A DNA stretch of 64,000 nt. It comes from Desulfuromonadaceae bacterium. Its GTDB lineage: Bacteria; Desulfobacterota; Desulfuromonadia; Geobacterales; Pseudopelobacteraceae. The translations under genes and the position numbers were made by a program. Positions 1 through 64,000 of the stretch are shown here, piece after piece (position 1 is the stretch's first letter; each line of letters begins with the position of its first letter). Below the pieces are notes generated by a model. The model saw nothing but the letters and a program-made list of their open reading frames with translations, ran no database searches and was not told the origin of the DNA. The stretch spans positions 1-64,000 of the forward strand of contig JAQTQX010000025.1 in NCBI GenBank assembly GCA_028712075.1, given 5' to 3'.

Positions 1-25
1 GTTCAGACGTGTGCTCTTCCGATCT
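1..25. other. Illumina TruSeq adapter remnant
   Basis: The first 25 bases are identical to the 3' part of the TruSeq read-2 adapter, ending in the well-known GCTCTTCCGATCT. This is library sequence left at the contig end, not genomic DNA. Genomic sequence starts at about position 26. Confidence 0.97.
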
Positions 26-89
26 GTAAGGTCACTGTATAGATGGGCCAGGAATCGAACGGTAACCACGTTATGGATAGATGCCTGGG

Positions 90-620
90 TTATGCGATAA
101 GCCACCTGCGAAACCGTGTGGGAGTTGAGGTGCCGAGGAGCAGCGGGTAGTAGTCCGACAGACGGATTTCAATCCGGACCTGCTCGGGGGTGCGGATGAC
201 GGCAAAGCGGAGGTGCCCCCGATTACAAAAATCACGCTGTACGAGGAACCCTCCGTTAATAAAGAGGTCTGCGTTGGTAATAGCTCCGTTGCGGGTGATG
301 ACCGGAAAATTCAAGCAGATAAGCGGTACTCCCGATAACTTTAGTGCAATGCAGTCAGCGGTGCGCTGCGGCCTGACAAGGCCCACTGTGAATGTACGGA
401 GGTAGGCCAGGTAGCGCTCGACGATCTTCTCAACGGTAAGTACTGACGCACAGTCGGCCGTCAGAGCTATCCACTGATGGGAGTGCACCGAACCATCATT
501 CCTGAGTACTTGATGAAACGTTATTTGTAGTTCCCGATGCGGCATCAATTCCTCGAATACTTCACACGCCGTGATACTAAACTGATTCGATCCATATTTC
601 CAGTCATAGCGTTTCCGCAC
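90..620 (-). CDS. Hypothetical protein, frameshifted and truncated by contig end
   Basis: I do not recognise the family. The open frame gives 176 residues with mixed alpha/beta composition, no signal peptide and no membrane segment. It stops shortly after the residues RRWL, but one frame over the reading continues without a stop from about position 100 to the adapter at 25 (AYRITQASIHNVVTVRFL and on). Adding one T to the TT run at about 98-101 would join the two parts as RRWLYRITQA, so the visible stop at 90 is probably caused by a single-base deletion or an assembly error at a low-coverage contig end. The true C-terminus lies outside the window. Confidence 0.5.
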   Translation of the reverse strand: MRKRYDWKYGSNQFSITACEVFEELMPHRELQITFHQVLRNDGSVHSHQWIALTADCASVLTVEKIVERYLAYLRTFTVGLVRPQRTADCIALKLSGVPLICLNFPVITRNGAITNADLFINGGFLVQRDFCNRGHLRFAVIRTPEQVRIEIRLSDYYPLLLGTSTPTRFRRWLIA

Positions 621-842
621 GGTGTGATCCGTCGTTCGCAGTCCGAGGTTCAGGTGCGGGTACTTGGCGTCCTGCTTAGCGACGATAAACCTTGAAACTT
701 TTGAACGCTTCAGTGTATAAACAACCGGTACGCGGTAGTTACCCGCCGGGCCCGTAGCCCGATTTTAACCAGCTGTATTTCCTCGGTAAAATGTCATATT
801 TTCAGCTAACGCATCTATTAACCTGAAATTCCTGGAGCCTGT

Positions 843-1613
843 GTGAAAATCTGTTCGCTGGCGAGCGGCAGCAAAGGTAATTGTCTCTATCTAGAAAGTG
901 GTGACACCCGGGTTTTGGTTGATGTCGGCTTGTCACTGCGCGAAACGTTGCTGCGTATGGATCATGCCGGCATCGATGCCGCACGTGTCAATGCGATACT
1001 GGTTACCCATGAGCACATTGACCATATCCGGAGTGCCGGTTCGTTTGCGCGCAAGTTCAATGTACCCGTTTTTGTCAGCCATCTCGTGCGGGAAAAAGCC
1101 GACAAGTATTTCAAAAAAACGCAGCTACACGTGTTTGAATCGGGGTCTGCGATCACCTTCAGGGATGTAGTTATCGATCCGGTGCCGATCACCCACGACA
1201 GTTGCGATCCGGTTGGCTTCATCATCGAATCCCGAGAGGGACGTGCCGCTTCGGTTACCGATTTGGGTATTGTTACGCGTCTTGTCCTTGAAAAACTGCG
1301 CGGCTGCCGCTTTATAAACCTTGAGTCAAACCACGATGTTGATATGCTGATGAACGGCCCGTATCCGTGGGAACTCAAACAGCGCATCAAATCCCGCCAT
1401 GGCCATATTTCCAATGAAGAATCTCTGGAACTGCTGCATCAGCTTGCCCATGAAGGATTGGAGGCGCTGGTGATGGCGCACTTGTCCGAAGTGAACAATC
1501 ATCCCGATCATGTCGTGCGCTCTACGCAGTCATTCTTGCGCGACCAGAATGTCTGCGCGCCGCTGATAATCATAGGTGATCAGTATCGGGCCAGTTGTCT
1601 GATGGAGATTTAA
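843..1613 (+). CDS. Metallo-beta-lactamase-fold hydrolase (YycJ/WalJ-like)
   Basis: A 256-residue metallo-beta-lactamase-fold protein. It begins with the CSLASGSKGNC-type N-terminus of the YycJ/WalJ group, and the metal-binding motif is THEHIDH (about residues 55-61). A later His (THD near residue 120) and the ESNHD segment (about 161-165) supply further ligands. The family is implicated in DNA processing or repair as a 5'-3' exonuclease-like enzyme, but the substrate is not proven here. The start is GTG at 843; the ATG of purB lies 34 bp after its stop, so the two are probably cotranscribed. Confidence 0.85.
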   Translation: MKICSLASGSKGNCLYLESGDTRVLVDVGLSLRETLLRMDHAGIDAARVNAILVTHEHIDHIRSAGSFARKFNVPVFVSHLVREKADKYFKKTQLHVFESGSAITFRDVVIDPVPITHDSCDPVGFIIESREGRAASVTDLGIVTRLVLEKLRGCRFINLESNHDVDMLMNGPYPWELKQRIKSRHGHISNEESLELLHQLAHEGLEALVMAHLSEVNNHPDHVVRSTQSFLRDQNVCAPLIIIGDQYRASCLMEI

Positions 1614-1646
1614 CACCAAAAACAATAATGAAGAGGAGCTTTACCA

Positions 1647-2942
1647 ATGATCCCACGCTACACCCGACCTGACATGGCAAAAATATGGGAACCGGAAAAC
1701 CGTTTCCGCATCTGGCTGGAAATTGAGACGCTGGCCTGCGAGGCTCAGGCTGAGCTGGGGGTAATCCCTAAGGAAGTCGTGCCGATTATCCGCGCGAAAG
1801 GTAATTTCAATATCGAGCGGATCGATGCGATCGAGCTGGAAGTCAAGCATGACGTGATCGCCTTTCTGACATCTGTTGCCGAATTTGTCGGCCCGGAGGC
1901 TCGTTTCATCCACCAGGGGATGACGTCGTCCGATGTTCTGGACACCTGCCTGTCGGTGCAGATGACCCAGGCAGCTGACGAGCTGCTGGCCGATATTGAT
2001 ATGCTTCTGGAGTCTCTTAAAATTCGGGCCATGGAGCACAAAAACACGGTTTGCATGGGACGCTCTCACGGCATTCATGCCGAACCGGTCACGTTCGGGC
2101 TGAAACTTGCTTCCTTTTATGCCGAAATGCAGCGCAACCGCACCCGATTGCAGGCTGCTCGCGAGAATATCGCCACCGGGGCCATTTCCGGCGCGGTTGG
2201 TACTTTCGCCAATATCGATCCGTTTGTGGAGGAGTACGTCTGTGCAAAAATGGGGCTTGTGCCTGAACCGGTCTCATCCCAGGTAATTCCGCGCGACCGT
2301 CATGCGGAATATTTTTGTGTTCTGTCGATCATCGCTTCAACTATGGAACGGATCGCCATTGAAGTGCGTCACCTGCAGCGAACGGAAGTCCTTGAGGCTG
2401 AAGAGCAGTTTACCAAGGGGCAGAAGGGATCATCGGCCATGCCGCACAAGCGCAATCCGATCCTCTCCGAGAACCTGACCGGCCAGGCCCGCTACGTTCG
2501 CGCCATGTGCATTCCGGCTCTGGAAAATGTAGCCCTCTGGCATGAGCGCGATATCTCGCACTCCTCGGTTGAACGCTATATTGCGCCGGATGCGACCGTG
2601 GCCCTTGATTTTTCGCTGCGACGCCTCAACGGTCTGATTCGCAATCTGGTCGTATATCCCGAAAACATGATCAGAAACCTTAACCAGATGAAGGGGCTGG
2701 TGTTCTCGCAAAAAATTCTGCTCGATTTGACCCAGGCAGGGGTATCGCGTGAAAATTCGTATCGTCTGGTGCAGAAAAACGCCATGAAAGTATGGGAAGA
2801 GGGGAAAGATTTTCAGACGGAACTGCTCGCCGACCAGGACGTGGTCGGAGCACTCGGTGAAGCGAAAATTCGTGAATCATTCAACCTGAATTATCATCTC
2901 AAGCACGTCGATACCATTTTCAAGCGGGTGTTTGGTGACTAG
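1647..2942 (+). CDS. purB: Adenylosuccinate lyase
   Basis: A 431-residue enzyme of the fumarase/aspartase superfamily. It acts twice in purine synthesis, releasing fumarate from SAICAR and from adenylosuccinate. The start is the MIPRYTRPDM sequence typical of PurB. The active-site TSSDVLDT stretch lies near residue 90, the GRSHGIHAEP segment near 138, and the superfamily signature GSSAMPHKRNP near 262. The ATG has a good AGGAG site upstream. It heads the purine cluster, and the mscS start codon overlaps its end. Confidence 0.97.
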   Translation: MIPRYTRPDMAKIWEPENRFRIWLEIETLACEAQAELGVIPKEVVPIIRAKGNFNIERIDAIELEVKHDVIAFLTSVAEFVGPEARFIHQGMTSSDVLDTCLSVQMTQAADELLADIDMLLESLKIRAMEHKNTVCMGRSHGIHAEPVTFGLKLASFYAEMQRNRTRLQAARENIATGAISGAVGTFANIDPFVEEYVCAKMGLVPEPVSSQVIPRDRHAEYFCVLSIIASTMERIAIEVRHLQRTEVLEAEEQFTKGQKGSSAMPHKRNPILSENLTGQARYVRAMCIPALENVALWHERDISHSSVERYIAPDATVALDFSLRRLNGLIRNLVVYPENMIRNLNQMKGLVFSQKILLDLTQAGVSRENSYRLVQKNAMKVWEEGKDFQTELLADQDVVGALGEAKIRESFNLNYHLKHVDTIFKRVFGD

Positions 2943-4032
2943 AATTATCGCTTTCATAGAGGGGCTGCTCTCGGCTCAGGATAACGATGGGTTCCTGCTG
3001 TTCTGGGCCAAAGAGATGCTTGGCGCGCTGCTTGTTCTTGCCCTGTTCTGGATGCTGTCGCACCTGGTTGTCATGCTGCTGAACAAGTGGGGAAGACGCC
3101 TGACCGCATTTACTTCGACCGATCTTGATGATCGGCTGCTGCAGCGGATTGTCCCGCATATTTCGAGATTATTTATCGTATTCGGCGTCTATCTGGCACT
3201 TCGTTCCCTGCCTCTGCACGAAAAGCTTGTGATGGTCGCCTCCGGCGTTATCTACGTCATTCTTGTCGTAATTGTGTGCAACGTGATTTACCACGCTCTC
3301 GATGAATTGATGAAATGGTATGTCATTCGTCAGCAGGATGGCTCCGGAGCCGTCATGTCGCGCCAGATGGTACCGGTGGCGGAGAAGATTGTCTCACTGT
3401 TTCTTATGGGTGCTGCGCTGATTGTCGTTCTGAAGCATTTCAATTATGATATTTTCTCTCTCGTTACTGCGCTCGGCATCGGGTCGCTGGCCATCGGCAT
3501 GGCTGCCAAGGACACGCTGGCCCATATGATTTCCGGTTTTACCATTATGCTTGATCGACCGTTTCGCATCGGCGACCGCATTCAGCTTGTTGGAGGGCAG
3601 ATCGGCGATGTTGCTGATATCGGTCTGCGCAGCACCAAAATAAAAACGTTGGATAACCAGCTTCTGATCATCCCCAATTCCGACCTCTGCAACACCATGC
3701 TGACCAATCAGGCTTTTCCCAACAGTCGCTCCAAAGGGCGCATCAATATCGGTGTCTCTTACGATAGTGACGTGGAACAGGTAAAGCAGCTGCTGGTGGC
3801 TACTGCATCTGAAGTAGACACGGTTTTGTCAGACCCCGCACCCGAAGCATTTTTTGTCAGCTTTGGCGATTCAGCCCTCAACATGGCCCTTTTTTTCTGG
3901 GTGGAAGAATACAGCACGTTGTTTGCAACCACTGATAAAATCAATTCCCTCATTATAAAAAGGTTTGCCGAACATTCTATCGAAATTCCGTTCCCGATTA
4001 GAACGGTGAAAATGCAAAAAGGAACAGACTGA
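2932..4032 (+). CDS. MscS-family mechanosensitive channel
   Basis: An integral membrane protein of 366 residues. There are about four N-terminal hydrophobic segments, then the MscS pore helix and beta domain: the SLAIGMAAKDTLAHMISGF stretch matches the Gly/Ala-rich TM3 of MscS, followed by the DRPFRIGDRI beta-domain entry and a C-terminal alpha/beta cage ending in IPFPIRTVKM. The predicted job is release of osmolytes on hypo-osmotic shock. The start is TTG (2932) or the adjacent GTG (2935), both inside the end of purB, and purL follows 1 bp after the stop, so it is embedded in the pur operon by translational coupling. Confidence 0.9.
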   Translation: MVTRIIAFIEGLLSAQDNDGFLLFWAKEMLGALLVLALFWMLSHLVVMLLNKWGRRLTAFTSTDLDDRLLQRIVPHISRLFIVFGVYLALRSLPLHEKLVMVASGVIYVILVVIVCNVIYHALDELMKWYVIRQQDGSGAVMSRQMVPVAEKIVSLFLMGAALIVVLKHFNYDIFSLVTALGIGSLAIGMAAKDTLAHMISGFTIMLDRPFRIGDRIQLVGGQIGDVADIGLRSTKIKTLDNQLLIIPNSDLCNTMLTNQAFPNSRSKGRINIGVSYDSDVEQVKQLLVATASEVDTVLSDPAPEAFFVSFGDSALNMALFFWVEEYSTLFATTDKINSLIIKRFAEHSIEIPFPIRTVKMQKGTD

Positions 4033-4033
4033 T

Positions 4034-7024
4034 ATGGCGAAGCGAATTGAAGTAGCATTACGGGCTGGTGTGCGCGATGCGAGAGGCGAACGCATCAAAC
4101 GTGAGATTGATCATTTTCTGCATCTGAACGTTGAGGATGTTCGTACTCTTGACGTGTACACGGTTGATGCGGCCCTGACAAAAAATGAGCTGGAACAGGC
4201 AGCAGCCGGCCCTTTCAGCGATCCGGTAATCCAGACATGGAGCATCGACCTGCCCTTGGCGACCGGCTTTGATTATGCAGTTGAAGTCGGTTTTCGTCCC
4301 GGTGTAACCGACAACGTAGGTCGCACCGCCCGGGAAGCGGTCGCCTATCTGACCGGACGTCCGTTTGCCGAAGGTGAGAACGTCTATTATTCGGTACAGT
4401 TCCTTCTTGCGGGTGGTTTGACGATTGTCGATGTTGAGAAAATTGTTACCGGCCTGCTCTGTAACACGCTTATCCAGCGATACAGCATCCTGTCAGCCGT
4501 TGATTTCAGTGCGAAAGGTGGCTTTCCGCCATTCGTACCAAAAGTCAGTGGTGCCACAAAAGTCGAGGTGCGCGAGATTGACCTGGAAGTCCCGGACGAT
4601 GAATTGCTCAAAATCAGCAAGGATGGCGTACTGGCTCTGACGCTGGAGGAGATGCAAATTATTCAGGGGCAGTACCGCGATCCGAAGGTGCTCGCGGCAC
4701 GCAAGGAGTTCGGGCTCGGCGCGAAGCCGACCGATGTGGAGCTGGAATGCCTGGCTCAGACCTGGTCGGAACACTGCAAGCACAAGATTTTTGCCGGCAC
4801 CGTGCAGTACGAGGATGAAAACGGCAACAGGCAGGAGATCAAGTCGTTGTTCAAGTCATTCATCCAGCGTACGACCAAAGATGTCCGCGAGCGGATGGGT
4901 GATAAGGATTTCTGTCTCTCCGTCTTCAAGGACAACGCCGGCGTCATTAAATTCAATGACCGGCATTCACTGGTGTTCAAGGTTGAAACGCACAATTCTC
5001 CATCGGCGCTTGATCCGTACGGCGGTGCGCTGACCGGCATCGTCGGCGTCAATCGTGATCCGTTCGGTACCGGACAAGGGGCAAAGCTGATCTTCAATAC
5101 CGATGTGTTCTGTTTTGCCGATCCGTTTTACGCCAAGCCGCTCCCCAGCCGTTTGCTACATCCCCGACGTATTTACGAGGGAGTTGTGGAGGGGGTCGAA
5201 CATGGCGGCAACAAGAGCGGCATTCCGACCGTCAACGGATCCCTCGTTTTCGACGAGCGCTTTGCCGGCAAGCCGCTGGTGTTCTGCGGTACCGCAGGGT
5301 TAATGCCCGCTGTGGTGAATGGCCAGCCGGGACACGACAAATATATCAAACCGGGCGATCTGATTGTTATGACCGGCGGGCGTATCGGCAAGGATGGCAT
5401 CCACGGTGCCACCTTCTCTTCCGAGGAGCTGAACGAAAACTCGCCGGTAACGGCGGTACAGATCGGTGATCCGATTACCCAGAAACGGATGTTTGACTTC
5501 CTGATTCGCGCCCGTGACAAGGGGTTGTATCGTTTTATCACCGACAACGGTGCCGGCGGTCTGTCATCTTCCATCGGTGAAATGGCGGGCGAATGCGGCG
5601 GCTGCCGGATGGACCTTGCCAGGGCACCGCTTAAATACCCCGGACTGAATCCGTGGGAAATCCTTATTTCTGAAGCCCAGGAACGGATGAGTCTGGCCGT
5701 GCCGCCCGAACAGATTGACGAATTTTGTGCCATGGCGGTACGCTTTGGTGTTGAAGCCACAGTACTGGGTGAATTTACCGATAACGGTGTCTTTCACATG
5801 CTCTATGGTGACCGCACCGTGGCCTGGCTGCCAATGGAATTCATGCACGAGGGGTTGCCCCCCATGCAGCTGCCGGCCAAGTGGACGCCCCCTCAGCATG
5901 CCGAACCGATGCTGGATGAAAAAGGGAATTACACCGATGACCTGAAGAAACTGTTGTCCGCTTTGAATATCTGCTCCAAGGAATCGGTTGTCCGCCGCTA
6001 TGACCATGAAGTGCAGGGGGGGTCTGTTGTCAAGCCATTCAGCGGCGTCAACAATGACGGCCCTTCCGATGCCGCCATCGTCAGGCCGATCCTCGATTCA
6101 TTCGAAGGTGTTGTGACCGCTCATGGTATCTGTCCCCGATATTCGGACATCGATACCTATCATATGACCGCTAACGCCGTTGACGAGGCGCTGCGCAACT
6201 ATGTGGCGGTCGGTGGTTCGCTGGACCTTGTTGCCGGTCTGGACAACTTTTGCTGGTGCGATCCGGTCCAGTCAGATAAAACCCCCGACGGCGCCTATAA
6301 AATGGCGCAGTTGGTCCGTTCCAATCAGGCACTCTACGATGTCTGCATGGCGTATAACCTGCCGCTCATCTCCGGCAAGGATTCCATGAAGAATGATTTT
6401 TATGATGGCACAACCAAGATTTCCATTCCTCCCACGTTGCTCTTTTCCGTTATCGGCAAGATTGAGGATGCCCGAAAAGCCGTCACCATGGATGTTAAAC
6501 GGCCGGGTGACATTGTGTACCTGCTTGGCGCAACCGGTGACGAGCTGGGTGGCTCTGAGTATTTTGCGCTCTCCGGTTCAATAGGCAACAAGGTACCGCT
6601 GGTGGATGCCGCCACGGCGTACCAGCGCTATCAGGCGTATCACGGAGCGGTTAATCAGGGGAGCGTTGCTTCCTGCCACGACCTCTCCGACGGCGGTCTG
6701 GCGGTTGCGGCTGCCGAGTCGGCTTTTGCCGGTGGTTACGGTATGAACCTTGATCTCTCTCGCGTATCCTGGAAAGGTGATGAGGCTGGCAAGAACGATT
6801 GCGCGCTGCTCTTCTCGGAATCTGCGTCCCGTCATTTGATAACGGTCCACCCGGAGCAGCGCAAGCAGTTCGAGAATATCATGCACGGCAACTGCTTTGC
6901 TTCCATCGGGGTTGTGACGGAAGAGACTAAACTTGCAATTACCGGACTGAACGGTGATGCTGTTATCACAGCATGTCTGGCTGAGTTGAAAGAGGCGTGG
7001 CAGCAGACGTTGCGGGAACTGTAG
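4034..7024 (+). CDS. purL: FGAM synthase, PurS-like/PurL fusion
   Basis: Phosphoribosylformylglycinamidine synthase, 996 residues, the ATP-dependent fourth step of purine synthesis. About the first 170 residues look like two PurS-type domains (MAKRIEVALRAGVRDARGE..., then FDYAVEVGFRPGVTDNVGR...), equivalent to the N-terminal domain of the large E. coli enzyme. The rest is the PurL catalytic core with QTWSEHCKHK (near 237), ETHNSPSAL (near 318) and the second half's CHDLSDGGL. No C-terminal glutaminase domain is present; that role falls to purQ at 8894. The architecture is intermediate between the PurSQL complex and the single-chain enzyme. Confidence 0.95.
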   Translation: MAKRIEVALRAGVRDARGERIKREIDHFLHLNVEDVRTLDVYTVDAALTKNELEQAAAGPFSDPVIQTWSIDLPLATGFDYAVEVGFRPGVTDNVGRTAREAVAYLTGRPFAEGENVYYSVQFLLAGGLTIVDVEKIVTGLLCNTLIQRYSILSAVDFSAKGGFPPFVPKVSGATKVEVREIDLEVPDDELLKISKDGVLALTLEEMQIIQGQYRDPKVLAARKEFGLGAKPTDVELECLAQTWSEHCKHKIFAGTVQYEDENGNRQEIKSLFKSFIQRTTKDVRERMGDKDFCLSVFKDNAGVIKFNDRHSLVFKVETHNSPSALDPYGGALTGIVGVNRDPFGTGQGAKLIFNTDVFCFADPFYAKPLPSRLLHPRRIYEGVVEGVEHGGNKSGIPTVNGSLVFDERFAGKPLVFCGTAGLMPAVVNGQPGHDKYIKPGDLIVMTGGRIGKDGIHGATFSSEELNENSPVTAVQIGDPITQKRMFDFLIRARDKGLYRFITDNGAGGLSSSIGEMAGECGGCRMDLARAPLKYPGLNPWEILISEAQERMSLAVPPEQIDEFCAMAVRFGVEATVLGEFTDNGVFHMLYGDRTVAWLPMEFMHEGLPPMQLPAKWTPPQHAEPMLDEKGNYTDDLKKLLSALNICSKESVVRRYDHEVQGGSVVKPFSGVNNDGPSDAAIVRPILDSFEGVVTAHGICPRYSDIDTYHMTANAVDEALRNYVAVGGSLDLVAGLDNFCWCDPVQSDKTPDGAYKMAQLVRSNQALYDVCMAYNLPLISGKDSMKNDFYDGTTKISIPPTLLFSVIGKIEDARKAVTMDVKRPGDIVYLLGATGDELGGSEYFALSGSIGNKVPLVDAATAYQRYQAYHGAVNQGSVASCHDLSDGGLAVAAAESAFAGGYGMNLDLSRVSWKGDEAGKNDCALLFSESASRHLITVHPEQRKQFENIMHGNCFASIGVVTEETKLAITGLNGDAVITACLAELKEAWQQTLREL

Positions 7025-7027
7025 CGT

Positions 7028-8851
7028 TTGGGCGAACAAGCAGCCATTCACCATACCCTGAAAACGGTCTTTGGTTTTCACCAGTTTCGTGCTCCGCAGC
7101 AGGAGGTCATCGAACGGGTAGTTGCTGGTGAGGATGTCTTTCTGGTCATGCCGACCGGCGGCGGCAAGTCGCTTTGCTACCAGGTGCCGGCGCTGCATCG
7201 GGATGGTGTGGCAATTGTTGTCTCACCGCTGATCGCGCTGATGAAGGATCAGGTTGATGCGCTGCTCGACAACGGCGTGCGCGCCGCCTGTCTCAATTCA
7301 TCGCTGACATCTGACGAAGCACGTTTTGTACTGCGCCAGGTACACCGCAACGAGCTTGACCTGTTGTACGTTGCACCGGAACGGCTGCTGCTGAGCGATT
7401 TTCTGGGTGTGCTGGCCAGCGTAAAACTGGCGCTGTTTGCCATTGACGAGGCGCACTGCATCTCTCAGTGGGGGCACGATTTCCGTCCTGATTATGTGAA
7501 ACTGGGGCAGCTTCGAAGTACGTTCCCGGACGTTCCGATTGTAGCGATGACGGCCACGGCGGATCCGGAGACCCGCAAGGATATTGTCAGACAGTTGGGG
7601 ATCGGGCAGGCTACGGTGTTTGTTGCCGGATTCGATCGCCCGAACATAACGTACACTGTTGTACCGAAGCAGAAGCCGTTCGTGCAGTTGACCCGGTTTT
7701 TGAATGGTCGTGATGATGAGTCCGGAATCATCTACGCCCTGAGCAGGAAGCGGGTCGAGCAGATTGCCGGCCAGTTGCAAAATGCAGGATTTTCCGCTGC
7801 CGCATACCACGCCGGGCTGTCCGACAAGGAGCGGAGCAGGGTGCAAAATGCTTTTCGCTGCGACGATCTGCGGATTGTAGTGGCCACTGTGGCGTTTGGC
7901 ATGGGGATCGACAAGCCGAACGTCCGGTTTGTTGTTCATTATGACATGCCGAAGAGCATTGAGAGTTACTATCAGGAGACCGGCCGGGCCGGACGTGATG
8001 GCCTCCCTTCCGAGGCGCTGATGCTGTTCGGAATGGGAGATGTCATGACTGCCCGTTCGTTGATTGAAAACAGCGACAATGCCGAACGGGTGCGGGTCGA
8101 ACTCCAGAAACTGAATGCCATGGTCGCCTACGGTGAGGCGCTTACCTGTCGCCGCCGGGCACTGCTCTCCTATTTTGGTGATCAGCGTGATGACGATTGT
8201 GGCAACTGCGATATCTGCACAGATCCGCCGCAGCGTTTCGATGCCAGTAAACAGGCTCAGAAAGCTCTTTCTTGCGTGTACCGGGTTGGTGAGCGGTTTG
8301 GTGTCAGACATGTCGTAGACGTGCTGCGCGGAGCGAAAAATCAGCGCATCACAGACCTGCGCCATGACGAACTGACAACCTACGGCATCGGTGCCGACCT
8401 GTCGACGGTGCAGTGGGAAAACATTTTTCGCCAGCTGATCCACCTTGGCTACCTGGTGCAAGACTTTACCCGCTACGGTGTGCTTGGCTTGTCACCGGCA
8501 GCACGTCCGGTACTCAAAGGTGAAATAGAGGTCATACTCGGCCTGCCACGTGCCGTAATCAAGCCTGAAGAGAAGGTGAAACGTCGCCGTGGGGCTGATT
8601 TCGGGCATCATCAGGAATTGTTCGACAATCTGCGCACACTGCGCAAGAGTATAGCCGATGCAGCCAGGGTGCCGCCGTTCGTTGTCTTCTCCGATGCAAC
8701 ACTGTTGGAAATGGCATCGAGCAGACCGCGTGACGAACGTGAACTGCTGGCGGTCACCGGAGTCGGGGAACATAAGCTGAGCAAATACGGCGTCGCTTTT
8801 CTGACTGTTATAAATGGCCGCGATATTGATTTCGACAAGAGTGGAACATAG
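7028..8851 (+). CDS. recQ: ATP-dependent DNA helicase RecQ
   Basis: A 607-residue 3'-5' superfamily 2 helicase. It has Walker A TGGGKSLCYQ (near 41), DEAH box IDEAHCISQWGHDFRPDY (near 139), SAT-like MTATAD, helicase motif VI with YYQETGRAGRDG (near 315), a zinc-binding region with CRRRALLSYF and CGNCDIC (near 390), an RQC winged-helix region and a C-terminal HRDC domain (about 530-600). The start is TTG 3 bp after the purL stop. It sits between purL and purQ, which is an unusual place for a repair gene and makes it part of a purine transcript. Confidence 0.95.
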   Translation: MGEQAAIHHTLKTVFGFHQFRAPQQEVIERVVAGEDVFLVMPTGGGKSLCYQVPALHRDGVAIVVSPLIALMKDQVDALLDNGVRAACLNSSLTSDEARFVLRQVHRNELDLLYVAPERLLLSDFLGVLASVKLALFAIDEAHCISQWGHDFRPDYVKLGQLRSTFPDVPIVAMTATADPETRKDIVRQLGIGQATVFVAGFDRPNITYTVVPKQKPFVQLTRFLNGRDDESGIIYALSRKRVEQIAGQLQNAGFSAAAYHAGLSDKERSRVQNAFRCDDLRIVVATVAFGMGIDKPNVRFVVHYDMPKSIESYYQETGRAGRDGLPSEALMLFGMGDVMTARSLIENSDNAERVRVELQKLNAMVAYGEALTCRRRALLSYFGDQRDDDCGNCDICTDPPQRFDASKQAQKALSCVYRVGERFGVRHVVDVLRGAKNQRITDLRHDELTTYGIGADLSTVQWENIFRQLIHLGYLVQDFTRYGVLGLSPAARPVLKGEIEVILGLPRAVIKPEEKVKRRRGADFGHHQELFDNLRTLRKSIADAARVPPFVVFSDATLLEMASSRPRDERELLAVTGVGEHKLSKYGVAFLTVINGRDIDFDKSGT

Positions 8852-8893
8852 CAATACAGTGGCAGTACATATGGGTAAGGAGAACAGCACGCA

Positions 8894-9721
8894 ATGAAAC
8901 AGACACGCGCAATCGTTATAACCGGCAACGGCACCAATTGTGAGATGGAGGCGGCTCATGCCTGTAAGCTGGGAGGCTTCGATGAGACTGTTATCGCGCA
9001 CATTGCCGAAATATTATCCGGGGATATCAGGCTTGATGATTTTCACTTTCTCAACCTGACCGGCGGTTTTCTGGACGGTGACGATCTCGGAAGCGCCAAG
9101 GCGCAGGCCAACCGTCTGAAAAATGCCTCAGTCGTCGGCACTGATGAAAAACTGGTCGAACAGTTCACCCGCTTTATCAGTAACGGCAAGCTGATCCTCG
9201 GGGTCTGCAACGGCTTTCAGCTTATGGTCAAGATGGGCATGCTGCCCGGATTTGACGGCAATTATCTGCAGCAGACGGTGACGCTGACCCACAATGATTG
9301 CGGCCGTTTTCAGGACCGCTGGACCTGTCTGAAGGTGGATTCTGATTCCCCCTGCGTTTTCACTAACGGCATCGCCAAAGGGATCTATCTGCCGGTGCGT
9401 CACGGAGAAGGAAAGTTTCTCTGTGATTCCGCTGCAACACTGGCACGGATTGAAGACGGACATCTGGCTGTGCTGCGCTACAGTGACGCCGGCTACACGG
9501 AGGCAGCCACGGAGTTCCCGGTCAATCCGAACGGCTCGACCAATGCCATTGCCGCCCTCTGCGACCCAACCGGTCGCCTGATGGGGATGATGCCGCATCC
9601 GGAGGCTTTTGTTCATTATACCCAGCATCCGCGCTGGACAAGAGAAACTCTTCCTGAAGAGGGTGATGGTCTGGTACTTTATAAAAATGCGGCTGAGCAT
9701 GTGAAAAGGAATCTTATCTGA
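8894..9721 (+). CDS. purQ: FGAM synthase glutaminase subunit
   Basis: Class I glutamine amidotransferase of 275 residues that supplies ammonia to PurL. The nucleophile elbow is GVCNGFQLMVKMG (Cys near 102), with the catalytic His and Glu in MMPHPEAF (near 237). It is longer than the roughly 230-residue Bacillus-type PurQ and resembles the glutaminase domain of large PurL proteins. The ATG follows a GGTAAGGAG ribosome site. Its TGA overlaps the purF ATG (TGATG), which suggests translational coupling. Confidence 0.93.
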   Translation: MKQTRAIVITGNGTNCEMEAAHACKLGGFDETVIAHIAEILSGDIRLDDFHFLNLTGGFLDGDDLGSAKAQANRLKNASVVGTDEKLVEQFTRFISNGKLILGVCNGFQLMVKMGMLPGFDGNYLQQTVTLTHNDCGRFQDRWTCLKVDSDSPCVFTNGIAKGIYLPVRHGEGKFLCDSAATLARIEDGHLAVLRYSDAGYTEAATEFPVNPNGSTNAIAALCDPTGRLMGMMPHPEAFVHYTQHPRWTRETLPEEGDGLVLYKNAAEHVKRNLI

Positions 9722-11166
9722 TGCAAACCGAAGTGGAGCCTCTACCTATGAAGCTGTCCCGTCCTCAAGAAGAATGTGGTGTTTTTGGTATTTACAATCA
9801 CTCGGAGGCATCTAACCTGACCTATCTCGGCCTCTATGCCCTTCAGCATCGTGGGCAGGAGAGCTGCGGTATTGTCTCCTCTGACGGTACTTCCCTGCAT
9901 GCCCACAAGCGGATGGGGTTGGTTGCCGATGTTTTCAGCAATCCTGACGTCTTTAAAAAACTGCCGGGAAGATCGGCTATCGGGCATGTACGCTATTCGA
10001 CCGCCGGAGCTTCGGTGGAGAAAAATGTGCAGCCGATCATGGTCGATTATTCGCGCGGTTCCATTTCAGTTGCCCACAACGGCAATCTGGTCAACGCCCA
10101 GCTGCTGAAAGCCGAGCTGGAAGCGTATGGTTCGATTTTTCAGACGACAATGGATACGGAAATAATTATCCACCTTATTGCAACGTACAAGACCAATTCG
10201 CTGGTTGATCGAATTGTGGAGGCATTGAAGCGCATCCAGGGTGCCTATTGCCTGATATTTCTGACCGAAACCCGCATGATTGCGGTGCGCGACCCGAACG
10301 GTTTTCGTCCGTTATGCCTTGGCAAACTTGGAGACAGCTGGGTAGTTGCCTCGGAAAGCTGCGCGCTTGATCTTATCGAAGCGACGTTTGTTCGTGAAAT
10401 TGAACCGGGTGAAATGGTGGTCTGCACCAAGGACGGAACCATCAAATCGCTGTTTCCGTTTAAAAAAATCGATCCGACTCCCTGTATTTTCGAGTTTGTC
10501 TATTTTGCCCGTCCCGACTCAACTATTTTCGGGAGAAATGTCTATCTGGCCCGCAAAGAATTGGGGCGGCAGCTGGCGCGCGAATATCCGGTTGATGCTG
10601 ATGTGGTCATTGCCGTGCCTGACTCGGGTGTTCCCGCTGCCATGGGATATGCCGAGGAGTCCGGTATTCCTTTTGAGCTGGGGCTGATTCGCAACCACTA
10701 TGTCGGACGGACATTCATCGAACCGGCCCAGTCAATTCGCCATTTCGGTGTCAAAATCAAACTCAATCCGGTACGCGAACTGCTTGAGGGAAAACGGGTA
10801 GTCGTGATTGATGATTCCATCGTACGTGGCACCACATCGCGCAAGATTGTCAAAATGGTGCGTAATGCCGGTGCGAAAGAGGTGCATCTGAGGATTTCAT
10901 CGCCTCCAACAAGCTATCCCTGTTATTACGGAATTGACACGCCCAATCGCAAGGAGCTGATCTCCTCGTCGCACACGATTGATGAAATCTGCCGTTATGT
11001 GACGGCCGATTCCCTTGGGTATCTTTCTGAAGAGGGACTGATTTCCTCAATTGGCCATGGTGAAACCCATTATTGCAAAGCCTGTTTTGCCGGTAATTAC
11101 CCGGTAGCATTCCCCAAACCTGTGGATATTCCGCAGATGGGATTATTCGAAGAGGAGCATGTGTGA
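9721..11166 (+). CDS. purF: Amidophosphoribosyltransferase
   Basis: First committed enzyme of purine synthesis (PRPP plus glutamine to phosphoribosylamine). The N-terminal Ntn glutaminase begins at Cys in ECGVFGIYNH after a short propeptide. The phosphoribosyltransferase half carries the PRPP loop VVVIDDSIVRGTTSRK near residue 360. Late cysteines (CKACFAGNYP near 462) suggest the Fe-S-containing Bacillus-type enzyme. A second possible start at 9748 has its own GGAG site and would leave a 9-residue propeptide. Confidence 0.97.
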   Translation: MQTEVEPLPMKLSRPQEECGVFGIYNHSEASNLTYLGLYALQHRGQESCGIVSSDGTSLHAHKRMGLVADVFSNPDVFKKLPGRSAIGHVRYSTAGASVEKNVQPIMVDYSRGSISVAHNGNLVNAQLLKAELEAYGSIFQTTMDTEIIIHLIATYKTNSLVDRIVEALKRIQGAYCLIFLTETRMIAVRDPNGFRPLCLGKLGDSWVVASESCALDLIEATFVREIEPGEMVVCTKDGTIKSLFPFKKIDPTPCIFEFVYFARPDSTIFGRNVYLARKELGRQLAREYPVDADVVIAVPDSGVPAAMGYAEESGIPFELGLIRNHYVGRTFIEPAQSIRHFGVKIKLNPVRELLEGKRVVVIDDSIVRGTTSRKIVKMVRNAGAKEVHLRISSPPTSYPCYYGIDTPNRKELISSSHTIDEICRYVTADSLGYLSEEGLISSIGHGETHYCKACFAGNYPVAFPKPVDIPQMGLFEEEHV

Positions 11167-11716
11167 CATGAGTGAACGCGATCAACTTAAGAAAATCATT
11201 CTGGATTTGTCGTATGAAAAACGTTTGGTGACACTTGCATCAGGTCGTCAGAGTGACTTTTATTTTGACGGCAAGCAGACGACACTCCACGCCGAGGGTG
11301 GTTTTCTCGTCGGCAAGCTGTTTTATGAAGCTATCAGGGATGTCGAAGGGGTCCAGGCGGTTGGCGGCATCACGCTGGGTGCTGATCCCATTGCCACGGC
11401 GACCTCAATTGCCGCCCATCTTGACGGTAAGAGCATTCATGCCTTTATCATCCGCAAAGAGCCGAAGGGACATGGTACCGGCCAATGGCTGGAAGGACGC
11501 AAGAATCTTCCTGCCGGTACCAGAGTTGTCATTGTGGAAGATGTCGTTACCACCGGCGGTTCCTCGATGAAGGCGGTGCGCCGTGCCGAAGAAGAGGGGT
11601 TGAAGGTCCTTGGCATTGTGACGCTTGTTGACCGCGAAGAGGGCGGACGGGAAAATATCGAGGCAGAAGGGTACTGGCTGAAGGCGCTCTTTGTGAAGTC
11701 AGAACTGGTTGGATGA
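11159..11716 (+). CDS. pyrE: Orotate phosphoribosyltransferase
   Basis: A 185-residue type I PRPP-binding transferase that makes OMP in pyrimidine synthesis. Visible features are the N-terminal SGRQSDFYFDGKQ segment, the KEPKGHGTGQWLEG loop and the PRPP signature VVIVEDVVTTGGSS near 125. The start is the ATG overlapping the purF end, or a second ATG 9 bp later at 11168 (MSERDQLKK) that would fit equally well. It joins a pyrimidine gene to the purine operon. Confidence 0.95.
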   Translation: MCDMSERDQLKKIILDLSYEKRLVTLASGRQSDFYFDGKQTTLHAEGGFLVGKLFYEAIRDVEGVQAVGGITLGADPIATATSIAAHLDGKSIHAFIIRKEPKGHGTGQWLEGRKNLPAGTRVVIVEDVVTTGGSSMKAVRRAEEEGLKVLGIVTLVDREEGGRENIEAEGYWLKALFVKSELVG

Positions 11717-12462
11717 AAGCGGTAAAGCAGCGACTCGACACTCTGGTTGTGGAACGAGGGCTTGCCGGTTCGCCGGAGATGGCGCGGGCGCTGATAATGG
11801 CGGGCCAGGTAGTGGTAGGGGATCACACGGTGGACAAGGCCGGTCAGCAGGTTGCGGCTGAAGCGGATATCCGCCTTAAGGGAGATCCGGCCCGTTATGT
11901 CAGTAGAGGTGGATTCAAGCTTCAGAAGGCGCTTGATGAGTTCGGCATTGATGTGGCAGGCATGGTCGCCGTCGACGTTGGCTCTTCTACCGGCGGTTTT
12001 ACGGATTGTCTTCTACAGGCTGGAGCAACAAAGGTTTTCGCCATAGATGTCGGTTATGGCCAACTGGCCTGGAAGCTGCAACAGGATCAGCGTGTTGTCA
12101 GTATGGAGAAGACCAATATTCGTTATGTCACACCGGATCAGCTTGATGATTCACCGGATCTGGCGGTCATTGATGCCTCGTTCATTTCACTTGCCAAAGT
12201 CCTTCCTGCTACGGCCCGTCTCGTAAAACCGGGTGGCCGGATCATCGCCCTGATCAAGCCGCAGTTTGAGGTGTGCAAGGGTGAAGTAGGGGAAGGGGGG
12301 GTCATACGCGACCCCGCTGCCCATGAAAAAGTCATTGAAGATGTCCGACAAACCGCATCCGCTCTGAGGATGACCGTTGGCGGGTTGTGCGAGTCACCAA
12401 TCACCGGGGCGGACGGCAATCGGGAGTTTCTGATATTGCTGGAATTACCGCAAGGAGGCTGA
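11713..12462 (+). CDS. tlyA: TlyA-family rRNA 2'-O-methyltransferase / hemolysin A-like
   Basis: A 249-residue protein with an N-terminal S4 RNA-binding domain (about 5-65, RLDTLVVERG) and an FtsJ-like SAM-dependent methyltransferase domain (VAVDVGSSTGGFTDCLLQ near 85-100, ALIKPQFEVCKGEVG near 180). In mycobacteria, TlyA methylates ribose in 16S and 23S rRNA; the same role is inferred here. The start overlaps the last codons of pyrE and the HIT gene follows 1 bp after the stop. Confidence 0.88.
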   Translation: MKAVKQRLDTLVVERGLAGSPEMARALIMAGQVVVGDHTVDKAGQQVAAEADIRLKGDPARYVSRGGFKLQKALDEFGIDVAGMVAVDVGSSTGGFTDCLLQAGATKVFAIDVGYGQLAWKLQQDQRVVSMEKTNIRYVTPDQLDDSPDLAVIDASFISLAKVLPATARLVKPGGRIIALIKPQFEVCKGEVGEGGVIRDPAAHEKVIEDVRQTASALRMTVGGLCESPITGADGNREFLILLELPQGG

Positions 12463-12463
12463 C

Positions 12464-12808
12464 GTGGAAAACTGTATTTTCTGTAAAATCATTCGCGGCG
12501 AGATCCCGTCACGGAAAGTGTTTGAAGATGACCGCCTGCTCGTTATTGAAGATGTTTCGCCGCAGGCGCCGTTGCATCTGCTGCTGCTGCCGAAGAAGCA
12601 TGTTGTCAATTGCCTTGATATGACTCCTGGGGAAGATGCTCTTGCCGGTTATGCCCTTCGCACGGGTGGGGCAATCGCCCGCGAAAAAGGGTACGCGGAT
12701 ACCGGATTCCGCATTGTACAGAACAACGGCGCCGGAGCAGGACAGTCGGTTTTTCACATTCACTTCCATCTTCTGGCCGGGCGGCCTCTGGCCTGGCCTC
12801 CGGGGTAA
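12464..12808 (+). CDS. HIT-family nucleotide hydrolase
   Basis: A 114-residue histidine-triad protein of the Hint/PKC-interacting type. It opens with CIFCKIIRGEIPS and ends with the triad VFHIHFHLLAGR (near 99-110), which binds and hydrolyses nucleoside phosphoramidates. The start is GTG directly after tlyA with the AAGGAGG ribosome site inside tlyA. It is the last gene of the block and is followed by a hairpin. Confidence 0.9.
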   Translation: MENCIFCKIIRGEIPSRKVFEDDRLLVIEDVSPQAPLHLLLLPKKHVVNCLDMTPGEDALAGYALRTGGAIAREKGYADTGFRIVQNNGAGAGQSVFHIHFHLLAGRPLAWPPG

Positions 12809-12824
12809 CCGCTCTCTCGTGACA

Positions 12825-12862
12825 ACAACAAGTCCGCCGGATATCTCCAGCGGGCTTGTTGT
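12825..12862. terminator. Hairpin between convergent genes
   Basis: Arms 12825-12837 and 12850-12862 pair over 13 bp with one G-T. The hairpin lies between the end of the purine block and the end of the minus-strand transporter gene. Neither side has a clear U tract, so bidirectional termination is an inference. Confidence 0.55.
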
Positions 12863-12882
12863 GCGTGTATGGCACGCGATTT

Positions 12883-14181
12883 TTAAAACGCCATTACCCG
12901 TTTGATCAGGCCGGGAAAAGCGATATCGACAGTCATGATGATCGTCAGGACAATCATTATGACAACGGTCAACCAGGCAATGATGTTGAATACCGGACCA
13001 TTTACGTAACTTCCCATAAGGTTTTTATCGTTTATCAGCGTGATCATGAACATCAGCACAAAGGGCAGCACTGCCCCGTTTACGACCTGGGAAATGAACA
13101 TGATCGTCATCAGCGGGGCGTTCGGAAGCAGTATCAGTCCGGCGCTTATGGCGATAATGATTGTGAACAGCCAAAAAAACTGCGGTGCCTGCTCAAAGTC
13201 CTTATTAACTCCCGATTCCCATCCCATCCCCTCACAAATGTAGTATGCAGTGGAAAGCGGCAGAATGCAGGCGGCAAAAAGCGATGCGTTAAAAAGCCCG
13301 AACGCGAACAGCGCCGATGCATGTTGCCCGACCAACGGTTTAAGAGCCAAGGCGGCATCGGCTGCGGTTTCTATTTTCAGCCCGTGCAGATTGATGGTTG
13401 CGGCGCAGGCAACCATCATGAAGAAAGCGACTGCTATGGCCATAATACAGCCGAAGACGACATCGATGCGTGAAAAATTGTACTGTTCCGCTGTGATTCC
13501 CTTCTCAACAACCGCCGCCTGCTGATAAAACTGCATCCAGGGGGCGATGGTCGTGCCGACGATACCGATCAGGGTCATCAGGTAAGCGCTATCGGTTTTA
13601 AAAGTAGGGGTGACGGTTGCTTTCATGACGATACTCCAGTCCGGTCCTGCCATAAAAGCGGCAATCGGGTAGGCGATATAGACCAGGCAGGCAACAAGGA
13701 ATACCTTTTCAACGACCTTATAGGAACCTTTGACGATAAGCAGCCAGACCAGGATTGCGCAGGTCGGTACAGAGATATATTTGCTAATGCCGAATATTTC
13801 GAGACTGGCGGCGATACCGGCAAACTCCGAGATTGAGTTCGCCATATTGGTCAGCAGCAGGGCGATCATGACGTAGAACGTGACCTTGACGCCGAATGAT
13901 TCGCGGATCAGGTCCGAGAGTCCTTTGCCGGTGACTGCTCCCATACGGGCACACATTTCCTGAACCACGACCAGGGCAATGGTGGTTGGTATCATCATCC
14001 AGAGTATTGAGTAACCGTAATTGGCAGCGGCAAGCGAATAGGTAGTGATGCCGCCGGCATCATTGTCCACGTTGGCCGTGATGATGCCGGGCCCAAGGAT
14101 TGCCAGGAAAATCATTACATTACGAAGACTGAAGTTTTTAAGCGGTTTCAGGAATTTAAATTGTGAGATGGAGGCAAACAT
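12883..14181 (-). CDS. NRAMP-related magnesium transporter (NRMT-like)
   Basis: An 11-TM-type SLC11/NRAMP-superfamily protein of 432 residues. The first helix carries DNDAGG (39-44) where Mn/Fe NRAMPs have DPGN, and TM6 carries TIAPWMQF (211-218) where they have a Met-Pro-His motif. These substitutions are those described for NRAMP-related Mg2+ transporters of Clostridium and relatives, so Mg2+ uptake is the preferred assignment over Mn2+. It lies 12 bp downstream of the MgtE-like sensor gene and behind an M-box riboswitch, which supports magnesium. Many automatic annotations would call it a manganese transporter. Confidence 0.85.
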   Translation of the reverse strand: MFASISQFKFLKPLKNFSLRNVMIFLAILGPGIITANVDNDAGGITTYSLAAANYGYSILWMMIPTTIALVVVQEMCARMGAVTGKGLSDLIRESFGVKVTFYVMIALLLTNMANSISEFAGIAASLEIFGISKYISVPTCAILVWLLIVKGSYKVVEKVFLVACLVYIAYPIAAFMAGPDWSIVMKATVTPTFKTDSAYLMTLIGIVGTTIAPWMQFYQQAAVVEKGITAEQYNFSRIDVVFGCIMAIAVAFFMMVACAATINLHGLKIETAADAALALKPLVGQHASALFAFGLFNASLFAACILPLSTAYYICEGMGWESGVNKDFEQAPQFFWLFTIIIAISAGLILLPNAPLMTIMFISQVVNGAVLPFVLMFMITLINDKNLMGSYVNGPVFNIIAWLTVVIMIVLTIIMTVDIAFPGLIKRVMAF

Positions 14182-14193
14182 ACGGTCCGGTTT

Positions 14194-15456
14194 CTAACGT
14201 CGCTTGATTTTGATAATTTGTGGCAGGTAATGTGCCAGAACATCGTCAACAGTGACGATGCCGGCCATTTTTTCATCAGCGTCAAGTACCGGAATGGCGA
14301 TCAGATCGTACTTGGCAAGCGTTTCAAGCATATCTTCCGGTTCTGCATCGATAGGCACTGATTTGATGTTTTCTTCCATGATATCAGTGATGTGCGTCTC
14401 CGGCAGGTTCATGATCAGTCCCTTGAGGGAAACAACGCCTTCAAGACGGTCATCAGCAGTAACGATATATCCGTAGAAAACGGTTTCGATCTCATCAGCA
14501 CACCCTTTAAGGATTTCCAGCGCCCGGCCAACGGAAATATCCGAGGTGAACCGCAGATAATCAGGGTTCATCAGGCCGCCTGCCGAATCCTCCTTATGTT
14601 CCAGCAGTTCCTGGATGTCTTCGGCATTCTCCTGGTCCATCATCTCCAGCAGTTCCTGCGCCTTCTGCTCCGGCAGGTCACTGAGTACGTCGGCGGCCTC
14701 GTCGGGCTCCATCTCCTCAAGAATGTCGCTCATCTGTTCATTGTCGAGTTGACTGATGATAAGATTACGCATGTCGGATTCGAGTTCGTAAAGAGTTTCC
14801 CCGGTTGTCTCGGCATCGATTGAATCAAGTACCGTGCGGATGCTCTGGACCGGGATGTTTTCGATAATATCCGCCAGGTCAGCGGGGTGCATCTCGTTCA
14901 TCTGGTTGCGGGCGATATTAAGTGCCAATTTTGAGGAATGGGCTTCAAGCGGCTGAACATATTCCCAGCTGATTTCACTGTGTGGTATGTCGCGCCTGAT
15001 CGCCTGAGCAAAGCGCTCACCGAACCGTTCATAGCCAAGGCGGCGCAACAGCCCGCGAAATCCGATATCAACCGAGAAAATACAGAGCTGCTGGTTCAAT
15101 CTGCCGAGCTTGATGTCATTAACCCGGACAACCTTGGCGCCATCAACATCGACGATCTGCTTGTCGAGAAGGTCGCGTTTGACGAGGATGTCTCCCTCTG
15201 CCGGTGTGTAGGCGGTCAGGTTCTGCGGTTTGCTGCTGCCGGTCGAGATGACAATATGCGTGAAGAGGGTTATCTCGCTCCAGGGGAGCGTCTTGAGGCC
15301 TTTGCGTGATTTGATGACAATGTGGGACACTTCAGGAAAGACTTCGCCCGGGACCATGATCAGGTCACGCAGGGTTCCGATCTGATCGCCCTTGCTGTTT
15401 ATCACCGAGCGGCCGAGTACCGAGCTGAGGTATATTTCGTTAATTTCAATTGCCAT
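14194..15456 (-). CDS. Soluble PRC-barrel/MgtE-N/CBS protein
   Basis: A 420-residue cytosolic protein without membrane segments. Order: a PRC-barrel-like beta region (about 8-150), an MgtE intracellular N domain with superhelical repeats (about 175-285, MHPADLADIIENI, MEPDEAADVLSDL) and a CBS pair (about 300-415). In MgtE channels the N and CBS domains sense cytosolic Mg2+ and close the pore; here the pore domain is missing and the next gene is an NRAMP-type transporter. The inferred role is a detached Mg2+ sensor for that transporter. The ribosome site AAGGG lies in the riboswitch expression platform. Confidence 0.85.
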   Translation of the reverse strand: MAIEINEIYLSSVLGRSVINSKGDQIGTLRDLIMVPGEVFPEVSHIVIKSRKGLKTLPWSEITLFTHIVISTGSSKPQNLTAYTPAEGDILVKRDLLDKQIVDVDGAKVVRVNDIKLGRLNQQLCIFSVDIGFRGLLRRLGYERFGERFAQAIRRDIPHSEISWEYVQPLEAHSSKLALNIARNQMNEMHPADLADIIENIPVQSIRTVLDSIDAETTGETLYELESDMRNLIISQLDNEQMSDILEEMEPDEAADVLSDLPEQKAQELLEMMDQENAEDIQELLEHKEDSAGGLMNPDYLRFTSDISVGRALEILKGCADEIETVFYGYIVTADDRLEGVVSLKGLIMNLPETHITDIMEENIKSVPIDAEPEDMLETLAKYDLIAIPVLDADEKMAGIVTVDDVLAHYLPQIIKIKRR

Positions 15457-15473
15457 AACGCAACCCTTGAAAA

Positions 15474-15502
15474 TTAAAAAACCCTTTCAAGGAGAAAGGG
15501 CT
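15474..15502 (-). terminator. Intrinsic terminator of the M-box leader
   Basis: On the minus strand a stem CCCTTTC/GAAAGGG (15500-15494 with 15488-15482) is followed by a run of six T (15481-15476). It sits between the aptamer and the sensor gene start and is the likely expression platform. The descending arm also reads TTTCAAGG-compatible sequence, so an alternative fold with the ribosome site is possible. Confidence 0.85.
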
Positions 15503-15531
15503 TTAATACTATATAATCCGAACCACTTCCC

Positions 15532-15692
15532 CCCTGGTTGACTTTCGGCAGTGCATAACGTAGGAGAGTTGATCCAGCTACATTGGGTTAAGCCTTAATC
15601 CGACAAAACCAGGTGACCGCATTGGCGTCTTTCGACGTTTCTGGGTAGTAGCATCTGTGTGTGCAAACGCCTCATTCTAACGAGGAACCGTA
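15532..15692 (-). promoter_or_regulatory. M-box (ykoK) Mg2+ riboswitch
   Basis: Read on the minus strand, the leader contains the conserved M-box blocks in order: CCTCGTTAGAATGAGGCG, GCTACTACCCAGAAACGTCG, AAAGACGCCAATGCGGTCA, TGTAGCTGGAT and CCTACGTTATGCACTGCCGAA. These match the known mgtE/ykoK aptamer closely. GGTT at the 5' side and AACC at the 3' side can form the closing stem. It is followed by a terminator and controls the two-gene Mg unit. In known M-boxes, Mg2+ binding favours termination. Confidence 0.92.
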
Positions 15693-15883
15693 ACTGATTG
15701 TAAGCTGCGTAACGTATGCTGGCTTAAGCAAAAATGGGTGTTACATCAATTCATGACGCTGATTTGTATAGCATAGAGGAGGAGCTGTTACAACCCGTAA
15801 TCAGCCCTGATGAATGCTGTTGAAATGAGTATCAATTTCGGTGTTTCCGGTGTGGCAGTGACCACTGTAAGCCAATAAAGGCA
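15693..15883. other. Gap between M-box and tRNA promoter, no gene seen
   Basis: About 190 bases without a convincing gene. The minus-strand promoter of the M-box transcript must lie here, but I cannot fix its position. A short minus-strand open frame at 15788-15973 overlaps the tRNA promoter and looks spurious. Confidence 0.5.
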
Positions 15884-15912
15884 TTGACTGTGATGGGGGC
15901 ATTCTATATACT
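15884..15912 (+). promoter_or_regulatory. Sigma-70 promoter of tRNA-Leu
   Basis: TTGACT and TATACT are separated by exactly 17 bp. Transcription would start near 15919, giving a leader of about 70 nt before the tRNA. Confidence 0.7.
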
Positions 15913-15988
15913 CTGCCCCTGTAAATTTGACCATGTGCGGACGTTGGTACACGATTTTGTCGCCTTTATGCACACACGAAAATATTAT

Positions 15989-16075
15989 GCGGGCATGGCG
16001 GAACTGGTAGACGCAAGGGACTTAAAATCCCTCGGCCTTACAGCTGTGCCGGTTCGATTCCGGCTGCCCGCACCA
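15989..16075 (+). tRNA. tRNA-Leu (anticodon UAA)
   Basis: An 87-nt tRNA with a GCGGGCA/TGCCCGC acceptor stem, discriminator A and encoded CCA. The anticodon arm is AGGGA-CTTAAAA-TCCCT, which places TAA at 34-36. The long variable arm typical of leucine tRNAs and the GGTTCGATTCC T-loop are present. Confidence 0.97.
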
Positions 16076-16108
16076 AGTAATAGTCCACACTGGTATGATG
16101 TGGTATCT

Positions 16109-16136
16109 AAGCCCCTTGAAAATAGGGGCTTTTTTA
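16109..16136 (+). terminator. Intrinsic terminator after tRNA-Leu
   Basis: Stem AAGCCCC/GGGGCTT with a 9-nt loop, followed directly by a T run. It is placed about 35 bp after the tRNA CCA end. Confidence 0.9.
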
Positions 16137-16209
16137 TTATCTATTATATGTATGTGTCTATACTTGTTCTGTGCCGTTAAAGTGGATACCGTCAAAAGGG
16201 GGAAGCGCT

Positions 16210-16284
16210 ATGCCTAAAAGGATTGCACCGTTATCGGATAAGGGGGCAGAAACCATACCCGTTTTATTGATGAAGCTGGAATAA
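16210..16284 (+). pseudogene. P4-type tyrosine integrase N-terminal relic
   Basis: The short frame MPKRIAPLSDK... resembles the N-terminus of P4/DUF4102-type integrases (MPKR.APLTD...). After about 11 residues the similarity is lost and the frame ends at 16284. An AGGGGGAAG ribosome site precedes the ATG. Its place just after tRNA-Leu is where such an integrase gene would sit after tRNA-targeted integration. The resemblance is short, so this remains tentative. Confidence 0.35.
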
Positions 16285-16506
16285 GCCATGGGATCAGATC
16301 AGGGGTGTCTTAACGGATGCTCCTTTTTTCTGGCAACAATTAAACCTGTAAAGTTTTCCGACAGTACAAACGGAAAGGGACGCTACCTGTTAGAGTAACG
16401 CCCCCTTATGTCAAACCATGTGTCGAGCTAAGGCTTAAGCCTTGTTGTTCTTCCTGCGCTTACCGTAAACTGCAAGTCCAGCCATACCAAGGCCAAGGAG
16501 TGCTAT
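16243..16506. repeat. 264-bp repeat, copy 1 (PEP-CTERM 3' cassette)
   Basis: Near-identical (about 95% by eye) to 18039-18302 over the same length. It covers the last codons of the PEP-CTERM gene, encoding the sorting tail, and about 190 bp of downstream DNA with a hairpin. Identity drops sharply on both sides. Confidence 0.9.
16375..16405 (-). terminator. Terminator-like hairpin after PEP-CTERM gene 1
   Basis: An imperfect hairpin with arms around AAGGGACGCTAC and GTAACGCCCCCTT. On the minus strand it follows the stop codon by about 30 bp and is trailed by a moderately T-rich stretch. The same structure recurs in the second repeat copy. Confidence 0.55.
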
Positions 16507-17106
16507 GGTTCCTGGTTCTGGTACTGCTGGTGTTTCAACAGGAGCAGCCGATGAAATAGCACCAACAGCATCAATATCAGCACCACCCCATGGATCGCTG
16601 CTGAGGTGGGCATTTGCGTCAATTAATTTAATGTAGCTATACTGATCCCATAGGGTAACCCCACTGCTGCCAATAAAGGCATCAATGTCTACACCCCTGG
16701 TAGCACCAGCAACCTGTCCTACGCTAATCCAATCAGTTCCATTTTTACTGATAGAAACATTGGTTGCTTCTACAGCTGGACCAATTTCGAAGATCCAAAG
16801 GTCATAATTATTGTTACCAGAAGTAGTCAATGAGTTATCGGTGAACTTCAAGACTAATGTCCCTCCCCATCCTAGTGACACATATGTAGATGGATCGTCA
16901 ACGGTAGTATAATTGGGCGCTCCTAAGGCACCTAATGGATTGTTGTAAGGTGCTGTCGTATGAGGCCCGGGAGTGAAACTAATTACTTGGTCTGCAAACG
17001 AAGAGACTCCTCCTGGAAACTCAACTCCCCCGTATTGCGTGGCATAAGCAGAAGAAAAGTAAAGTGATAAAACCAAAGTAACGCAACTAATAATGTGTTT
17101 TTTCAT
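16435..17106 (-). CDS. PEP-CTERM sorted exported protein 1
   Basis: A 223-residue exported protein: signal peptide (1-22, ending SSAYA), a beta-rich domain with LGAPNYTTVDDPSTYVSLG, LWIFEIGP and a DIDAVGAI ending, then the sorting tail VPEPGTIALLGLGMAGLAVY and the basic KRRKNNKA end. PEP-CTERM tails are cut by exosortase and the proteins become part of the extracellular matrix. No exosortase is in the window. The function of the mature domain is unknown. The last 24 codons are shared at DNA level with the gene at 18231. Confidence 0.93.
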   Translation of the reverse strand: MKKHIISCVTLVLSLYFSSAYATQYGGVEFPGGVSSFADQVISFTPGPHTTAPYNNPLGALGAPNYTTVDDPSTYVSLGWGGTLVLKFTDNSLTTSGNNNYDLWIFEIGPAVEATNVSISKNGTDWISVGQVAGATRGVDIDAFIGSSGVTLWDQYSYIKLIDANAHLSSDPWGGADIDAVGAISSAAPVETPAVPEPGTIALLGLGMAGLAVYGKRRKNNKA

Positions 17107-17156
17107 GTCCCCTCCAATAACCCTTTATTGGTAGCCGTAGCTCAAACGTATCCATT

Positions 17157-17179
17157 CCAAGCAATTTTTATGCCATCAA
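17157..17179 (-). promoter_or_regulatory. Sigma-54 promoter of PEP-CTERM gene 1
   Basis: On the minus strand, TTGATGGCATAAAAATTGCT has the GG-N10-GC spacing of a -24/-12 element and matches TGGCAY-N5-TTGCT. The start codon is about 55 bp downstream. RpoN control of PEP-CTERM genes by PrsK/PrsR is known in other bacteria. Confidence 0.7.
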
Positions 17180-17380
17180 GATAACTACATGATTTACAAT
17201 AGTTTTAATAATTGAAATAGATAAATTGATGATAACTGTAAACGATCCCGACAGCCAACTTGAAGCCCACTCTCACAACCCATAGTCCAGCTTCTTGATG
17301 ACCTCTAGCAATGAGGTTAGCTGAGAAAAGCGGACACCATAAAGTGTGGTAAAGTTGCCATCACCCAGGAGGTGTCCATT

Positions 17381-17520
17381 GGAAAATATCCCGCGTCAGT
17401 TTTCACGAATTAGTTCAAAGAAGGGTACGTCAAGCTTGTTGTCGATGGCGCTTTGACACTTGCTGAACTCGGCAACATTTCATCAGTGGTATTTGAGAGA
17501 GAATTCTACAAACTGAGACA
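17381..17520 (+). pseudogene. IS3-type OrfA transposase relic
   Basis: Translation gives GKYPASVF, an in-frame TAG, then FKEGYVKLVVDGALTLAEL, which resembles the start of IS3-family OrfA helix-turn-helix proteins (Y..EFK...VKLVV.GG.TLAEL). No OrfB or terminal repeats are visible. It is a short decayed remnant. Confidence 0.45.
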
Positions 17521-18038
17521 GGCAGCATAATCAAACTTATGGTGCCTACTATTGACGACCTGTCTCAGAAGCCATTTCGGTGTTTTCTCGTTCCCTACCG
17601 GTATCTGCCTAAAAATGGCAATATAATGTTTCATAAATTTCCAATTTTGTTCATTTGGATCACCAAAACCGTCACCGTTAGCAAGCATATATTCAGTGAT
17701 ATGTGTAGCGGAGTCGCCACTTCTTCATGAACGCGTACCGGGTAGCGACTCCCTGACAAAGTACATCGTTGCTGTTTTTATGATATCGCGCTACATGCGG
17801 GTCTCTGTCAGTTCCTTCCGGGATGCTCAGTCGCTTAGATGCAACCGGCTGCAATAGGTTTTGTTCTAATACGAGTTTAACTGCTTCTGACTTTATATTC
17901 TGGTATGTAACGTTGTAGGATGCTCATAATTTCCTCCCACTCGGTAATTTATCAAGTGGAAGTGTCTGTTGTCATAAGGGTATGTCAACGAAATCTGTTC
18001 AATAATAAAAGACAGAGCTATATCGCACATGAGTTAAT
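17521..18038. other. Intergenic, no clear gene
   Basis: About 520 bases. The only structure I see is an inverted repeat GGAGTCGC...GCGACTCC (about 17710-17752). Short open frames on both strands lack recognisable similarity or ribosome sites. The stretch has the look of decayed mobile DNA. Confidence 0.5.
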
Positions 18039-18302
18039 GGGGCAGAAACCATACCCGTTTTATTGATGAAGCTGGAATAAGTCATGGAAGCAGATCAGGG
18101 GTATCTTAACAGATGCTCCTTTTTTCTGGCAACAATTAAACCCGTAAGGTTTTTCGACAGTACAAACGGAAAGGGACGCTACCTGTTAGAGTAACGTCCC
18201 CTTATGTCAAGCCATGTGCGAGCTAAAGGCTTATGCTTTGTTGTTCTTCCTGCGCTTACCGTAAACTGCAAGTCCAGCCATACCAAGGCCAAGGAGTGCT
18301 AT
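18039..18302. repeat. 264-bp repeat, copy 2 (PEP-CTERM 3' cassette)
   Basis: Partner of 16243-16506, offset by 1796 bp. Small compensating indels near the stop codon shift the final codons by a base, yet both genes end in the same protein tail. Confidence 0.9.
18171..18202 (-). terminator. Terminator-like hairpin after PEP-CTERM gene 2
   Basis: The same hairpin as in repeat copy 1, here with better pairing: GGGACG and CGTCCC arms around a short loop, about 30 bp after the stop. Confidence 0.55.
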
Positions 18303-18890
18303 TGTGCCGGGTTCTGGGACGGGGGCAACACCAGACGTTATGAGAACTTCTGGGAAATTGTTACATGCGCCATAATTCAACACAAAATCATAAACACCAG
18401 CGGCATTTCCAAGTGAATCGTTAATTGCAGCAGTTGGATACGATCGATCGTAGGGAGTGGAACCCAGAGCGTTTGTCAACGTTAAGTAGAAGCCATCATC
18501 ATGTCTGATCGTAGTATTAGCATCAAAGTATGCTGTACCTGTAAACTGGAAGATAGAACCTACAAAACCAGGTCCGGTGAAGAAGCTGTTTTTAATTGTG
18601 TCATTAGTACCATCAGCCCACACAAGACCATTCTGGTTTAAAGAATTGCTGCCTTGCAGAAAAGTATTGTATGTTGTTGTTCCTCTATTGCTGTCAAAAT
18701 CAATTTTATCGACTTGAAAATATGCGATTGCGTCAGTTGTCGGCATGTTATCCGGTAACAAAAGATCTCCCGCAGCATCTTGAGACATTGCGCCATTAGT
18801 CCAGATGGAACCGCTAAAAGGTGTCGCCATTGCACTTGTCGCCAACATCAACAGCGCCCCTGCCAGTAATGCTACAATTTGCTTTTTCAT
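18231..18890 (-). CDS. PEP-CTERM sorted exported protein 2
   Basis: A 219-residue exported protein with a signal peptide (1-22, ending SAMA), a central domain unrelated to that of the first PEP-CTERM protein (PFSGSIWTNGAMSQDAAGDL..., two isolated Cys in the last third), and the identical VPEPGTIALLGLGMAGLAVY tail followed by KRRKNNKA. The exported part is in the style of short PEP-CTERM proteins with a GSIWTNG-type opening. The role is unknown; an extracellular matrix component is likely. GGGAG ribosome site 8 bp before the ATG. Confidence 0.93.
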   Translation of the reverse strand: MKKQIVALLAGALLMLATSAMATPFSGSIWTNGAMSQDAAGDLLLPDNMPTTDAIAYFQVDKIDFDSNRGTTTYNTFLQGSNSLNQNGLVWADGTNDTIKNSFFTGPGFVGSIFQFTGTAYFDANTTIRHDDGFYLTLTNALGSTPYDRSYPTAAINDSLGNAAGVYDFVLNYGACNNFPEVLITSGVAPVPEPGTIALLGLGMAGLAVYGKRRKNNKA

Positions 18891-18947
18891 TTTTTTCTCC
18901 CTAAGACTGGTTGTCTTAAATAATCATAAAAATTAGATGTTGATTGC

Positions 18948-18968
18948 TCAGCAAATATTATACCAATA
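18948..18968 (-). promoter_or_regulatory. Sigma-54 promoter of PEP-CTERM gene 2
   Basis: On the minus strand, TTGGTATAATATTTGCT has GG-N10-GC spacing. The -24 part (TTGGTA) is weaker than consensus; the -12 TTTGCT is good. It lies about 60 bp before the ATG, the same layout as for PEP-CTERM gene 1. Confidence 0.6.
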
Positions 18969-19440
18969 TTATAAGAACCTAAAATTACAGTATAAACTAT
19001 GTGGTACTTTTCAATAGGATTCTATTATGTAAATTTTATCGACAAGCCTGCTTCTATAATCTTCTGACGCAACCAAATTTCCAGCCGTTAGAATACCGAG
19101 GTTGACAATTAACCTCCCGGCAAATTTTTTGCTAAAAATCGAAACTCCAGATTAACTATTGAAAATTGTTTCGTAAGGCGTGGAGGATGTATAGCCATAA
19201 ACTCAAAAACTCCGATCCTACCCCCTATCAAGCCCCCAAAGGGGGCAGCCTTTTAAGCCCATAGCAGACGCAGGCCGCTAGCTAGAGTCTGTGAGCGCGT
19301 CTGTCTGCTGTTAGTGGCTGTAACATGGCTAAGGTAGCGGGGTTGCTGGTGATGTGTGTATGGTCGACGGGGTATTCGGCTTGTTGATGACAGGGAATGT
19401 GTTATTGTCCCATGGGACACTCACGGGACAACGCCGACAA
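18969..19440. other. Intergenic with hairpins, no gene seen
   Basis: AT-rich at first, then a tight hairpin GCCCCC-AAA-GGGGGC (19232-19246) and a larger inverted repeat starting GCAGACGC and ending GCGTCTGTCTGC (about 19264-19312). I see no open frame with a credible start. Confidence 0.5.
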
Positions 19441-19548
19441 TGATCGGCAAGATTTTCAACACAACACAATTATGCTACACAGGCTCGCGTTCCAGAGGTT
19501 CATGTCCGAGCTGTTATCGGAACGGTTAAAGAGCCGGCTGATGCGTTT

Positions 19549-19785
19549 ATGTGCTTCCAGCTTGGGCAGTGGACAAACAAATCGGCGGAAGAGGTTGTAA
19601 AGGTTTATAAGGCCAATCAAAACAAAGGCTGGGGAACGCTTGCAAAGAGTCTTGGTATTAAGCCCGGCTCAGCTGAATTTCACGCACTTAAGAGCGGAAA
19701 TCTGGTTTTTAGTGGAAGGCCGTCATCCGGACAGAATGAAAAGCAAGGGAAAGGCAAGGGTAAGGGAAAAGGGCACAACAAGTAA
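19549..19785 (+). CDS. Lys/Gly-tailed small protein, likely 5'-truncated
   Basis: From the first ATG, 78 residues: a helical part with VVKVYKANQNKGWGTLAKSLGIKPGSAEFHALK and a tail of repeated GK ending KGKGKGHNK. The frame is open upstream to a TGA at 19441 and encodes plausible protein (ARVPEVHVRAVIGTVKEPADAF), but without a start codon or ribosome site. The intact relatives I recall from Geobacter are longer and exported, so this is probably a gene that lost its 5' end. The function is unknown. Confidence 0.5.
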   Translation: MCFQLGQWTNKSAEEVVKVYKANQNKGWGTLAKSLGIKPGSAEFHALKSGNLVFSGRPSSGQNEKQGKGKGKGKGHNK

Positions 19786-19812
19786 AATTATTAACCAGAA
19801 TCATTAATGAGT

Positions 19813-20877
19813 TTAACCAGATATCGATGTAAATGCAACTTCATGCCCTTTATGTTGGTCTTCCGGGTTGCCGTCCCCCGCAAGAAGTTTGCTCAGTGCA
19901 TGATGGAACTCGGGAATTGAGGGGTTGAGTTCGATTGCCTTGAGGAATAAATCCCGAATCAGTTCATTTTCGCTTCCCAAAGATTGCTCAACCAAACCAA
20001 GTCCGAAATATGCAAGAGCAAAATTTTTATCCAGCGAAATAGCTTCGGTAAAACACCTGCGTGCGTTTTCATACTCGCGCATCTGTGAATAAATATTGCC
20101 GAGATTGATTTTAACCAGTGGAGAGGCCGGATCTAATTTTTCGGCCAAAGAGCAATGGGCGAGGGCTTCTTCGAGCCTGTTAGACATCATGAGTGCAGCG
20201 CCTAAATTGTTCTGGCACTTTATATGATTCGGAATCAGCGTAACCGCTTTTTCATAATAGGTGACCGCTTCCTCAATACGCCCGAGGTCCTGCAGCAGCA
20301 CAGCATAGGTATAAAGAGCCCCCCAATGGTTCGGGGCATGTTTAAGCGCTTCCAGCAACACTGATTCTGCGTAGTCGTAGATGCGAAGGTCGTGAAGGGT
20401 ATCTCCCAGTTTATGGAGTACATTGGCGTGGGCCGGAACGAGCCCCGCGGCAATTTCGAAACATACGACGCTCTCCTGGACAAATCCTTCCTTCTTGAGA
20501 AGGTCCCCGAAAGACACGATAATTTCCGCAACTGCAGGAACAGTGGAATGCGTTTCGCTGCTCATCAGGGCAACTACGTTTTGAGTGACTACGAGCGAAA
20601 GGGTTTGCCCCTCCAATGAAATACGTCGGCTAAGAAAACGAAGGCTCTCAGCAGCCTCACCGATATTCCCCTTACCGGCCTTGATGGTTGAGGCAAAGAA
20701 CAGGGCAAGGGTGTCGTCGGGGTGTTCTTCATAATACTTCAGGTATGCGTTGAGCGCCGGTTCGATTTCGCCGCGCAGATGCATTGACAGGGCAGTACTG
20801 AAATCCTCTTCCAGAGGCTCAGCAGCAGTTATATCAGCGGTAACTTTAGTCCTGAACAATTTGTCGAAAAAACCCAC
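19813..20877 (-). CDS. TPR-repeat protein
   Basis: A 354-residue protein composed mostly of tetratricopeptide repeats (from about 30 to 340), for example WGALYTYAVLLQDLGRIEEA and NNLGAALMMSNRLEEALAH. There is no signal peptide or catalytic domain, so it is probably a cytosolic scaffold. The start MGFFDKLFRTK has a weak upstream GAGG site. It stands alone, with non-coding DNA on both sides. Confidence 0.85.
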   Translation of the reverse strand: MGFFDKLFRTKVTADITAAEPLEEDFSTALSMHLRGEIEPALNAYLKYYEEHPDDTLALFFASTIKAGKGNIGEAAESLRFLSRRISLEGQTLSLVVTQNVVALMSSETHSTVPAVAEIIVSFGDLLKKEGFVQESVVCFEIAAGLVPAHANVLHKLGDTLHDLRIYDYAESVLLEALKHAPNHWGALYTYAVLLQDLGRIEEAVTYYEKAVTLIPNHIKCQNNLGAALMMSNRLEEALAHCSLAEKLDPASPLVKINLGNIYSQMREYENARRCFTEAISLDKNFALAYFGLGLVEQSLGSENELIRDLFLKAIELNPSIPEFHHALSKLLAGDGNPEDQHKGHEVAFTSISG

Positions 20878-21235
20878 GTTGTTGTCCTTTTTGAGGAGAT
20901 AGTGGCATCAAGCGCTGAAATATACAGAGCAGGACTATAATGGGCAACACAATAATTACCTTATTCCCGTCATATTTTGTCATGTCCTGGGAAGTAATCA
21001 TAATACAGCACGATAGATGGCAGTGATGCACGATTGACAAGTAATGGTATTGTTTGCTAAAGCTACTCCGGCCATGTATTGCGCATTTGTAGCAAATAAA
21101 GAGTTGAAAATGCCGGTTCAAAATGATGCACCGGTTTGATTTCTGCCGCCAACTGAACTTTTATCATATTAATTGTATTACAATACGAGGCCTTGCAGGT
21201 TTCCCTGTGGGCCTTTTGTCTTGGGAGTTGTCATC
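20878..21235. other. Intergenic, promoter region of two divergent genes
   Basis: About 360 AT-rich bases between divergent genes. I see no RNA gene and no well-placed consensus promoter. The words AAAATGATGCACCGGTT (21120s) recur as AAAATGATGCACCGGTTG inside the next gene (near 21694), probably reflecting a small local duplication. Confidence 0.4.
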
Positions 21236-22084
21236 ATGAGCCATCTGATATTGTCATTAAGTTTCTTTTTCGTCGCGGCGGCACTAAATTTCTCCCCAGA
21301 AGTATGGGCTGCCTCGGAAACCGCTCAAAGTTCATCAGCAACACGGAAAGAGGTCGCTCTTTCGGGCAAGGTGCTGGAAACCATGAATGGCGGGGGATAC
21401 ACGTACATTCTGCTTAAGGGCACCGGCGAACAAACCTGGGTAGCGGTGCCGTTGATGAAGGTTGTGGTGGGGCAGGAACTGAACCTTGTTCCAGGCTATG
21501 AAATGAAGAATTTCACGAGCAAGGGACTGAACCGGAAATTCGACAGGGTCGTCTTTTCAGCCGGTCCCGCTGGCAATAAAGGGGTTGCTTTAAGCCCGCA
21601 GGCATTAAAAATGGCCCACCAGGGGGTTCCCCAGGCAGGCCAGGCTGTTGCAGCGGCAACCAGGACGGAAGGTTCCCCCCAGGCTTCGGCCAAAAATGAT
21701 GCACCGGTTGCAGTTCGCCCTGCCACAGTTGACATAAAGGCGGCATCTAAAAATGTCAAAATCGCCAAGGCGAAGGGACGCAACGCGTATACCATTGCAG
21801 AGCTCTACGCCCGCAAGACCAAGCTGGAGAAGAAACCGGTGGTGGTACGGGGCAGGGTGGTAAAAGTGACCCCGCGCATTCTCAAGAAAAACTGGATACA
21901 TATACAGGATGGCAGCGGTTCCGCTGCAAAAAAGACGGATGATCTGATTTTGACGACAACCAACACCGGTTTGCCGAATGTCGGGGACGTGGTGACGGTG
22001 AAAGGAACCTTGTACAATAACATCGATTTTGGATCAGGATATCGCTACAGTCTGATTGTTGAAAAGGCAACTATCTCGAAGTGA
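21236..22084 (+). CDS. Exported OB-fold protein, NrfJ-like plus second OB domain
   Basis: Taking the ATG at 21236 (GGGAG site 9 bp upstream) gives 282 residues: signal peptide (about 1-26, ending EVWA), an NrfJ-like domain (VLETMNGGGYTYILLK..., near 40-100), an Ala/Gln-rich linker, and a second OB-fold (near 190-280, VVVRGRVVKVTPRILKKNWI, GDVVTVKGTLY). NrfJ-related proteins accompany periplasmic nitrite or multiheme redox systems in Geobacteraceae, but the biochemical role is unclear. An open frame reaches 21173, but the upstream part lacks a ribosome site. Confidence 0.8.
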   Translation: MSHLILSLSFFFVAAALNFSPEVWAASETAQSSSATRKEVALSGKVLETMNGGGYTYILLKGTGEQTWVAVPLMKVVVGQELNLVPGYEMKNFTSKGLNRKFDRVVFSAGPAGNKGVALSPQALKMAHQGVPQAGQAVAAATRTEGSPQASAKNDAPVAVRPATVDIKAASKNVKIAKAKGRNAYTIAELYARKTKLEKKPVVVRGRVVKVTPRILKKNWIHIQDGSGSAAKKTDDLILTTTNTGLPNVGDVVTVKGTLYNNIDFGSGYRYSLIVEKATISK

Positions 22085-22115
22085 AGTTGTTGAAGGTTGA
22101 AGGTTGAAAAGTTCA

Positions 22116-22135
22116 CCCTGAGCCGAGTCGAAGGG
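22116..22135. repeat. REP-like palindrome between convergent genes
   Basis: CCCTGAGCCGAGTCGAAGGG, a form of the dispersed CCCT..AGGG palindrome found in many genomes, preceded by short tandem TGAAGGT units (22089-22108). It lies between two converging genes, where it may act as a weak bidirectional terminator. Confidence 0.6.
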
Positions 22136-22136
22136 T

Positions 22137-23315
22137 TTATGCTGAATGTTGACTTGTCTGTTTTAATGGCAGCGTTACAATGAAAGAAGTTCCCTTCCCC
22201 GATTTGCTGTCAACTCGTATGTCGCCGCCATGGTCTTTTACAATGCCGTACGAAACCGCCAGCCCAAGGCCGATGCCTTTTGGCTTGGTGGTGAAAAACG
22301 GTGTGAACAGCTTTTCCTGAACGTCAGGCTCGATTCCGAGACCGGTGTCGTGAATCTTGACGGAATAAACGCATGCTTCCTCGTCTCTCACTGTTGTAAC
22401 AGTTAGTACTCCTCCCGCTTCCATTGACTGCAGCCCATTAACTACCAGGTTGGTGAACACCTGCTGCAATAGATCACTGTCTCCCTCGAAAGCAATTCTG
22501 TCGCGTTGATATTTCCGTTCTATCCGGTATTGGTCAAGTGGTATCTGATGCCCGATCTGGTCCAGAATTTCATTAAGCAGTGATTCAATATAAAACGGGC
22601 GAATGATTACTTTTTTTGTTCTGGCAAAGGCCAACAGATTTGATACGATCCGTTCAACCCGCCCAACCTGTTGCATTATGGTTTCCACTTCAGATAAATC
22701 AGATTCATTCAGACGTTGCGACATTTCCAGCAACTCCGCGTTCCCCCGGATGATGGCCAGAGGATTGTTGATCTCATGGGCAACTCCTGATGCCAGCAAA
22801 CCGATACCTACCAGACGTTCAGCGCGAGCAAGTTCCTGTTGAGCTACCAGCAGCCACTGGTTGTTTTCATCAAGCTGTTTGGTTCGCTCTGCAACCTTTT
22901 CCTCTAAAGTCCTGTTGAGCAGCATAATCTCCTCTTCACGCTCAATGAGCCGATGCTTCATGATGTTGAATTCCTCAGCCATAATGGAAATCTCGTCATG
23001 CCCGCCAACAACAATATCCGGGATATGTTCGCCAAGTGCCAGAAGACGCGCCGCTTCCTCAACCGCTTTAATCGGGCGGGCCAGACTTGTTCCAAGCCAT
23101 GCCGAGAGAGACACACCTATCAGGGTAACAAAGAGTAATATAATGGAAAATACGACGTAAATGCGTGAACGCAAATCGAACAGATGTAGTCCTGGAATGC
23201 CGAGGTAGAGAGTTGATGCACCGATTATCCAGAACAGGAGAAGTGCTGTCACAAGCGGGGCCAATGTTGCCAGGGTCAGCTTAAGGCGGATTGAATATTT
23301 AAGATAGGGTCTCAC
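22137..23315 (-). CDS. Membrane sensor histidine kinase
   Basis: 392 residues: two membrane helices (about 15-35 and 53-76) with only a short periplasmic loop, a HAMP domain (about 77-130), a coiled coil, the H-box ASGVAHEINNPLAII with phospho-accepting His180, and a HATPase domain with N box (NLVVNGLQSM), DTGLGI and GLGLAVSYGIV. It abuts the NtrC-type regulator gene upstream. The small sensor loop suggests membrane or redox sensing rather than a large ligand. The signal could be linked to hydrogenase function, given the neighbouring operon. Confidence 0.92.
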   Translation of the reverse strand: MRPYLKYSIRLKLTLATLAPLVTALLLFWIIGASTLYLGIPGLHLFDLRSRIYVVFSIILLFVTLIGVSLSAWLGTSLARPIKAVEEAARLLALGEHIPDIVVGGHDEISIMAEEFNIMKHRLIEREEEIMLLNRTLEEKVAERTKQLDENNQWLLVAQQELARAERLVGIGLLASGVAHEINNPLAIIRGNAELLEMSQRLNESDLSEVETIMQQVGRVERIVSNLLAFARTKKVIIRPFYIESLLNEILDQIGHQIPLDQYRIERKYQRDRIAFEGDSDLLQQVFTNLVVNGLQSMEAGGVLTVTTVRDEEACVYSVKIHDTGLGIEPDVQEKLFTPFFTTKPKGIGLGLAVSYGIVKDHGGDIRVDSKSGKGTSFIVTLPLKQTSQHSA

Positions 23316-24680
23316 TTATTCTCTCTCGACCAAGCTGTATTCGGCAAGTTTGCGGTCCAGGGTTTTTCTGGATATGCCGAGAATCTCTGCCGTCCTGCTT
23401 TTATGGAAATCATTCTCTTTCAATACGGCAATAATATGTTGGCGCTCAATCATATCGAGGGCCAGCAGTGACGGAGCCAGTTTCGGAACAGGAGCGGGTT
23501 CTCTGCGGGCATCCAACGGTAGCAGATTAATGGTGATGGCGTCGCCTCTGGCCAGAATAACAGCGCGTTCGATAACATTTTCCAGTTCCCGCACATTACC
23601 CGGCCAGTCGTACTGCACGAGCGCCTGCAGGGCAACAGTGTCGATGTCGAGCACCTCTTTTTTCATACGGCGGCTGGAATATTTCAAAAAATGTCGGGCC
23701 AGCGGTTCGATGTCATCACGCCGTTCGCGGAGCGGCGGCAGCATGACGGAGATCACATTAAGGCGGTAGTACAGGTCCTCCCGGAAACGCCCCTCCCTGA
23801 CCTCATTCATCAGGTCTTTATTGGTTGCAGACACAAAGCGCACGTCCACTTTGCGAGTCCGGGTAGAACCCAGGACGATGAAGTCTTTTTCCTGAGTGAC
23901 CCGCAGCAGCTTTGCCTGTACCGCCGGACTGACATCGCCGATCTCGTCGAGAAACAGCGTACCGCCGTCGGCCTCTTCCAGCAACCCCTTCTGGTTCACA
24001 ACTGCACCGGTAAACGCGCCACGCACATGACCGAACAGCTGACTCTCCAGCAGAGTGTCGGATAAAACGGCGCAATTCAGCGAAACGAACGGTTTTGAGC
24101 TGCGTGGGCTGTTGCGATGCAGGGCACCGGCTATCAACTCCTTGCCGGTGCCGGACTCGCCCATGATCAGGATATTGGCATCGCTCTCGGCAACCTGCAG
24201 GGTGAGTTCGTAGACTGCCCGAAAGTTTTCACTCCGGAATATAATCGCATCTGTTGATCCAGTGCCTCGCTGAAGCTCTTCACGCAGCTGTTTGTTTTCC
24301 TGTGCCAGGCGGCGATGGTCGAGTATGCGCTCGAGCATGCTGAGCAGTTTTTCCTTCGGAAAAGGTTTGGTGATGTAATCGTACGCCCCTTGTTTGATAG
24401 CGTTGATAGCGTCATCAATTGTTCCGTGAGCGGTCATCATGACAACCGGGATGTCTGGCCAGCGCTTGCAGAGTTGGTCAAGCATCTGCAGGCCATCCAG
24501 ATCCGGCATGCGCACATCCTGCAAGATCACATCACACGGCATGGCAACCGTATTTTCAAGGCGCATTAACAGATCTGCTCCACGCGGAAAGGTTTCAACG
24601 GCATAACCGGTTGCCCGGAGAAGCTTATCCAGATAGCGGAGTATTTCTGCTTCGTCATCGCAGATGAAAATAGTTGGCAT
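23316..24680 (-). CDS. NtrC-family sigma-54 response regulator
   Basis: 454 residues: receiver domain (1-120, phospho-Asp55 in [15 protein letters not shown]), AAA+ sigma-54 interaction domain (about 140-370) with Walker A GESGTGKE, the sigma-54-contacting loop GAFTGA, Walker B FLDEIGD and an arginine-finger region, then a Fis-type helix-turn-helix (about 410-450, [19 protein letters not shown]). The stop abuts the kinase start. It is divergent from the hydrogenase operon, whose sigma-54 promoter and repeated upstream boxes are its most likely target. Confidence 0.95.
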
Positions 24681-24787
24681 GTTGTTTGTTTCCCTTAAGC
24701 TTCCGGCAGATGAATCGTGCGGGAGGAGAGTGCGTTATTTGAGTGTCTGCTTTGCATTAAACAACCGGCACTGCCAGTGATCATGAT

Positions 24788-24816
24788 TTGTATCGTGCAA
24801 TGTAACCCTATGTCAA
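24788..24816 (-). promoter_or_regulatory. Putative sigma-70 promoter of the two-component operon
   Basis: On the minus strand, TTGACA is followed after 17 bp by ATACAA (or after 18 by TACAAA). It is about 110 bp upstream of the regulator start. The outermost activator box (24828-24840) abuts its -35 element, so the regulator may also affect its own expression. Confidence 0.5.
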
Positions 24817-24827
24817 TCAGGCAAAAA

Positions 24828-24894
24828 GACAAATAGTACAAAAAATGCAACTGCATGATGGACAAAATGATACACGTGCAGACAAAATGATACA
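24828..24894. promoter_or_regulatory. Three repeated upstream activator boxes
   Basis: GACAAAATGATACA occurs twice, at 24861-24874 and 24881-24894, exactly 20 bp apart (two helical turns). A shorter relative, GACAAATAGTACA, occurs at 24828-24840. They lie about 100-165 bp upstream of the sigma-54 promoter, the normal range for NtrC-type enhancer sites. That the regulator at 23316 binds them is inference. Confidence 0.75.
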
Positions 24895-24990
24895 ATATCT
24901 GTTTTGTAATATCGTTTACCATATTCGTAGTAGTGATTTCAATACGTTGTAATAACAGTATTTTTTGTAAACACAATAGTAATATGCTTG

Positions 24991-25006
24991 TTGGCACATC
25001 TATTGC
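24991..25006 (+). promoter_or_regulatory. Sigma-54 promoter of the hydrogenase operon
   Basis: TTGGCACATCTATTGC matches the -24/-12 consensus (TGGCAC, N5, TTGC) with GG-N10-GC. It lies 82 bp upstream of the hybS ATG. It is the strongest sigma-54 match in the window. Confidence 0.9.
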
Positions 25007-25087
25007 CATGAGGAATCAGTTTACCTAAGCGGCTGTTTATTCGTGTTGAACGCAAATAGCATTAGTATCAAAATATTAGGGGGGGAT

Positions 25088-26230
25088 ATGAAACCAGTAG
25101 AGTCGGAATATGTAAAACAGAAACTCAGTGGTGTTTCGCGAAGGGATTTCCTCAAGTTCTGTTCGATCATGGCCGTTGGCATGGGGCTTCCGCTGAGCGC
25201 CGGCGCCAAAATAGCCGAGGCGATTACAAGGGTCAAACGGCCTCCGGTAATCTGGCTTTCCTTCCAGGAATGCACCGGATGTGTGGAGTCGCTTCTGCGG
25301 GCCAACCACCCGACGCTTGAGCACCTGATCCTGGATTTGATTTCCCTGGATTATTCCGAGACGCTTTCAGCAGCTGCCGGTCACCAGGCGGAAGCAGCCA
25401 AGGAGGCATCGATCAAGGAGAATAAAGGGAAATTCATATTGGTGGTTGATGGTGCAGTGCCGACCAAAGATAACGGTATCTACTGCAAGATTGCCGGAAA
25501 AACCGCCCTGCAGATACTCAATGAAACAGCCCCGCATGCCGCAGCAATAGTGGCGATGGGTTCATGTGCTTCGTGGGGTGGTGTTGCTGCCGCAGCTCCG
25601 AATCCGACCGAAGCCAAAGGGATTCCTGAAATCCTTACCGGAAAGACTATCGTGACAATTCCGGGATGTCCACCAAGCCCATACAATCTTCTTTCGACCC
25701 TGCTGCACTTCCTTACCTACAAGAAACTTCCTGAACTTGACGCACAGGGTCGCCCGAAATTTGCCTACAGCAGGCTTATCCACGAGAACTGCGAGCGGAG
25801 ACCGCATTTTGATGCCGGTCGCTTTGCATCCCAGTTCGGAGACGAAATGCACAGGATTGGCGCCTGTCTGTACAAGCTTGGCTGCAAGGGGCCGGAAACA
25901 CATGCTAACTGCCCATCGCTGCAGTTCGGCGATACCGGCGCCGGTTCCTGGCCGGTTGGAACCGGACACCCCTGCTTCGGCTGCACCGAAAAAGGGGTCG
26001 GCTTCTCAACGCCGCTTCATACGCTTGCCACTATCAAGGATTTTACTCCGCCGACATTCTTTACCGAAGCATTCCCCAACAAGCAAGGCATACCTGGCGG
26101 CGTGAAATCGTTTGCCGCCGGAACAGCAGGTGTTGTTGCCGGAGCAGCCGGAGCGGCACTGCTTACCGGCCTCGGGAAAAAAGGGAACAACTCCGAAAGC
26201 GGTGATCACGATCACGGCAAGGAGGAATAG
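25088..26230 (+). CDS. hybS: [NiFe]-hydrogenase small subunit, Hyb type
   Basis: 380 residues. Twin-arginine signal SRRDFLKF (16-23), then the Fe-S electron-transfer subunit: proximal-cluster Cys in QECTGCVESL, GSCASWGG and TIPGCPPSP; His/Cys of the distal cluster in HENCERRPHF and CLYKLGCKGP; medial cluster in HPCFGC. ECTGC rather than ECTCC argues against the extra-cysteine O2-tolerant type. A C-terminal hydrophobic anchor (AAGTAGVVAGAAGAALLTGL) holds it at the periplasmic face. The ATG at 25088 follows an AGGGGGG site; the longer frame from 25043 lacks one. Confidence 0.95.
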   Translation: MKPVESEYVKQKLSGVSRRDFLKFCSIMAVGMGLPLSAGAKIAEAITRVKRPPVIWLSFQECTGCVESLLRANHPTLEHLILDLISLDYSETLSAAAGHQAEAAKEASIKENKGKFILVVDGAVPTKDNGIYCKIAGKTALQILNETAPHAAAIVAMGSCASWGGVAAAAPNPTEAKGIPEILTGKTIVTIPGCPPSPYNLLSTLLHFLTYKKLPELDAQGRPKFAYSRLIHENCERRPHFDAGRFASQFGDEMHRIGACLYKLGCKGPETHANCPSLQFGDTGAGSWPVGTGHPCFGCTEKGVGFSTPLHTLATIKDFTPPTFFTEAFPNKQGIPGGVKSFAAGTAGVVAGAAGAALLTGLGKKGNNSESGDHDHGKEE

Positions 26231-26232
26231 CG

Positions 26233-27312
26233 ATGACGATCAGTAGACGTGGATTCTTGAAGGGGGTAACAGGAAGCGCAGTTGCTCTTGCTGCAGGTGT
26301 ACCGTCGGTAGAAGCTAAAATGTCCACAGTGCTTCCACCGGAAGCGGTAGGGTTGCTGTACGATGCGACCCTGTGTGTCGGATGTAAATCGTGCATGGTC
26401 AACTGCAAGACTAAGAACAGTGTGCCGGGTGGCGCACTGTACAAGGAAGATCTGGTTACCGGAGTTGTCGACGCCCTGATCTGCAAGAAATCAGAGCAGA
26501 CAGAGCCGATGGCGGCTCCTCCATATGAAACAGGTAGTATCAAAGGGAACGAGGGGATATGGGATGCTTCCCAGGATCTTTCCGGAAAAACCCTCAACAT
26601 AATCAAGGCATACAGAAACGGTACCGGCGAAAAGAAGGATTCTCCCACCAACGGACACGCCTTCTTTAAACAGCAGTGTCTACATTGTATTAGTCCGGCC
26701 TGCGTCTCCGTGTGCCCTCCCGGGGCTCTTCTTAAGGACCCGAAGACCGGGGTCGTATATTACGATGCATACCGCTGTATCGGCTGCCGCTACTGTCAGC
26801 TCGCCTGCCCGTTCAATATTCCTCGCTATGAGTGGGATTCTGCCTGGCCGGAAGTACGGAAATGCCAACTATGCAGACATCGATACAAAGACGGCAAGTA
26901 TGCTGCCTGTGCAGAATATTGCCCAACCGGCGCAACCATCTTCGGAAAAGTCACCGATCTTCGCGAAGAGGCAAAGAAACGGTTCGCCATGAAGCCGGGA
27001 GCCATCTACGATTTCCCTATACAGACGTTTAACTCCAGGGAAACTACCTCGCGGCCTGTTGCCGCCTATGCTGACAAGGTTTACGGTCTGACAGAGGCTG
27101 GAGGCACGCAGAACCTCATGCTCTCCGGTGTTTCTTTTGAACTGCTTGGATTCAGCAAAAATATTCCCGATGGTGCGCTTCCTGACCTGACCTGGGCCTA
27201 TATTGCCAAAATACCATGGGTCTTTCTTGGCGTAGCCATAGGCGGAACCACACTTTATGCCATCACACACAGGAAGAGCAGCGACAGCAAGGAGAAGGGG
27301 GGCCACCAATGA
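26233..27312 (+). CDS. hybA: Hydrogenase 4Fe-4S electron-transfer subunit
   Basis: 359 residues with a Tat signal (ISRRGFLKG, 3-11) and four cysteine clusters: CVGCKSCMVNC (near 50), CLHCISPACVSVC (near 150), CIGCRYCQLAC (near 182) and CQLCRHRYKDGKYAACAEYC (near 215). A single C-terminal membrane helix (IPWVFLGVAIGGTTLYAI) anchors it. It passes electrons from the small subunit to HybB. It starts 2 bp after hybS, and its TGA overlaps the hybB ATG. Confidence 0.93.
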   Translation: MTISRRGFLKGVTGSAVALAAGVPSVEAKMSTVLPPEAVGLLYDATLCVGCKSCMVNCKTKNSVPGGALYKEDLVTGVVDALICKKSEQTEPMAAPPYETGSIKGNEGIWDASQDLSGKTLNIIKAYRNGTGEKKDSPTNGHAFFKQQCLHCISPACVSVCPPGALLKDPKTGVVYYDAYRCIGCRYCQLACPFNIPRYEWDSAWPEVRKCQLCRHRYKDGKYAACAEYCPTGATIFGKVTDLREEAKKRFAMKPGAIYDFPIQTFNSRETTSRPVAAYADKVYGLTEAGGTQNLMLSGVSFELLGFSKNIPDGALPDLTWAYIAKIPWVFLGVAIGGTTLYAITHRKSSDSKEKGGHQ

Positions 27313-28511
27313 TTGATTTCACCAGGTATGTCGGTCCCAAAATGGGGGGCGCTTTCAATAAGCTGCTGGATGACAAGCATAGTGAACACCTGGGTATCAA
27401 GTTGGATACTCCGTTTACCAGAGTATTGGTTCTTCTGATACTTGGTGCGGCATGTGTCGGCGGTTACCGAATTATCTTCGGACTTGGCGCATCAACGAAC
27501 ATGAACGACTACTGGCCATGGGGATTATGGATCGCTTTTGATGTTCTGGGCGGTGTGGCCATGGCGGCCGGTGCGTTTATGATCGCGGGCGCTGTCTACA
27601 TATTGAATATGAAAAAGTTCAAGTGCATTGCCCGCGCTTCAATTCTGAACGCCTTTTTTGGCTATCTGCTGGCAGCTATTTCCATCACCTTTGACGTTGG
27701 CCGCTCGGCAGTCATCTGGCATCCGTTAATCATGTGGCAAATTAACTCGGTCATGTTCATCGTTGCCCTGCATCTGGTCTGTTATCTGACCACTCTTGCC
27801 ACGGAATCCAGCCCGATGGTGTTCGAAAAGCTTGGCTGGCATCGCACCCTGAAGTTCCTCCACCGTATAATGGTGGGGGCCGTCATGTTCGGCGTGGCCC
27901 TGTCCCTGCTTCACCAGTCATCACTGGGGGCAAATTACCTGATTCTGCCGAGCAAGCTCTCTCCGCTCTGGTACAACAAACATATTCCGTACATGTTCCT
28001 CGTTTCCGCGTTGATGATGGGGTTCTCCATGGTCAGTTTCGAAACGATCCTGACCAGCAAGGTATTCAACCATAAAGCGTCAAAGGCCGTTATTGAGGGT
28101 TTGGCAAAAGGGATTCTCTGCTTTGGCTGTCTCTACTTTGTCATGAAGACCGTCACCATCATTTCCGGGCCAGGACTTGGGGCATTATTCAACAACGGAT
28201 TTTTAGGCTTTATGTGGCTGCTGGAAATGGCTGTCGGAGTTGTCATCCCAATTCTGCTGTTGGCGAAGAGAGCAAATCGAAAGGACATCGATACGGTTTT
28301 TGTGGTGAGCATTCTGGTGATTCTCGGTGTTCTGCTCAACCGCCTGAATGTGGGCGTATTCGGGGTGTCGGACTATGCAAACCGGGTCGGCAGCGACTAC
28401 TTCCCTTCAATCATGGAGTTTATACTGACAGCGGGCATGATTGCCTTTGCAATACTGGGATTCAAGCTCTGTGCGAAATATCTGAACCTGTTTCCTGAAA
28501 CGGAGCATTGA
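27309..28511 (+). CDS. hybB: Hydrogenase membrane subunit, NrfD/HybB type
   Basis: A quinone-linked integral membrane subunit of about 400 residues with nine or ten membrane helices, including MNDYWPWGLWIAFDVLGG and HRIMVGAVMFGVALSLLHQS, typical of HybB/NrfD proteins. It delivers electrons from HybA to the menaquinone pool. I use the ATG at 27309 (ATGA overlap with hybA, GGAG site upstream); the open frame reaches 27216, but the extra N-terminus is a shadow of hybA. Confidence 0.93.
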   Translation: MIDFTRYVGPKMGGAFNKLLDDKHSEHLGIKLDTPFTRVLVLLILGAACVGGYRIIFGLGASTNMNDYWPWGLWIAFDVLGGVAMAAGAFMIAGAVYILNMKKFKCIARASILNAFFGYLLAAISITFDVGRSAVIWHPLIMWQINSVMFIVALHLVCYLTTLATESSPMVFEKLGWHRTLKFLHRIMVGAVMFGVALSLLHQSSLGANYLILPSKLSPLWYNKHIPYMFLVSALMMGFSMVSFETILTSKVFNHKASKAVIEGLAKGILCFGCLYFVMKTVTIISGPGLGALFNNGFLGFMWLLEMAVGVVIPILLLAKRANRKDIDTVFVVSILVILGVLLNRLNVGVFGVSDYANRVGSDYFPSIMEFILTAGMIAFAILGFKLCAKYLNLFPETEH

Positions 28512-28566
28512 TTCAGGACCAATTTTTTGACTACACATTTCAACTATATGAAACCATGGAGGAAGT

Positions 28567-30267
28567 ATGGCAACTCGAATCACCATTGATCCGGTAACAC
28601 GAATAGAAGGGCATTTACGAGTAGACTGCGAACTGTCCGGCGGCAAAGTCAGCAATGCCTGGGCATCCGGGCAGATGTGGCGCGGCATAGAAACCATTCT
28701 TAAGGGGAGGGACCCTCGTGAGGCGTGGCTTTTTACCCAGCGTATCTGCGGTGTCTGTACGACCGTACACGCAATTGCATCGGTCAGATCCGTGGAAAGC
28801 GCCTTAAAGCTGGAAGTTCCTCTGAATGCCCAGTACATCAGGAATATGCTGATTGCCGCCCACGCTATTCAGGATCATATCGTACACTTCTACCACCTCT
28901 CGGCTCTTGACTGGGTGGATGTAACTTCGGCTCTCAAAGCAGACCCAAAAAAGACCGCTTCGCTTGCCCAGGGTATCTCCTCGTGGCATCTGAACAGTGT
29001 TCAGGAGTTGTCCCAGACTCAGGAACGGCTGAAGGCTTTTGTCGGAGGCGGTCAGCTCGGTATATTTGCCAACGGTTACTGGGGACACCCGGCCATGAAG
29101 CTTTCCCCTGAAGTCAATCTCCTTGCGACCACCCATTATCTTCAGGCTCTTGAGGTGCAGCGCAGGGCAAACATGATTATCTCGATACTCGGCTCCAAGA
29201 CTCCACATATTCAGAACCTTGCGGTCGGCGGTGTGACCAACGCGATAAACACAGACAGTCCTTCCACTCTTTCCATGGAACGGCTTTTCTATGTTAAAAC
29301 GCTTATTGACGAACTGGGTGATTTTATTAACAATGTCTACCTTCCGGATGTGTGTGCAATCGGCGCTTTCTACAGCGAATGGACCGCATATGGTGCAGGC
29401 GTGATGAATTATCTTAGTGTTCCGGAGTACCCGTTGGATACCAAGTGTACATCCTTTGCCCATGCCGGTGGATATATTCCGAACGGCGACGTATCAAAAT
29501 TCCAGCCGATAAAAAACTTCCAGGATGAATATTTCATCAAGGGAGTAAGCGAGAGCAACAAGCATGCATGGTACAAGGGGAATGCGGATCTCCACCCCTG
29601 GAAAGGGGAGACAGATCCGGAATACACCGACTTCCAGGACAACGGAAAATATTCCTGGGTCAAGGCTCCGACGTTCCATGGTGCTCCGGCCCAGGTCGGG
29701 CCATTGGCGAATGTTCTCTGCATGTACGCTGCCGGTCATGCTCCGACGAAAAAATACACCGAAAAGGCGCTTGCCACCGTCAGCAGTCTGGCCGGCAAAA
29801 CAGTCGGTATCGGTGCCCTTCATTCAACTATCGGACGACATGCAGCAAGGGCTGTCCGTGCAGCCGTGATTCATGAGACGCTTCAGAATCAGTGGCAGCT
29901 CCTGATTGAAAATATCGGTAAAGGGGACACCACAATCTTCAACAAGCCTGAATTTCCCAATGGCGAAGTCAGAGGCGTCGGTATGCATGAAGCTCCGCGA
30001 GGTGTTTTGTCTCACTGGATTGTCATTGACAAGAAGAAGATCAAAAATTACCAGGCGGTCGTGCCGTCTACGTGGAACTCCAGTCCGAGAAACTCCAAGG
30101 ACGCACCGGGGCCATATGAGGCATCACTGATCGGCACTCCGATCGCGGTTCCGGACAAGCCGCTGGAGGTATTGAGAACGGTTCACTCTTTCGACCCTTG
30201 TCTGGCTTGTGCCATTCATCTGGTCGATAAGGAAAACAAGGAAATTGTCAAGGTCAGGGCCTTATAG
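28567..30267 (+). CDS. hybC: [NiFe]-hydrogenase large subunit
   Basis: 566-residue catalytic subunit. The N-terminal metal motif is RICGVCTTVH (about 59-68) and the C-terminal one DPCLACAIH, giving the four Cys ligands of the Ni-Fe centre; no selenocysteine. The 15 residues after that His (LVDKENKEIVKVRAL) would be removed by the maturation protease encoded next. An AGGAAG site precedes the ATG. It is exported with the Tat-tagged small subunit. Confidence 0.96.
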   Translation: MATRITIDPVTRIEGHLRVDCELSGGKVSNAWASGQMWRGIETILKGRDPREAWLFTQRICGVCTTVHAIASVRSVESALKLEVPLNAQYIRNMLIAAHAIQDHIVHFYHLSALDWVDVTSALKADPKKTASLAQGISSWHLNSVQELSQTQERLKAFVGGGQLGIFANGYWGHPAMKLSPEVNLLATTHYLQALEVQRRANMIISILGSKTPHIQNLAVGGVTNAINTDSPSTLSMERLFYVKTLIDELGDFINNVYLPDVCAIGAFYSEWTAYGAGVMNYLSVPEYPLDTKCTSFAHAGGYIPNGDVSKFQPIKNFQDEYFIKGVSESNKHAWYKGNADLHPWKGETDPEYTDFQDNGKYSWVKAPTFHGAPAQVGPLANVLCMYAAGHAPTKKYTEKALATVSSLAGKTVGIGALHSTIGRHAARAVRAAVIHETLQNQWQLLIENIGKGDTTIFNKPEFPNGEVRGVGMHEAPRGVLSHWIVIDKKKIKNYQAVVPSTWNSSPRNSKDAPGPYEASLIGTPIAVPDKPLEVLRTVHSFDPCLACAIHLVDKENKEIVKVRAL

Positions 30268-30276
30268 GGATACTCA

Positions 30277-30753
30277 ATGAATGTTTTGGTAATGGGAATC
30301 GGTAACCTGCTCCTTCAAGATGAGGGAGCAGGGGTATGGGTGGTTGAAGAGTTTGAGAAACGGTACGAGACGCCTGAAGGGGTGGAACTTCTGGATGGCG
30401 GGACCAGCGGCATAGAGTTGCTGCAGTATATTTACGGGAGGGACGTACTCATACTGATAGATGTTGTGAGAAACGGCGACCCGTGCGGCACCCTTACCCG
30501 GTTTGAAGGTGATGATGTCCCGGCGCTTTTCCAGAAGAAGATATCTCCTCATCAGTTGGGAATTTCTGACCTGCTTGCTACGGCACGACTGGTTGATATG
30601 ATGCCGAAACAGGTCATACTTCTGGGTATTGAGCCGAAATCAATTGATACCGGCCTGGAATTGACACCTGAAATTGGCGCACAGATCGGTCGTATGGCCG
30701 ATTTGGTTGCAGAGGAAATTACGGCGCTGGGCATCCCGATCATGCAAAAATAA
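30277..30753 (+). CDS. hybD: Hydrogenase maturation endopeptidase
   Basis: 158 residues of the HybD/HyaD (M52) family. It recognises nickel in the large subunit and cuts its C-terminal tail. Features are GIGNLLLQDEGAGVW (Ni-ligand Glu16), the LIDV Asp near 62 and a His in SPHQLGISD near 93. It starts 9 bp after hybC. In Geobacter this position is held by hybP/hoxM-type genes. Confidence 0.93.
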   Translation: MNVLVMGIGNLLLQDEGAGVWVVEEFEKRYETPEGVELLDGGTSGIELLQYIYGRDVLILIDVVRNGDPCGTLTRFEGDDVPALFQKKISPHQLGISDLLATARLVDMMPKQVILLGIEPKSIDTGLELTPEIGAQIGRMADLVAEEITALGIPIMQK

Positions 30754-30798
30754 AACACACTTCGGCTTCCGAAAGTTGTAATAGAATCCGCACTTCAG

Positions 30799-30851
30799 AT
30801 AACTCTGTTAACCAGATTCTTGTCAGTGAACAGTCTGGTTTGCAGAGTTAT
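30799..30851. other. Long interrupted hairpin after hybD
   Basis: ATAACTCTG pairs with CAGAGTTAT (outer 9 bp) and AACCAGA with TCTGGTT (inner 7 bp), separated by a 2x2 internal loop and closed by a 17-nt loop. No U tract follows. It could be a transcript end, an RNA stabiliser of the hyb message, or an operator for the next gene. Confidence 0.6.
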
Positions 30852-30937
30852 ATTCATTCGCATCAATCTGTCTCAAAGCAACCTTTCCGGCACAGATATT
30901 TTGTGATCCTCCTCAACATGTAATTGCCGCCAAAATT

Positions 30938-33178
30938 ATGAAATCATCCTCGTACACTATACCCGCCGAAAATATTGGCAGCGCCTTCAGTTGGCACATG
31001 CTGCCGGCGTTTGATGCCTTTCCGGGAGGTTCCCAGTGGGTAAAAAATCTGAACCTGCGCCTCAGGATCCTTGGAGCGTCACGGAGCCACGTCCTGATCC
31101 AGGGGGAGGCCGGAACCTGGAAGGATCTTGCAGCTCGTCTTATCCATTATTATGGAGACCCAGCCAGTCCGGTACTGTTTCTTGATTGTGCTTCTCCACC
31201 TCTGGTAATCGCGAATTCAGAAAGAGGAATTCGTAACGTACTGCCGCTTGAGAATGCTCAGGAGACAGCTCTCTTTGGAACAATATCTGACTGTCCTGGT
31301 ACTGAACCTCTGGTGCGGCGCGGAGCTCTCGAACTCGCTGCCGGTGGAGACCTTTTTCTGCGCAATATCGACTCTCTGACTTCCGCCATGCAGGAAAAAC
31401 TTTGCCAATTTTTGGAAACGGGACAATTCGGACGTCTGATGGACAGTGAGTGGCGAGGAGGAGTCAGGATTATTGCCTCAAAGGAGACGCTACGGGCATT
31501 TAATGAAACGGGGCGTTTCAGGCGTTCTGGAGAGAGCGAATGGCGTGAAGCCATGATAACAGGTATTGAAACGAAAGGTGAGTCGCTGGCTCGATTGGCC
31601 GAATGCGGAAGGTTCAACAAAGCTCTTTTCAAAAAACTGAGTGCGGAAACGATAGATATGATGCCTCTCAATGAACGAAAGAAGGATATTCCGGTGATGA
31701 CATCCTGTCTGCTGAAATCACTGAATGCGCAACATCATAAATGTATACAGCGACTCTCCCAGAAGGCCCATAATTTACTCATTGACCATGATTGGCCACT
31801 CAACTGCAGCGAATTATATCAAGTACTCAGCCGGGCTGTTATTCTCTGTAATGACGAAGAAGTAGGCGCCGAACATATTGTCCCTCAGAAATCGCCGTTC
31901 CCTGACGGTCGTTTCAACCTCCTGACCTTGGCTCTGGCTGAAAAATTTACCCACCGACCTGATTTTCCTCGTGTGCTCCGCAAAATATCGGTCCCGTTTT
32001 TTCTGCTGCTTACCGTATATGCCCTGCTGGGCCCTCAGTATGGCAATGCTGCCAACCTGGCGGTCTGGACACTCTGGTGGCCATCGCTTCTGTTAACCAC
32101 GCTGTTCTTTGCCCGTGGCTGGTGCAGTTGGTGCCCACTTGAGGCCATTAGTGAATTCATCGGTGCAAAAACCGGTGTAGTGCGAAACCCCGATACCTGG
32201 CTGCGTCTTTGGGGGCCGACTCTCAGCTTAAGCGGCATCGTGTTGATACTGCTGGTGGAGCAGGCTTCCGGCATGTTCTCCCGGTCTTTTGCCACCGGAT
32301 TATTACTGTCCGGACTTTTTGTGGCCACCGCTACAAGCGACCTGATACTTGGAAGGCGTGGCTGGTGCAAATATCTTTGTCCGTTGGGACGAATCGTTGG
32401 CCTCATGTCAAGAATGTCCTTTCTGGAGATGCACAGCAACCGCACTGTCTGCGCCGTTCGTTGCCGGATTGATGAATGCGTCAAGGAGAAAGAGTGCCCG
32501 ATGGGGCTTCATCCATCCGGCATTGATAATTCCGACCATTGTATTCTTTGTCTTGATTGCGTACGGAACTGCACGCATCATGCAATGCAGCTTGACATCA
32601 GAAATCCTGTTCAGGGGCTCTTAAACAACGACAGACGTGGATTTAACGAGGCGTTTTTCAGCGTGACCCTGGTAGGCGTCATCATTGCTGCCAAGGCGAC
32701 TCCGCTTGTTGCGGGGCGCAGGCTGGAAGTTTTCTCCCACACGCTCTGGAGTCTGCCCGAGTTTATATTGGCTCTTTTCATTTCAGCTGTTTTCACGGGG
32801 ACGGCGATGCTTGTTTCCGCCGGAGTTCGGGGACATGGATGGAAACCGGTTTTTGCTGCGTGCGGAATTGCGTACCTGCCAATGGCATTTACCGGGCTGT
32901 TTGTCTTATATTACAGGGCATTGGTGGAGGGGGGTGCACAACTGGTACCGCTGCTGCTTACTGCAACCGGTTTTGGACAGTGGCTTGATATTGAACGGCT
33001 TACCCCTGAATTCGGTACCCTGCGTCTGCTGATTTACCCGATTATCTTGGCCGGCGCACTCTCTTCGTGGCTTGTTCTGGGGCGTCTGCACGAGAAACAG
33101 AGCAGGAATGATGCCGGGTTCATCGGACATCGGCTGCTGGTACTGTGTGCTGCTATACTATTTATGCTTGTGTTGTAG
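30938..33178 (+). CDS. Degenerate AAA+ / membrane polyferredoxin fusion
   Basis: 746 residues. Residues about 30-320 resemble the AAA+ domain of sigma-54 activators but lack its working parts: Walker A is GEAGTWKD (56-63, canonical GESGTGKE), Walker B is FLRNID (140-145, canonical FLDEIG) and the GAFTGA loop is absent. Residues about 350-746 form a NapH/NosR-type protein: several membrane helices, CSWCP (396-400), CKYLCP (477-482), C-x3-C-x3-C style cysteines (505-520) and a classical CILCLDCVRNC ferredoxin motif (535-545), then four more helices. It has no helix-turn-helix. Position after hybD suggests a redox or assembly role tied to the hydrogenase. Confidence 0.88.
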   Translation: MKSSSYTIPAENIGSAFSWHMLPAFDAFPGGSQWVKNLNLRLRILGASRSHVLIQGEAGTWKDLAARLIHYYGDPASPVLFLDCASPPLVIANSERGIRNVLPLENAQETALFGTISDCPGTEPLVRRGALELAAGGDLFLRNIDSLTSAMQEKLCQFLETGQFGRLMDSEWRGGVRIIASKETLRAFNETGRFRRSGESEWREAMITGIETKGESLARLAECGRFNKALFKKLSAETIDMMPLNERKKDIPVMTSCLLKSLNAQHHKCIQRLSQKAHNLLIDHDWPLNCSELYQVLSRAVILCNDEEVGAEHIVPQKSPFPDGRFNLLTLALAEKFTHRPDFPRVLRKISVPFFLLLTVYALLGPQYGNAANLAVWTLWWPSLLLTTLFFARGWCSWCPLEAISEFIGAKTGVVRNPDTWLRLWGPTLSLSGIVLILLVEQASGMFSRSFATGLLLSGLFVATATSDLILGRRGWCKYLCPLGRIVGLMSRMSFLEMHSNRTVCAVRCRIDECVKEKECPMGLHPSGIDNSDHCILCLDCVRNCTHHAMQLDIRNPVQGLLNNDRRGFNEAFFSVTLVGVIIAAKATPLVAGRRLEVFSHTLWSLPEFILALFISAVFTGTAMLVSAGVRGHGWKPVFAACGIAYLPMAFTGLFVLYYRALVEGGAQLVPLLLTATGFGQWLDIERLTPEFGTLRLLIYPIILAGALSSWLVLGRLHEKQSRNDAGFIGHRLLVLCAAILFMLVL

Positions 33179-33404
33179 AATGCTCTTTCTTGATCAACGC
33201 AACAACCCGGGCATATAACTCGTCTCCATCCCTGCCGGTTACCTTTATTTTGTCAACAACCGCAACCGGCACTTCTCGGCAGACACCACACTGTTTGACG
33301 CAGCCCTTGATCTTGATGTTCAGGTCGGGAAACACCTCTTCAAGTCGTCGTACTACCTTGCCTTTTCCCTTGTTATGTTCGCAGAAGCGAACCTTCACCG
33401 GCAT
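33162..33404 (-). CDS. DUF1450-type small Cys protein
   Basis: 80 residues resembling DUF1450/YuzB-like thioredoxin-fold proteins. Four cysteines are placed as in 2Fe-2S thioredoxin-like ferredoxins: one in RFCEHN near the start and three in GCVKQCGVC (about 34-41). A 2Fe-2S or metal-binding role is likely but not shown. Its last 17 bp overlap the end of the converging fusion gene. The ferritin gene lies 3 bp upstream, so the two are probably cotranscribed. Confidence 0.75.
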   Translation of the reverse strand: MPVKVRFCEHNKGKGKVVRRLEEVFPDLNIKIKGCVKQCGVCREVPVAVVDKIKVTGRDGDELYARVVALIKKEHSTTQA

Positions 33405-33407
33405 CAG

Positions 33408-33929
33408 TTACACTGCCAGCGGTGAGCCGACCGGAGCGACAAAGACCCGCTGCCCCATCTCGCCGTCGATCATCAGAATGCCCTGTCCGTTGTCGCCGAC
33501 AATTTTGAGTTTGGCAATGAGATCGCGGTCGTTGTTCTCCTCTTCAATCTGCTCGGTAACAAACCACTGCAGAAAGATCTGGGTTGCATGATCCTTCTCT
33601 TGAACAGCCTGCTCGCAGAGGTTGTTGATACAGGAGGTAATCATCTGCTCGTGGCCGAGGGTCTTCTGCATCAGGTCGAGCAGTGATTTATATTTGTTGG
33701 GGACAGCCTTGCTGGCCGGTATGGAGATGACACTGCCCTGATCAGTCAGGTAGGTATAGAATTTCATGAAGTGGATCATTTCTTCACGGTACTGGACAAA
33801 AAACCAGTTGGCAGCGCCTTTCAGCCCCATTTCATTGGCGTAGGACGACATGACGAGATACATATTGGCAGAAAACAGTTCGAGGTTCATATGAGTGTTA
33901 ATTGCTTCAGACATTTTCTTGCTGATCAT
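33408..33929 (-). CDS. ftnA: Non-heme ferritin
   Basis: 173 residues with the four-helix ferritin fold. Ferroxidase ligands are visible: Glu17 (MNLELFSANMY), Glu50 and His53 (REEMIHF), Glu94 (GHEQM) and the EQIEEE helix near 130. It oxidises and stores iron as a 24-mer in the cytosol. There is a good AGGAGG site before the ATG. It pairs with the DUF1450 gene downstream. Confidence 0.93.
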   Translation of the reverse strand: MISKKMSEAINTHMNLELFSANMYLVMSSYANEMGLKGAANWFFVQYREEMIHFMKFYTYLTDQGSVISIPASKAVPNKYKSLLDLMQKTLGHEQMITSCINNLCEQAVQEKDHATQIFLQWFVTEQIEEENNDRDLIAKLKIVGDNGQGILMIDGEMGQRVFVAPVGSPLAV

Positions 33930-33971
33930 AACGGGAAACCTCCTGAGTATTTTTGTTGACTATACCGTATA

Positions 33972-34775
33972 TCAGGACTTTTTCAATCCTGAATTACGGC
34001 ATGACGTGCGGCGTGCCAGCAGCATAACAGCCCCGGTTCCAATAATGAACATCGGCAGACTGAGCAGCTGCCCCATTGAAAAAATACCGAAGAATGTACC
34101 GAGCTGGGCGTCGGGTTGCCTGAAAAACTCGATGATAAAGCGGAACAGGCCGTAACCGGCAACAAAAGACCAGCCGGCAATACCGGTTGTCTCATTGCTG
34201 CGCGACATGAAACGCACGATGAAAAAAAGTACCGACCCCTCCAGAAATGCCTCGTAGAGCTGGGATGGGTGACGCGGCTGTCCATCACTGCCGGGGAAGA
34301 TGATAGCCCAGGGTACCGTGGTTGCTCTGCCGTACAGCTCCCCGTTAATGAAATTGCCGAGTCTGCCGAGCCCGAGACCAACCGGCGCACAGAGAGCTGC
34401 CATATCTATCAGGGTAAAGAACGGGATGTTCTTGCGGCGGGCGTAAACCAGGAAGGCCAGAATAACTCCGAGGAAGCCGCCATGGAACGACATGCCTCCT
34501 TCCCAGACGGCAAACAGCTTGAACGGATGAGCCAGATAGAAACCAAGGTTGTAGAAGATGATATACCCGGTACGACCGCCCAAAACTACGCCCATTGCCC
34601 CGTAGAATAGCAGATCGGCAATGTCATCTTTTGTCAGGGGGAGCTGTTTACGGGCCGCTTCTGAACGGAGTATGAAATAGGTGGCGAGGAAGGCGAGAAC
34701 GTACATCAGCCCGTACCAGCGGAACTGGAGCGGGCCGATGCTCAGAAAAACCGGATCAATGTGCGGAAATGTCAT
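33972..34775 (-). CDS. lgt: Prolipoprotein diacylglyceryl transferase
   Basis: 267-residue, seven-helix inner-membrane enzyme that transfers diacylglycerol to the lipobox Cys of prolipoproteins. It carries the Lgt signature GRLGNFINGELYGR (near 135-148), the essential RYGLMY region (RWYGLMYVLAF, near 19) and the HPSQLYEA motif (near 172). Length is normal for the family. SerA follows in the opposite transcript order (serA first). Confidence 0.96.
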   Translation of the reverse strand: MTFPHIDPVFLSIGPLQFRWYGLMYVLAFLATYFILRSEAARKQLPLTKDDIADLLFYGAMGVVLGGRTGYIIFYNLGFYLAHPFKLFAVWEGGMSFHGGFLGVILAFLVYARRKNIPFFTLIDMAALCAPVGLGLGRLGNFINGELYGRATTVPWAIIFPGSDGQPRHPSQLYEAFLEGSVLFFIVRFMSRSNETTGIAGWSFVAGYGLFRFIIEFFRQPDAQLGTFFGIFSMGQLLSLPMFIIGTGAVMLLARRTSCRNSGLKKS

Positions 34776-34796
34776 ATAAAATGGCAGACCGGGTTA

Positions 34797-36422
34797 CTAC
34801 AATCCGCAGCCGCAGTTGCGGGTGCAGGCGCCGCTTCTCATTTTGAGCGCCTTTATGAACGAAGCCTCGGTTGCCGCGCGGAGTTCGTCGACAACCGGCG
34901 GCGGCACCGGCGAGTCAAGCGACAGGATGACCATCGCTTCTCCCTTTTTCTGGCTGCGGCCGAGGTTCATCGATGCGATGTTGATATCATGCTGCCCCAT
35001 GATTGTACCGATTTTGCCGATCATGCCGGGGCGGTCCTCATAGTTCAGCAGCAGCATAAATTCGTCCGGGGCGAAATCCATGGTATAATCACGCAACCTG
35101 ACAATGCGCGGTTGTCCCTCGAACAGCGTTCCGGCTACGACTCTCCGTTTGCCCTGTCCTTCCAGGGTAAGTGTTATGACATTGGAAAATGCATCGGACT
35201 GGGTTGTTTTGGTCTCTTCGACGATAATACCCATCTGCTCCGCAATCAGCGTGGCGTTGACCATGTTGACGTCCTGTTCAACCTTACGGTTCAGCAGCGC
35301 GGAAAGACCGCAAACCGCAAGCGGCGCACAGTCATAATGGGCGATTGCTCCGCTGAAGCCAAATGATACCTTCTCCAGATTAGTGTCAACCAGCTGAATG
35401 CCAAAGTCGCAGATGACACTCATCAAATTGAGGAACGGCCGCATCTGATCCATCAAGGCCAGGTCAAAGCGCGGAATATTGACGGCATTCTCAAGCGGCT
35501 TGTCATCCAGATAGTTGATGATCTCCCGTGAGACGTCAATGGCGACGTTGACCTGAGCTTCAAACGTGTTTGCCCCGAGGTGCGGCGTAACCACCAGATT
35601 CTTTCGAGCAATCAGCTGCGTGAGCAGATCAGTGTCAGGTGGTTCCTGACTCCAGACATCGAAGGCGCCGCCGAGTACTTTTCCCGAGTTCAGGTTGTCG
35701 AGCATCGCCTGTTCGTCAATGATGCTGCCGCGGGCAACGTTCAGGACAATGACGCCGGTTTTCATCAGGCCGAACTCACGCGCACCGATCATCCCTTTTG
35801 TCTCATCAGTCAGTGGTGTGTGGACGGTGATAATATCGCAGTTCTTGTATATTTCGTCATGTGATACCAGTTTGACGCCCAGGTCATGAGCCCTTTTTAC
35901 GGAAATATACGGATCGCATGCCAGTACCTCGCACTCAAACGCTTTCAGGCGCGTGGCGACGCGACCGCCGACTTTTCCGATCCCGATAACTCCCGCAATT
36001 TTCCCTTTTAATTCGTAACCGGTAAACGGGGCCCGTTTCCACTCTCCTGATTTGAGGCTGTTATTGGCAACCGGCACATTTCGGCAAAACGACAGCAGCA
36101 GCGCCATGGTATGCTCGGCAGCGCTGTTGGTGTTGCCGAAGGGCGCATTGACAACAATCACCCCTTTCGAACTGGCATAATCGACATCGACATTGTCAAT
36201 GCCGACGCCGGCGCGGGCCACCATTTTGAGGCGGGTGGCTGCGTCAAGAAGCGCCTTGTCAACGGTGGTACCGCTGCGGGTGATAATCACTTCATAATTG
36301 CCAATAACGGCAAGCAGTTCCTCTTTTTTCAGCCCCAGCTTCACGTCCAGCTGAATGCGTGGTTCCTGAGTCAGCAGTGCCAACCCTTCCGCTGATACTT
36401 CATCGGTAACAATAATCTTCAT
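34797..36422 (-). CDS. serA: D-3-phosphoglycerate dehydrogenase
   Basis: 541 residues: first enzyme of serine synthesis. Nucleotide-binding GVIGIGKVGGRVATRLK (near 145), catalytic Arg in NVARGSIIDE, and Glu/His pair ending in TPHLGANTFEAQ (near 280), then the intervening domain and a C-terminal ACT domain (near 455-525, LLNYEDRPGMIGKIG) that senses serine. The ATG at 36422 (MKIIVTDEVS) matches the family start; the frame is open to 36533 but that would add 37 unrelated residues. The last residues are Cys-rich (CTRNCGCGL), which is unusual. Confidence 0.96.
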   Translation of the reverse strand: MKIIVTDEVSAEGLALLTQEPRIQLDVKLGLKKEELLAVIGNYEVIITRSGTTVDKALLDAATRLKMVARAGVGIDNVDVDYASSKGVIVVNAPFGNTNSAAEHTMALLLSFCRNVPVANNSLKSGEWKRAPFTGYELKGKIAGVIGIGKVGGRVATRLKAFECEVLACDPYISVKRAHDLGVKLVSHDEIYKNCDIITVHTPLTDETKGMIGAREFGLMKTGVIVLNVARGSIIDEQAMLDNLNSGKVLGGAFDVWSQEPPDTDLLTQLIARKNLVVTPHLGANTFEAQVNVAIDVSREIINYLDDKPLENAVNIPRFDLALMDQMRPFLNLMSVICDFGIQLVDTNLEKVSFGFSGAIAHYDCAPLAVCGLSALLNRKVEQDVNMVNATLIAEQMGIIVEETKTTQSDAFSNVITLTLEGQGKRRVVAGTLFEGQPRIVRLRDYTMDFAPDEFMLLLNYEDRPGMIGKIGTIMGQHDINIASMNLGRSQKKGEAMVILSLDSPVPPPVVDELRAATEASFIKALKMRSGACTRNCGCGL

Positions 36423-36523
36423 GATTGAATCTCCGAATGTTGATGTAATTTTGACGTCACACAATAGTCTTGCGGAGAAAAAAATGCAAGCGCGGCAGCC
36501 GTAAAGAGTGGTATACAGTTGCC

Positions 36524-36988
36524 ATGAAACCATTCAATATTGTTCTGATCGAGCCGGAGATTCCCCCCAATACCGGCAATATAGCCCGCCTCTGTGCTGC
36601 AACAGGCGCTGTCCTGCATTTGGTCGGCACGCTCGGTTTTTCGCTCGATGACCGCTATCTCAAACGTGCCGGGCTGGACTACTGGGCGTTTGTCGCACTC
36701 CAGCGGTGGCCTGATCTGGAGGCACTTCACGCTGCCAGGGCTGACGGGCGCTTCTTCTATCTGAGCACCAAAGTTGCCCGGAGCTATATCGATGCTGATT
36801 TTCAGCCCGGCGATTATATCGTGTTCGGTAAGGAAACAAAGGGGCTGCCGGAGGAGCTGCTGAAAGCGAACCAGGAGACCTCCTTCACCATTCCGATGCC
36901 GTCAGGGAAGGTGCGCAGTCTCAATTTATCAACCTCTGCCGGCATCGTGTTGTATGAGGCGCTGCGAAAATGCGGGGGGCTTGGGTAA
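36524..36988 (+). CDS. trmL: tRNA (cytidine/uridine-34 2'-O)-methyltransferase
   Basis: 154 residues of the SPOUT class. It starts NIVLIEPEIPPNTGNIARLC, and carries the knot motifs FGKETKGLPEELL (near 103) and SLNLSTSAGIVLYEALRK at the C-terminus. It methylates the wobble ribose of tRNA-Leu species including the UAA isoacceptor, and this window also encodes tRNA-Leu(UAA). Start chosen at the ATG at 36524, which begins the family alignment. Confidence 0.93.
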   Translation: MKPFNIVLIEPEIPPNTGNIARLCAATGAVLHLVGTLGFSLDDRYLKRAGLDYWAFVALQRWPDLEALHAARADGRFFYLSTKVARSYIDADFQPGDYIVFGKETKGLPEELLKANQETSFTIPMPSGKVRSLNLSTSAGIVLYEALRKCGGLG

Positions 36989-37296
36989 TTATATTTCTGG
37001 TGTGTAAATCGTGATTTGCGAAGTTCGCCTGTTTTCAATGCCCCGCGTCTACAGTCCCGGATGCAGAAATTGCCCCTAAGCTGCGGCCAATCCAGGAAAA
37101 AAACCATCATGTTTAAGCTCCACTGCTTCTTCCCGGTTCAATTATCGTTCGAACCATTGTCTCCTCCAGGTTCTGACTGACACGCTGAAGCCATTCAAGC
37201 AAAATCTCAAGACTTTCATATATGAGGGCGAGGGGAGCGTTGTTTGCTGAGTTGCCAGTCACCAATAACATACCCGGATGCGAGTGGCTTTGTGGT
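36989..37296. other. Intergenic, no clear gene
   Basis: 308 bases between trmL and the end of the GGDEF gene. A minus-strand frame (37113 to about 37275) encodes about 50 residues with an amphipathic stretch (LALIYESLEILLEWL); it may be a small gene or a fragment of one, but it lacks a recognisable family. Confidence 0.4.
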
Positions 37297-38403
37297 TTAC
37301 GACTCCTGTGCCGAAGCTGCCATCTGGATTCCGCCTCGGCCGGTGTCAATGCGGCTCTGGTACATTGCTTGATCCACGTGTTTAATAACGGTTTTAAAGT
37401 CGTTACCATGCGCGGGAGCATGGCCGATCCCGATCGATACACTTACATCAATCCGGTTCTGCAACGCCCACTCGTTGATTTTCAGCTGCAAGCGCCGTGC
37501 TACCTCCGCACCACCTTCAGCGTCGGCACCGGACAACACCATCACAAACTCATCCCCTCCATATCGTGCAACAAGATCATACGAGCGCACGGTACCGGAC
37601 ATGATCTCTCCGATCTCGGATAAAACCCGGTCCCCTGCGTGATGGCCGTGAGTATCATTGATCGCCTTGAAACCATCAAGGTCGGCAAACAATACCGCCA
37701 CCGACTGGCTCGCCCCGCGTTGCTCGAATACAAGGGCAGCGCGTTCGAATAACGCCCGCCGGTTGAGCAGCCCGGTAAGCTCGTCACGGTTGCGTTCCCG
37801 TTCGAGAAGCTGTTTACGCGTCTCGATCCGCGACATGAGAGAATAGGAATACAGCACAAAGATGAAATAAAACAGCGAGCTGAATACGGCTCCTACCGAC
37901 AGTGAATTGATATATTCCGGCAACCGGAAAACGAGTACCATAACCGCACAGACGAAACTGCCGATCACCGCTTCACCAAACATCCACATACCGTAACGCA
38001 TGCCGTTACCGAGAATAACCATGAGGAAGACCAGGAAGCCGGGCGAAAGCACAAGGACATCGGCAAGAACGGCGCAAGAGGCCGCAGCCATGTCCACCCA
38101 CATTGTGACGCGCCAACGCAACGGAGAATACAGTTTTTTACGAGCTGTGATCATCGATATTGAAATGATCATGCCGTAGAAAACAAAAATCGCATTGATA
38201 CCCGGTGGAGTAAACCACTTGCTGACCCTCGGCGCTTCACCGACATTGAAATAAAGCAGCGCCAGGATACAAAAAATAAAACGTGTGAAGTGTTGCGCAC
38301 GTTGTTCATCCCACGTAGGTATGCGGCGAAATCCCTGCGAACCGGGATCGCGGCGTCGATCTTGCCCGGCCCGTCTATCCGAAACCCGTCTATATTTATT
38401 CAC
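37297..38403 (-). CDS. Membrane GGDEF diguanylate cyclase
   Basis: 368 residues: a charged N-terminus (RRVSDRRAGQDRRRDPG), about six membrane helices (45-195), and a GGDEF domain (about 205-360) with the intact active site RYGGDEF. An RxxD inhibitory site five residues before GGDEF (SYDL) is not evident. It would synthesise c-di-GMP from GTP in response to a membrane-domain signal. A cassette-type attC site lies 69 bp before its start. Confidence 0.93.
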   Translation of the reverse strand: MNKYRRVSDRRAGQDRRRDPGSQGFRRIPTWDEQRAQHFTRFIFCILALLYFNVGEAPRVSKWFTPPGINAIFVFYGMIISISMITARKKLYSPLRWRVTMWVDMAAASCAVLADVLVLSPGFLVFLMVILGNGMRYGMWMFGEAVIGSFVCAVMVLVFRLPEYINSLSVGAVFSSLFYFIFVLYSYSLMSRIETRKQLLERERNRDELTGLLNRRALFERAALVFEQRGASQSVAVLFADLDGFKAINDTHGHHAGDRVLSEIGEIMSGTVRSYDLVARYGGDEFVMVLSGADAEGGAEVARRLQLKINEWALQNRIDVSVSIGIGHAPAHGNDFKTVIKHVDQAMYQSRIDTGRGGIQMAASAQES

Positions 38404-38471
38404 ATCTGCTCTCCTCAGAGTCTTCTAAATTCATTTGCCACGGAGTGTTTTCCATCTTCCTGCTCCAATAC

Positions 38472-38525
38472 GTTCAACGGGGCTGAGGCCGACCTGCCCT
38501 CGGCGGGTTTTGCCGATGGTTGGCA
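38472..38525 (+). other. attC-like cassette recombination site 1
   Basis: GTTCAAC fits the R'' core RYYYAAC; GTTGGCA is a near match to GTTRRRY. Between them lie AACGGGGCTGAGGC and a central GCCGA...TCGGC palindrome; the right half CCGATGGTTGG is identical to that of the site at 44485. It is shorter than the others and may have lost bases. It marks the left edge of the array. Confidence 0.6.
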
Positions 38526-38549
38526 TCTTAACCATATTGATTCTGTGGC

Positions 38550-39947
38550 TTATGCCAGATTTCTTGCTTTCAGCCACGCCTCAAACTCCGATGGGCGAAT
38601 TCTATAACGGGCAATTATCCCCTTGTGCAAACGCTTGATCTCCTCTTGAACCATCTCGGCAAAAGCTTGCCGATCTTCCTTGCCAAGCTGTTCATCGGCA
38701 TATTGCTTTATGGCTTGATGTACATCCACTCGCAGCTTCCGTACGATGTCAGCTACTATCTCGTGCAGTTGCAGACGATATTGCAGCCTGAGCGGCTCAG
38801 GCTCCGCCAGGCTCTTGCTGACTACAACATATTCACGTGTAGAGCGCTCATAGGCCCAGACAAACAGGTCGCTCAAAAGGTCAACCCGATTCAATTCACA
38901 TATGCCGAGAGTGGCATCTATATAGGCACGATCAGGTACGTCTATGAAGGTCAGTGGGCAAAGATTGTGCTTGAGGAGTGAAATATTGGCTCCGAGCCGC
39001 GACACGCGCTTGTTTACATCCTCGAATGGTTGCAGATAGGGCAGGTGGACCAAAACAAAGAAGGCTTGTTCAAAGGGGTCGGCGATTTCTGCCGCCTTGT
39101 CGAGGATTTCCTGGAAACACTCATTGATGATTTGTGGCGCACCAAGCGGCACGAATACTGATCCACCAATATCAACGGGGCGCGTACGAAGCCTGCCACT
39201 CGCGTCCGGATTGGGCATGAGGTTTTCGGACAGGAGCCCGTGCAGACTGAGAAAAGTATGGGTATCAAAGCCTATGACGTCAGCATCATCGACCAAGAGC
39301 TCAATAGCAGCCTTGTGGTTAAGGATCATCTGCGCTTCTTGCGCATTTTTACCTTCTGCATAGCGACCGGATTCAATCAGATTCTGTGTATCCAGGCGTG
39401 AATAGGTGTTGCCCTCCAAGCGACTGGATGCCCAGGAAAGATCAATCAGAAGCCGATTTAGAATTGCGCGGCCATAGGTGCCGGCAGGACGTTCCATATC
39501 ATTGGTTATACCAATGCGCCGCAGGCGTGACCGAACCGCGTTGCTCAAGTACCAGCTTTCATTGGGAATGTAGGCTTCAAGAAACTCTCTTTGATAACCG
39601 ACAGGAGTTCTTCCTGCTGTCGGGCGCCGGACGTAGCTGAAAACCTCACGACCTCCCTCTGAAAGTGGAATATAGGCAAAATAACTTTCCCCTGCACTTG
39701 AAGCAGCAACGCTGGGAGATACCGCATAGATGTCGATTGGTGCAAGGAGCTTATAGGTCGTTGATTTTCCTTTACCGACTGCGGCTATGTGTCTCTCCGT
39801 AATTAATTCGACAAGTCGGCGCTGTACTGTTCGCAAGGTGGGTGGGTTTTTCAGGCCATCTCGAACCCCTTCACTCGTAAGGCCAGAGTTACGAGCCAGC
39901 AAAGAGAGAATGTCTTCTTGTTGGTTTGTTAGCAATTTATGAGGCAT
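38550..39947 (-). CDS. Fic-family protein with altered active site
   Basis: 465 residues: N-terminal winged-helix-like domain (about 5-65), an inhibitory-helix motif S-x-x-x-E-G (174-179, SSRLEGN) and a Fic core. The expected HPFxxGNGRxxR is QPFEDVNKRVSRL (306-318), so the catalytic His is Gln and the GNGR anion-binding loop is changed. Fic proteins normally transfer AMP to target hydroxyls; this subgroup may be inactive or do different chemistry. It lies antisense within a gene cassette, with its own promoter region full of TGTCG repeats. Confidence 0.88.
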   Translation of the reverse strand: MPHKLLTNQQEDILSLLARNSGLTSEGVRDGLKNPPTLRTVQRRLVELITERHIAAVGKGKSTTYKLLAPIDIYAVSPSVAASSAGESYFAYIPLSEGGREVFSYVRRPTAGRTPVGYQREFLEAYIPNESWYLSNAVRSRLRRIGITNDMERPAGTYGRAILNRLLIDLSWASSRLEGNTYSRLDTQNLIESGRYAEGKNAQEAQMILNHKAAIELLVDDADVIGFDTHTFLSLHGLLSENLMPNPDASGRLRTRPVDIGGSVFVPLGAPQIINECFQEILDKAAEIADPFEQAFFVLVHLPYLQPFEDVNKRVSRLGANISLLKHNLCPLTFIDVPDRAYIDATLGICELNRVDLLSDLFVWAYERSTREYVVVSKSLAEPEPLRLQYRLQLHEIVADIVRKLRVDVHQAIKQYADEQLGKEDRQAFAEMVQEEIKRLHKGIIARYRIRPSEFEAWLKARNLA

Positions 39948-39970
39948 ATTCTTATTCCTGCTGGAGGGGG

Positions 39971-40047
39971 TTTACGACAAATCGCGGTTTATATATTGTC
40001 GTTAAATGTCGCGAAAGGCAAGAATATTGTCGCGTATTGTCGTGAAA
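39971..40047. promoter_or_regulatory. Repeated TTGTCG operator-like boxes
   Basis: TTTACGACAA (39971-39980) faces TTGTCGTTAAA (39996-40006) as an inverted pair; further copies are TGTCGCGAAA (40007-40016), TTGTCGCGTA (40027-40036) and TTGTCGTGAAA (40037-40047). Spacings are close to whole helical turns. They lie upstream of the fic start, so binding by its winged-helix domain (autoregulation) or by another regulator is likely. Confidence 0.65.
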
Positions 40048-40057
40048 TCAGTTTGCT

Positions 40058-40114
40058 TGCCAACGGGGTGCCCGGTTCACCTGCCTAAGGCCGCGTGTAA
40101 CCGGCTGGTTATGC
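40058..40114 (+). other. attC cassette recombination site 2
   Basis: TGCCAAC and GTTATGC stand for the R'' and R' cores. The inner arms CCGGTT-CAC and GTG-T-AACCGG pair with one extrahelical T, the asymmetry expected of folded bottom-strand attC. Size 57 bp. Confidence 0.75.
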
Positions 40115-40282
40115 AATTCATTTATTAGCTGTATTCTAGTCAATAATATAGCTACTATTTCGTGTTAAGAGCGCGTAACAAATTAAAAAATATGTTGTTT
40201 ATAGTTTTGTTATGGTGTAGTTTCTAGTCAAGTTGCTAGTCGAATTACCAGTTTTTGATTCAGTTTGAAAGAAAGGTTCTGT

Positions 40283-41611
40283 ATGCCATTATCTATTAGA
40301 GATTATTTAAGGCTTGGCCCGGCCACTTCTAAAGAGATTCAGATTCACACGGATCAAAGTCAAACTGCTGTTTCACGCCAACTACGGAGTTTGGGCGATG
40401 AAATAATTAAGCTGCAAAATGGTCGAACGCCTATGTACGCAATGACTCGCAACGCTTTTGGAGGCTCCGACAAACTACCTTTAAGCATGGTAGATGCGCA
40501 CGGAAATACAGTCTTGGCAGCAACAATACGTCCGTTAGTCCATGGCGGTTTTTACGTTGAACCAGCGACAGGTATGCCGCCATTACTATTGGGAGAAAGC
40601 AAAACTGGCTACTATAAAGATTTGCCCTATTTTCTCCTTGATCTGTGCCCTCAGGGGTTTCTCGGACGCCAAATTGCTGAAGAATTATCAAAGCAAAATG
40701 GTGATTTCCCATCTGACCCGAGACGCTGGAACGCCAATCATATTGGCAAGTACTTGGTGTCGAATGGTGATGACCTTCCTGGAAACTTTAAATTTGGTGA
40801 ACAAGCCTTGTTACGTGTTCGCCGGAAACCTGTATACACATCAGAAGACAACTACCCTGAACTAGCCGATAGTGTGATGAATGGTAACATCCCAGGCTCA
40901 TCAGCAGGTGGTGAGCAACCAAAGTTTACTGCATTTTGTGGTAATAGATTATCCCATGTAATAGTTAAATTTTCACCTAAAGGTGACAATGACGTTGCAA
41001 GGCGATGGCGCGACATCTTGATTACCGAGTTTCATGCGGTTGAAACAATGCACGATAATGACTTTCCGGCTGCAGAGACAAGGCTCATCGAAAAAGACAA
41101 CAGGCTCTTCTTAGAATCTCAACGGTTTGACAGGACCGGAGAATATGGTCGGATGTCAATGATTTCTCTTCAATCGATTGATGCTGAGTTTACCGGGTTG
41201 GGTACTGGTTGGCCCCAGGTCTTTGACGCATTGCATAAGAAGGACTTGGTAAGTTGGCAACATGTCTTCGATGCTGAAAGTTTATGGTGCTTTGGCTGTC
41301 TTATAAACAATACGGATATGCATTTGGGTAACTTGAGCCTGGCCATAGAAGGGAGCGTATTCAGGCTGTTACCGTTTTATGATATGTGCTCCATGGGTTT
41401 TGCACCAAAAAGTGGTGGTGAAGTGCCGCCATATAATTTTATTCCTAAAGAACCTAAACTACTAAATTTAAACGATAACGACTGTATCTCCGGGATAAAG
41501 AGTATAGCTCGCGACTTTTGGCAACGAGTTTCTGAAGATGCGAGAATTTCTGATGAGTTCAAAACATATCTTAGCCGTGGCAATCCTGTTGATCTGATGC
41601 AACAAGCGTAA
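40283..41611 (+). CDS. yjjJ: HipA-family Ser/Thr kinase, YjjJ/HipH-like
   Basis: 442 residues from the ATG at 40283 (AAAGAAAGG site); an upstream TTG at 40265 is less likely. An N-terminal winged helix (about 1-65, TSKEIQIHTDQSQTAVSRQL) is joined to a HipA-like kinase: GSSAGGEQPKF loop (near 208), IVKFSP Lys, the catalytic NNTDMHLGNLSL (near 344) and the metal-binding PFYDMCSM. Unlike HipBA, the YjjJ/HipH type has its DNA-binding domain built in and needs no separate antitoxin gene, and none is seen. It is the sense-oriented gene of its cassette. Confidence 0.88.
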   Translation: MPLSIRDYLRLGPATSKEIQIHTDQSQTAVSRQLRSLGDEIIKLQNGRTPMYAMTRNAFGGSDKLPLSMVDAHGNTVLAATIRPLVHGGFYVEPATGMPPLLLGESKTGYYKDLPYFLLDLCPQGFLGRQIAEELSKQNGDFPSDPRRWNANHIGKYLVSNGDDLPGNFKFGEQALLRVRRKPVYTSEDNYPELADSVMNGNIPGSSAGGEQPKFTAFCGNRLSHVIVKFSPKGDNDVARRWRDILITEFHAVETMHDNDFPAAETRLIEKDNRLFLESQRFDRTGEYGRMSMISLQSIDAEFTGLGTGWPQVFDALHKKDLVSWQHVFDAESLWCFGCLINNTDMHLGNLSLAIEGSVFRLLPFYDMCSMGFAPKSGGEVPPYNFIPKEPKLLNLNDNDCISGIKSIARDFWQRVSEDARISDEFKTYLSRGNPVDLMQQA

Positions 41612-41619
41612 AAAGTTCT

Positions 41620-41681
41620 CACTAACGGCTGTGAGCACACCGGCGGCTGTTTATGCCGACCGGTACTGCGCTTAGTTGGAC
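41620..41681 (+). other. attC cassette recombination site 3
   Basis: Begins 8 bp after the yjjJ stop: CACTAACGG at the left, GTTGGAC (fits GTTRRRY) at the right, with arms ACCGGCGGC and GCCGACCGGT around a TGTTTAT loop. Placement immediately after a stop codon is typical for cassettes. Size 62 bp. Confidence 0.85.
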
Positions 41682-41780
41682 TTTCTCTCTTTGAAAATGA
41701 AAAAGGTCATTTGTCATCCTCGATATTTTAGAAGCTGACTCACGACCTTTTAGCCTGTCTTATTCACGGAGGAAGAAATG

Positions 41781-42083
41781 CTAGACGTTTATGCCGATGT
41801 GACGACCATCCGCCATTTCAACATCCAGAGACAACTTGCCACCAAGTGCTTCAATATACCGCTTCAGAGAAGATAATTTTACTTCGTGGCCGCGTTTTTC
41901 CAAATTAGCGACTGAAGGCTGGGAAATGCCCAATGCAACAGCCAGATCATGTTGCGACATCTCAACAGTTTGACGTAACTGAGCAAGGCGGAGTTCAAAA
42001 ATTTCCTGATCCGCCTGAGCACGTGCTGCTACGACTACAGTCGGGTTTATTTTTTTTATTAATTCCGAAAGTTGCTTTGCCAT
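41781..42083 (-). CDS. XRE-type antitoxin
   Basis: 100 residues with a helix-turn-helix (about 45-80, MSQHDLAVALGISQPSVANLEKR) and a C-terminal extension typical of antitoxins paired with RelE/HigB toxins. It starts 3 bp after the stop of the (broken) toxin gene. It should still repress its own promoter. The gene itself is intact. Confidence 0.88.
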   Translation of the reverse strand: MAKQLSELIKKINPTVVVAARAQADQEIFELRLAQLRQTVEMSQHDLAVALGISQPSVANLEKRGHEVKLSSLKRYIEALGGKLSLDVEMADGRHIGINV

Positions 42084-42086
42084 AAC

Positions 42087-42435
42087 TTACTCCATTTCTT
42101 GCAGATAGTTCAGAAACTCACGTTCTGCAATAGGGATCATGGTTTCGTAAAAATGTTTATTTCCGGTTTTGTCACCGCCACACAACATCACGGCCTGGCG
42201 GAGAGGATCAAAGGCGAAAAATACCCGGTACGGTTTGCCTTTATGTTGTACGCGGAGTTCTTTCAGGTTCTTTACCTTGTCAGTTCCTTTGAGACTATCA
42301 TACGTGCGGTCTGCCTAACATGGGTCCGTATTGCTCAAGAATCAATATGGCGGCCAACACATCTTGTTGCTCCGAAGCATCCAAGCCTAGAAACCAATCA
42401 TCGAAGTATTCAACCGTAACGATTTTCCACACCAT
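42087..42435 (-). pseudogene. RelE/HigB-type toxin, frameshifted
   Basis: Read on the minus strand the gene starts MVWKIVTVEYFDDWF and runs to LGRPHV, then meets TGA. Removing one base at about 42300 restores DSLKGTDKVKNLKELRVQ, then PYRVFFAFDPLRQAVMLCGG and GNKHFYETMIPIAEREFLN, ending in ME and a stop just before the antitoxin gene. The restored protein of about 115 residues is a normal Gp49/HigB-like toxin. Total length is 116 codons plus one base, which confirms a single insertion. Confidence 0.88.
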
Positions 42436-42567
42436 AGTTCATTTCCTTAAATAAAAAATAGCTTACACGCTATATAATGTCAAGGCTATATTAGGGGACT
42501 AGTTCCGTTGTCATCGGTTGTTTATGTAGATGACTGCCGCAATGACCACCGTGAGTAAAATCAGGAA

Positions 42568-42918
42568 ATGCGTTCCTCAAGAGTGCCAGATACAAGCACC
42601 CATGGGCGATTCGTTTTGGTTACCCGATTGGGAATTTGGTCTTTCGATTATTCTTCTTGCGATATAGAAATAATTTCTATATATTTATTCCATGACGACA
42701 AAGTACCGTTTTCAAATTTCAGGATTACGCTGAGGGAAAAAGATCACAATCCTCCTCATGTGCATCTAATGGGGCCTGATTTTGAGGCGGTAATTAATCT
42801 CGTTACGCTAGACATTATGGACGGCTCTGCACCTTCAAAGGTTTTGCGTCATGCTCTGAAATGGATAGCTGACAACAGAGAGGAGTTGATAAAACAATGG
42901 CACATGCTACACGGATAA
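42568..42918 (+). CDS. DUF4160-domain protein
   Basis: The C-terminal 80 residues match DUF4160: FRITLREKDHNPPHVHLMG and the DGSAPSKVLRHALKWIADNREEL helix. The first 30 or so residues from the ATG at 42568 are not typical of the family, and the true start may be internal and non-ATG. It overlaps the DUF2442 gene by 22 bp. DUF4160/DUF2442 pairs are widespread and proposed to act as toxin-antitoxin-like modules; this is not proven. Confidence 0.75.
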   Translation: MRSSRVPDTSTHGRFVLVTRLGIWSFDYSSCDIEIISIYLFHDDKVPFSNFRITLREKDHNPPHVHLMGPDFEAVINLVTLDIMDGSAPSKVLRHALKWIADNREELIKQWHMLHG

Positions 42919-43358
42919 CCCGTCCTAGATTAACGGCTGTAAGTCCTGCTGCTGATTATTGCCTCAATGTTAGTTTCGTTGATGGTTCCTGCGGCACAGT
43001 AAACATGAAGGATTTCATTTTTTCTTTATCTGGCCTTGCTCCACTTCGAGATCCTGCTGAATTTTCTAGGGCTGTCTTGGGCGAATATGGTTGGGAAGCT
43101 GAATGGCCTCAGTTAGACATTCAAATCGGTGCTGACACTCTCTTTGCCGACATGCTTGATCAGCGTTCTGAAACTCCCGCAGACCGTTTTACTGTTTGGC
43201 GAATCCGAAACAATCTTTCTCTTTCTGCCGCAAGCCGTGAACTTGGCGTGACAGTAAGAACTATAAGCGCTTATGGTTCAGGTGCGCGTCCCATACCGCG
43301 TACTGTTCAGCTTGCCTGTCTTGGCTGGGAAGAAGAACGGCGCAGACTAACCGCCTGA
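42897..43358 (+). CDS. DUF2442-domain protein with helix-turn-helix
   Basis: 153 residues: a DUF2442 domain (about 10-85, DYCLNVSFVDGSCGTVNMKDF...) fused to a C-terminal XRE-like helix-turn-helix (about 100-150, WRIRNNLSLSAASRELGVTVRTISAYGSG). As in related pairs it is probably the DNA-binding partner of the DUF4160 protein. The ATG lies inside the end of that gene. A strong hairpin follows. Confidence 0.8.
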   Translation: MAHATRITRPRLTAVSPAADYCLNVSFVDGSCGTVNMKDFIFSLSGLAPLRDPAEFSRAVLGEYGWEAEWPQLDIQIGADTLFADMLDQRSETPADRFTVWRIRNNLSLSAASRELGVTVRTISAYGSGARPIPRTVQLACLGWEEERRRLTA

Positions 43359-43359
43359 T

Positions 43360-43399
43360 AATTAGCTTGAAAGCCGCTCATTCGGTTTTCAAGCTAATT
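43360..43399. terminator. Strong bidirectional terminator hairpin
   Basis: AATTAGCTTGAAAGCCG (43360-43376) pairs with CGGTTTTCAAGCTAATT (43383-43399) with a 6-nt loop, a 17-bp stem with one mismatch-like G-T. T-rich sequence follows on both strands. It separates the DUF2442 gene from the converging decayed gene at 43394. Confidence 0.8.
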
Positions 43400-43897
43400 T
43401 ATTGGCAACCGCATTGCTGTTAAACCAGCACTTGTTGTTGTTTTGACGACACTTATTGAGTTACTACCGCTACTGTTTACACTTAGACCAGATGTATTCT
43501 TCGTAAGAACTTCATAACTATATGAGACACATTCAGCGGTAGGATCTTTAATGTTCTGTGAGTTTGAACAGCTACCCAGTGGTATGTAATTTTAAACTTG
43601 TCCCTGTTGAGTCTAATTCTTTGTAAGTCATTGAATACGGTGTTTTTGTAGCTGCGGCAGAAACAGGGAAACTTTTTTTATGGTGTCTGCCGTTATTGTT
43701 GCCTTAATAACGTCAGTCATAACATTGCTATCCAAATAGTTCTGAATGGGTACTTCAAATTCGATTGTATTCAAGTTTAAGAGTGCGTCAGAGTAGGCTG
43801 GATTGTTTGTAATTTTGTCATTCATAAGATTTACAGCAGCGATTATAGTATTACCGACCTTATTGTAATCTGTAACATTGGATAGCCGCTCCTTCAT
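43394..43897 (-). pseudogene. Decayed gene of unknown function, two frameshifts
   Basis: A frame starting MKERLSNVTDYNKVGN runs intact to about 43675, where an A7 run (minus strand) shifts it; the coding sense continues one frame over as FPVSAAATKTPYSMTYKELD to TTG, then at a GGG run near 43585 shifts again to SCSNSQNIKDPTAECVSYSYEV and ends LTAMRLPIN. With one base added and one removed, 168 codons result. The restored C-terminal half is Ser/Thr/Asn-rich with two Cys, like an exported protein. I do not recognise the family. An open stretch upstream to 43996 overlaps the next gene. Confidence 0.6.
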
Positions 43898-43908
43898 TTC
43901 ACCGGCGG

Positions 43909-43970
43909 CAAAAAGCAGAGCGAGGAATGAGCAGTGCTTTGTCCGTCCGAGTAAAACTGCTTTGTTAGGC
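43909..43970 (+). other. attC-like site 4, degenerate left half
   Basis: The right end is a perfect R' core, GTTAGGC (43964-43970). AAAGCAG on the left pairs with CTGCTTT on the right, but the left R'' core has drifted to CGGCAAA. The stop codon of the next gene (TTA at 43965-43967 on the plus strand) lies inside the core, as is common in cassettes. Confidence 0.5.
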
Positions 43971-44474
43971 GATTTTCTGTGGCCGACTCTTTCCACCGGA
44001 GATAGACCAACGCAAAAATTTTACCCACCAAGACCATTCTGAAACCGTTGGCGTAAGGTTCAGACGTAGTTCAGCGAAGCAAAGTGAGTCCTCGATTAAA
44101 GCATCGTGGAGAGGACGAAATATCAGTGGCCACAATAGTTGTGCCATTCCATGCGTGTTCATTTTCAACGTTTCACGCAGTTCCGTTTTATCTTTTTCCA
44201 ACTCTAAGACATCATACCTATGATAGCCGTCAAACCCATTTGGCCCCGTAAATCGAAACACGACCCGTTTTCCGGGCACATATTCTTCGACGAAATATCG
44301 AATTGGCCCGTGCCCACCGTTGGCGGAAACAGCAAGTGGTTTATCGAATTTCATTCGAGGCCAAAGCTGGTGAGGCCACAACAAATCATTTTCTGACGAT
44401 AGTGTGTCAACCAAACGACCGACTTCGTCTGATGCGACTGGGAACCCACGGCTATGAATGTTGACAACTTTCAT
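43965..44474 (-). CDS. SRPBCC/START-fold protein
   Basis: 169 residues with the pattern of polyketide cyclase/SRPBCC lipid- or ligand-binding proteins: VSSENDLLWPHQLWPRM-like opening (variant TLSSEND...), GPIRYFVEEYVPGKRVVFRFTG, then TELRETLKMNTHG and a C-terminal helix. It has no catalytic motif I can name. The gene is antisense within its cassette, bounded by attC-like sites at 43909 and 44485. Confidence 0.75.
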   Translation of the reverse strand: MKVVNIHSRGFPVASDEVGRLVDTLSSENDLLWPHQLWPRMKFDKPLAVSANGGHGPIRYFVEEYVPGKRVVFRFTGPNGFDGYHRYDVLELEKDKTELRETLKMNTHGMAQLLWPLIFRPLHDALIEDSLCFAELRLNLTPTVSEWSWWVKFLRWSISGGKSRPQKIA

Positions 44475-44484
44475 GGTCTTTCTC

Positions 44485-44557
44485 TCCTAACGGTAATGAG
44501 GCGCACCAGCGGCGCGGGGTTTTATCCGCGCCGACTGTGTGCCGCCGATGGTTGGGC
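44485..44557 (+). other. attC cassette recombination site 5
   Basis: The clearest site: TCCTAACGG at left, GTTGGGC (R') at right, inner arms GCGCAC-CAG-CGGCGCGG and CCGCGCCG-ACT-GTGTGC around GGTTTTAT. The arms are imperfectly paired with extrahelical bases on one side only, as required for strand choice by IntI. Size 73 bp. Confidence 0.92.
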
Positions 44558-44579
44558 ATTTCACTTTGTCATCTCTTCC

Positions 44580-44616
44580 TAAAAAAAGGGGAATGAAAAG
44601 TTGCCTCTCATTCCCC
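44580..44616 (-). terminator. Intrinsic terminator of the HigBA-like operon
   Basis: On the minus strand GGGGAATGA pairs with TCATTCCCC and is followed by seven T. It is 26 bp after the antitoxin stop. Confidence 0.9.
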
Positions 44617-44641
44617 GGTTATTTCTTAATGGCTTTGAAGA

Positions 44642-44959
44642 TCATGAAATGGCTTCTAATCCTTTTCTCCGAATAATATCGAGCAGTTTGAGGGCCGTAC
44701 CGCTAGGATGTTTCTCCCCGCGTTCCCATTTGCTGATGGTGCTGACGCCAACGTTAAGGTAGTGCGCGAAAACAGACTGGCTTACGCCGATGTTTGTACG
44801 TGTAGCAACAATCTCATCGGGTGCCAGACTCTTAACGGGAGTGAGGCATGATACATCAAATTCCCTCATAGTTTTAGTGTCGATAATACCGGCAGCGTGG
44901 AAATCCTCGGCTGTTTCGTGGATAGCTGCAAAAACTTTACTTTTATATTGTTTCGTCAT
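44642..44959 (-). CDS. higA: HigA-like XRE antitoxin
   Basis: 105 residues from the ATG at 44959 (MTKQYKSKVFAAIHETAEDF); a longer frame to 44986 is possible. The C-terminal half has a helix-turn-helix (IVATRTNIGVSQSVFAHYLN, STISKWERGEKHP). The order toxin-then-antitoxin and the 17-bp overlap with the toxin gene fit HigBA-type systems. Confidence 0.88.
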   Translation of the reverse strand: MTKQYKSKVFAAIHETAEDFHAAGIIDTKTMREFDVSCLTPVKSLAPDEIVATRTNIGVSQSVFAHYLNVGVSTISKWERGEKHPSGTALKLLDIIRRKGLEAIS

Positions 44960-45326
44960 GGTATGTAATTTCCTCCATTCTCTCAATTTCCAGGGCTGAA
45001 GCGATTTCTGCCTCGTTGAGTCTTAAAAAGATTTGAGAAAGTTTTCGTAGCTCATGCAATTCATCATCTCCAATATTGTCACGGTCATTTTTTGCAAAAC
45101 CATATAAAAACAGACTCCTCCGGCCAGATGAGAACGCAATAAGAGTTCTGTAGCCGCTACTTTTTCCGCCACCTTCACGGGCAACACGCTTCTTTACTAA
45201 TCCACCGCCCAGAACCCCATCAACGAGACCATTCTCAATCTCGCGAATGGCATTTGCTAAAGCGGTATCCTCAATGCCTTCCTTCCTCGCATATCGTGAA
45301 AAATGTTTTGATTTGAATACACGCAC
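44943..45326 (-). CDS. higB: HigB/RelE-type toxin
   Basis: 127 residues from a GTG start: KSKHFSRYARKEGIEDTAL, VKKRVAREGGGKSSGYRTLI and RSLFLYGFAKNDRDNI are characteristic of the RelE-superfamily subgroup partnered with HigA-like proteins. Such toxins cleave mRNA on the ribosome. It is intact, unlike the toxin at 42087. Confidence 0.88.
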   Translation of the reverse strand: MRVFKSKHFSRYARKEGIEDTALANAIREIENGLVDGVLGGGLVKKRVAREGGGKSSGYRTLIAFSSGRRSLFLYGFAKNDRDNIGDDELHELRKLSQIFLRLNEAEIASALEIERMEEITYHDETI

Positions 45327-45378
45327 ACTGTCTCCTTAAAACAAGAATATAGCACTCCGTCCTACATTTCAAGTAAAT

Positions 45379-46791
45379 TCATATTTTAAGTGGTTGCGCT
45401 ATTTTGAGTTCGTCGGTCGAGAAAACCGGGGAGTGTCCCTCGTTTTTCCCGGGGAGTGTCCCTCGTTTTTCCTTTGCCAGGATGGCCGCCACCACTTCAG
45501 GGCGGGTGGTTTTCTGGGTAAGGGCTTCCCTGATCGCCGAGAGCAGACAGGGCTTTTTGAACTGAAGCAGCAACCGGAACAGCACGTATGCCACTTTCAC
45601 CGGATCATGGCCGTCCCGCTCGGCGCCGTGGATGAAACGTGTGATATCGGCATCCATCCCGGTCATCAACTGATAGATACGCTTCTCCTTGTAGGCGGGT
45701 GTGATCTCCAGCAGGTCAGTGCGGTGCGTAGGATGCTCGATAGTCTGCTTCCTTGCAAACGAACGACGGTGAGACGCCACCGGGTGAGAATTGACGATCA
45801 CCTCAATCTTCTCTGGGTAGAGCATAACGGTCACACTCTTTCCCGAATACCGCGACGGCACTGAATAGCGGTTGCCGTCCACCTCAACAAAACCGGTCTT
45901 TGACACCTTTGCCACATCAGACCTTCGTGCCGGATAGCTGATAGCCGGCAGTTTTTTGAGTGGCTCGTCAAACGTTGCGTCCCCCGGAGACCTGCCGGTT
46001 ATGCTGTGTGGCGTATTGTTGCGGACACCGCACCAATGTTTTACCAGCCGGTTGAGGTCAGACAGGTCTTTGGGATTCTGGGTATAGAGAAACGACCTGA
46101 TGTCGCGGATCACCCGTTCCACCAGTCCTTTTTCATTGGGTCGGTATGGTGTGCAGGGGTGGATGGCAAATCCGTAATGTCGTGAGAAATCTAAAAACTG
46201 GGCATTAAGGCGCAGAACCGGCTTCCTGGAAATCACGACACTCTTGAGATTGTCGTAGCGATGGGCATGGGCGACACCGACACACTCGCGAAACGCTTCA
46301 AGGTGGCCGTCCAGAAAAAACTCGAAGGTCATGCGGAGATAGAAGCGTACCACCAGATAGCGAGACCAGGCCAGGATGTAGACAAAACCGTACACCGTGC
46401 CCCACGGCAGGCAGAGAACCATCCAGTCGACCTGAGCCTCTTCCGCCGGCAGCAGTACCCGTTCATGGAACATAACCGGTTTCTTGGTTCGCAGTTTCTT
46501 TGTTGCTCGCTCCACCGTCGCACGGCTACCGGAAAAACCAAGCTCCCGCAGGCGAGCATGAACCTGGGATGCCTTGAGTTTAGGATGCTCGGCATACCAT
46601 GACTCAACCAACCGCCGGTAAGGGGATACAAGGGTTTCCGCAGGCGAACGGGGTGGCAGCTTGCCATCGGTACGAATGAGCCGCGATACGGTCTTGCGGC
46701 ACATACCGCAGTAATCGGCGATCTGGCGTATTGACAGGTTCTCGACTTGATACAGTTGCAACACGCGGGCGGCAAGTTCATCGTCAATCAT
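45379..46791 (-). CDS. IS21-family-like DDE transposase
   Basis: 470 residues: N-terminal helix-turn-helix (1-45, SIRQIADYCGMCRKTVSRLI), then an RNase H-fold integrase core with Asp in AQVDWM (near 140), Asp in HRYDNLK (near 200) and Glu in YRPNEKGLVERVI (near 242), and a C-terminal beta domain (VDGNRYSVPSRYSGK). It resembles IstA, but the usual IstB partner is missing, so mobility is uncertain. The gene's 3' end runs over a 23-bp tandem duplication. Confidence 0.9.
   Translation of the reverse strand: MIDDELAARVLQLYQVENLSIRQIADYCGMCRKTVSRLIRTDGKLPPRSPAETLVSPYRRLVESWYAEHPKLKASQVHARLRELGFSGSRATVERATKKLRTKKPVMFHERVLLPAEEAQVDWMVLCLPWGTVYGFVYILAWSRYLVVRFYLRMTFEFFLDGHLEAFRECVGVAHAHRYDNLKSVVISRKPVLRLNAQFLDFSRHYGFAIHPCTPYRPNEKGLVERVIRDIRSFLYTQNPKDLSDLNRLVKHWCGVRNNTPHSITGRSPGDATFDEPLKKLPAISYPARRSDVAKVSKTGFVEVDGNRYSVPSRYSGKSVTVMLYPEKIEVIVNSHPVASHRRSFARKQTIEHPTHRTDLLEITPAYKEKRIYQLMTGMDADITRFIHGAERDGHDPVKVAYVLFRLLLQFKKPCLLSAIREALTQKTTRPEVVAAILAKEKRGTLPGKNEGHSPVFSTDELKIAQPLKI
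45426..45471. repeat. 23-bp tandem duplication in transposase 3' end
   Basis: Two consecutive copies of a unit beginning CCGGGGAGTGTCCCTCGTTT, period 23 bp. Because 23 is not divisible by three the copies encode different residues (GTLPGKNE and GHSPVF). IS21 elements often carry multiple terminal transposase-binding repeats, so this may be an element end. Confidence 0.8.
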
Positions 46792-46836
46792 GGCATCCTC
46801 CCCGAACGGTTAGTGAGAATGCCAGAGTAAGTCCTG

Positions 46837-47232
46837 TCAGGGTGGACGGGCTATCGTGTCCTGTATCATGCGTCTGGTAACTCCAGGGGCGGCAAACTGA
46901 TTACTGGTAAGGCGTCTAAGGCATATCTCGTCCTGTATCATCGAAAGACGAGTCACCGGGACCCAGAAAACCAGCTTCAGTACTGGTTTTGCAGGTGGTA
47001 TCTCGTCCTGTATCACCTCAGTGGCGGTCAGGCGCTGCTTCATGCGCCTCTCCTTGATATAGGGATAGCGACCCGTAAAGTAACCGCGTGGGGTTTCGCG
47101 TTCACGCCAAACTCGTTTCGATGATTGCTTGCGGATATCCTGGCATTCTTGACGAAAGCATGCGCGCTGACGATTGCCTACTCGGGGATCGGGAACGAAG
47201 AATCTGCCACAGAACTCGCAGTGACTGGACAA
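46837..47232 (-). CDS. Zinc-finger protein of the IS element
   Basis: 131 residues. A putative zinc ribbon CEFCGRFF...CFRQEC (5-30), a basic segment (RKQSSKRVWRERETP), then three repeats of the motif hIQD(E/T)I spaced 24-25 residues (VIQDEI, MIQDEI, MIQDTI). The repeats reflect three DNA copies of TATCTCGTCCTGTATCA-type sequence. Such a gene often lies before transposases of this type in Geobacter-like genomes as I recall them. The function is unknown; transposase accessory or DNA-end binder is a guess. Confidence 0.65.
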   Translation of the reverse strand: MSSHCEFCGRFFVPDPRVGNRQRACFRQECQDIRKQSSKRVWRERETPRGYFTGRYPYIKERRMKQRLTATEVIQDEIPPAKPVLKLVFWVPVTRLSMIQDEICLRRLTSNQFAAPGVTRRMIQDTIARPP

Positions 47233-47461
47233 TGACCACCTCCGGAAGAAAATATCCGGAATCGGTCATACCTGCATGAATGAAAAATGGATTGTAAAAA
47301 AACTATGATGGGACAAACGGAAAAGCAGAGATCAAGAACAACGCCCCCAGGGGATGGAAATCGGAGGCGTTTCGATGCGGGCTAACATCTGTCCAACGGT
47401 CTTGTTGGAACTTCGATTTCTGCCCTTTAAATGGGAAACGGAGAACCGCTCCTTTCTTACC

Positions 47462-47489
47462 TTGACATATCCTTGGTATTACCTATACT
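47462..47489 (+). promoter_or_regulatory. Sigma-70 promoter of PIN/RHH pair
   Basis: TTGACA, 16 bp, TATACT. The -10 box ends 6 bp before the ATG at 47496, so transcription would begin at or next to the start codon. Confidence 0.75.
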
Positions 47490-47495
47490 ACCATT

Positions 47496-47912
47496 ATGAG
47501 ATTCGATATCGTTTTGGATACAAATGTTCTCGTAGCCGCGCTCAAATCGTCGCGTGGTGCTTCATTTCGTCTGCTGTCGCTGGTGGAACATGGTATTTTC
47601 ACCCTGCATGTATCGACTCCGCTCGTCTCGGAATACGAGGCGGTTCTAAAGCGTGGCATTACTTCACTAACGGCTGAAGATATTGATGATGTCATAGATT
47701 TTCTCTGTTCAAGAGCAGTGCTGAATAAAATCTTCTTCCTTTGGAGGCCTGTGTTGAAAGATCCGGATGATGATTTTGTTCTGGAACTTGCTGTCAAAGC
47801 AAATGCGGCAATTGTCACCTGGAACGTAGCCGATTTTAAATACGCCGCGCGGTTTGGCATAGCAGTGATGACCCCGCGTGATTTCCTTGCATCCCTGGAG
47901 GTACAACCATGA
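47496..47912 (+). CDS. PIN-domain toxin (COG1569 type)
   Basis: 138 residues. Acidic PIN-fold residues are visible: Asp8 (VLDTNVLVAAL), Glu in SEYEAVL (near 47), Asp-rich DPDDDFVLELAV (near 91) and the Asp of TWNVADF. It probably cleaves RNA. Its stop overlaps the antitoxin ATG (ATGA). No ribosome site is present; the message is probably leaderless. Confidence 0.88.
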   Translation: MRFDIVLDTNVLVAALKSSRGASFRLLSLVEHGIFTLHVSTPLVSEYEAVLKRGITSLTAEDIDDVIDFLCSRAVLNKIFFLWRPVLKDPDDDFVLELAVKANAAIVTWNVADFKYAARFGIAVMTPRDFLASLEVQP

Positions 47913-48145
47913 GCGCAATCAGCGTCCGTCTTCCCGATTCGATCCATAAAATGGCCCGAGAAGTTGCCAGTGAGGATCATATCTCCCTCAATCAGTTTAT
48001 TGCCTCTGCGGTGGCAGAAAAGCTCTCCGCCCTTACGACAGAAACTTACCTTGCCGGTCGTGCTGCACGTGGCTCTGTGAACAAATTTCGCGCCGCATTA
48101 GCCAAGGTTCCTGCGATAGAACCGGATGAATTTGATCGAATCTGA
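47909..48145 (+). CDS. Ribbon-helix-helix antitoxin
   Basis: 78 residues with an N-terminal ribbon-helix-helix (SAISVRLPDSIHKMAREVAS... SLNQFIASAVAEKLS) of the HicB/CopG kind and a toxin-binding tail. Coupled with the PIN gene by ATGA overlap. It should autoregulate the pair. Confidence 0.85.
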   Translation: MSAISVRLPDSIHKMAREVASEDHISLNQFIASAVAEKLSALTTETYLAGRAARGSVNKFRAALAKVPAIEPDEFDRI

Positions 48146-48499
48146 TCAACATGCTTCACCGGTTATGCCAGTTTATGTCCCTTCCGCATGTCAGCAGGTG
48201 AAATTCTCGTCGCAGCATCGAAAGTAGCAATATATGCCTCCCTCGGCCATGACCACGCCTCTTCGATTTTGTATTCGGTGGGGCTTTTAAGGCAACTGCA
48301 TAAACCAAACCGGACAACGCTGAGAAAAAGCGGGAACAGGCCGCCAACACAGTTTCACTTTACTTTGAAATGCAAAAACGAAATATGAACAGTCCAGCCT
48401 GAAAACGACGATGATCTACACTCACTCTGTTCGGTCAGGACGATAAAAGAACCGGGAAGTCCTCCGGATTTCTGAATAGTATTGAGAGTTGTGAACGGG
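48146..48499. other. Intergenic, no gene seen
   Basis: About 350 bases separating the accessory region from the efflux operon. No attC, no tRNA and no convincing open frame. Short fragments may be remains of earlier insertions. Confidence 0.5.
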
Positions 48500-50056
48500 T
48501 TAATGCCCCATTCCGCCACCTTCCGCGTTCGAGGGGCGTTTTAATAAAAACAGCAGCGGAATGACAACGAGAAACGCCAGACCAATAATGAAAAAAATAT
48601 GGTTGAAGGCGAGGGCCCCGGCCTGACGCCGGACTGATCCGTACACCATGCCGAGTGATGCTGTGTCAACCTGGGAAGCGTTGATCCCTTTGGCTGCCAG
48701 AGCTTGCTTCAGATCGTGAAAACGCATCTGCCAGATCGGGTTGTACGGGTTGACATTGGCAACGAGAGTTGTCTGGTATAATTGCTGGTAGCGTGCCAGC
48801 AGCGTGGCGGCCATGGCAATGCCGACGCTGCCGCCGATGTTGCGCAGCAGGCTGAACAGGCCGGTGGCGTTGCCCATTTCCGAGCGTGAAATGGATGCCA
48901 GGGTCACAGTGGTCAGCGGCACGAATATCATCGCAAGGCCAAAGCCGAGCACAATGCGGGGCCAGGTGTAGTTCCAGAACGCTCCCTGCAGGTTAAGTCC
49001 CTGCATGATAAACATGGATGTTGCCCCGAGCAGCAATCCAACAAACACTATTTTCCGACCATCTCGCTTCGCAAGAGCCGCGCCGACGAGCGGCATGGTG
49101 ATCAGCGTGGCGATGCCGCCCGGAGCCATGACCATGCCGGCATCCGTCGCTGAATAACCCATCAACGTCTGGAGGAACAGCGGGATCAGCATGATGGAGC
49201 TGTAAAGGGCAAAGCCGACGACAAACATGATCAGATTGCCGGCGGAAAAAGATACGTTTTTGAACAGGCGCAGGTTGACAATGGGGTGTGCATGAGTCAA
49301 TTCGACCCATACCAGCGCCACCAGTGAAACGATAAACGTGATAAAGAATCCGATGATGAACGGAGAATTAAACCAATCTTCCTGCTGCCCCTTGTCCAGC
49401 ATTACCTGTAATGAGCCCATGCTGACTACCAACAGAAACAGCCCCCAGTAATCGACCTTGAATGATTCAATTTTTTGGCGCAGATACCCCGGATCAAAAA
49501 TGAAAAACGTGCATAAGATCATGGCAATGATCCCGATCGGCAGGTTGATGTAGAAAATCCAGCGCCAGTTCATGTTGTCGGTGATCCAGCCTCCGAGCGC
49601 CGGGCCGACAATCGGGCCGAACATGGCCCCGACGCCGAAAATTGCCATCGCCATGCCGCGCTGGTTTGGTGGAAACGTTTCCATCATGATCGCCTGACTG
49701 ATCGGAATCAGCGCACCGCCGGCAGCCCCCTGCAGGATACGGAAAAAAATCAGCGCCGCCAGGTTTGGAGCAGCACCGCAGAGGAGTGATGCAACGGTAA
49801 AGAGGGCGATGCAGGTCATCAGGAAGCGTTTGCGACCAAACACCCGTGAGAGCCAACCGGTCATCGGCAGTACCACGGCGTTGGCGACGAGGTAGGAGGT
49901 CAGAACCCAGGTTACTTCATCGGTCCCGGCGTTGAGGCTCCCCTGCATGTGCGGCAGAGCGACGTTGGCGACCGACGTATCGATGATCTCCATGATAGCC
50001 GGCAGCATGACGGTAATGGTGATCAGCCATTTATTAACAGTTCTGTCGTCACTCAT
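48500..50056 (-). CDS. emrB: DHA2-family drug efflux pump
   Basis: 518 residues, about 14 membrane helices. Motif A is GWLSRVFGRKRFLM (near 63-76) and motif C region contains FGVGAMFGPIVGPALGGWI (near 145). It is the inner-membrane, proton-driven exporter of an EmrAB-TolC-type tripartite pump. The start overlaps the emrA stop (ATGA). Confidence 0.93.
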   Translation of the reverse strand: MSDDRTVNKWLITITVMLPAIMEIIDTSVANVALPHMQGSLNAGTDEVTWVLTSYLVANAVVLPMTGWLSRVFGRKRFLMTCIALFTVASLLCGAAPNLAALIFFRILQGAAGGALIPISQAIMMETFPPNQRGMAMAIFGVGAMFGPIVGPALGGWITDNMNWRWIFYINLPIGIIAMILCTFFIFDPGYLRQKIESFKVDYWGLFLLVVSMGSLQVMLDKGQQEDWFNSPFIIGFFITFIVSLVALVWVELTHAHPIVNLRLFKNVSFSAGNLIMFVVGFALYSSIMLIPLFLQTLMGYSATDAGMVMAPGGIATLITMPLVGAALAKRDGRKIVFVGLLLGATSMFIMQGLNLQGAFWNYTWPRIVLGFGLAMIFVPLTTVTLASISRSEMGNATGLFSLLRNIGGSVGIAMAATLLARYQQLYQTTLVANVNPYNPIWQMRFHDLKQALAAKGINASQVDTASLGMVYGSVRRQAGALAFNHIFFIIGLAFLVVIPLLFLLKRPSNAEGGGMGH

Positions 50057-51162
50057 TTAAAAGGATTGAATTCCTTGAGAACATCACCTGCCGTTCTGCC
50101 GGTAAGTACAACCGGAATGACGCTCATGCCGACGCGCAGCAGCTGTTCCGGATCGGAATTCCTGTCAATGGCGATTTTAACCGGAACGCGCTGGACAACC
50201 TTGACATAGTTGCCGGTGGCATTTTCCGGCGGAAGCAGGGAAAATGCTGCGCCGGTGCCGGCCATGATGCTGTCTACCATGCCGGCGAACGTTTTTCCGG
50301 GGTAGGCGTCAACAGTGAACTCAACTCTCTGGCCCGGCTTGAGGTAGGTGATCTGTCGCTCTTTATAGTTGGCCGTAATCCAGGCTTCCTGCAGCGGCAC
50401 AAGTGCCATCAGCGGCTGCCCCGCCTGAATATTGACCCCTTCCTCGACAGATTTCCGGGTGATGTAACCGTCCCGTGCGGCATATATCCTGGTGTAGGAG
50501 AGCTGCAGTTCCGCCTCACCCAACTGCGCCGTGCGCTGCAGGATCTTTGCCTTGCTGCCGCTTTTGGATGCCAGACCCGCCTCCGCCTTCGCCCGTTTAA
50601 GAGTTTCTTCCGCCTCTTTCAGTTGCGACTCGCTGACACGTTTTGCCGTGCTGAGACGCTCCAGTTGCTCCTTTGGCAGTACATCGCGGCTGTACAGCTT
50701 TTCCGCCCTCGCGAGATCTGCTACCGCCTGATCGAAACGGGCCCGTGCCGATTGGAGCGCCGCCCTCGCTCCGTCCGCTTTAAGCTGTTCGCCACTCATT
50801 TCGTTTTCGGCCATACCGACGCCGGCAGCCGCCTGTGAAACATGGAGCTTGTAGTCGCGATCATCAATCTCCAGCAGCAGATCGCCATGCTTGACAAACT
50901 GGTTGTCGATCACCAGCACCCGTGCAACTGTTCCTGATACTTTGGATGATACCGGAAGAATTCGCGCCTCGACGAATGCATTGTCCGTTTCGATGTTGCA
51001 TCTGCTGGTGATAAACCAATTCAGGCCGAACCACCCGCCGACACAGAAAACAGTCAGCAGGATAATCAGAGCTTTAATTTTTTTGTTGCCGGTCGGTGTT
51101 GGGGGTGTCGGGGCTTCGTTTGGTTGCGCTTCTGTCACTGTCGCTGATAATTCTTCTGCCAT
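50053..51162 (-). CDS. emrA: EmrA/HlyD-family membrane fusion protein
   Basis: 369 residues from the ATG at 51162 (GGAGGA site); an upstream ATG at 51201 is possible but has none. An N-terminal membrane anchor (ALIILLTVFCVGGWFGLNWF), a barrel-sandwich hybrid with a long coiled coil (about 95-200), and a beta-barrel domain. It links EmrB to the outer-membrane channel. Confidence 0.93.
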   Translation of the reverse strand: MAEELSATVTEAQPNEAPTPPTPTGNKKIKALIILLTVFCVGGWFGLNWFITSRCNIETDNAFVEARILPVSSKVSGTVARVLVIDNQFVKHGDLLLEIDDRDYKLHVSQAAAGVGMAENEMSGEQLKADGARAALQSARARFDQAVADLARAEKLYSRDVLPKEQLERLSTAKRVSESQLKEAEETLKRAKAEAGLASKSGSKAKILQRTAQLGEAELQLSYTRIYAARDGYITRKSVEEGVNIQAGQPLMALVPLQEAWITANYKERQITYLKPGQRVEFTVDAYPGKTFAGMVDSIMAGTGAAFSLLPPENATGNYVKVVQRVPVKIAIDRNSDPEQLLRVGMSVIPVVLTGRTAGDVLKEFNPFK

Positions 51163-51187
51163 ATATCCTCCGGTGCGGGGTGTCGGT

Positions 51188-52468
51188 TTAAAGTTCACCA
51201 CGTGCGTTTTTTACACGGGCAGTGGCGGTCTGATAGTCGTAACATGCCCGGAAATAGTCCGTTTTTGCCTGGGTAACGAGCGTCTGGGCATCCAGCACTT
51301 CAGAGGCGATGCCGACCCGCTCCTGATAGCGTTCCGAATTGATCCGTAAATTCTCTTCACTTTGTCGTATTGCAGCTTCAGTTACCCTGATTCGTTCTTG
51401 TGCCGTGTCGGCGTCGTTGCGGGCGGTTGCTATCTCAAAACGGGCGCGTTGTTCGGTCAGTCGGACTGTTTCCTGCTGTTTCGACCGCTGCTTGAGCGCT
51501 TGCTCATGTGCTGCCTGCGCCGCGTAGCCGTCAAACAGATTAACGCGAATACCGAGAGTAGCAGAATATATTGCCTGTTCACGCACCTTGTCGTTCTGAA
51601 CGTAGTCCAGAGCCACGCGTGTATACAGTTCAGGAAGATAGTTTTCCTTTTTTTCCTGAACTTCGAATTCGCGCGCAGCAAGGAGATGCTGCTCTGCTTT
51701 GATATCAGTACGATGTGCTGTCACATCTTCTGCCGGCGGTGCTGCTGCGGGTGGCGTTTCCGCGATGGCGGTTGTTACGTCAAGTTCGCCCCGAAAGCCG
51801 GGTTCGCTGCCGGTCAGGAAATTGAGCAGCAACCAGCCGTTTTCCCTGCTGTTGGCAATGGCCAGCCGCTTTTGCCGGGCCGAGGCGAGGCGCACGTCAG
51901 CCTGTAACACATCGTTGCGGGTTACGACCCCCTCTTCGAGTAATACCTGCGCAATACGGCGATGTTCGGCTATCCGGGTAATTTCTTCATCAGCCGCCTG
52001 TAACAGTTTGTCGGCTTCGAGGAGTTTGAAATAGGCTTCGACAACTTGCAGGACGGCGTCACCCGTACTGAACAGGAACCCCTGCTGCGCAGATTTGGTG
52101 TAGGCCTGCGCCTTCCTGATCCGTGCATCACGTCGGCCGAAATCGTAAATGGTGTATGACGCGGCAAGCCCGGCAAACGCATATTCCGGTTCCTGCGTTT
52201 CCGCCGTTGCACCTCCGATTTTTACGGCCTGCGGTTCCAGCTGCATGGTATATCCGGCGTGTGCGTCAATGCGCGGATATGCATCAACTGCCGCCAGGCG
52301 GCTCCCCTCTTCAGCTATCCGGCTGTCCCAGGCGGCGCTTTTCAGTGCCGGGTTGTGGTCACGTGCTTTTTGCAGGCAATCCTGCAGTGAGAGTGGTGCA
52401 CCCCACGACAGGGTTACCATGGCGAGGCTTGCAACGACGGCGGCAACACTAGCATGAAGGCAGTTCAT
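51188..52468 (-). CDS. TolC-family outer-membrane efflux protein
   Basis: 426 residues with a signal peptide (ending SWGA), and two OEP repeats rich in long helices (ARDHNPALKSAAWDSRIAEE, LGIRVNLFDGYAAQAAHEQA). It forms the outer-membrane tunnel for the EmrAB pump encoded downstream. Start ATG lies inside the marR end. Confidence 0.92.
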   Translation of the reverse strand: MNCLHASVAAVVASLAMVTLSWGAPLSLQDCLQKARDHNPALKSAAWDSRIAEEGSRLAAVDAYPRIDAHAGYTMQLEPQAVKIGGATAETQEPEYAFAGLAASYTIYDFGRRDARIRKAQAYTKSAQQGFLFSTGDAVLQVVEAYFKLLEADKLLQAADEEITRIAEHRRIAQVLLEEGVVTRNDVLQADVRLASARQKRLAIANSRENGWLLLNFLTGSEPGFRGELDVTTAIAETPPAAAPPAEDVTAHRTDIKAEQHLLAAREFEVQEKKENYLPELYTRVALDYVQNDKVREQAIYSATLGIRVNLFDGYAAQAAHEQALKQRSKQQETVRLTEQRARFEIATARNDADTAQERIRVTEAAIRQSEENLRINSERYQERVGIASEVLDAQTLVTQAKTDYFRACYDYQTATARVKNARGEL

Positions 52469-52892
52469 AGACGCTCCGATCTCCGCGCAAAATTTCCAGC
52501 ATCCGTCTCAGTTCCACGATTTCATCCTCAGTGAGCCCGGAGGTAAACCGCTGTAATGATTTCCCGGCGCATTGGGTCAAGGTCTGCTCCAGTCCCTTCC
52601 CCTGTTCCGTCAGATATATCCTGTACGCCCGACGATCCTGCGGATGCCGGCGTCGTTCCAGCAGTCCGTTGCGCTCAAGACGGTCGATAAGACCGCCGAC
52701 TGTTGAACGATCGATCTGCCCTTTTTCAGAGAGCTCCACCTGCGTCAACCCGTCCTGCTGCCAGAGGAATGAAAGCAGCGCGAATTGCGGCGGCGTGAGA
52801 TCATACGGCTCGATCTCTTCCCGCAGAATTGCCCAGGCCCGCTGATATGCCTTTGCCAACAGAAAGCCGATACTTTTTTCAACATCGAACAT
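52449..52892 (-). CDS. MarR-family regulator of the efflux operon
   Basis: 147 residues with a MarR winged helix (LTPPQFALLSFLWQQDGLTQVELSEKGQIDRSTVGGLIDRL, near 30-80, and the wing RRHPQDRRAYRIYLTEQG). First gene of the marR-tolC-emrA-emrB operon and very likely its ligand-released repressor. Confidence 0.92.
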   Translation of the reverse strand: MFDVEKSIGFLLAKAYQRAWAILREEIEPYDLTPPQFALLSFLWQQDGLTQVELSEKGQIDRSTVGGLIDRLERNGLLERRRHPQDRRAYRIYLTEQGKGLEQTLTQCAGKSLQRFTSGLTEDEIVELRRMLEILRGDRSVYELPSC

Positions 52893-52925
52893 ATCACGTG
52901 TCCTTTTGTACGTAAGTTTATTGTG

Positions 52926-52953
52926 ATTATGCAGATAATATGTATGCTGTCAA
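52926..52953 (-). promoter_or_regulatory. Promoter of the marR efflux operon
   Basis: On the minus strand TTGACA, 16 bp, CATAAT. GATTAT...ATAATC (52925-52962) encloses it as an inverted repeat and may be the MarR operator. Confidence 0.6.
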
Positions 52954-53002
52954 TATATAATCCGTTTACAAGAACTGATCGTTTGCTTACTATGGGCGCG
53001 CT

Positions 53003-53455
53003 ATGACGGACGCTGCTCATATTCAAATTCGCTCGATGGTTGAGGGGGATCTTGATGCTGTCCTGGAAATCGAGCAGGTTTCCTATCCGGTGCCGTGGAA
53101 CCGCGACCATTTTCTGAGTGAACTTGTCGCCCGCTACTCTTTTCCGTACATAGCTGTTGCCAATGGCGAAGTTGCAGGTTATGTCTGCCTCATGTCGCTG
53201 TTTGAAGAAGCACAAATTCTGAATATCGCCGTTCATCCCGGCAAAAGAGGGAGGGGAATTGCATGTGTACTCATGGATTATGCCTGTGTACGTGCAATTG
53301 AAAAAGGTGCCGAGATTCTGTCACTTGAGGTGCGGGTGACGAATGTAGCTGCCATTGCACTTTATGAGCGGTGTGGTTTTGTCAGATCAGGCGTGCGTCG
53401 TAAGTATTATGAAGGAAGGGATGATGCGGTGCTGATGGAAAAGCGGCTGCGGTAA
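53003..53455 (+). CDS. rimI: Ribosomal protein S18 alanine N-acetyltransferase
   Basis: 150-residue GNAT enzyme. EIEQVSYPVPWNRDHF near 25, AEILSLEVRVTNVAAIALYERCGF near 108 and the acetyl-CoA loop HPGKRGRGIACVLM near 75 are the RimI pattern. It acetylates the N-terminal alanine of S18 or similar substrates. Divergent from the marR operon. Confidence 0.9.
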   Translation: MTDAAHIQIRSMVEGDLDAVLEIEQVSYPVPWNRDHFLSELVARYSFPYIAVANGEVAGYVCLMSLFEEAQILNIAVHPGKRGRGIACVLMDYACVRAIEKGAEILSLEVRVTNVAAIALYERCGFVRSGVRRKYYEGRDDAVLMEKRLR

Positions 53456-53532
53456 TTTCATCCAAGCCCGGCAGTGTCGGAGGTTTGTGACTTCTCTCTG
53501 ATTCCGATGGCTATCCTTTTCAACAACCGGCG

Positions 53533-54618
53533 GTGGTACATTCAATGCTAAAGGCGACTGACAGATTCAGATCAAATATCCTTACTGCACTACTGCGTTG
53601 TCTATGCCCGGTTGCCGTGGCTCTGATCTCCATTCATGCGCTTGCCGCATCTCCTGTCAGGGTCAGAATTAATACCAGCCACGGACTTGAAAATGCTCTC
53701 GGGGCGGTCGCTGATGCTGGTTTGAGAACTTCAACTGATGTTATTGTCACCCCGTCATCTGCATTCAACGGCAAACCATTTCTTCCCCCTGGCAAGTTTA
53801 TTCAAGATGCCAGGGAGGTACAAGCGAGCATACTCTCTTCAAGTTTTTCCGGCTGGGATTATGGCTTTGACACGTTGCTTTACTCAAGTTTGACAAAAAA
53901 TGGCCTGGTGCATGTGTATGCCTACGAGCCGAGGAAGATTCAACCTTCAAGCGCACCTCCTCCAGCGGCATTTGTCACGGTAAATGTGTATGGGAAGAAA
54001 ACAGGAGGAGGCATAGAGTTTGGTGTTCCAAAGGGCTATATGGGTGGAAAAGGACAAAGTAACACCCCTTCGGGAGTTACTGCGCAATTAGCAGGTCTCA
54101 TGGCGAGTCTCAAGTACAACCATCCTGACTGGAACTGGTTTGATATAAAGGCGGCATTGAGAGCAACAGCTTCAAACTTCCCGACAGGCTATAACAGTGA
54201 AAAATCAGGCTATGGCTCCATAGATTATCAATCAGCAAACTTGCTTACTGATTCCGGCACGCTACCACTATTTCCGCCAGCAGCCCTGATGCGCACAGCA
54301 GAGAACAACAGGGTTGTCTTTGCCATCAACTCATTTAAACAGTCGCGACGAGCAGCCGATGCGTTATTCAAATTCAGAATGCGGCCCCTTCCGATGCTAA
54401 AGGATTTAACCCTTGCCGAACTTAATGCCATGGGGGGGCAACTGCAGTTGACTGGAAATCGTGCTGGTACAACCAACTCGTTTGTCATGCAATTGCCGAA
54501 TAATGAAATGACCTATTTCGCCTGGCTTACCAAAGATGCCAAAGGATTATTTTCTCGCCTGGAACAGTATTCAATACTTGGCCCGATTCTCTTTATCCCG
54601 AAAAAGACTGTTCAATAA
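53533..54618 (+). CDS. Exported subtilase-like protein, degenerate
   Basis: 361 residues with a likely signal peptide (cleavage near ALAA, 36-39). The middle resembles the C-terminal part of S8 peptidases: TPSGVTAQLAGLMASLKYN (178-196) lines up with GTSMATPHVAGAAALL, followed by NWFDIKAALRATA and SGYGSIDYQSAN. The canonical Asp and His motifs are not evident, so catalytic activity is doubtful. The first 130 residues and the last 120 are of unknown type. No operon partner; rimI ends 77 bp upstream. Confidence 0.55.
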   Translation: MVHSMLKATDRFRSNILTALLRCLCPVAVALISIHALAASPVRVRINTSHGLENALGAVADAGLRTSTDVIVTPSSAFNGKPFLPPGKFIQDAREVQASILSSSFSGWDYGFDTLLYSSLTKNGLVHVYAYEPRKIQPSSAPPPAAFVTVNVYGKKTGGGIEFGVPKGYMGGKGQSNTPSGVTAQLAGLMASLKYNHPDWNWFDIKAALRATASNFPTGYNSEKSGYGSIDYQSANLLTDSGTLPLFPPAALMRTAENNRVVFAINSFKQSRRAADALFKFRMRPLPMLKDLTLAELNAMGGQLQLTGNRAGTTNSFVMQLPNNEMTYFAWLTKDAKGLFSRLEQYSILGPILFIPKKTVQ

Positions 54619-54716
54619 CACGGAGAACAGAGAGAAATAAAAGGCTTGAAGCGTAATACAAAAATCCATTTTGATGAACCTTGGAAGTCAATTGTTATAT
54701 CTGTAACTCTCTGTAT

Positions 54717-55373
54717 TTAATCAATGTTCTCCGTCGCAAGGGTGATTTCACCGTACCACGCCCGGGCGGTTCCGCCGGTATTATCCGTGTCGGTCATGAT
54801 GGCGACCGCCTTGGCATCAGGCGGTTCCGTTCCGAACAGAGCACGGTAGTCGGCACGCAGATCACGCTCCTCTGTCAGCCACTGTCCGGATTTTTCATTC
54901 CCTGACTCGACTGCAATCATCATTGCATTGGCGGTATAGGCATTCGGTGTCGACTTCCCCTTTGACAGCTTGTTTGCCCAAATGTAATTGATCGCTTTCA
55001 TCTGCCAGAAAAAATGACCCGGGAAAAGGACATATACCCGGGCGGCATAATCGTCGCCGTTACGTGTCTGTTCATCTCCTCCTGCCACTGTCCGGGCTAT
55101 TTTCCAGCTCCAGCGAAGATAGCGGTATTTTGCAGGGGAAAAACTGATGTTTTTCACCAGACCAGATGCAGAAGCGTTGCTAACTGCCCTGACAACCACT
55201 GTGGCATGATCTTTGACCGGTTGATATTCGGTAATCCCTTTGAATACCTTTGGCTCCCAACCGGTGAGGCCTTCTGTATTAAAGCGGCTGACCGCTAATT
55301 CCTCTGCAGCTGACAGCGATGCAGAGGTAACCAAAGTTACCAGTACAACGAATAGTAACTCCACTGTCTTCAT
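54717..55373 (-). CDS. DUF3047 exported protein
   Basis: 218 residues from the ATG at 55373: signal peptide (MKTVELLFVVLVTLVTSASL, ending SAA), then DUF3047 features such as YLRWSWKI, GDDYAARVYVLFPG, INYIWANKLSKG and TDTDNTGGTARAWYGEI at the C-terminus. The function of the family is unknown. The frame is open upstream to 55436, but the signal peptide sets the start. Confidence 0.88.
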   Translation of the reverse strand: MKTVELLFVVLVTLVTSASLSAAEELAVSRFNTEGLTGWEPKVFKGITEYQPVKDHATVVVRAVSNASASGLVKNISFSPAKYRYLRWSWKIARTVAGGDEQTRNGDDYAARVYVLFPGHFFWQMKAINYIWANKLSKGKSTPNAYTANAMMIAVESGNEKSGQWLTEERDLRADYRALFGTEPPDAKAVAIMTDTDNTGGTARAWYGEITLATENID

Positions 55374-55452
55374 GGCACGTGTGCCCCGTTCCAGCCGGAA
55401 CTTTTGTTGGCCGTACAGCAATAGTCGTACTGCCAATGCTGCATTGCGCCGT

Positions 55453-58149
55453 TCATATTGTTTTCCTCACGATCCCCTCCAACACAAAAGGGAGTATCCC
55501 CCCCGCGTTGAAATAGGCGACTTCATTGGCCGTATCCAGCCGACTTTTTACGACAATTTCCATTGAACTGCCGTTATTCCGGTGGATAACAACCGGAATG
55601 GTCATACCGACAGACAGTCCGCTGTCCGGCAGATACAGTTCGACAAGTTCGCTCCCGTCAAGATTCAGGGATACGCGTGTGTCACTACCCGTAAATTGCA
55701 GCGGCAGGATCCCCATGCCGATCAGGTTGGAGCGGTGAATCCGCTCAAAACTTTCCGCTATGACCGCTCTGACGCCTAACAGCCGGGGCCCTTTTGCCGC
55801 CCAGTCACGGCTGGAGCCGGAGCCATATTCCTTTCCGGCTATAACCACCAGTGGCACACCTTCTGATTCGTACTGCTGTGCGGCATCAAAAATAGACATA
55901 CTTTTGCCATCCGGAAGGTGCAGGGTCATGCCCCCCTCGTGATCCGGAGTCATCTCGTTCCTGATGCGAATGTTGGCGAATGTGCCGCGCATCATGACCT
56001 CATGGTTGCCGCGCCGGGAACCGTACGAATTGAAATCGGCGACAGAGATGCCCGATTCCTGCAGATAGCGGCCAGCCGGCGAATCAGATGCGATATCCCC
56101 TGCCGGGGAAATGTGATCGGTGGTAATGGAGTCGCCAAACAGGGCAAGAATACGCAGCTTTCGAGGGAGTTCAATGCTGCTGCCGCTCCGTATGCCGTGC
56201 AGAAAGGGAGGCTCCTTGACATAGCTGGAATCAGCTGCCCAGGCATATGTTGATGAACTGCTGCTCTCCAGCTGCTGCCATTCGGCAGTACCGTCATAAA
56301 CATCGTCGTAGCCATGGGTAAACATCCCCGGAGTAATCTTCGCAACCTGCTCGCGAATCTCTTCCGGTGATGGCCAGATGTCCCTGAGGTAAACCGGGGT
56401 GCCGTCCTTCCCGGTTCCGAGCGGTTCGGATGTCAGGTCAATCCGTGTAGTGCCGGCAAGTGCAAAAGTCACGACCAGCGGCGGTGATGCCAGCCAGCTC
56501 AACTTGACGAGAGGGTGTATGCGCCCCTCAAAATTGCGGTTGCCGGAAAGAACGGCTGAAACTGCAAGATTGCCGGAAGAAATGGCACTGCTTACCGCCG
56601 CAGAGAGGGGGCCCGAGTTGCCGATACAGGTGGTGCAACCGTAACCGACCAGATCAAAACCGAGTGCGGCCAGTGGCTCGGAGAGATCTGCGCGATGAAG
56701 GTATTCCATTACCACCTTTGAGCCGGGGGCAAGGGAGGTTTTGACCCAGGGCTTAACTGCAAGCCCAAAACTTAGTGCCTTTTTTGCGAGGAGCGCCGCC
56801 GTCAGCATGACGTCGGGGTTTGAGGTGTTGGTGCAGGAGGTTATGGCGGCAATGACTACGTCGCCGTCCCGCAGATTTACTCCGAGGCCGTTGACAGGTG
56901 ATATTCTTTCCTCAACAGACGAAGGGACGGCACGTCCAACCGCTGCAGGAACCTCAGCAAGGGGAACCCGGTTCTGGGGGCGTTTGGGGCCCGCCAGGCA
57001 CGGAACAACCTGCGATAAATCGACGGTTACACTCTGCGTGAATAAAGGATCGGGTGAATCGGTGTCGCGCCACAATCCCTGCTCTTTTGCGTACATCTCT
57101 ACGAGCCCGGTTACGTCGTCGCGCCCGGTAAGTCGAAGATAATTGATCGTTTCGGCGTCAATAGGGAAATAGCCGCATGTGGCGCCATACTCGGGAGACA
57201 TGTTGGCAATGGTAGCCCTGTCGGCAATAGTCAGGCCATCAAGGCCGGCACCGTAGAACTCCACGAATTTGCCTACTACTCCGGTTTTGCGCAGGAGCTC
57301 GGTGATGGTCAGAACCAGATCAGTTGCGGTCACTCCCGGCTGAAGGTGACCGTCAAACCGTACTCCGATAACATCCGGGATAGTCATTGAGACCGGTTGC
57401 CCCAGCATGGCGGCTTCAGCTTCGATGCCACCAACGCCCCAGCCGAGTACGCCAAGGCCGTTGATCATAGTCGTGTGGCTGTCCGTGCCAAGCAGGGTGT
57501 CAGGGTACAGAACTGTATCGGAGCCTTCCTGCGTCGTCTGCCACACAACCTTGGCGAGATATTCCAGGTTGACCTGGTGACAGATGCCGGTGCCCGGGGG
57601 GACGACCCTGAAATTTCTGAACGAGTTTTGACCCCAGCGCAGAAAGGCGTACCGTTCCCGATTGCGTTCCATTTCTCGTTCGACATTGATCTGAAATGAG
57701 TCGGGTGAACCATAACTGTCGACTTGCACCGAATGGTCAATAACGAGGTCAACCGGGATAAGAGGGTTAATCGATTCAGGATCACCGCCGGCACGGGCGA
57801 GCGCATCTCGTATGGCTGCCAGGTCAGCGACTGCCGGCACTCCTGTGAAATCCTGCATCAACACCCTTCCGGGACGGAAGGCTATTTCCCTTTCGGAGGT
57901 ACGATGTATCAGCCATTCCGGGAAGGCGCAGATATCAGCCTTCGTGACAGAGTTGCCATCTTCGTTGCGCAGTAAATTTTCCAGCAGGATTTTAAGGGTG
58001 CGCGGCAGTCGGCTTATTTCAGCGAAGCCTGTCTGTTCCAGAGCCGACAGACGGTAGAGCCGGTACGACTTTCCGGCGATGGTGATGTTCCCGGCACACT
58101 TGAACGAGTCAAGTGACGTTGCAGTTTTTTCTGCTGCTGATATGTTCAT
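55453..58149 (-). CDS. acnA: Aconitate hydratase
   Basis: 898 residues of the AcnA/IRP type. TDSHTTMINGLGVLGWGVGGIEAEA (about 206-230) and GCTTCIGNSGPL with the cluster Cys near 500-510, plus CTNTSNPDV, place the 4Fe-4S active site; the C-terminal swivel domain has EYGSGSSRDWAAKGP. It interconverts citrate and isocitrate in the TCA cycle. The start overlaps the ClC gene stop by 4 bp. Confidence 0.96.
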   Translation of the reverse strand: MNISAAEKTATSLDSFKCAGNITIAGKSYRLYRLSALEQTGFAEISRLPRTLKILLENLLRNEDGNSVTKADICAFPEWLIHRTSEREIAFRPGRVLMQDFTGVPAVADLAAIRDALARAGGDPESINPLIPVDLVIDHSVQVDSYGSPDSFQINVEREMERNRERYAFLRWGQNSFRNFRVVPPGTGICHQVNLEYLAKVVWQTTQEGSDTVLYPDTLLGTDSHTTMINGLGVLGWGVGGIEAEAAMLGQPVSMTIPDVIGVRFDGHLQPGVTATDLVLTITELLRKTGVVGKFVEFYGAGLDGLTIADRATIANMSPEYGATCGYFPIDAETINYLRLTGRDDVTGLVEMYAKEQGLWRDTDSPDPLFTQSVTVDLSQVVPCLAGPKRPQNRVPLAEVPAAVGRAVPSSVEERISPVNGLGVNLRDGDVVIAAITSCTNTSNPDVMLTAALLAKKALSFGLAVKPWVKTSLAPGSKVVMEYLHRADLSEPLAALGFDLVGYGCTTCIGNSGPLSAAVSSAISSGNLAVSAVLSGNRNFEGRIHPLVKLSWLASPPLVVTFALAGTTRIDLTSEPLGTGKDGTPVYLRDIWPSPEEIREQVAKITPGMFTHGYDDVYDGTAEWQQLESSSSSTYAWAADSSYVKEPPFLHGIRSGSSIELPRKLRILALFGDSITTDHISPAGDIASDSPAGRYLQESGISVADFNSYGSRRGNHEVMMRGTFANIRIRNEMTPDHEGGMTLHLPDGKSMSIFDAAQQYESEGVPLVVIAGKEYGSGSSRDWAAKGPRLLGVRAVIAESFERIHRSNLIGMGILPLQFTGSDTRVSLNLDGSELVELYLPDSGLSVGMTIPVVIHRNNGSSMEIVVKSRLDTANEVAYFNAGGILPFVLEGIVRKTI

Positions 58150-59558
58150 ATCACTCCATCTTTGTCGTCAGAATTATTTACGAATTCTGCAGGCCGGTTT
58201 CCACTGTCAACGTTCGGATTCTTCTTGCGGATTCTGACCTTCAGAGCCATGCCCACCAAAGATGACTGGTGTGGTTTCAAGACCACCGATCCGAGTTCTC
58301 CGATCGGCATTCCGGTTGCGACAGTAAGAGATGCGCTTTTTTGACCACCCAGCACCTGGCTCGGGTAGATACTGCGATAGCCGGCAATCAGATAGCTGAC
58401 CATGCATGCCAGGGCGGCGTAGGGCGCAATAGCTGTTCCAAAAAGTTCAATTGCCATAACCGAGGCCGCTATCGGAGTGTTTGCCGTACCGGCCAGCACC
58501 GCCACCATGCCGATAGCGGAATAAGCTGCCAGGTAGTGAGGGCTGAAGAGTTGGGCAAAGAGATTGCCGGCTGACGTTCCGACAAAAAAGATCGGTGTCA
58601 CCACCCCACCACTGCCGCCACTCCCCAAAGTTATGGAGGTGGCTATGCTTTTCCAGAAAAATGCGCCGAATGGGATCGGATCGCCACGGAAACCGTTCTG
58701 CAGAGTGTCAAGGCCAAGACCAAGATAGGATGGCGACACAAAACGCCCGATCGCTATCAGAAGCACTCCACCCAGTAATGCCTTTACGGACCAGTGAAAG
58801 GTAAATTCCTCAAAAACCTTGTGACCATACTTCATGATCTCGATAAGGAAGAGAGCCGCCAATCCGCACCAGACCCCCAGCAGAAGGATCTCCAGCAGGC
58901 TCCATCCGTTAAAGTGTGGTATCAGTGGCGCGATTTCGTGGGGGTAGACTCCGCCAAGCTGCACGGCAACGTGATAGCTGACAATGCCGGCCACAAACGA
59001 GGGAAAAAGGACTTCGTAGAACATCTGCCCAAGCACCAGTACCTCGACACCAAAAAGAGCGCCGGCAACCGGCGTGCCGAATACGGTGGCAAACCCGGCG
59101 CTGATGCCGCAGATCACCAGTTTGCGCCGATCCAGATCATCAACCCGCAAAAGATCTGCACAGGCTGACGCCAGACCGGCACCGATCTGGGCGGCCGGCC
59201 CTTCCTTGCCCGCCGATCCCCACCCCGCCAGGGTAATGACAGTGGCAACCAGTTTGACCGGTATAACCGCCAGCGGTATCTTCCCCATCTTTTTATGAAC
59301 CGCCTCGATAACTCTTTCCGTGCCGTGACCGGCCGCATCAGGAGCCAGCCAACGAACCAGGGCGGCACTGATCAGGATGACCAGCGGCAGATACAGATAT
59401 GTTCCGGGCAGGGAGCCAAACTTTATGGTTGCCCAGCTGAGGGATCGGAGAAATACGGTTGTGCCGACCCCGACCAGGACACCAACCAGACTCGCATACA
59501 GCGCCCATTTGACGACGCTGGCAAAAAGTGTGAACTGTTCAGTCAGATGCTGCTTCAT
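58146..59558 (-). CDS. ClC-family chloride channel/antiporter
   Basis: 470 residues with about 10 or more hydrophobic helices. GWGSAGKEGPAAQIGAG (near 113) holds the gating Glu of GxEGP; GSGGSGGVVTPIFFVG (near 320) replaces the more usual GSGAPGGxFxP. No C-terminal CBS domains. It may exchange Cl- or another anion for H+. It is upstream of acnA and overlaps its start. Confidence 0.9.
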   Translation of the reverse strand: MKQHLTEQFTLFASVVKWALYASLVGVLVGVGTTVFLRSLSWATIKFGSLPGTYLYLPLVILISAALVRWLAPDAAGHGTERVIEAVHKKMGKIPLAVIPVKLVATVITLAGWGSAGKEGPAAQIGAGLASACADLLRVDDLDRRKLVICGISAGFATVFGTPVAGALFGVEVLVLGQMFYEVLFPSFVAGIVSYHVAVQLGGVYPHEIAPLIPHFNGWSLLEILLLGVWCGLAALFLIEIMKYGHKVFEEFTFHWSVKALLGGVLLIAIGRFVSPSYLGLGLDTLQNGFRGDPIPFGAFFWKSIATSITLGSGGSGGVVTPIFFVGTSAGNLFAQLFSPHYLAAYSAIGMVAVLAGTANTPIAASVMAIELFGTAIAPYAALACMVSYLIAGYRSIYPSQVLGGQKSASLTVATGMPIGELGSVVLKPHQSSLVGMALKVRIRKKNPNVDSGNRPAEFVNNSDDKDGVI

Positions 59559-59668
59559 AATGCTTCCTTTTCTGCTCTGCCGGCGCAGTCAACACGGATC
59601 GGCGTGGCATATTCAACTTCCAGGCGGAATCTGTAATAATTCACATAAAGGTCGTTTAGCACGGTACA

Positions 59669-60490
59669 TTATCTCCTGTTACGGACATTGGTAAATGGAT
59701 TTTTTAGCGAGAGCCATATCCCGCTGAATTCCCTGAATTCCTTCAAGCCGATAGACATCCGATCATGCCCCTCTTTCGGTTCTGCCCGATAAGTCCCAAG
59801 CAGACGATCCCACCAGGGGAGATTAAATCCGAAATTGCTGTCGGTTTCTCGGGGAAGAACCGAATGGTGAACACGGTGCATGTCGGGCGTGACGACAAAA
59901 AGCCGCAGCCAGCGGTCAACCGGCAGCGGCAGGCGCATGTTGGCGTGGCTGAACATGGCGGTGGCATTAAGAAGAACTTCGAACAGCAGAACTGCGGGAG
60001 GGGATGCGCCGAGCAGCAGGGTCGCGCCGATCTTGATGATGAGAGACAGCATAATTTCCAGCGGGTGAAAACGGGTGCCGCTGGAAACATCCAGATCGAG
60101 GTCGATGTGGTGCATCCGGTGCAGGCGCCAGAAGAGGGAAAATCGATGAAATAAGCGATGCTGGAGGTATATGACAAGATCGAGAAACAACAGAGTTGCC
60201 ACAATCTCAAACGGCTCAGGAACAGTGAACTGATTGAAAATCCCCCACTGGTTTGATCGGGCGAGTACGGCGATGCCAAAAGGGGTTACCGGGATAAGGT
60301 AGCGGATAAGGAGGGAGTTGAACAGCACAAGAGTCCAGTTAACTTGCCAGCGTCGCGCCCTCTGAACCGTAAGAGGCCTGCGCGGCCGGATTCTTTCCGC
60401 TAACGCAAGGATCAGAAACAGAGAGAGGAACGTGGCGAGACGGATTGTATCCTGAATCTCCGGGAGTTTTGCAAGTATGGCGCTGGTCAT
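59669..60490 (-). CDS. Sterol desaturase / fatty acid hydroxylase family
   Basis: 273 residues with about four membrane helices and the eight-His di-iron pattern: LQHRLFHRF (near 108), WRLHRMHHID (near 118) and MHRVHHSVLPRETDSNFG (near 205). The substrate is unknown; a lipid hydroxylase is the family prediction. It is O2-dependent chemistry, which is curious in an anaerobe-like genome. Confidence 0.88.
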   Translation of the reverse strand: MTSAILAKLPEIQDTIRLATFLSLFLILALAERIRPRRPLTVQRARRWQVNWTLVLFNSLLIRYLIPVTPFGIAVLARSNQWGIFNQFTVPEPFEIVATLLFLDLVIYLQHRLFHRFSLFWRLHRMHHIDLDLDVSSGTRFHPLEIMLSLIIKIGATLLLGASPPAVLLFEVLLNATAMFSHANMRLPLPVDRWLRLFVVTPDMHRVHHSVLPRETDSNFGFNLPWWDRLLGTYRAEPKEGHDRMSIGLKEFREFSGIWLSLKNPFTNVRNRR

Positions 60491-60728
60491 CTGACCCTTC
60501 GATGGAGTGGTAAACTACAGATCCAAGCAAATGTCATGCTCTGTTTAGGGTAATATCAGTCTTTTGTATATAAGTCGAGGGCTTCGGCAGGTCGTTTATT
60601 CCGGTTTGCACTATGGAAGACTTACGTGCATGGCTGTTGCTGATTTATACCTCAGCGCATTCTGAGTGTAGACTATGAGAAAAATTGCAGGTATAAAGCC
60701 ATAATCATATCGGTAAGGAGAACTTTCA

Positions 60729-61547
60729 ATGCAGTTTACCTCGCTTATTATTTCAAATATTGAGGTATCGCCTGGCTATTGGCGGATGCGCATGACGGCT
60801 CCGCAGGATTTTGCGTCTGCAGAACCGGGGCAGTTTGTCATGGTACGTGTAACTGGTGCGATTGATCCGCTACTGCGCCGCCCATTCGGTATCTTTGATG
60901 TCGGTACCTACCTGCCGGCACAGAGTGGTGCCGTTGCACAGCCGTATCTGGAGATGCTCTACCGGGTGGTGGGGAAGGGGACCGCGCTGCTGTCAACCCT
61001 TCACGAAACGGATCTGCTTGATCTGCTCGGCCCGCTTGGCAAGGGGTTTGATCTCGGTACTCCGGGTGAGGAAAAACTTATTGTCGGCGGCGGGGTCGGG
61101 CTTGCTCCGCTGTATCTGCTCGCCAAAGAGCTGGTGAAAAATTCAAAAGTCAGGCTGTTTGCCGGTGGCCGCACCAGAGATGATATTCTCTGCATAACTG
61201 AATTTGAGCGGTTGGGCGTCGAGTGTTACACCGCCACGGAAGATGGTTCGCTCGGTGAGTGCGGGCTGGTTACGGAAGCGCTGTGGCGGCGTCTCGATCA
61301 GCTGCAGGGGGGTGCGTCTGTGTATGCATGCGGGCCGCACGGAATGCTGAACGCGGTTGCCGGTATTGCCGCTGCCCGTGGCATTCCCTGTCAGGTCTCG
61401 CTGGAAGGATACATGGCGTGCGGAGTCGGTGCATGCCTCGGCTGCGTTGCTCCGGGGCACTCCCATTCGCAGGAGACGCCTGATTTCCGCTGTGTCTGCA
61501 CTGAAGGACCGGTGTTCGATGCGGGCGAACTGAAGTGGAGGGATTGA
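60729..61547 (+). CDS. pyrK: Dihydroorotate dehydrogenase electron-transfer subunit
   Basis: 272 residues: FAD-binding barrel (RRPFGIFD near 50), NAD-binding domain ([19 protein letters not shown] near 118) and a C-terminal 2Fe-2S site with Cys in [10 protein letters not shown] and FRCVCTEGP (225-260). It transfers electrons from the PyrD flavin to NAD+. AAGGAG site upstream. The pyrD ATG lies 2 bp after the stop. Confidence 0.95.
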
Positions 61548-61549
61548 TC

Positions 61550-62476
61550 ATGAAACCAGTCAGAATACCTGACATGACTGTTACTCTGGCCGGAATTCCT
61601 CTGCGCAACCCGGTCATGACCGCTTCCGGAACCTTTGGCTATGGTGAGGAGTTTGCCGGATACGTTGATCTGGAATCGATCGGGGCCATGGTCACCAAAG
61701 GGCTGTCACTCAAACCCCGTGCCGGTAATCCGACGCCGCGCATTGTTGAAACACCGGGCGGGATGCTTAATGCCATTGGTTTGCAGAATGTTGGCATTGA
61801 AGCCTTCGTCACCAAAAAAGTACCGTACCTGCGTGGAATTGACACGCCGGTTATTGCCAATTTCTTCGGCAATACTATTGACGAGTATGCCGAAATGGCC
61901 ATGCGTCTAGATGAGATTCCCGAAGTTGCCGGGCTGGAAGTGAATATTTCCTGCCCGAACGTCAAACATGGCGGCATTGTGTTCGGCACTGACCCTGGCA
62001 GCGCCGCCTCCGTGGTTACAGCATGCCGTGCCGCAACAAGGAAGCCGCTGATGGTCAAACTCTCACCCAATGTGACAGATGTGGTGGTGATGGCCAAGGC
62101 GTGCGAAGATGCCGGTGCCGACGCACTGTCATTGATCAATACGCTGACCGGCATGGCTATCGACCTCGTCAGACGTCGCCCGGTTCTGGCAAATATTACC
62201 GGCGGTTTTTCCGGGCCGGCAATCAAACCGATTGCGCTGCGCATGGTATGGCAGGTGGCAAAAGCTGTCAAAGTCCCAATTGTCGGTATTGGCGGCATCA
62301 TGAATGCGGTCGATGCGCTTGAATTCATGCTGGCCGGAGCTACGGCTATTCAGGTCGGCACAGCAAGCTTTATCAACCCCGGTGCGTCGCAGAAGATTGC
62401 CGAAGACATGCAGGAGTGGCTGGTCGAGCATGACATCGACGATGTAAAAACGCTGATCGGAGCCCTGGAAACGTAA
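61550..62476 (+). CDS. pyrD: Dihydroorotate dehydrogenase, type 1B
   Basis: 308 residues from the ATG at 61550. TIM-barrel flavoprotein: [33 protein letters not shown] with the type 1B catalytic Cys (near 130), and the FMN phosphate site [19 protein letters not shown]. It oxidises dihydroorotate to orotate and works with PyrK. The frame starts at 61535 but the first residues lie in pyrK. Confidence 0.96.
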
Positions 62477-62480
62477 GCTA

Positions 62481-63164
62481 ATGCTGGAACTCTGGCTGTC
62501 ATTCTCGGCGGGGCTTATCGGCAGCGGACATTGTCTTGGCATGTGCGGTGGGATTGTCACGGCGTTGGCACTGTCGAAGCGTGATGCAGCAGCTGTAGAT
62601 CGTTTTCTGTTCAATCTTCTCTACCACGTCGGGCGGGTATGCACGTACAGCATCCTCGGGTTGCTGGTCGGCCTGGTTATTCAGGCCGGTATGGTTGATT
62701 CGCTGAAGCCTGCCGTCAAGTGGCTGTTTCTTGCTGCCAATTTTTTTGTTATGGTGGTCGGAATATGCACCTTGTTCGGGGTGCATTCTCTTGGAATATC
62801 CGCACTTGACGGGACCGGATCCCGGTTTTTCAAGGCACATTTTGCCCGCCTCGCGGTACGCTCAACGACGCTGACTGCGCTCCCTGCGGGACTTTTAATG
62901 GGCTTGCTGCCGTGCGGTCTGGTATATGGGATTCTCATTGCAGCTTCCACCAGCGGTTCCGCTGTCAAAGGTGCCGGCATGATGTTTGCTTTCGGATGTG
63001 GAACCATACCGGTATTGCTGAGTTACGGCCAGATGGCATCGGCGCTTTCAGTGCTGAGCAGAGGTCTGTTCCAGCGTGGTATGGGTGGAGTTGTGGCGCT
63101 GATTGGGCTGCTTGGCGTCTGGAAGGCTCTGGATACGCTTGGTGTTAGTCGGCTATGGCAGTGA
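62481..63164 (+). CDS. SafE/TauE-type membrane protein (COG2836)
   Basis: 227 residues, six membrane helices. The N-terminal GSGHCLGMCGGIVTAL and the internal LPCGLVYGILIAA are the paired motifs of the COG2836 UreH-like/DsbD-fold proteins, linked to heavy-metal or redox transport in other species. It directly follows pyrD (4 bp) and may simply share its transcript. Confidence 0.85.
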   Translation: MLELWLSFSAGLIGSGHCLGMCGGIVTALALSKRDAAAVDRFLFNLLYHVGRVCTYSILGLLVGLVIQAGMVDSLKPAVKWLFLAANFFVMVVGICTLFGVHSLGISALDGTGSRFFKAHFARLAVRSTTLTALPAGLLMGLLPCGLVYGILIAASTSGSAVKGAGMMFAFGCGTIPVLLSYGQMASALSVLSRGLFQRGMGGVVALIGLLGVWKALDTLGVSRLWQ

Positions 63165-63342
63165 TTATGCCTCGTTTGATATGGCAGACTACTGAGTTCA
63201 ATGATATTTTATTATTGGTATATAGCGCAGTTGTGATGCTTCCCTATTGACGTTGCATAGTTAGGGTGATATAAAACACCGTTGCAAATTCCGGACTACG
63301 TGTTTGTCGCTATTAATGTAACAACGTGTATGCGAGGTTTAC
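63165..63342. other. Intergenic, no gene seen
   Basis: 178 AT-rich bases before the HDOD gene; it should hold that gene's promoter. I find no structured RNA. Confidence 0.5.
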
Positions 63343-64000
63343 TTGTTACAAATTCCCAAAGCGATTCTTAACTCGATCGAGGCGCTCCAACTGCAGTCCC
63401 CGCCGCAGTTATTGCTACGTTTTTTACACCTCGTGGAGGATGATCGTACGACAATACCTGAACTGGCCACATTGGTCGGCCAGGACCCTTCACTGAGTGC
63501 TCGTGTCCTCACTGTTGCAAATTCTCCTGCGCTGCAGCGCGGAACTGTCTCAAAAAGCCTCACCCGCTGTCTTGTCAATCTCGGTACCCGGCTTGCCCGT
63601 ACCCTGGCAGGCTGCCTTGTGGTGCAAAATGTATTTTCTCCCGCCGTCAACAACCGCAAGTACAGTTTTTCAGGTTTCTGGGGGCATTCACTGCTGGTCG
63701 CCGAGCTGTCTCGCGAAATCTCGGTAGCGGTTGCCTATACTGATATTGAAGAAGCATATCTGGCGGGGATTCTCCACGATATCGGTCAACTGCTTCTGCT
63801 TGGCGGGATGGAAAATTCATACGGAAGACTTCTCGAATCAAGCGGTGATGAAACTGATCTGCTGAATGCCGAAACAATATCGCTCGGTACGACTCATTGT
63901 GCCGTCGGTACCTGGCTGGTCGATAAATGGGAGCTTTCGTCGTTTATGGCTGATTCTATCCTGTTTCACCACAAAACGGCCGAAGAGATTGTGTGTGCCG
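63343..64000 (+). CDS. HDOD-domain protein, 3' partial
   Basis: Reading from a TTG at 63343 gives 219 residues without a stop before the window ends. It has the HDOD pattern: LVGQDPSLSARVLTVANSPA (near 45-64), a hydrophobic core LARTLAGCLVVQNVF and LAGILHDIGQLLLLGG with the HD residues near 143. HDOD proteins are non-catalytic relatives of HD hydrolases used in signalling. The start could be further downstream; there is no strong ribosome site. Confidence 0.85.
   Translation, partial: MLQIPKAILNSIEALQLQSPPQLLLRFLHLVEDDRTTIPELATLVGQDPSLSARVLTVANSPALQRGTVSKSLTRCLVNLGTRLARTLAGCLVVQNVFSPAVNNRKYSFSGFWGHSLLVAELSREISVAVAYTDIEEAYLAGILHDIGQLLLLGGMENSYGRLLESSGDETDLLNAETISLGTTHCAVGTWLVDKWELSSFMADSILFHHKTAEEIVCA

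Follow-up and report, generated by a model that had tools for sequence, protein, structure and literature searches.

The closest described counterparts of the protein analyzed here are of two kinds. With the bacterial enhancer-binding proteins (NtrC1/NtrC4, ZraR, FlrC, FleQ), it has in common an AAA+ fold and a lid; unlike these proteins, it lacks the Walker B Asp-Glu pair, the GAFTGA loop, the Arg finger, the sensor II Arg and a DNA-binding HTH of the Fis type, and its AAA+ domain is joined to a membrane protein. The second kind comprises NapH, NosR and RdhC (PceC), all of which contain a module of four helices and two CX3CP motifs (PMC5928378); in NapH, this module has been proposed to be the quinol-oxidising domain, and function depends on the Cys motifs (PMC5928378). 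The protein analyzed here likewise combines four membrane helices with a pair of cytosolic Cys-Pro motifs (compare PMC5928378, PMC5449189) and shares with NapH and NosR two Cys sets of the [4Fe-4S] type (PMC5928378, PMC5449189). It differs from the NapH-type proteins in its first motif, which is CX2CP, in the spacing of its first cluster set (C-x3-C-x4-C-x5-C), and in the presence of about five extra C-terminal helices and an N-terminal AAA+ domain, to which the family normally adds a cyclic nucleotide-binding (CNB) domain.

Architecture of the window protein

The window, i.e. the whole stretch of 64,000 nucleotides that was analyzed (contig JAQTQX010000025.1 of a Desulfuromonadaceae bacterium), contains at 30938-33178 on the forward strand a single continuous frame that starts with ATG and encodes 746 amino acids. 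As stated in a preliminary description of this DNA, the gene lies right after a hydrogenase maturation gene: its 5' neighbour is hybD, at a distance of 185 bp, and convergent genes for a DUF1450 protein and a ferritin lie on its 3' side. Further upstream, the listed hybA and hybB ORFs (window 26233-28511) overlap by about 97 bases (27216-27312), and the start of hybB is probably located further downstream. The features of the ORF are as follows.

30938..33178, +: whole ORF, 746 aa, CNB-less pseudo-AAA+ / membrane polyferredoxin fusion
31007..31666, +: NtrC-type AAA+ alpha/beta core, predicted to be catalytically dead, residues 24-243 (Pfam Sigma54_activat; VIA Z 27.3 to 6luf and 3dzd)
31103..31123, +: degenerate Walker A, GEAGTWK, residues 56-62
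31286..31309, +: place of the GAFTGA loop, reading SDCPGTEP, residues 117-124
31352..31372, +: place of Walker B, LFLRNID, residues 139-145, without Asp-Glu
31391..31480, +: diverged 30-codon tandem duplication, copy 1, about residues 152-181, boundaries approximate
31481..31570, +: diverged 30-codon tandem duplication, copy 2, about residues 182-211
31673..31885, +: AAA+ lid domain, residues 246-316, sensor II Arg replaced (WPLNCSEL)
31970..32350, +: four-helix membrane module TM1-TM4, residues 345-471
32123..32137, +: CxxCP motif, Cys396/399, predicted cytosolic
32366..32383, +: CxxxCP motif, Cys477/481, predicted cytosolic
32450..32572, +: ferredoxin-like loop with 8 invariant Cys (505, 509, 514, 520 and 535, 538, 541, 545), two presumed [4Fe-4S]
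32642..33172, +: C-terminal membrane helices, residues 569-745, added to the four-helix NapH-type module

Three Pfam matches follow one another from the N- to the C-terminus, namely Sigma54_activat (59 bits, residues 37-196), AAA_lid_14 (55 bits, residues 246-316) and Fer4_5 (32 bits), so that a single ORF indeed joins an AAA+ domain to a NapH-like membrane Fe-S protein, as had been proposed. The NapH model TIGR02163 (NCBIfam) matched residues 387-552 with 44.7 bits, well below its 213-bit cut-off. The Pfam scan of the window protein detected neither an HTH family (the NtrC-type regulator at 23316 shows HTH_8) nor an FMN-binding family, i.e. the extracytoplasmic domain of NosR and RdhC. The AlphaFold2 model (mean pLDDT 84.6) places the AAA+ domain at about residues 23-319 and 8-9 membrane helices past residue 345.

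When the model was compared with known structures (Foldseek, VIA-align), the AAA+ part matched FlrC, NtrC4, NtrC1, LuxO and FleQ (Z ~27, rmsd ~2, ~240 residues), and the structure matches of the whole model were confined to residues 23-319, the fold being that of NtrC-type AAA+ domains. The preliminary description of a dead domain that keeps this fold is thus borne out, and so are the reported losses of Walker B, which reads FLRNID with no DE, and of GAFTGA, in whose place SDCPGTEP stands. For Walker A (GEAGTWK), one Gly is indeed gone, but it is the third Gly of GxxGxGK, replaced by Trp before the Lys, and not the second Gly as had been reported. The Arg finger and the sensor II Arg are both missing as well. 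In an alignment of ~80 family members, for which the active NtrC response regulator encoded in the window served as the positive control, the Walker B Asp-Glu, GAFTGA, the Arg finger and the sensor II Arg were found in none; Walker A differs by group, being intact in most cyanobacteria and several Desulfobulbales and reading GTWK in canonical Geobacterales. The N-terminal half of the window protein is, on the predicted model, a catalytically dead NtrC-type AAA+ domain, which settles the question of the fold as far as prediction allows. Among the other weak Sigma54_activat matches in the genome, one proved to be ClpB and another a GAF-domain regulator with GAFTGA and DE intact.

The Fe-S part contains 12 Cys in four motifs (CxxCP 396/399, CxxxCP 477/481, C505-C509-C514-C520P and C535-C538-C541-C545), in agreement with the earlier count of at least four Cys motifs. 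All 12 are invariant in 45/45 family members and lie on the predicted cytosolic side. Judged from sequence and model, the four NapH-type helices, the two cytosolic Cys-Pro motifs and the two [4Fe-4S] Cys sets are all present, with partly non-standard spacing. One genome (G022) encodes a 629-aa Fe-S membrane protein that stands alone, with neither AAA+ nor CNB, and is related to residues 343-707 (L029, 85-1974); it is possibly a simpler relative of the membrane half.

Spread of the family and derivation of the window copy

A single-sequence scan of genome contigs for relatives returned nothing, and the alignment-profile scan gave 279 confirmed relatives in GTDB genomes, the best 80 of which come from Geobacterales, other Desulfuromonadia, Desulfobulbales, an Elusimicrobium and cyanobacteria. 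Presence of the gene among relatives is patchy: a protein search of 97-98 related genomes identified homologs in 27 other genomes (one of them a fragment), each in one continuous frame and most of them 57-64% identical. Full-length homologs measure ~855-985 aa stop to stop, the usual form being ~860 aa, and every full-length member tested carries cNMP_binding, Sigma54_activat or Sigma54_activ_2, AAA_lid_14 and Fer4_5 (Pfam). The window protein has the parts that define the family, a dead AAA+ domain with its lid and then the 12-Cys membrane Fe-S module. The same joined frame in hundreds of loci rules out a frameshift artefact; the fusion is genuine, ancient and widespread. We found no published description of the CNB / pseudo-AAA+ / polyferredoxin architecture in the open-access literature.

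The canonical Geobacterales homologs (e.g. L054, 858 aa) are 57-64% identical to the window protein over the AAA+ and Fe-S parts; unlike the window protein, they possess the CNB domain, lack the 30-codon duplication and generally do not lie beside hyb. Cyanobacterial members such as WP_281009908.1 (annotated 'cyclic nucleotide-binding domain-containing protein') and BAZ78296.1 ('nitrogen assimilation regulatory protein') show the same order of CNB, AAA+ and Fe-S membrane parts at 25% identity over most of their length, and differ from the window protein in that Walker A is kept, the cyclic-nucleotide cassette is lost, the hosts tested are without sigma-54 and cysK often lies downstream.

Relatives carry ~145 additional N-terminal residues that constitute the CNB domain, and the window protein is homologous to them from about residue 10 onwards, within the linker that follows this domain. 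At least 190 residues precede Walker A in all other members save two, L084 and L102, that are cut by a contig end. The window frame extends from stop to stop over 782 codons, and no CNB-like sequence was detected in the 36 extra upstream codons. A search for a CNB domain moved elsewhere in the genome gave as its best match a weak one (28%) on another contig. In the tree, the window sequence is nested inside 28 canonical CNB-bearing Geobacterales sequences (support 0.993), and the loss of the CNB is therefore derived. We are all but certain that the window protein belongs to the CNB / pseudo-AAA+ / polyferredoxin family and has lost its CNB, with the proviso that the CNB-less form was seen in one genome only and an assembly error at the 5' end of the gene may lie behind the absence.

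An internal echo (residues 160-173 and 190-203) had been taken as a sign of local duplication. No other self-similar diagonal of the ORF is as strong as the one at the corresponding 30-codon offset (29/45 bases at residue 160); identity over 90 bp is just 40/90, local alignment alone is marginal (p ~0.05), and a direct-repeat search of the window DNA did not pick up the echo. Comparison with homologs decides the matter: the window protein has a 30-residue in-frame insertion relative to every homolog, and both copies align to the same homolog stretch, in support of an old tandem duplication. Residues 166-190, at the duplication junction, are disordered in the AlphaFold2 model. By sequence comparison, then, the echo is a diverged 30-codon tandem duplication, present in the window copy only, and the earlier interpretation holds.

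Genomic context and rival readings

Several genes in the neighbourhood of family members point to cyclic nucleotides. The phosphate-binding cassette of the CNB, GERAILTxEPRTADVRA, with its Glu and Arg, is kept in Geobacterales (L054-L078) and lost in cyanobacterial members (L100-L132), and Walker A shows mostly the opposite pattern. In a sister clade (35-38% identity), an Apyc1-family MBL phosphodiesterase adjoins the family gene in four loci (L081-L084) and a class III cyclase in two of these (L082 and L083); the above-cut-off Apyc1-family genes of the genomes G016, G115 and G116 (1, 2 and 1, respectively) are all neighbours of the family gene. Phages and bacteria both encode Apyc1-like proteins, which cleave cyclic mononucleotides (PMC9117128). 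In a further locus of the sister clade (L144, genome G029; 4327-5334 and 6712-8910), the family gene is split by a transposase-like ORF, and the gene immediately downstream encodes a CHASE2-type protein that contains a class III cyclase domain. In the canonical clade, window included, neither a cyclase nor a phosphodiesterase was found next to the gene; class III and class I cyclases were not detected in the canonical genomes G004, G008 and G030, nor was a class I adenylate cyclase in any of the seven genomes tested.

Two further neighbours recur. The first is a short membrane protein (~150 aa) that matches no Pfam family and is encoded next to the family gene in L081 (3151-3603), L082 (7312-7737), L083 (~11131-11829), L087 (1299-1766), L088, L089, L090 and L107; it spans group-2 Geobacteraceae, Desulfobulbales and an Elusimicrobium and is a probable conserved partner. 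In ten cyanobacterial loci (L051, L052, L108, L116, L119, L121, L123, L125, L129 and L130), cysK comes immediately after the family gene in the same orientation, which hints at a connection to sulfur or cysteine metabolism.

The two halves of the window protein evolve under different regimes. Among 29 sequences, the AAA+ part of the window copy has the longest root-to-tip distance (0.94 vs. a mean of 0.68, sd 0.11), whereas that of the Fe-S/TM part is average; at otherwise invariant sites, the window copy is changed in 9/74 positions of the AAA+ and lid and in 3/84 positions of the TM/Fe-S part. Thus, the AAA+ module is under weaker constraint and drifting, and the Fe-S module stays conserved. 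The acceleration of the AAA+ part, along with the loss of the CNB and the start region, the disordered insert and the patchy presence in relatives, would also fit a decaying pseudogene of the canonical gene, which has lost its 5' part (CNB, promoter and ribosome-binding site), has gained an insert and is on its way to being lost; no clear Shine-Dalgarno sequence was found before the window ATG, so that expression of this copy is uncertain. However, neutral drift simulated over the terminal branch produced a mean of ~12 stops, and none of 300 runs remained stop-free, as the 746 codons of the window copy do; most of the terminal branch was therefore under selection. The intact Cys (12/12) and the normal rate of the Fe-S/TM part speak against decay as well. 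A recent inactivation, accompanied by less than ~5% change, may have occurred, but we consider the pseudogene explanation, as a whole, unlikely.

Still less probable, in our estimate, is a redox-sensing regulator, the reading closest to the preliminary description, which had envisaged an anti-activator that binds sigma-54 or the true regulator. Here the Fe-S module would sense the redox state of the membrane, with the dead AAA+ domain sequestering an enhancer-binding protein (e.g. the NtrC at 23316), sigma-54 or another AAA+ partner; the well-kept AAA+ fold could co-assemble with active subunits, and sigma-54 is present in the window genome, as it is in the three other Desulfobacterota-type genomes tested and in the Elusimicrobium genome. 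A sigma-54 role as the function of the family is not supported, given the absence of GAFTGA from all members and of sigma-54 from 13/13 cyanobacterial genomes that carry the family; moreover, the AAA+ domain is the least constrained part of the window protein. The connection to hyb fared no better. HybL occurs in 91/98 relatives, which makes co-occurrence with hyb uninformative, and synteny was used instead: among 20 homolog loci, a single one (L048) has a hyb-type hydrogenase within ~10 kb, encoded on the opposite strand; in ten relatives (HybL up to 92% identical), no family gene follows the hyb operon; and, when coordinates were compared, close relatives of the regulator at 23316 were found near hyb in many genomes, with the family gene not beside them. 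Hence the genomic survey that had been proposed for the fusion and hyb operons revealed no conserved synteny, and the same 20 loci showed no recurrent operon partner in canonical Geobacterales. A kinase / NtrC-type regulator pair is divergent from hyb in the window (22137-24680), and relatives of this pair (regulator 62%, kinase 45-47%) are divergent from the canonical gene in L038 (13180-16558) and L039 (9815-13218). The regulator in these two loci, being of the same subfamily, counts in favour of a regulatory role, and the pair is a lead for the regulation of the canonical gene. The window copy is probably not a hydrogenase regulator and would sit beside hyb by rearrangement. Least credible of all, and very improbable, is a membrane effector of a Pycsar-like defence, in which a cyclase signal would trigger the CNB and the membrane part would harm the cell. 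A weak match of the CNB region to PycTIR models (46 bits in L082) and the presence of cyclases next to some group-2 members speak for it, but the PADLOC matches cover the generic CNB domain only, no recurrent defence neighbours were seen in the clades examined, and the neighbouring phosphodiesterase together with twelve conserved redox Cys fits homeostatic signalling better.

Proposed role of the family

The interpretation we favour, at about an even chance, is that the family consists of cyclic nucleotide-responsive membrane electron-transfer proteins with a dead AAA+ linker, the window copy being a derived version that has no input. The canonical protein is built of a CNB domain, a dead NtrC-type AAA+ domain with its lid, a NapH-like four-helix module, two cytosolic clusters presumed to be [4Fe-4S], and some five additional helices. 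By analogy with NapH, NosR and RdhC, the conserved half likely links the quinol pool to a redox partner by electron transfer. The soluble N-terminal half would be a ligand-controlled regulatory or oligomerisation module, in which the CNB detects a cyclic nucleotide and the AAA+ domain, itself non-hydrolysing, relays the change or acts as a scaffold. We put forward this mechanism of regulated electron transfer, including quinone use and control by a cyclic nucleotide, tentatively and with somewhat less than even confidence, drawing on the analogy with described systems. In the window lineage, the CNB was deleted, a 30-codon duplication appeared in the AAA+ core and constraint on the AAA+ domain was relaxed, with the Fe-S part kept; the resulting protein probably transfers electrons without regulation or under some other control.

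A bolder version, which we regard as possible but on the doubtful side, is an undescribed second-messenger system, whereby a dedicated cyclase and an Apyc1-type phosphodiesterase would set the level of the messenger, the CNB would read it, the dead AAA+ domain would relay it, and electron transfer through the membrane Fe-S part would be gated. To our knowledge, control of a membrane redox protein by a cyclic nucleotide through a pseudo-ATPase is known in no characterised bacterial system.

Individual members are currently annotated as transcription regulators or as generic CNB proteins, and the present findings warn against the annotation of these genes as sigma-54 regulators. The family is of greater interest than the window copy, which offers a natural experiment on what remains once the sensor is lost. 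Should the mechanism prove correct, a membrane redox protein would be under the direct control of a cyclic nucleotide, exerted via a pseudo-ATPase; if the second-messenger system is real, electron flow would be controlled directly, without transcription, and the window copy would be a natural sensor-deletion variant.
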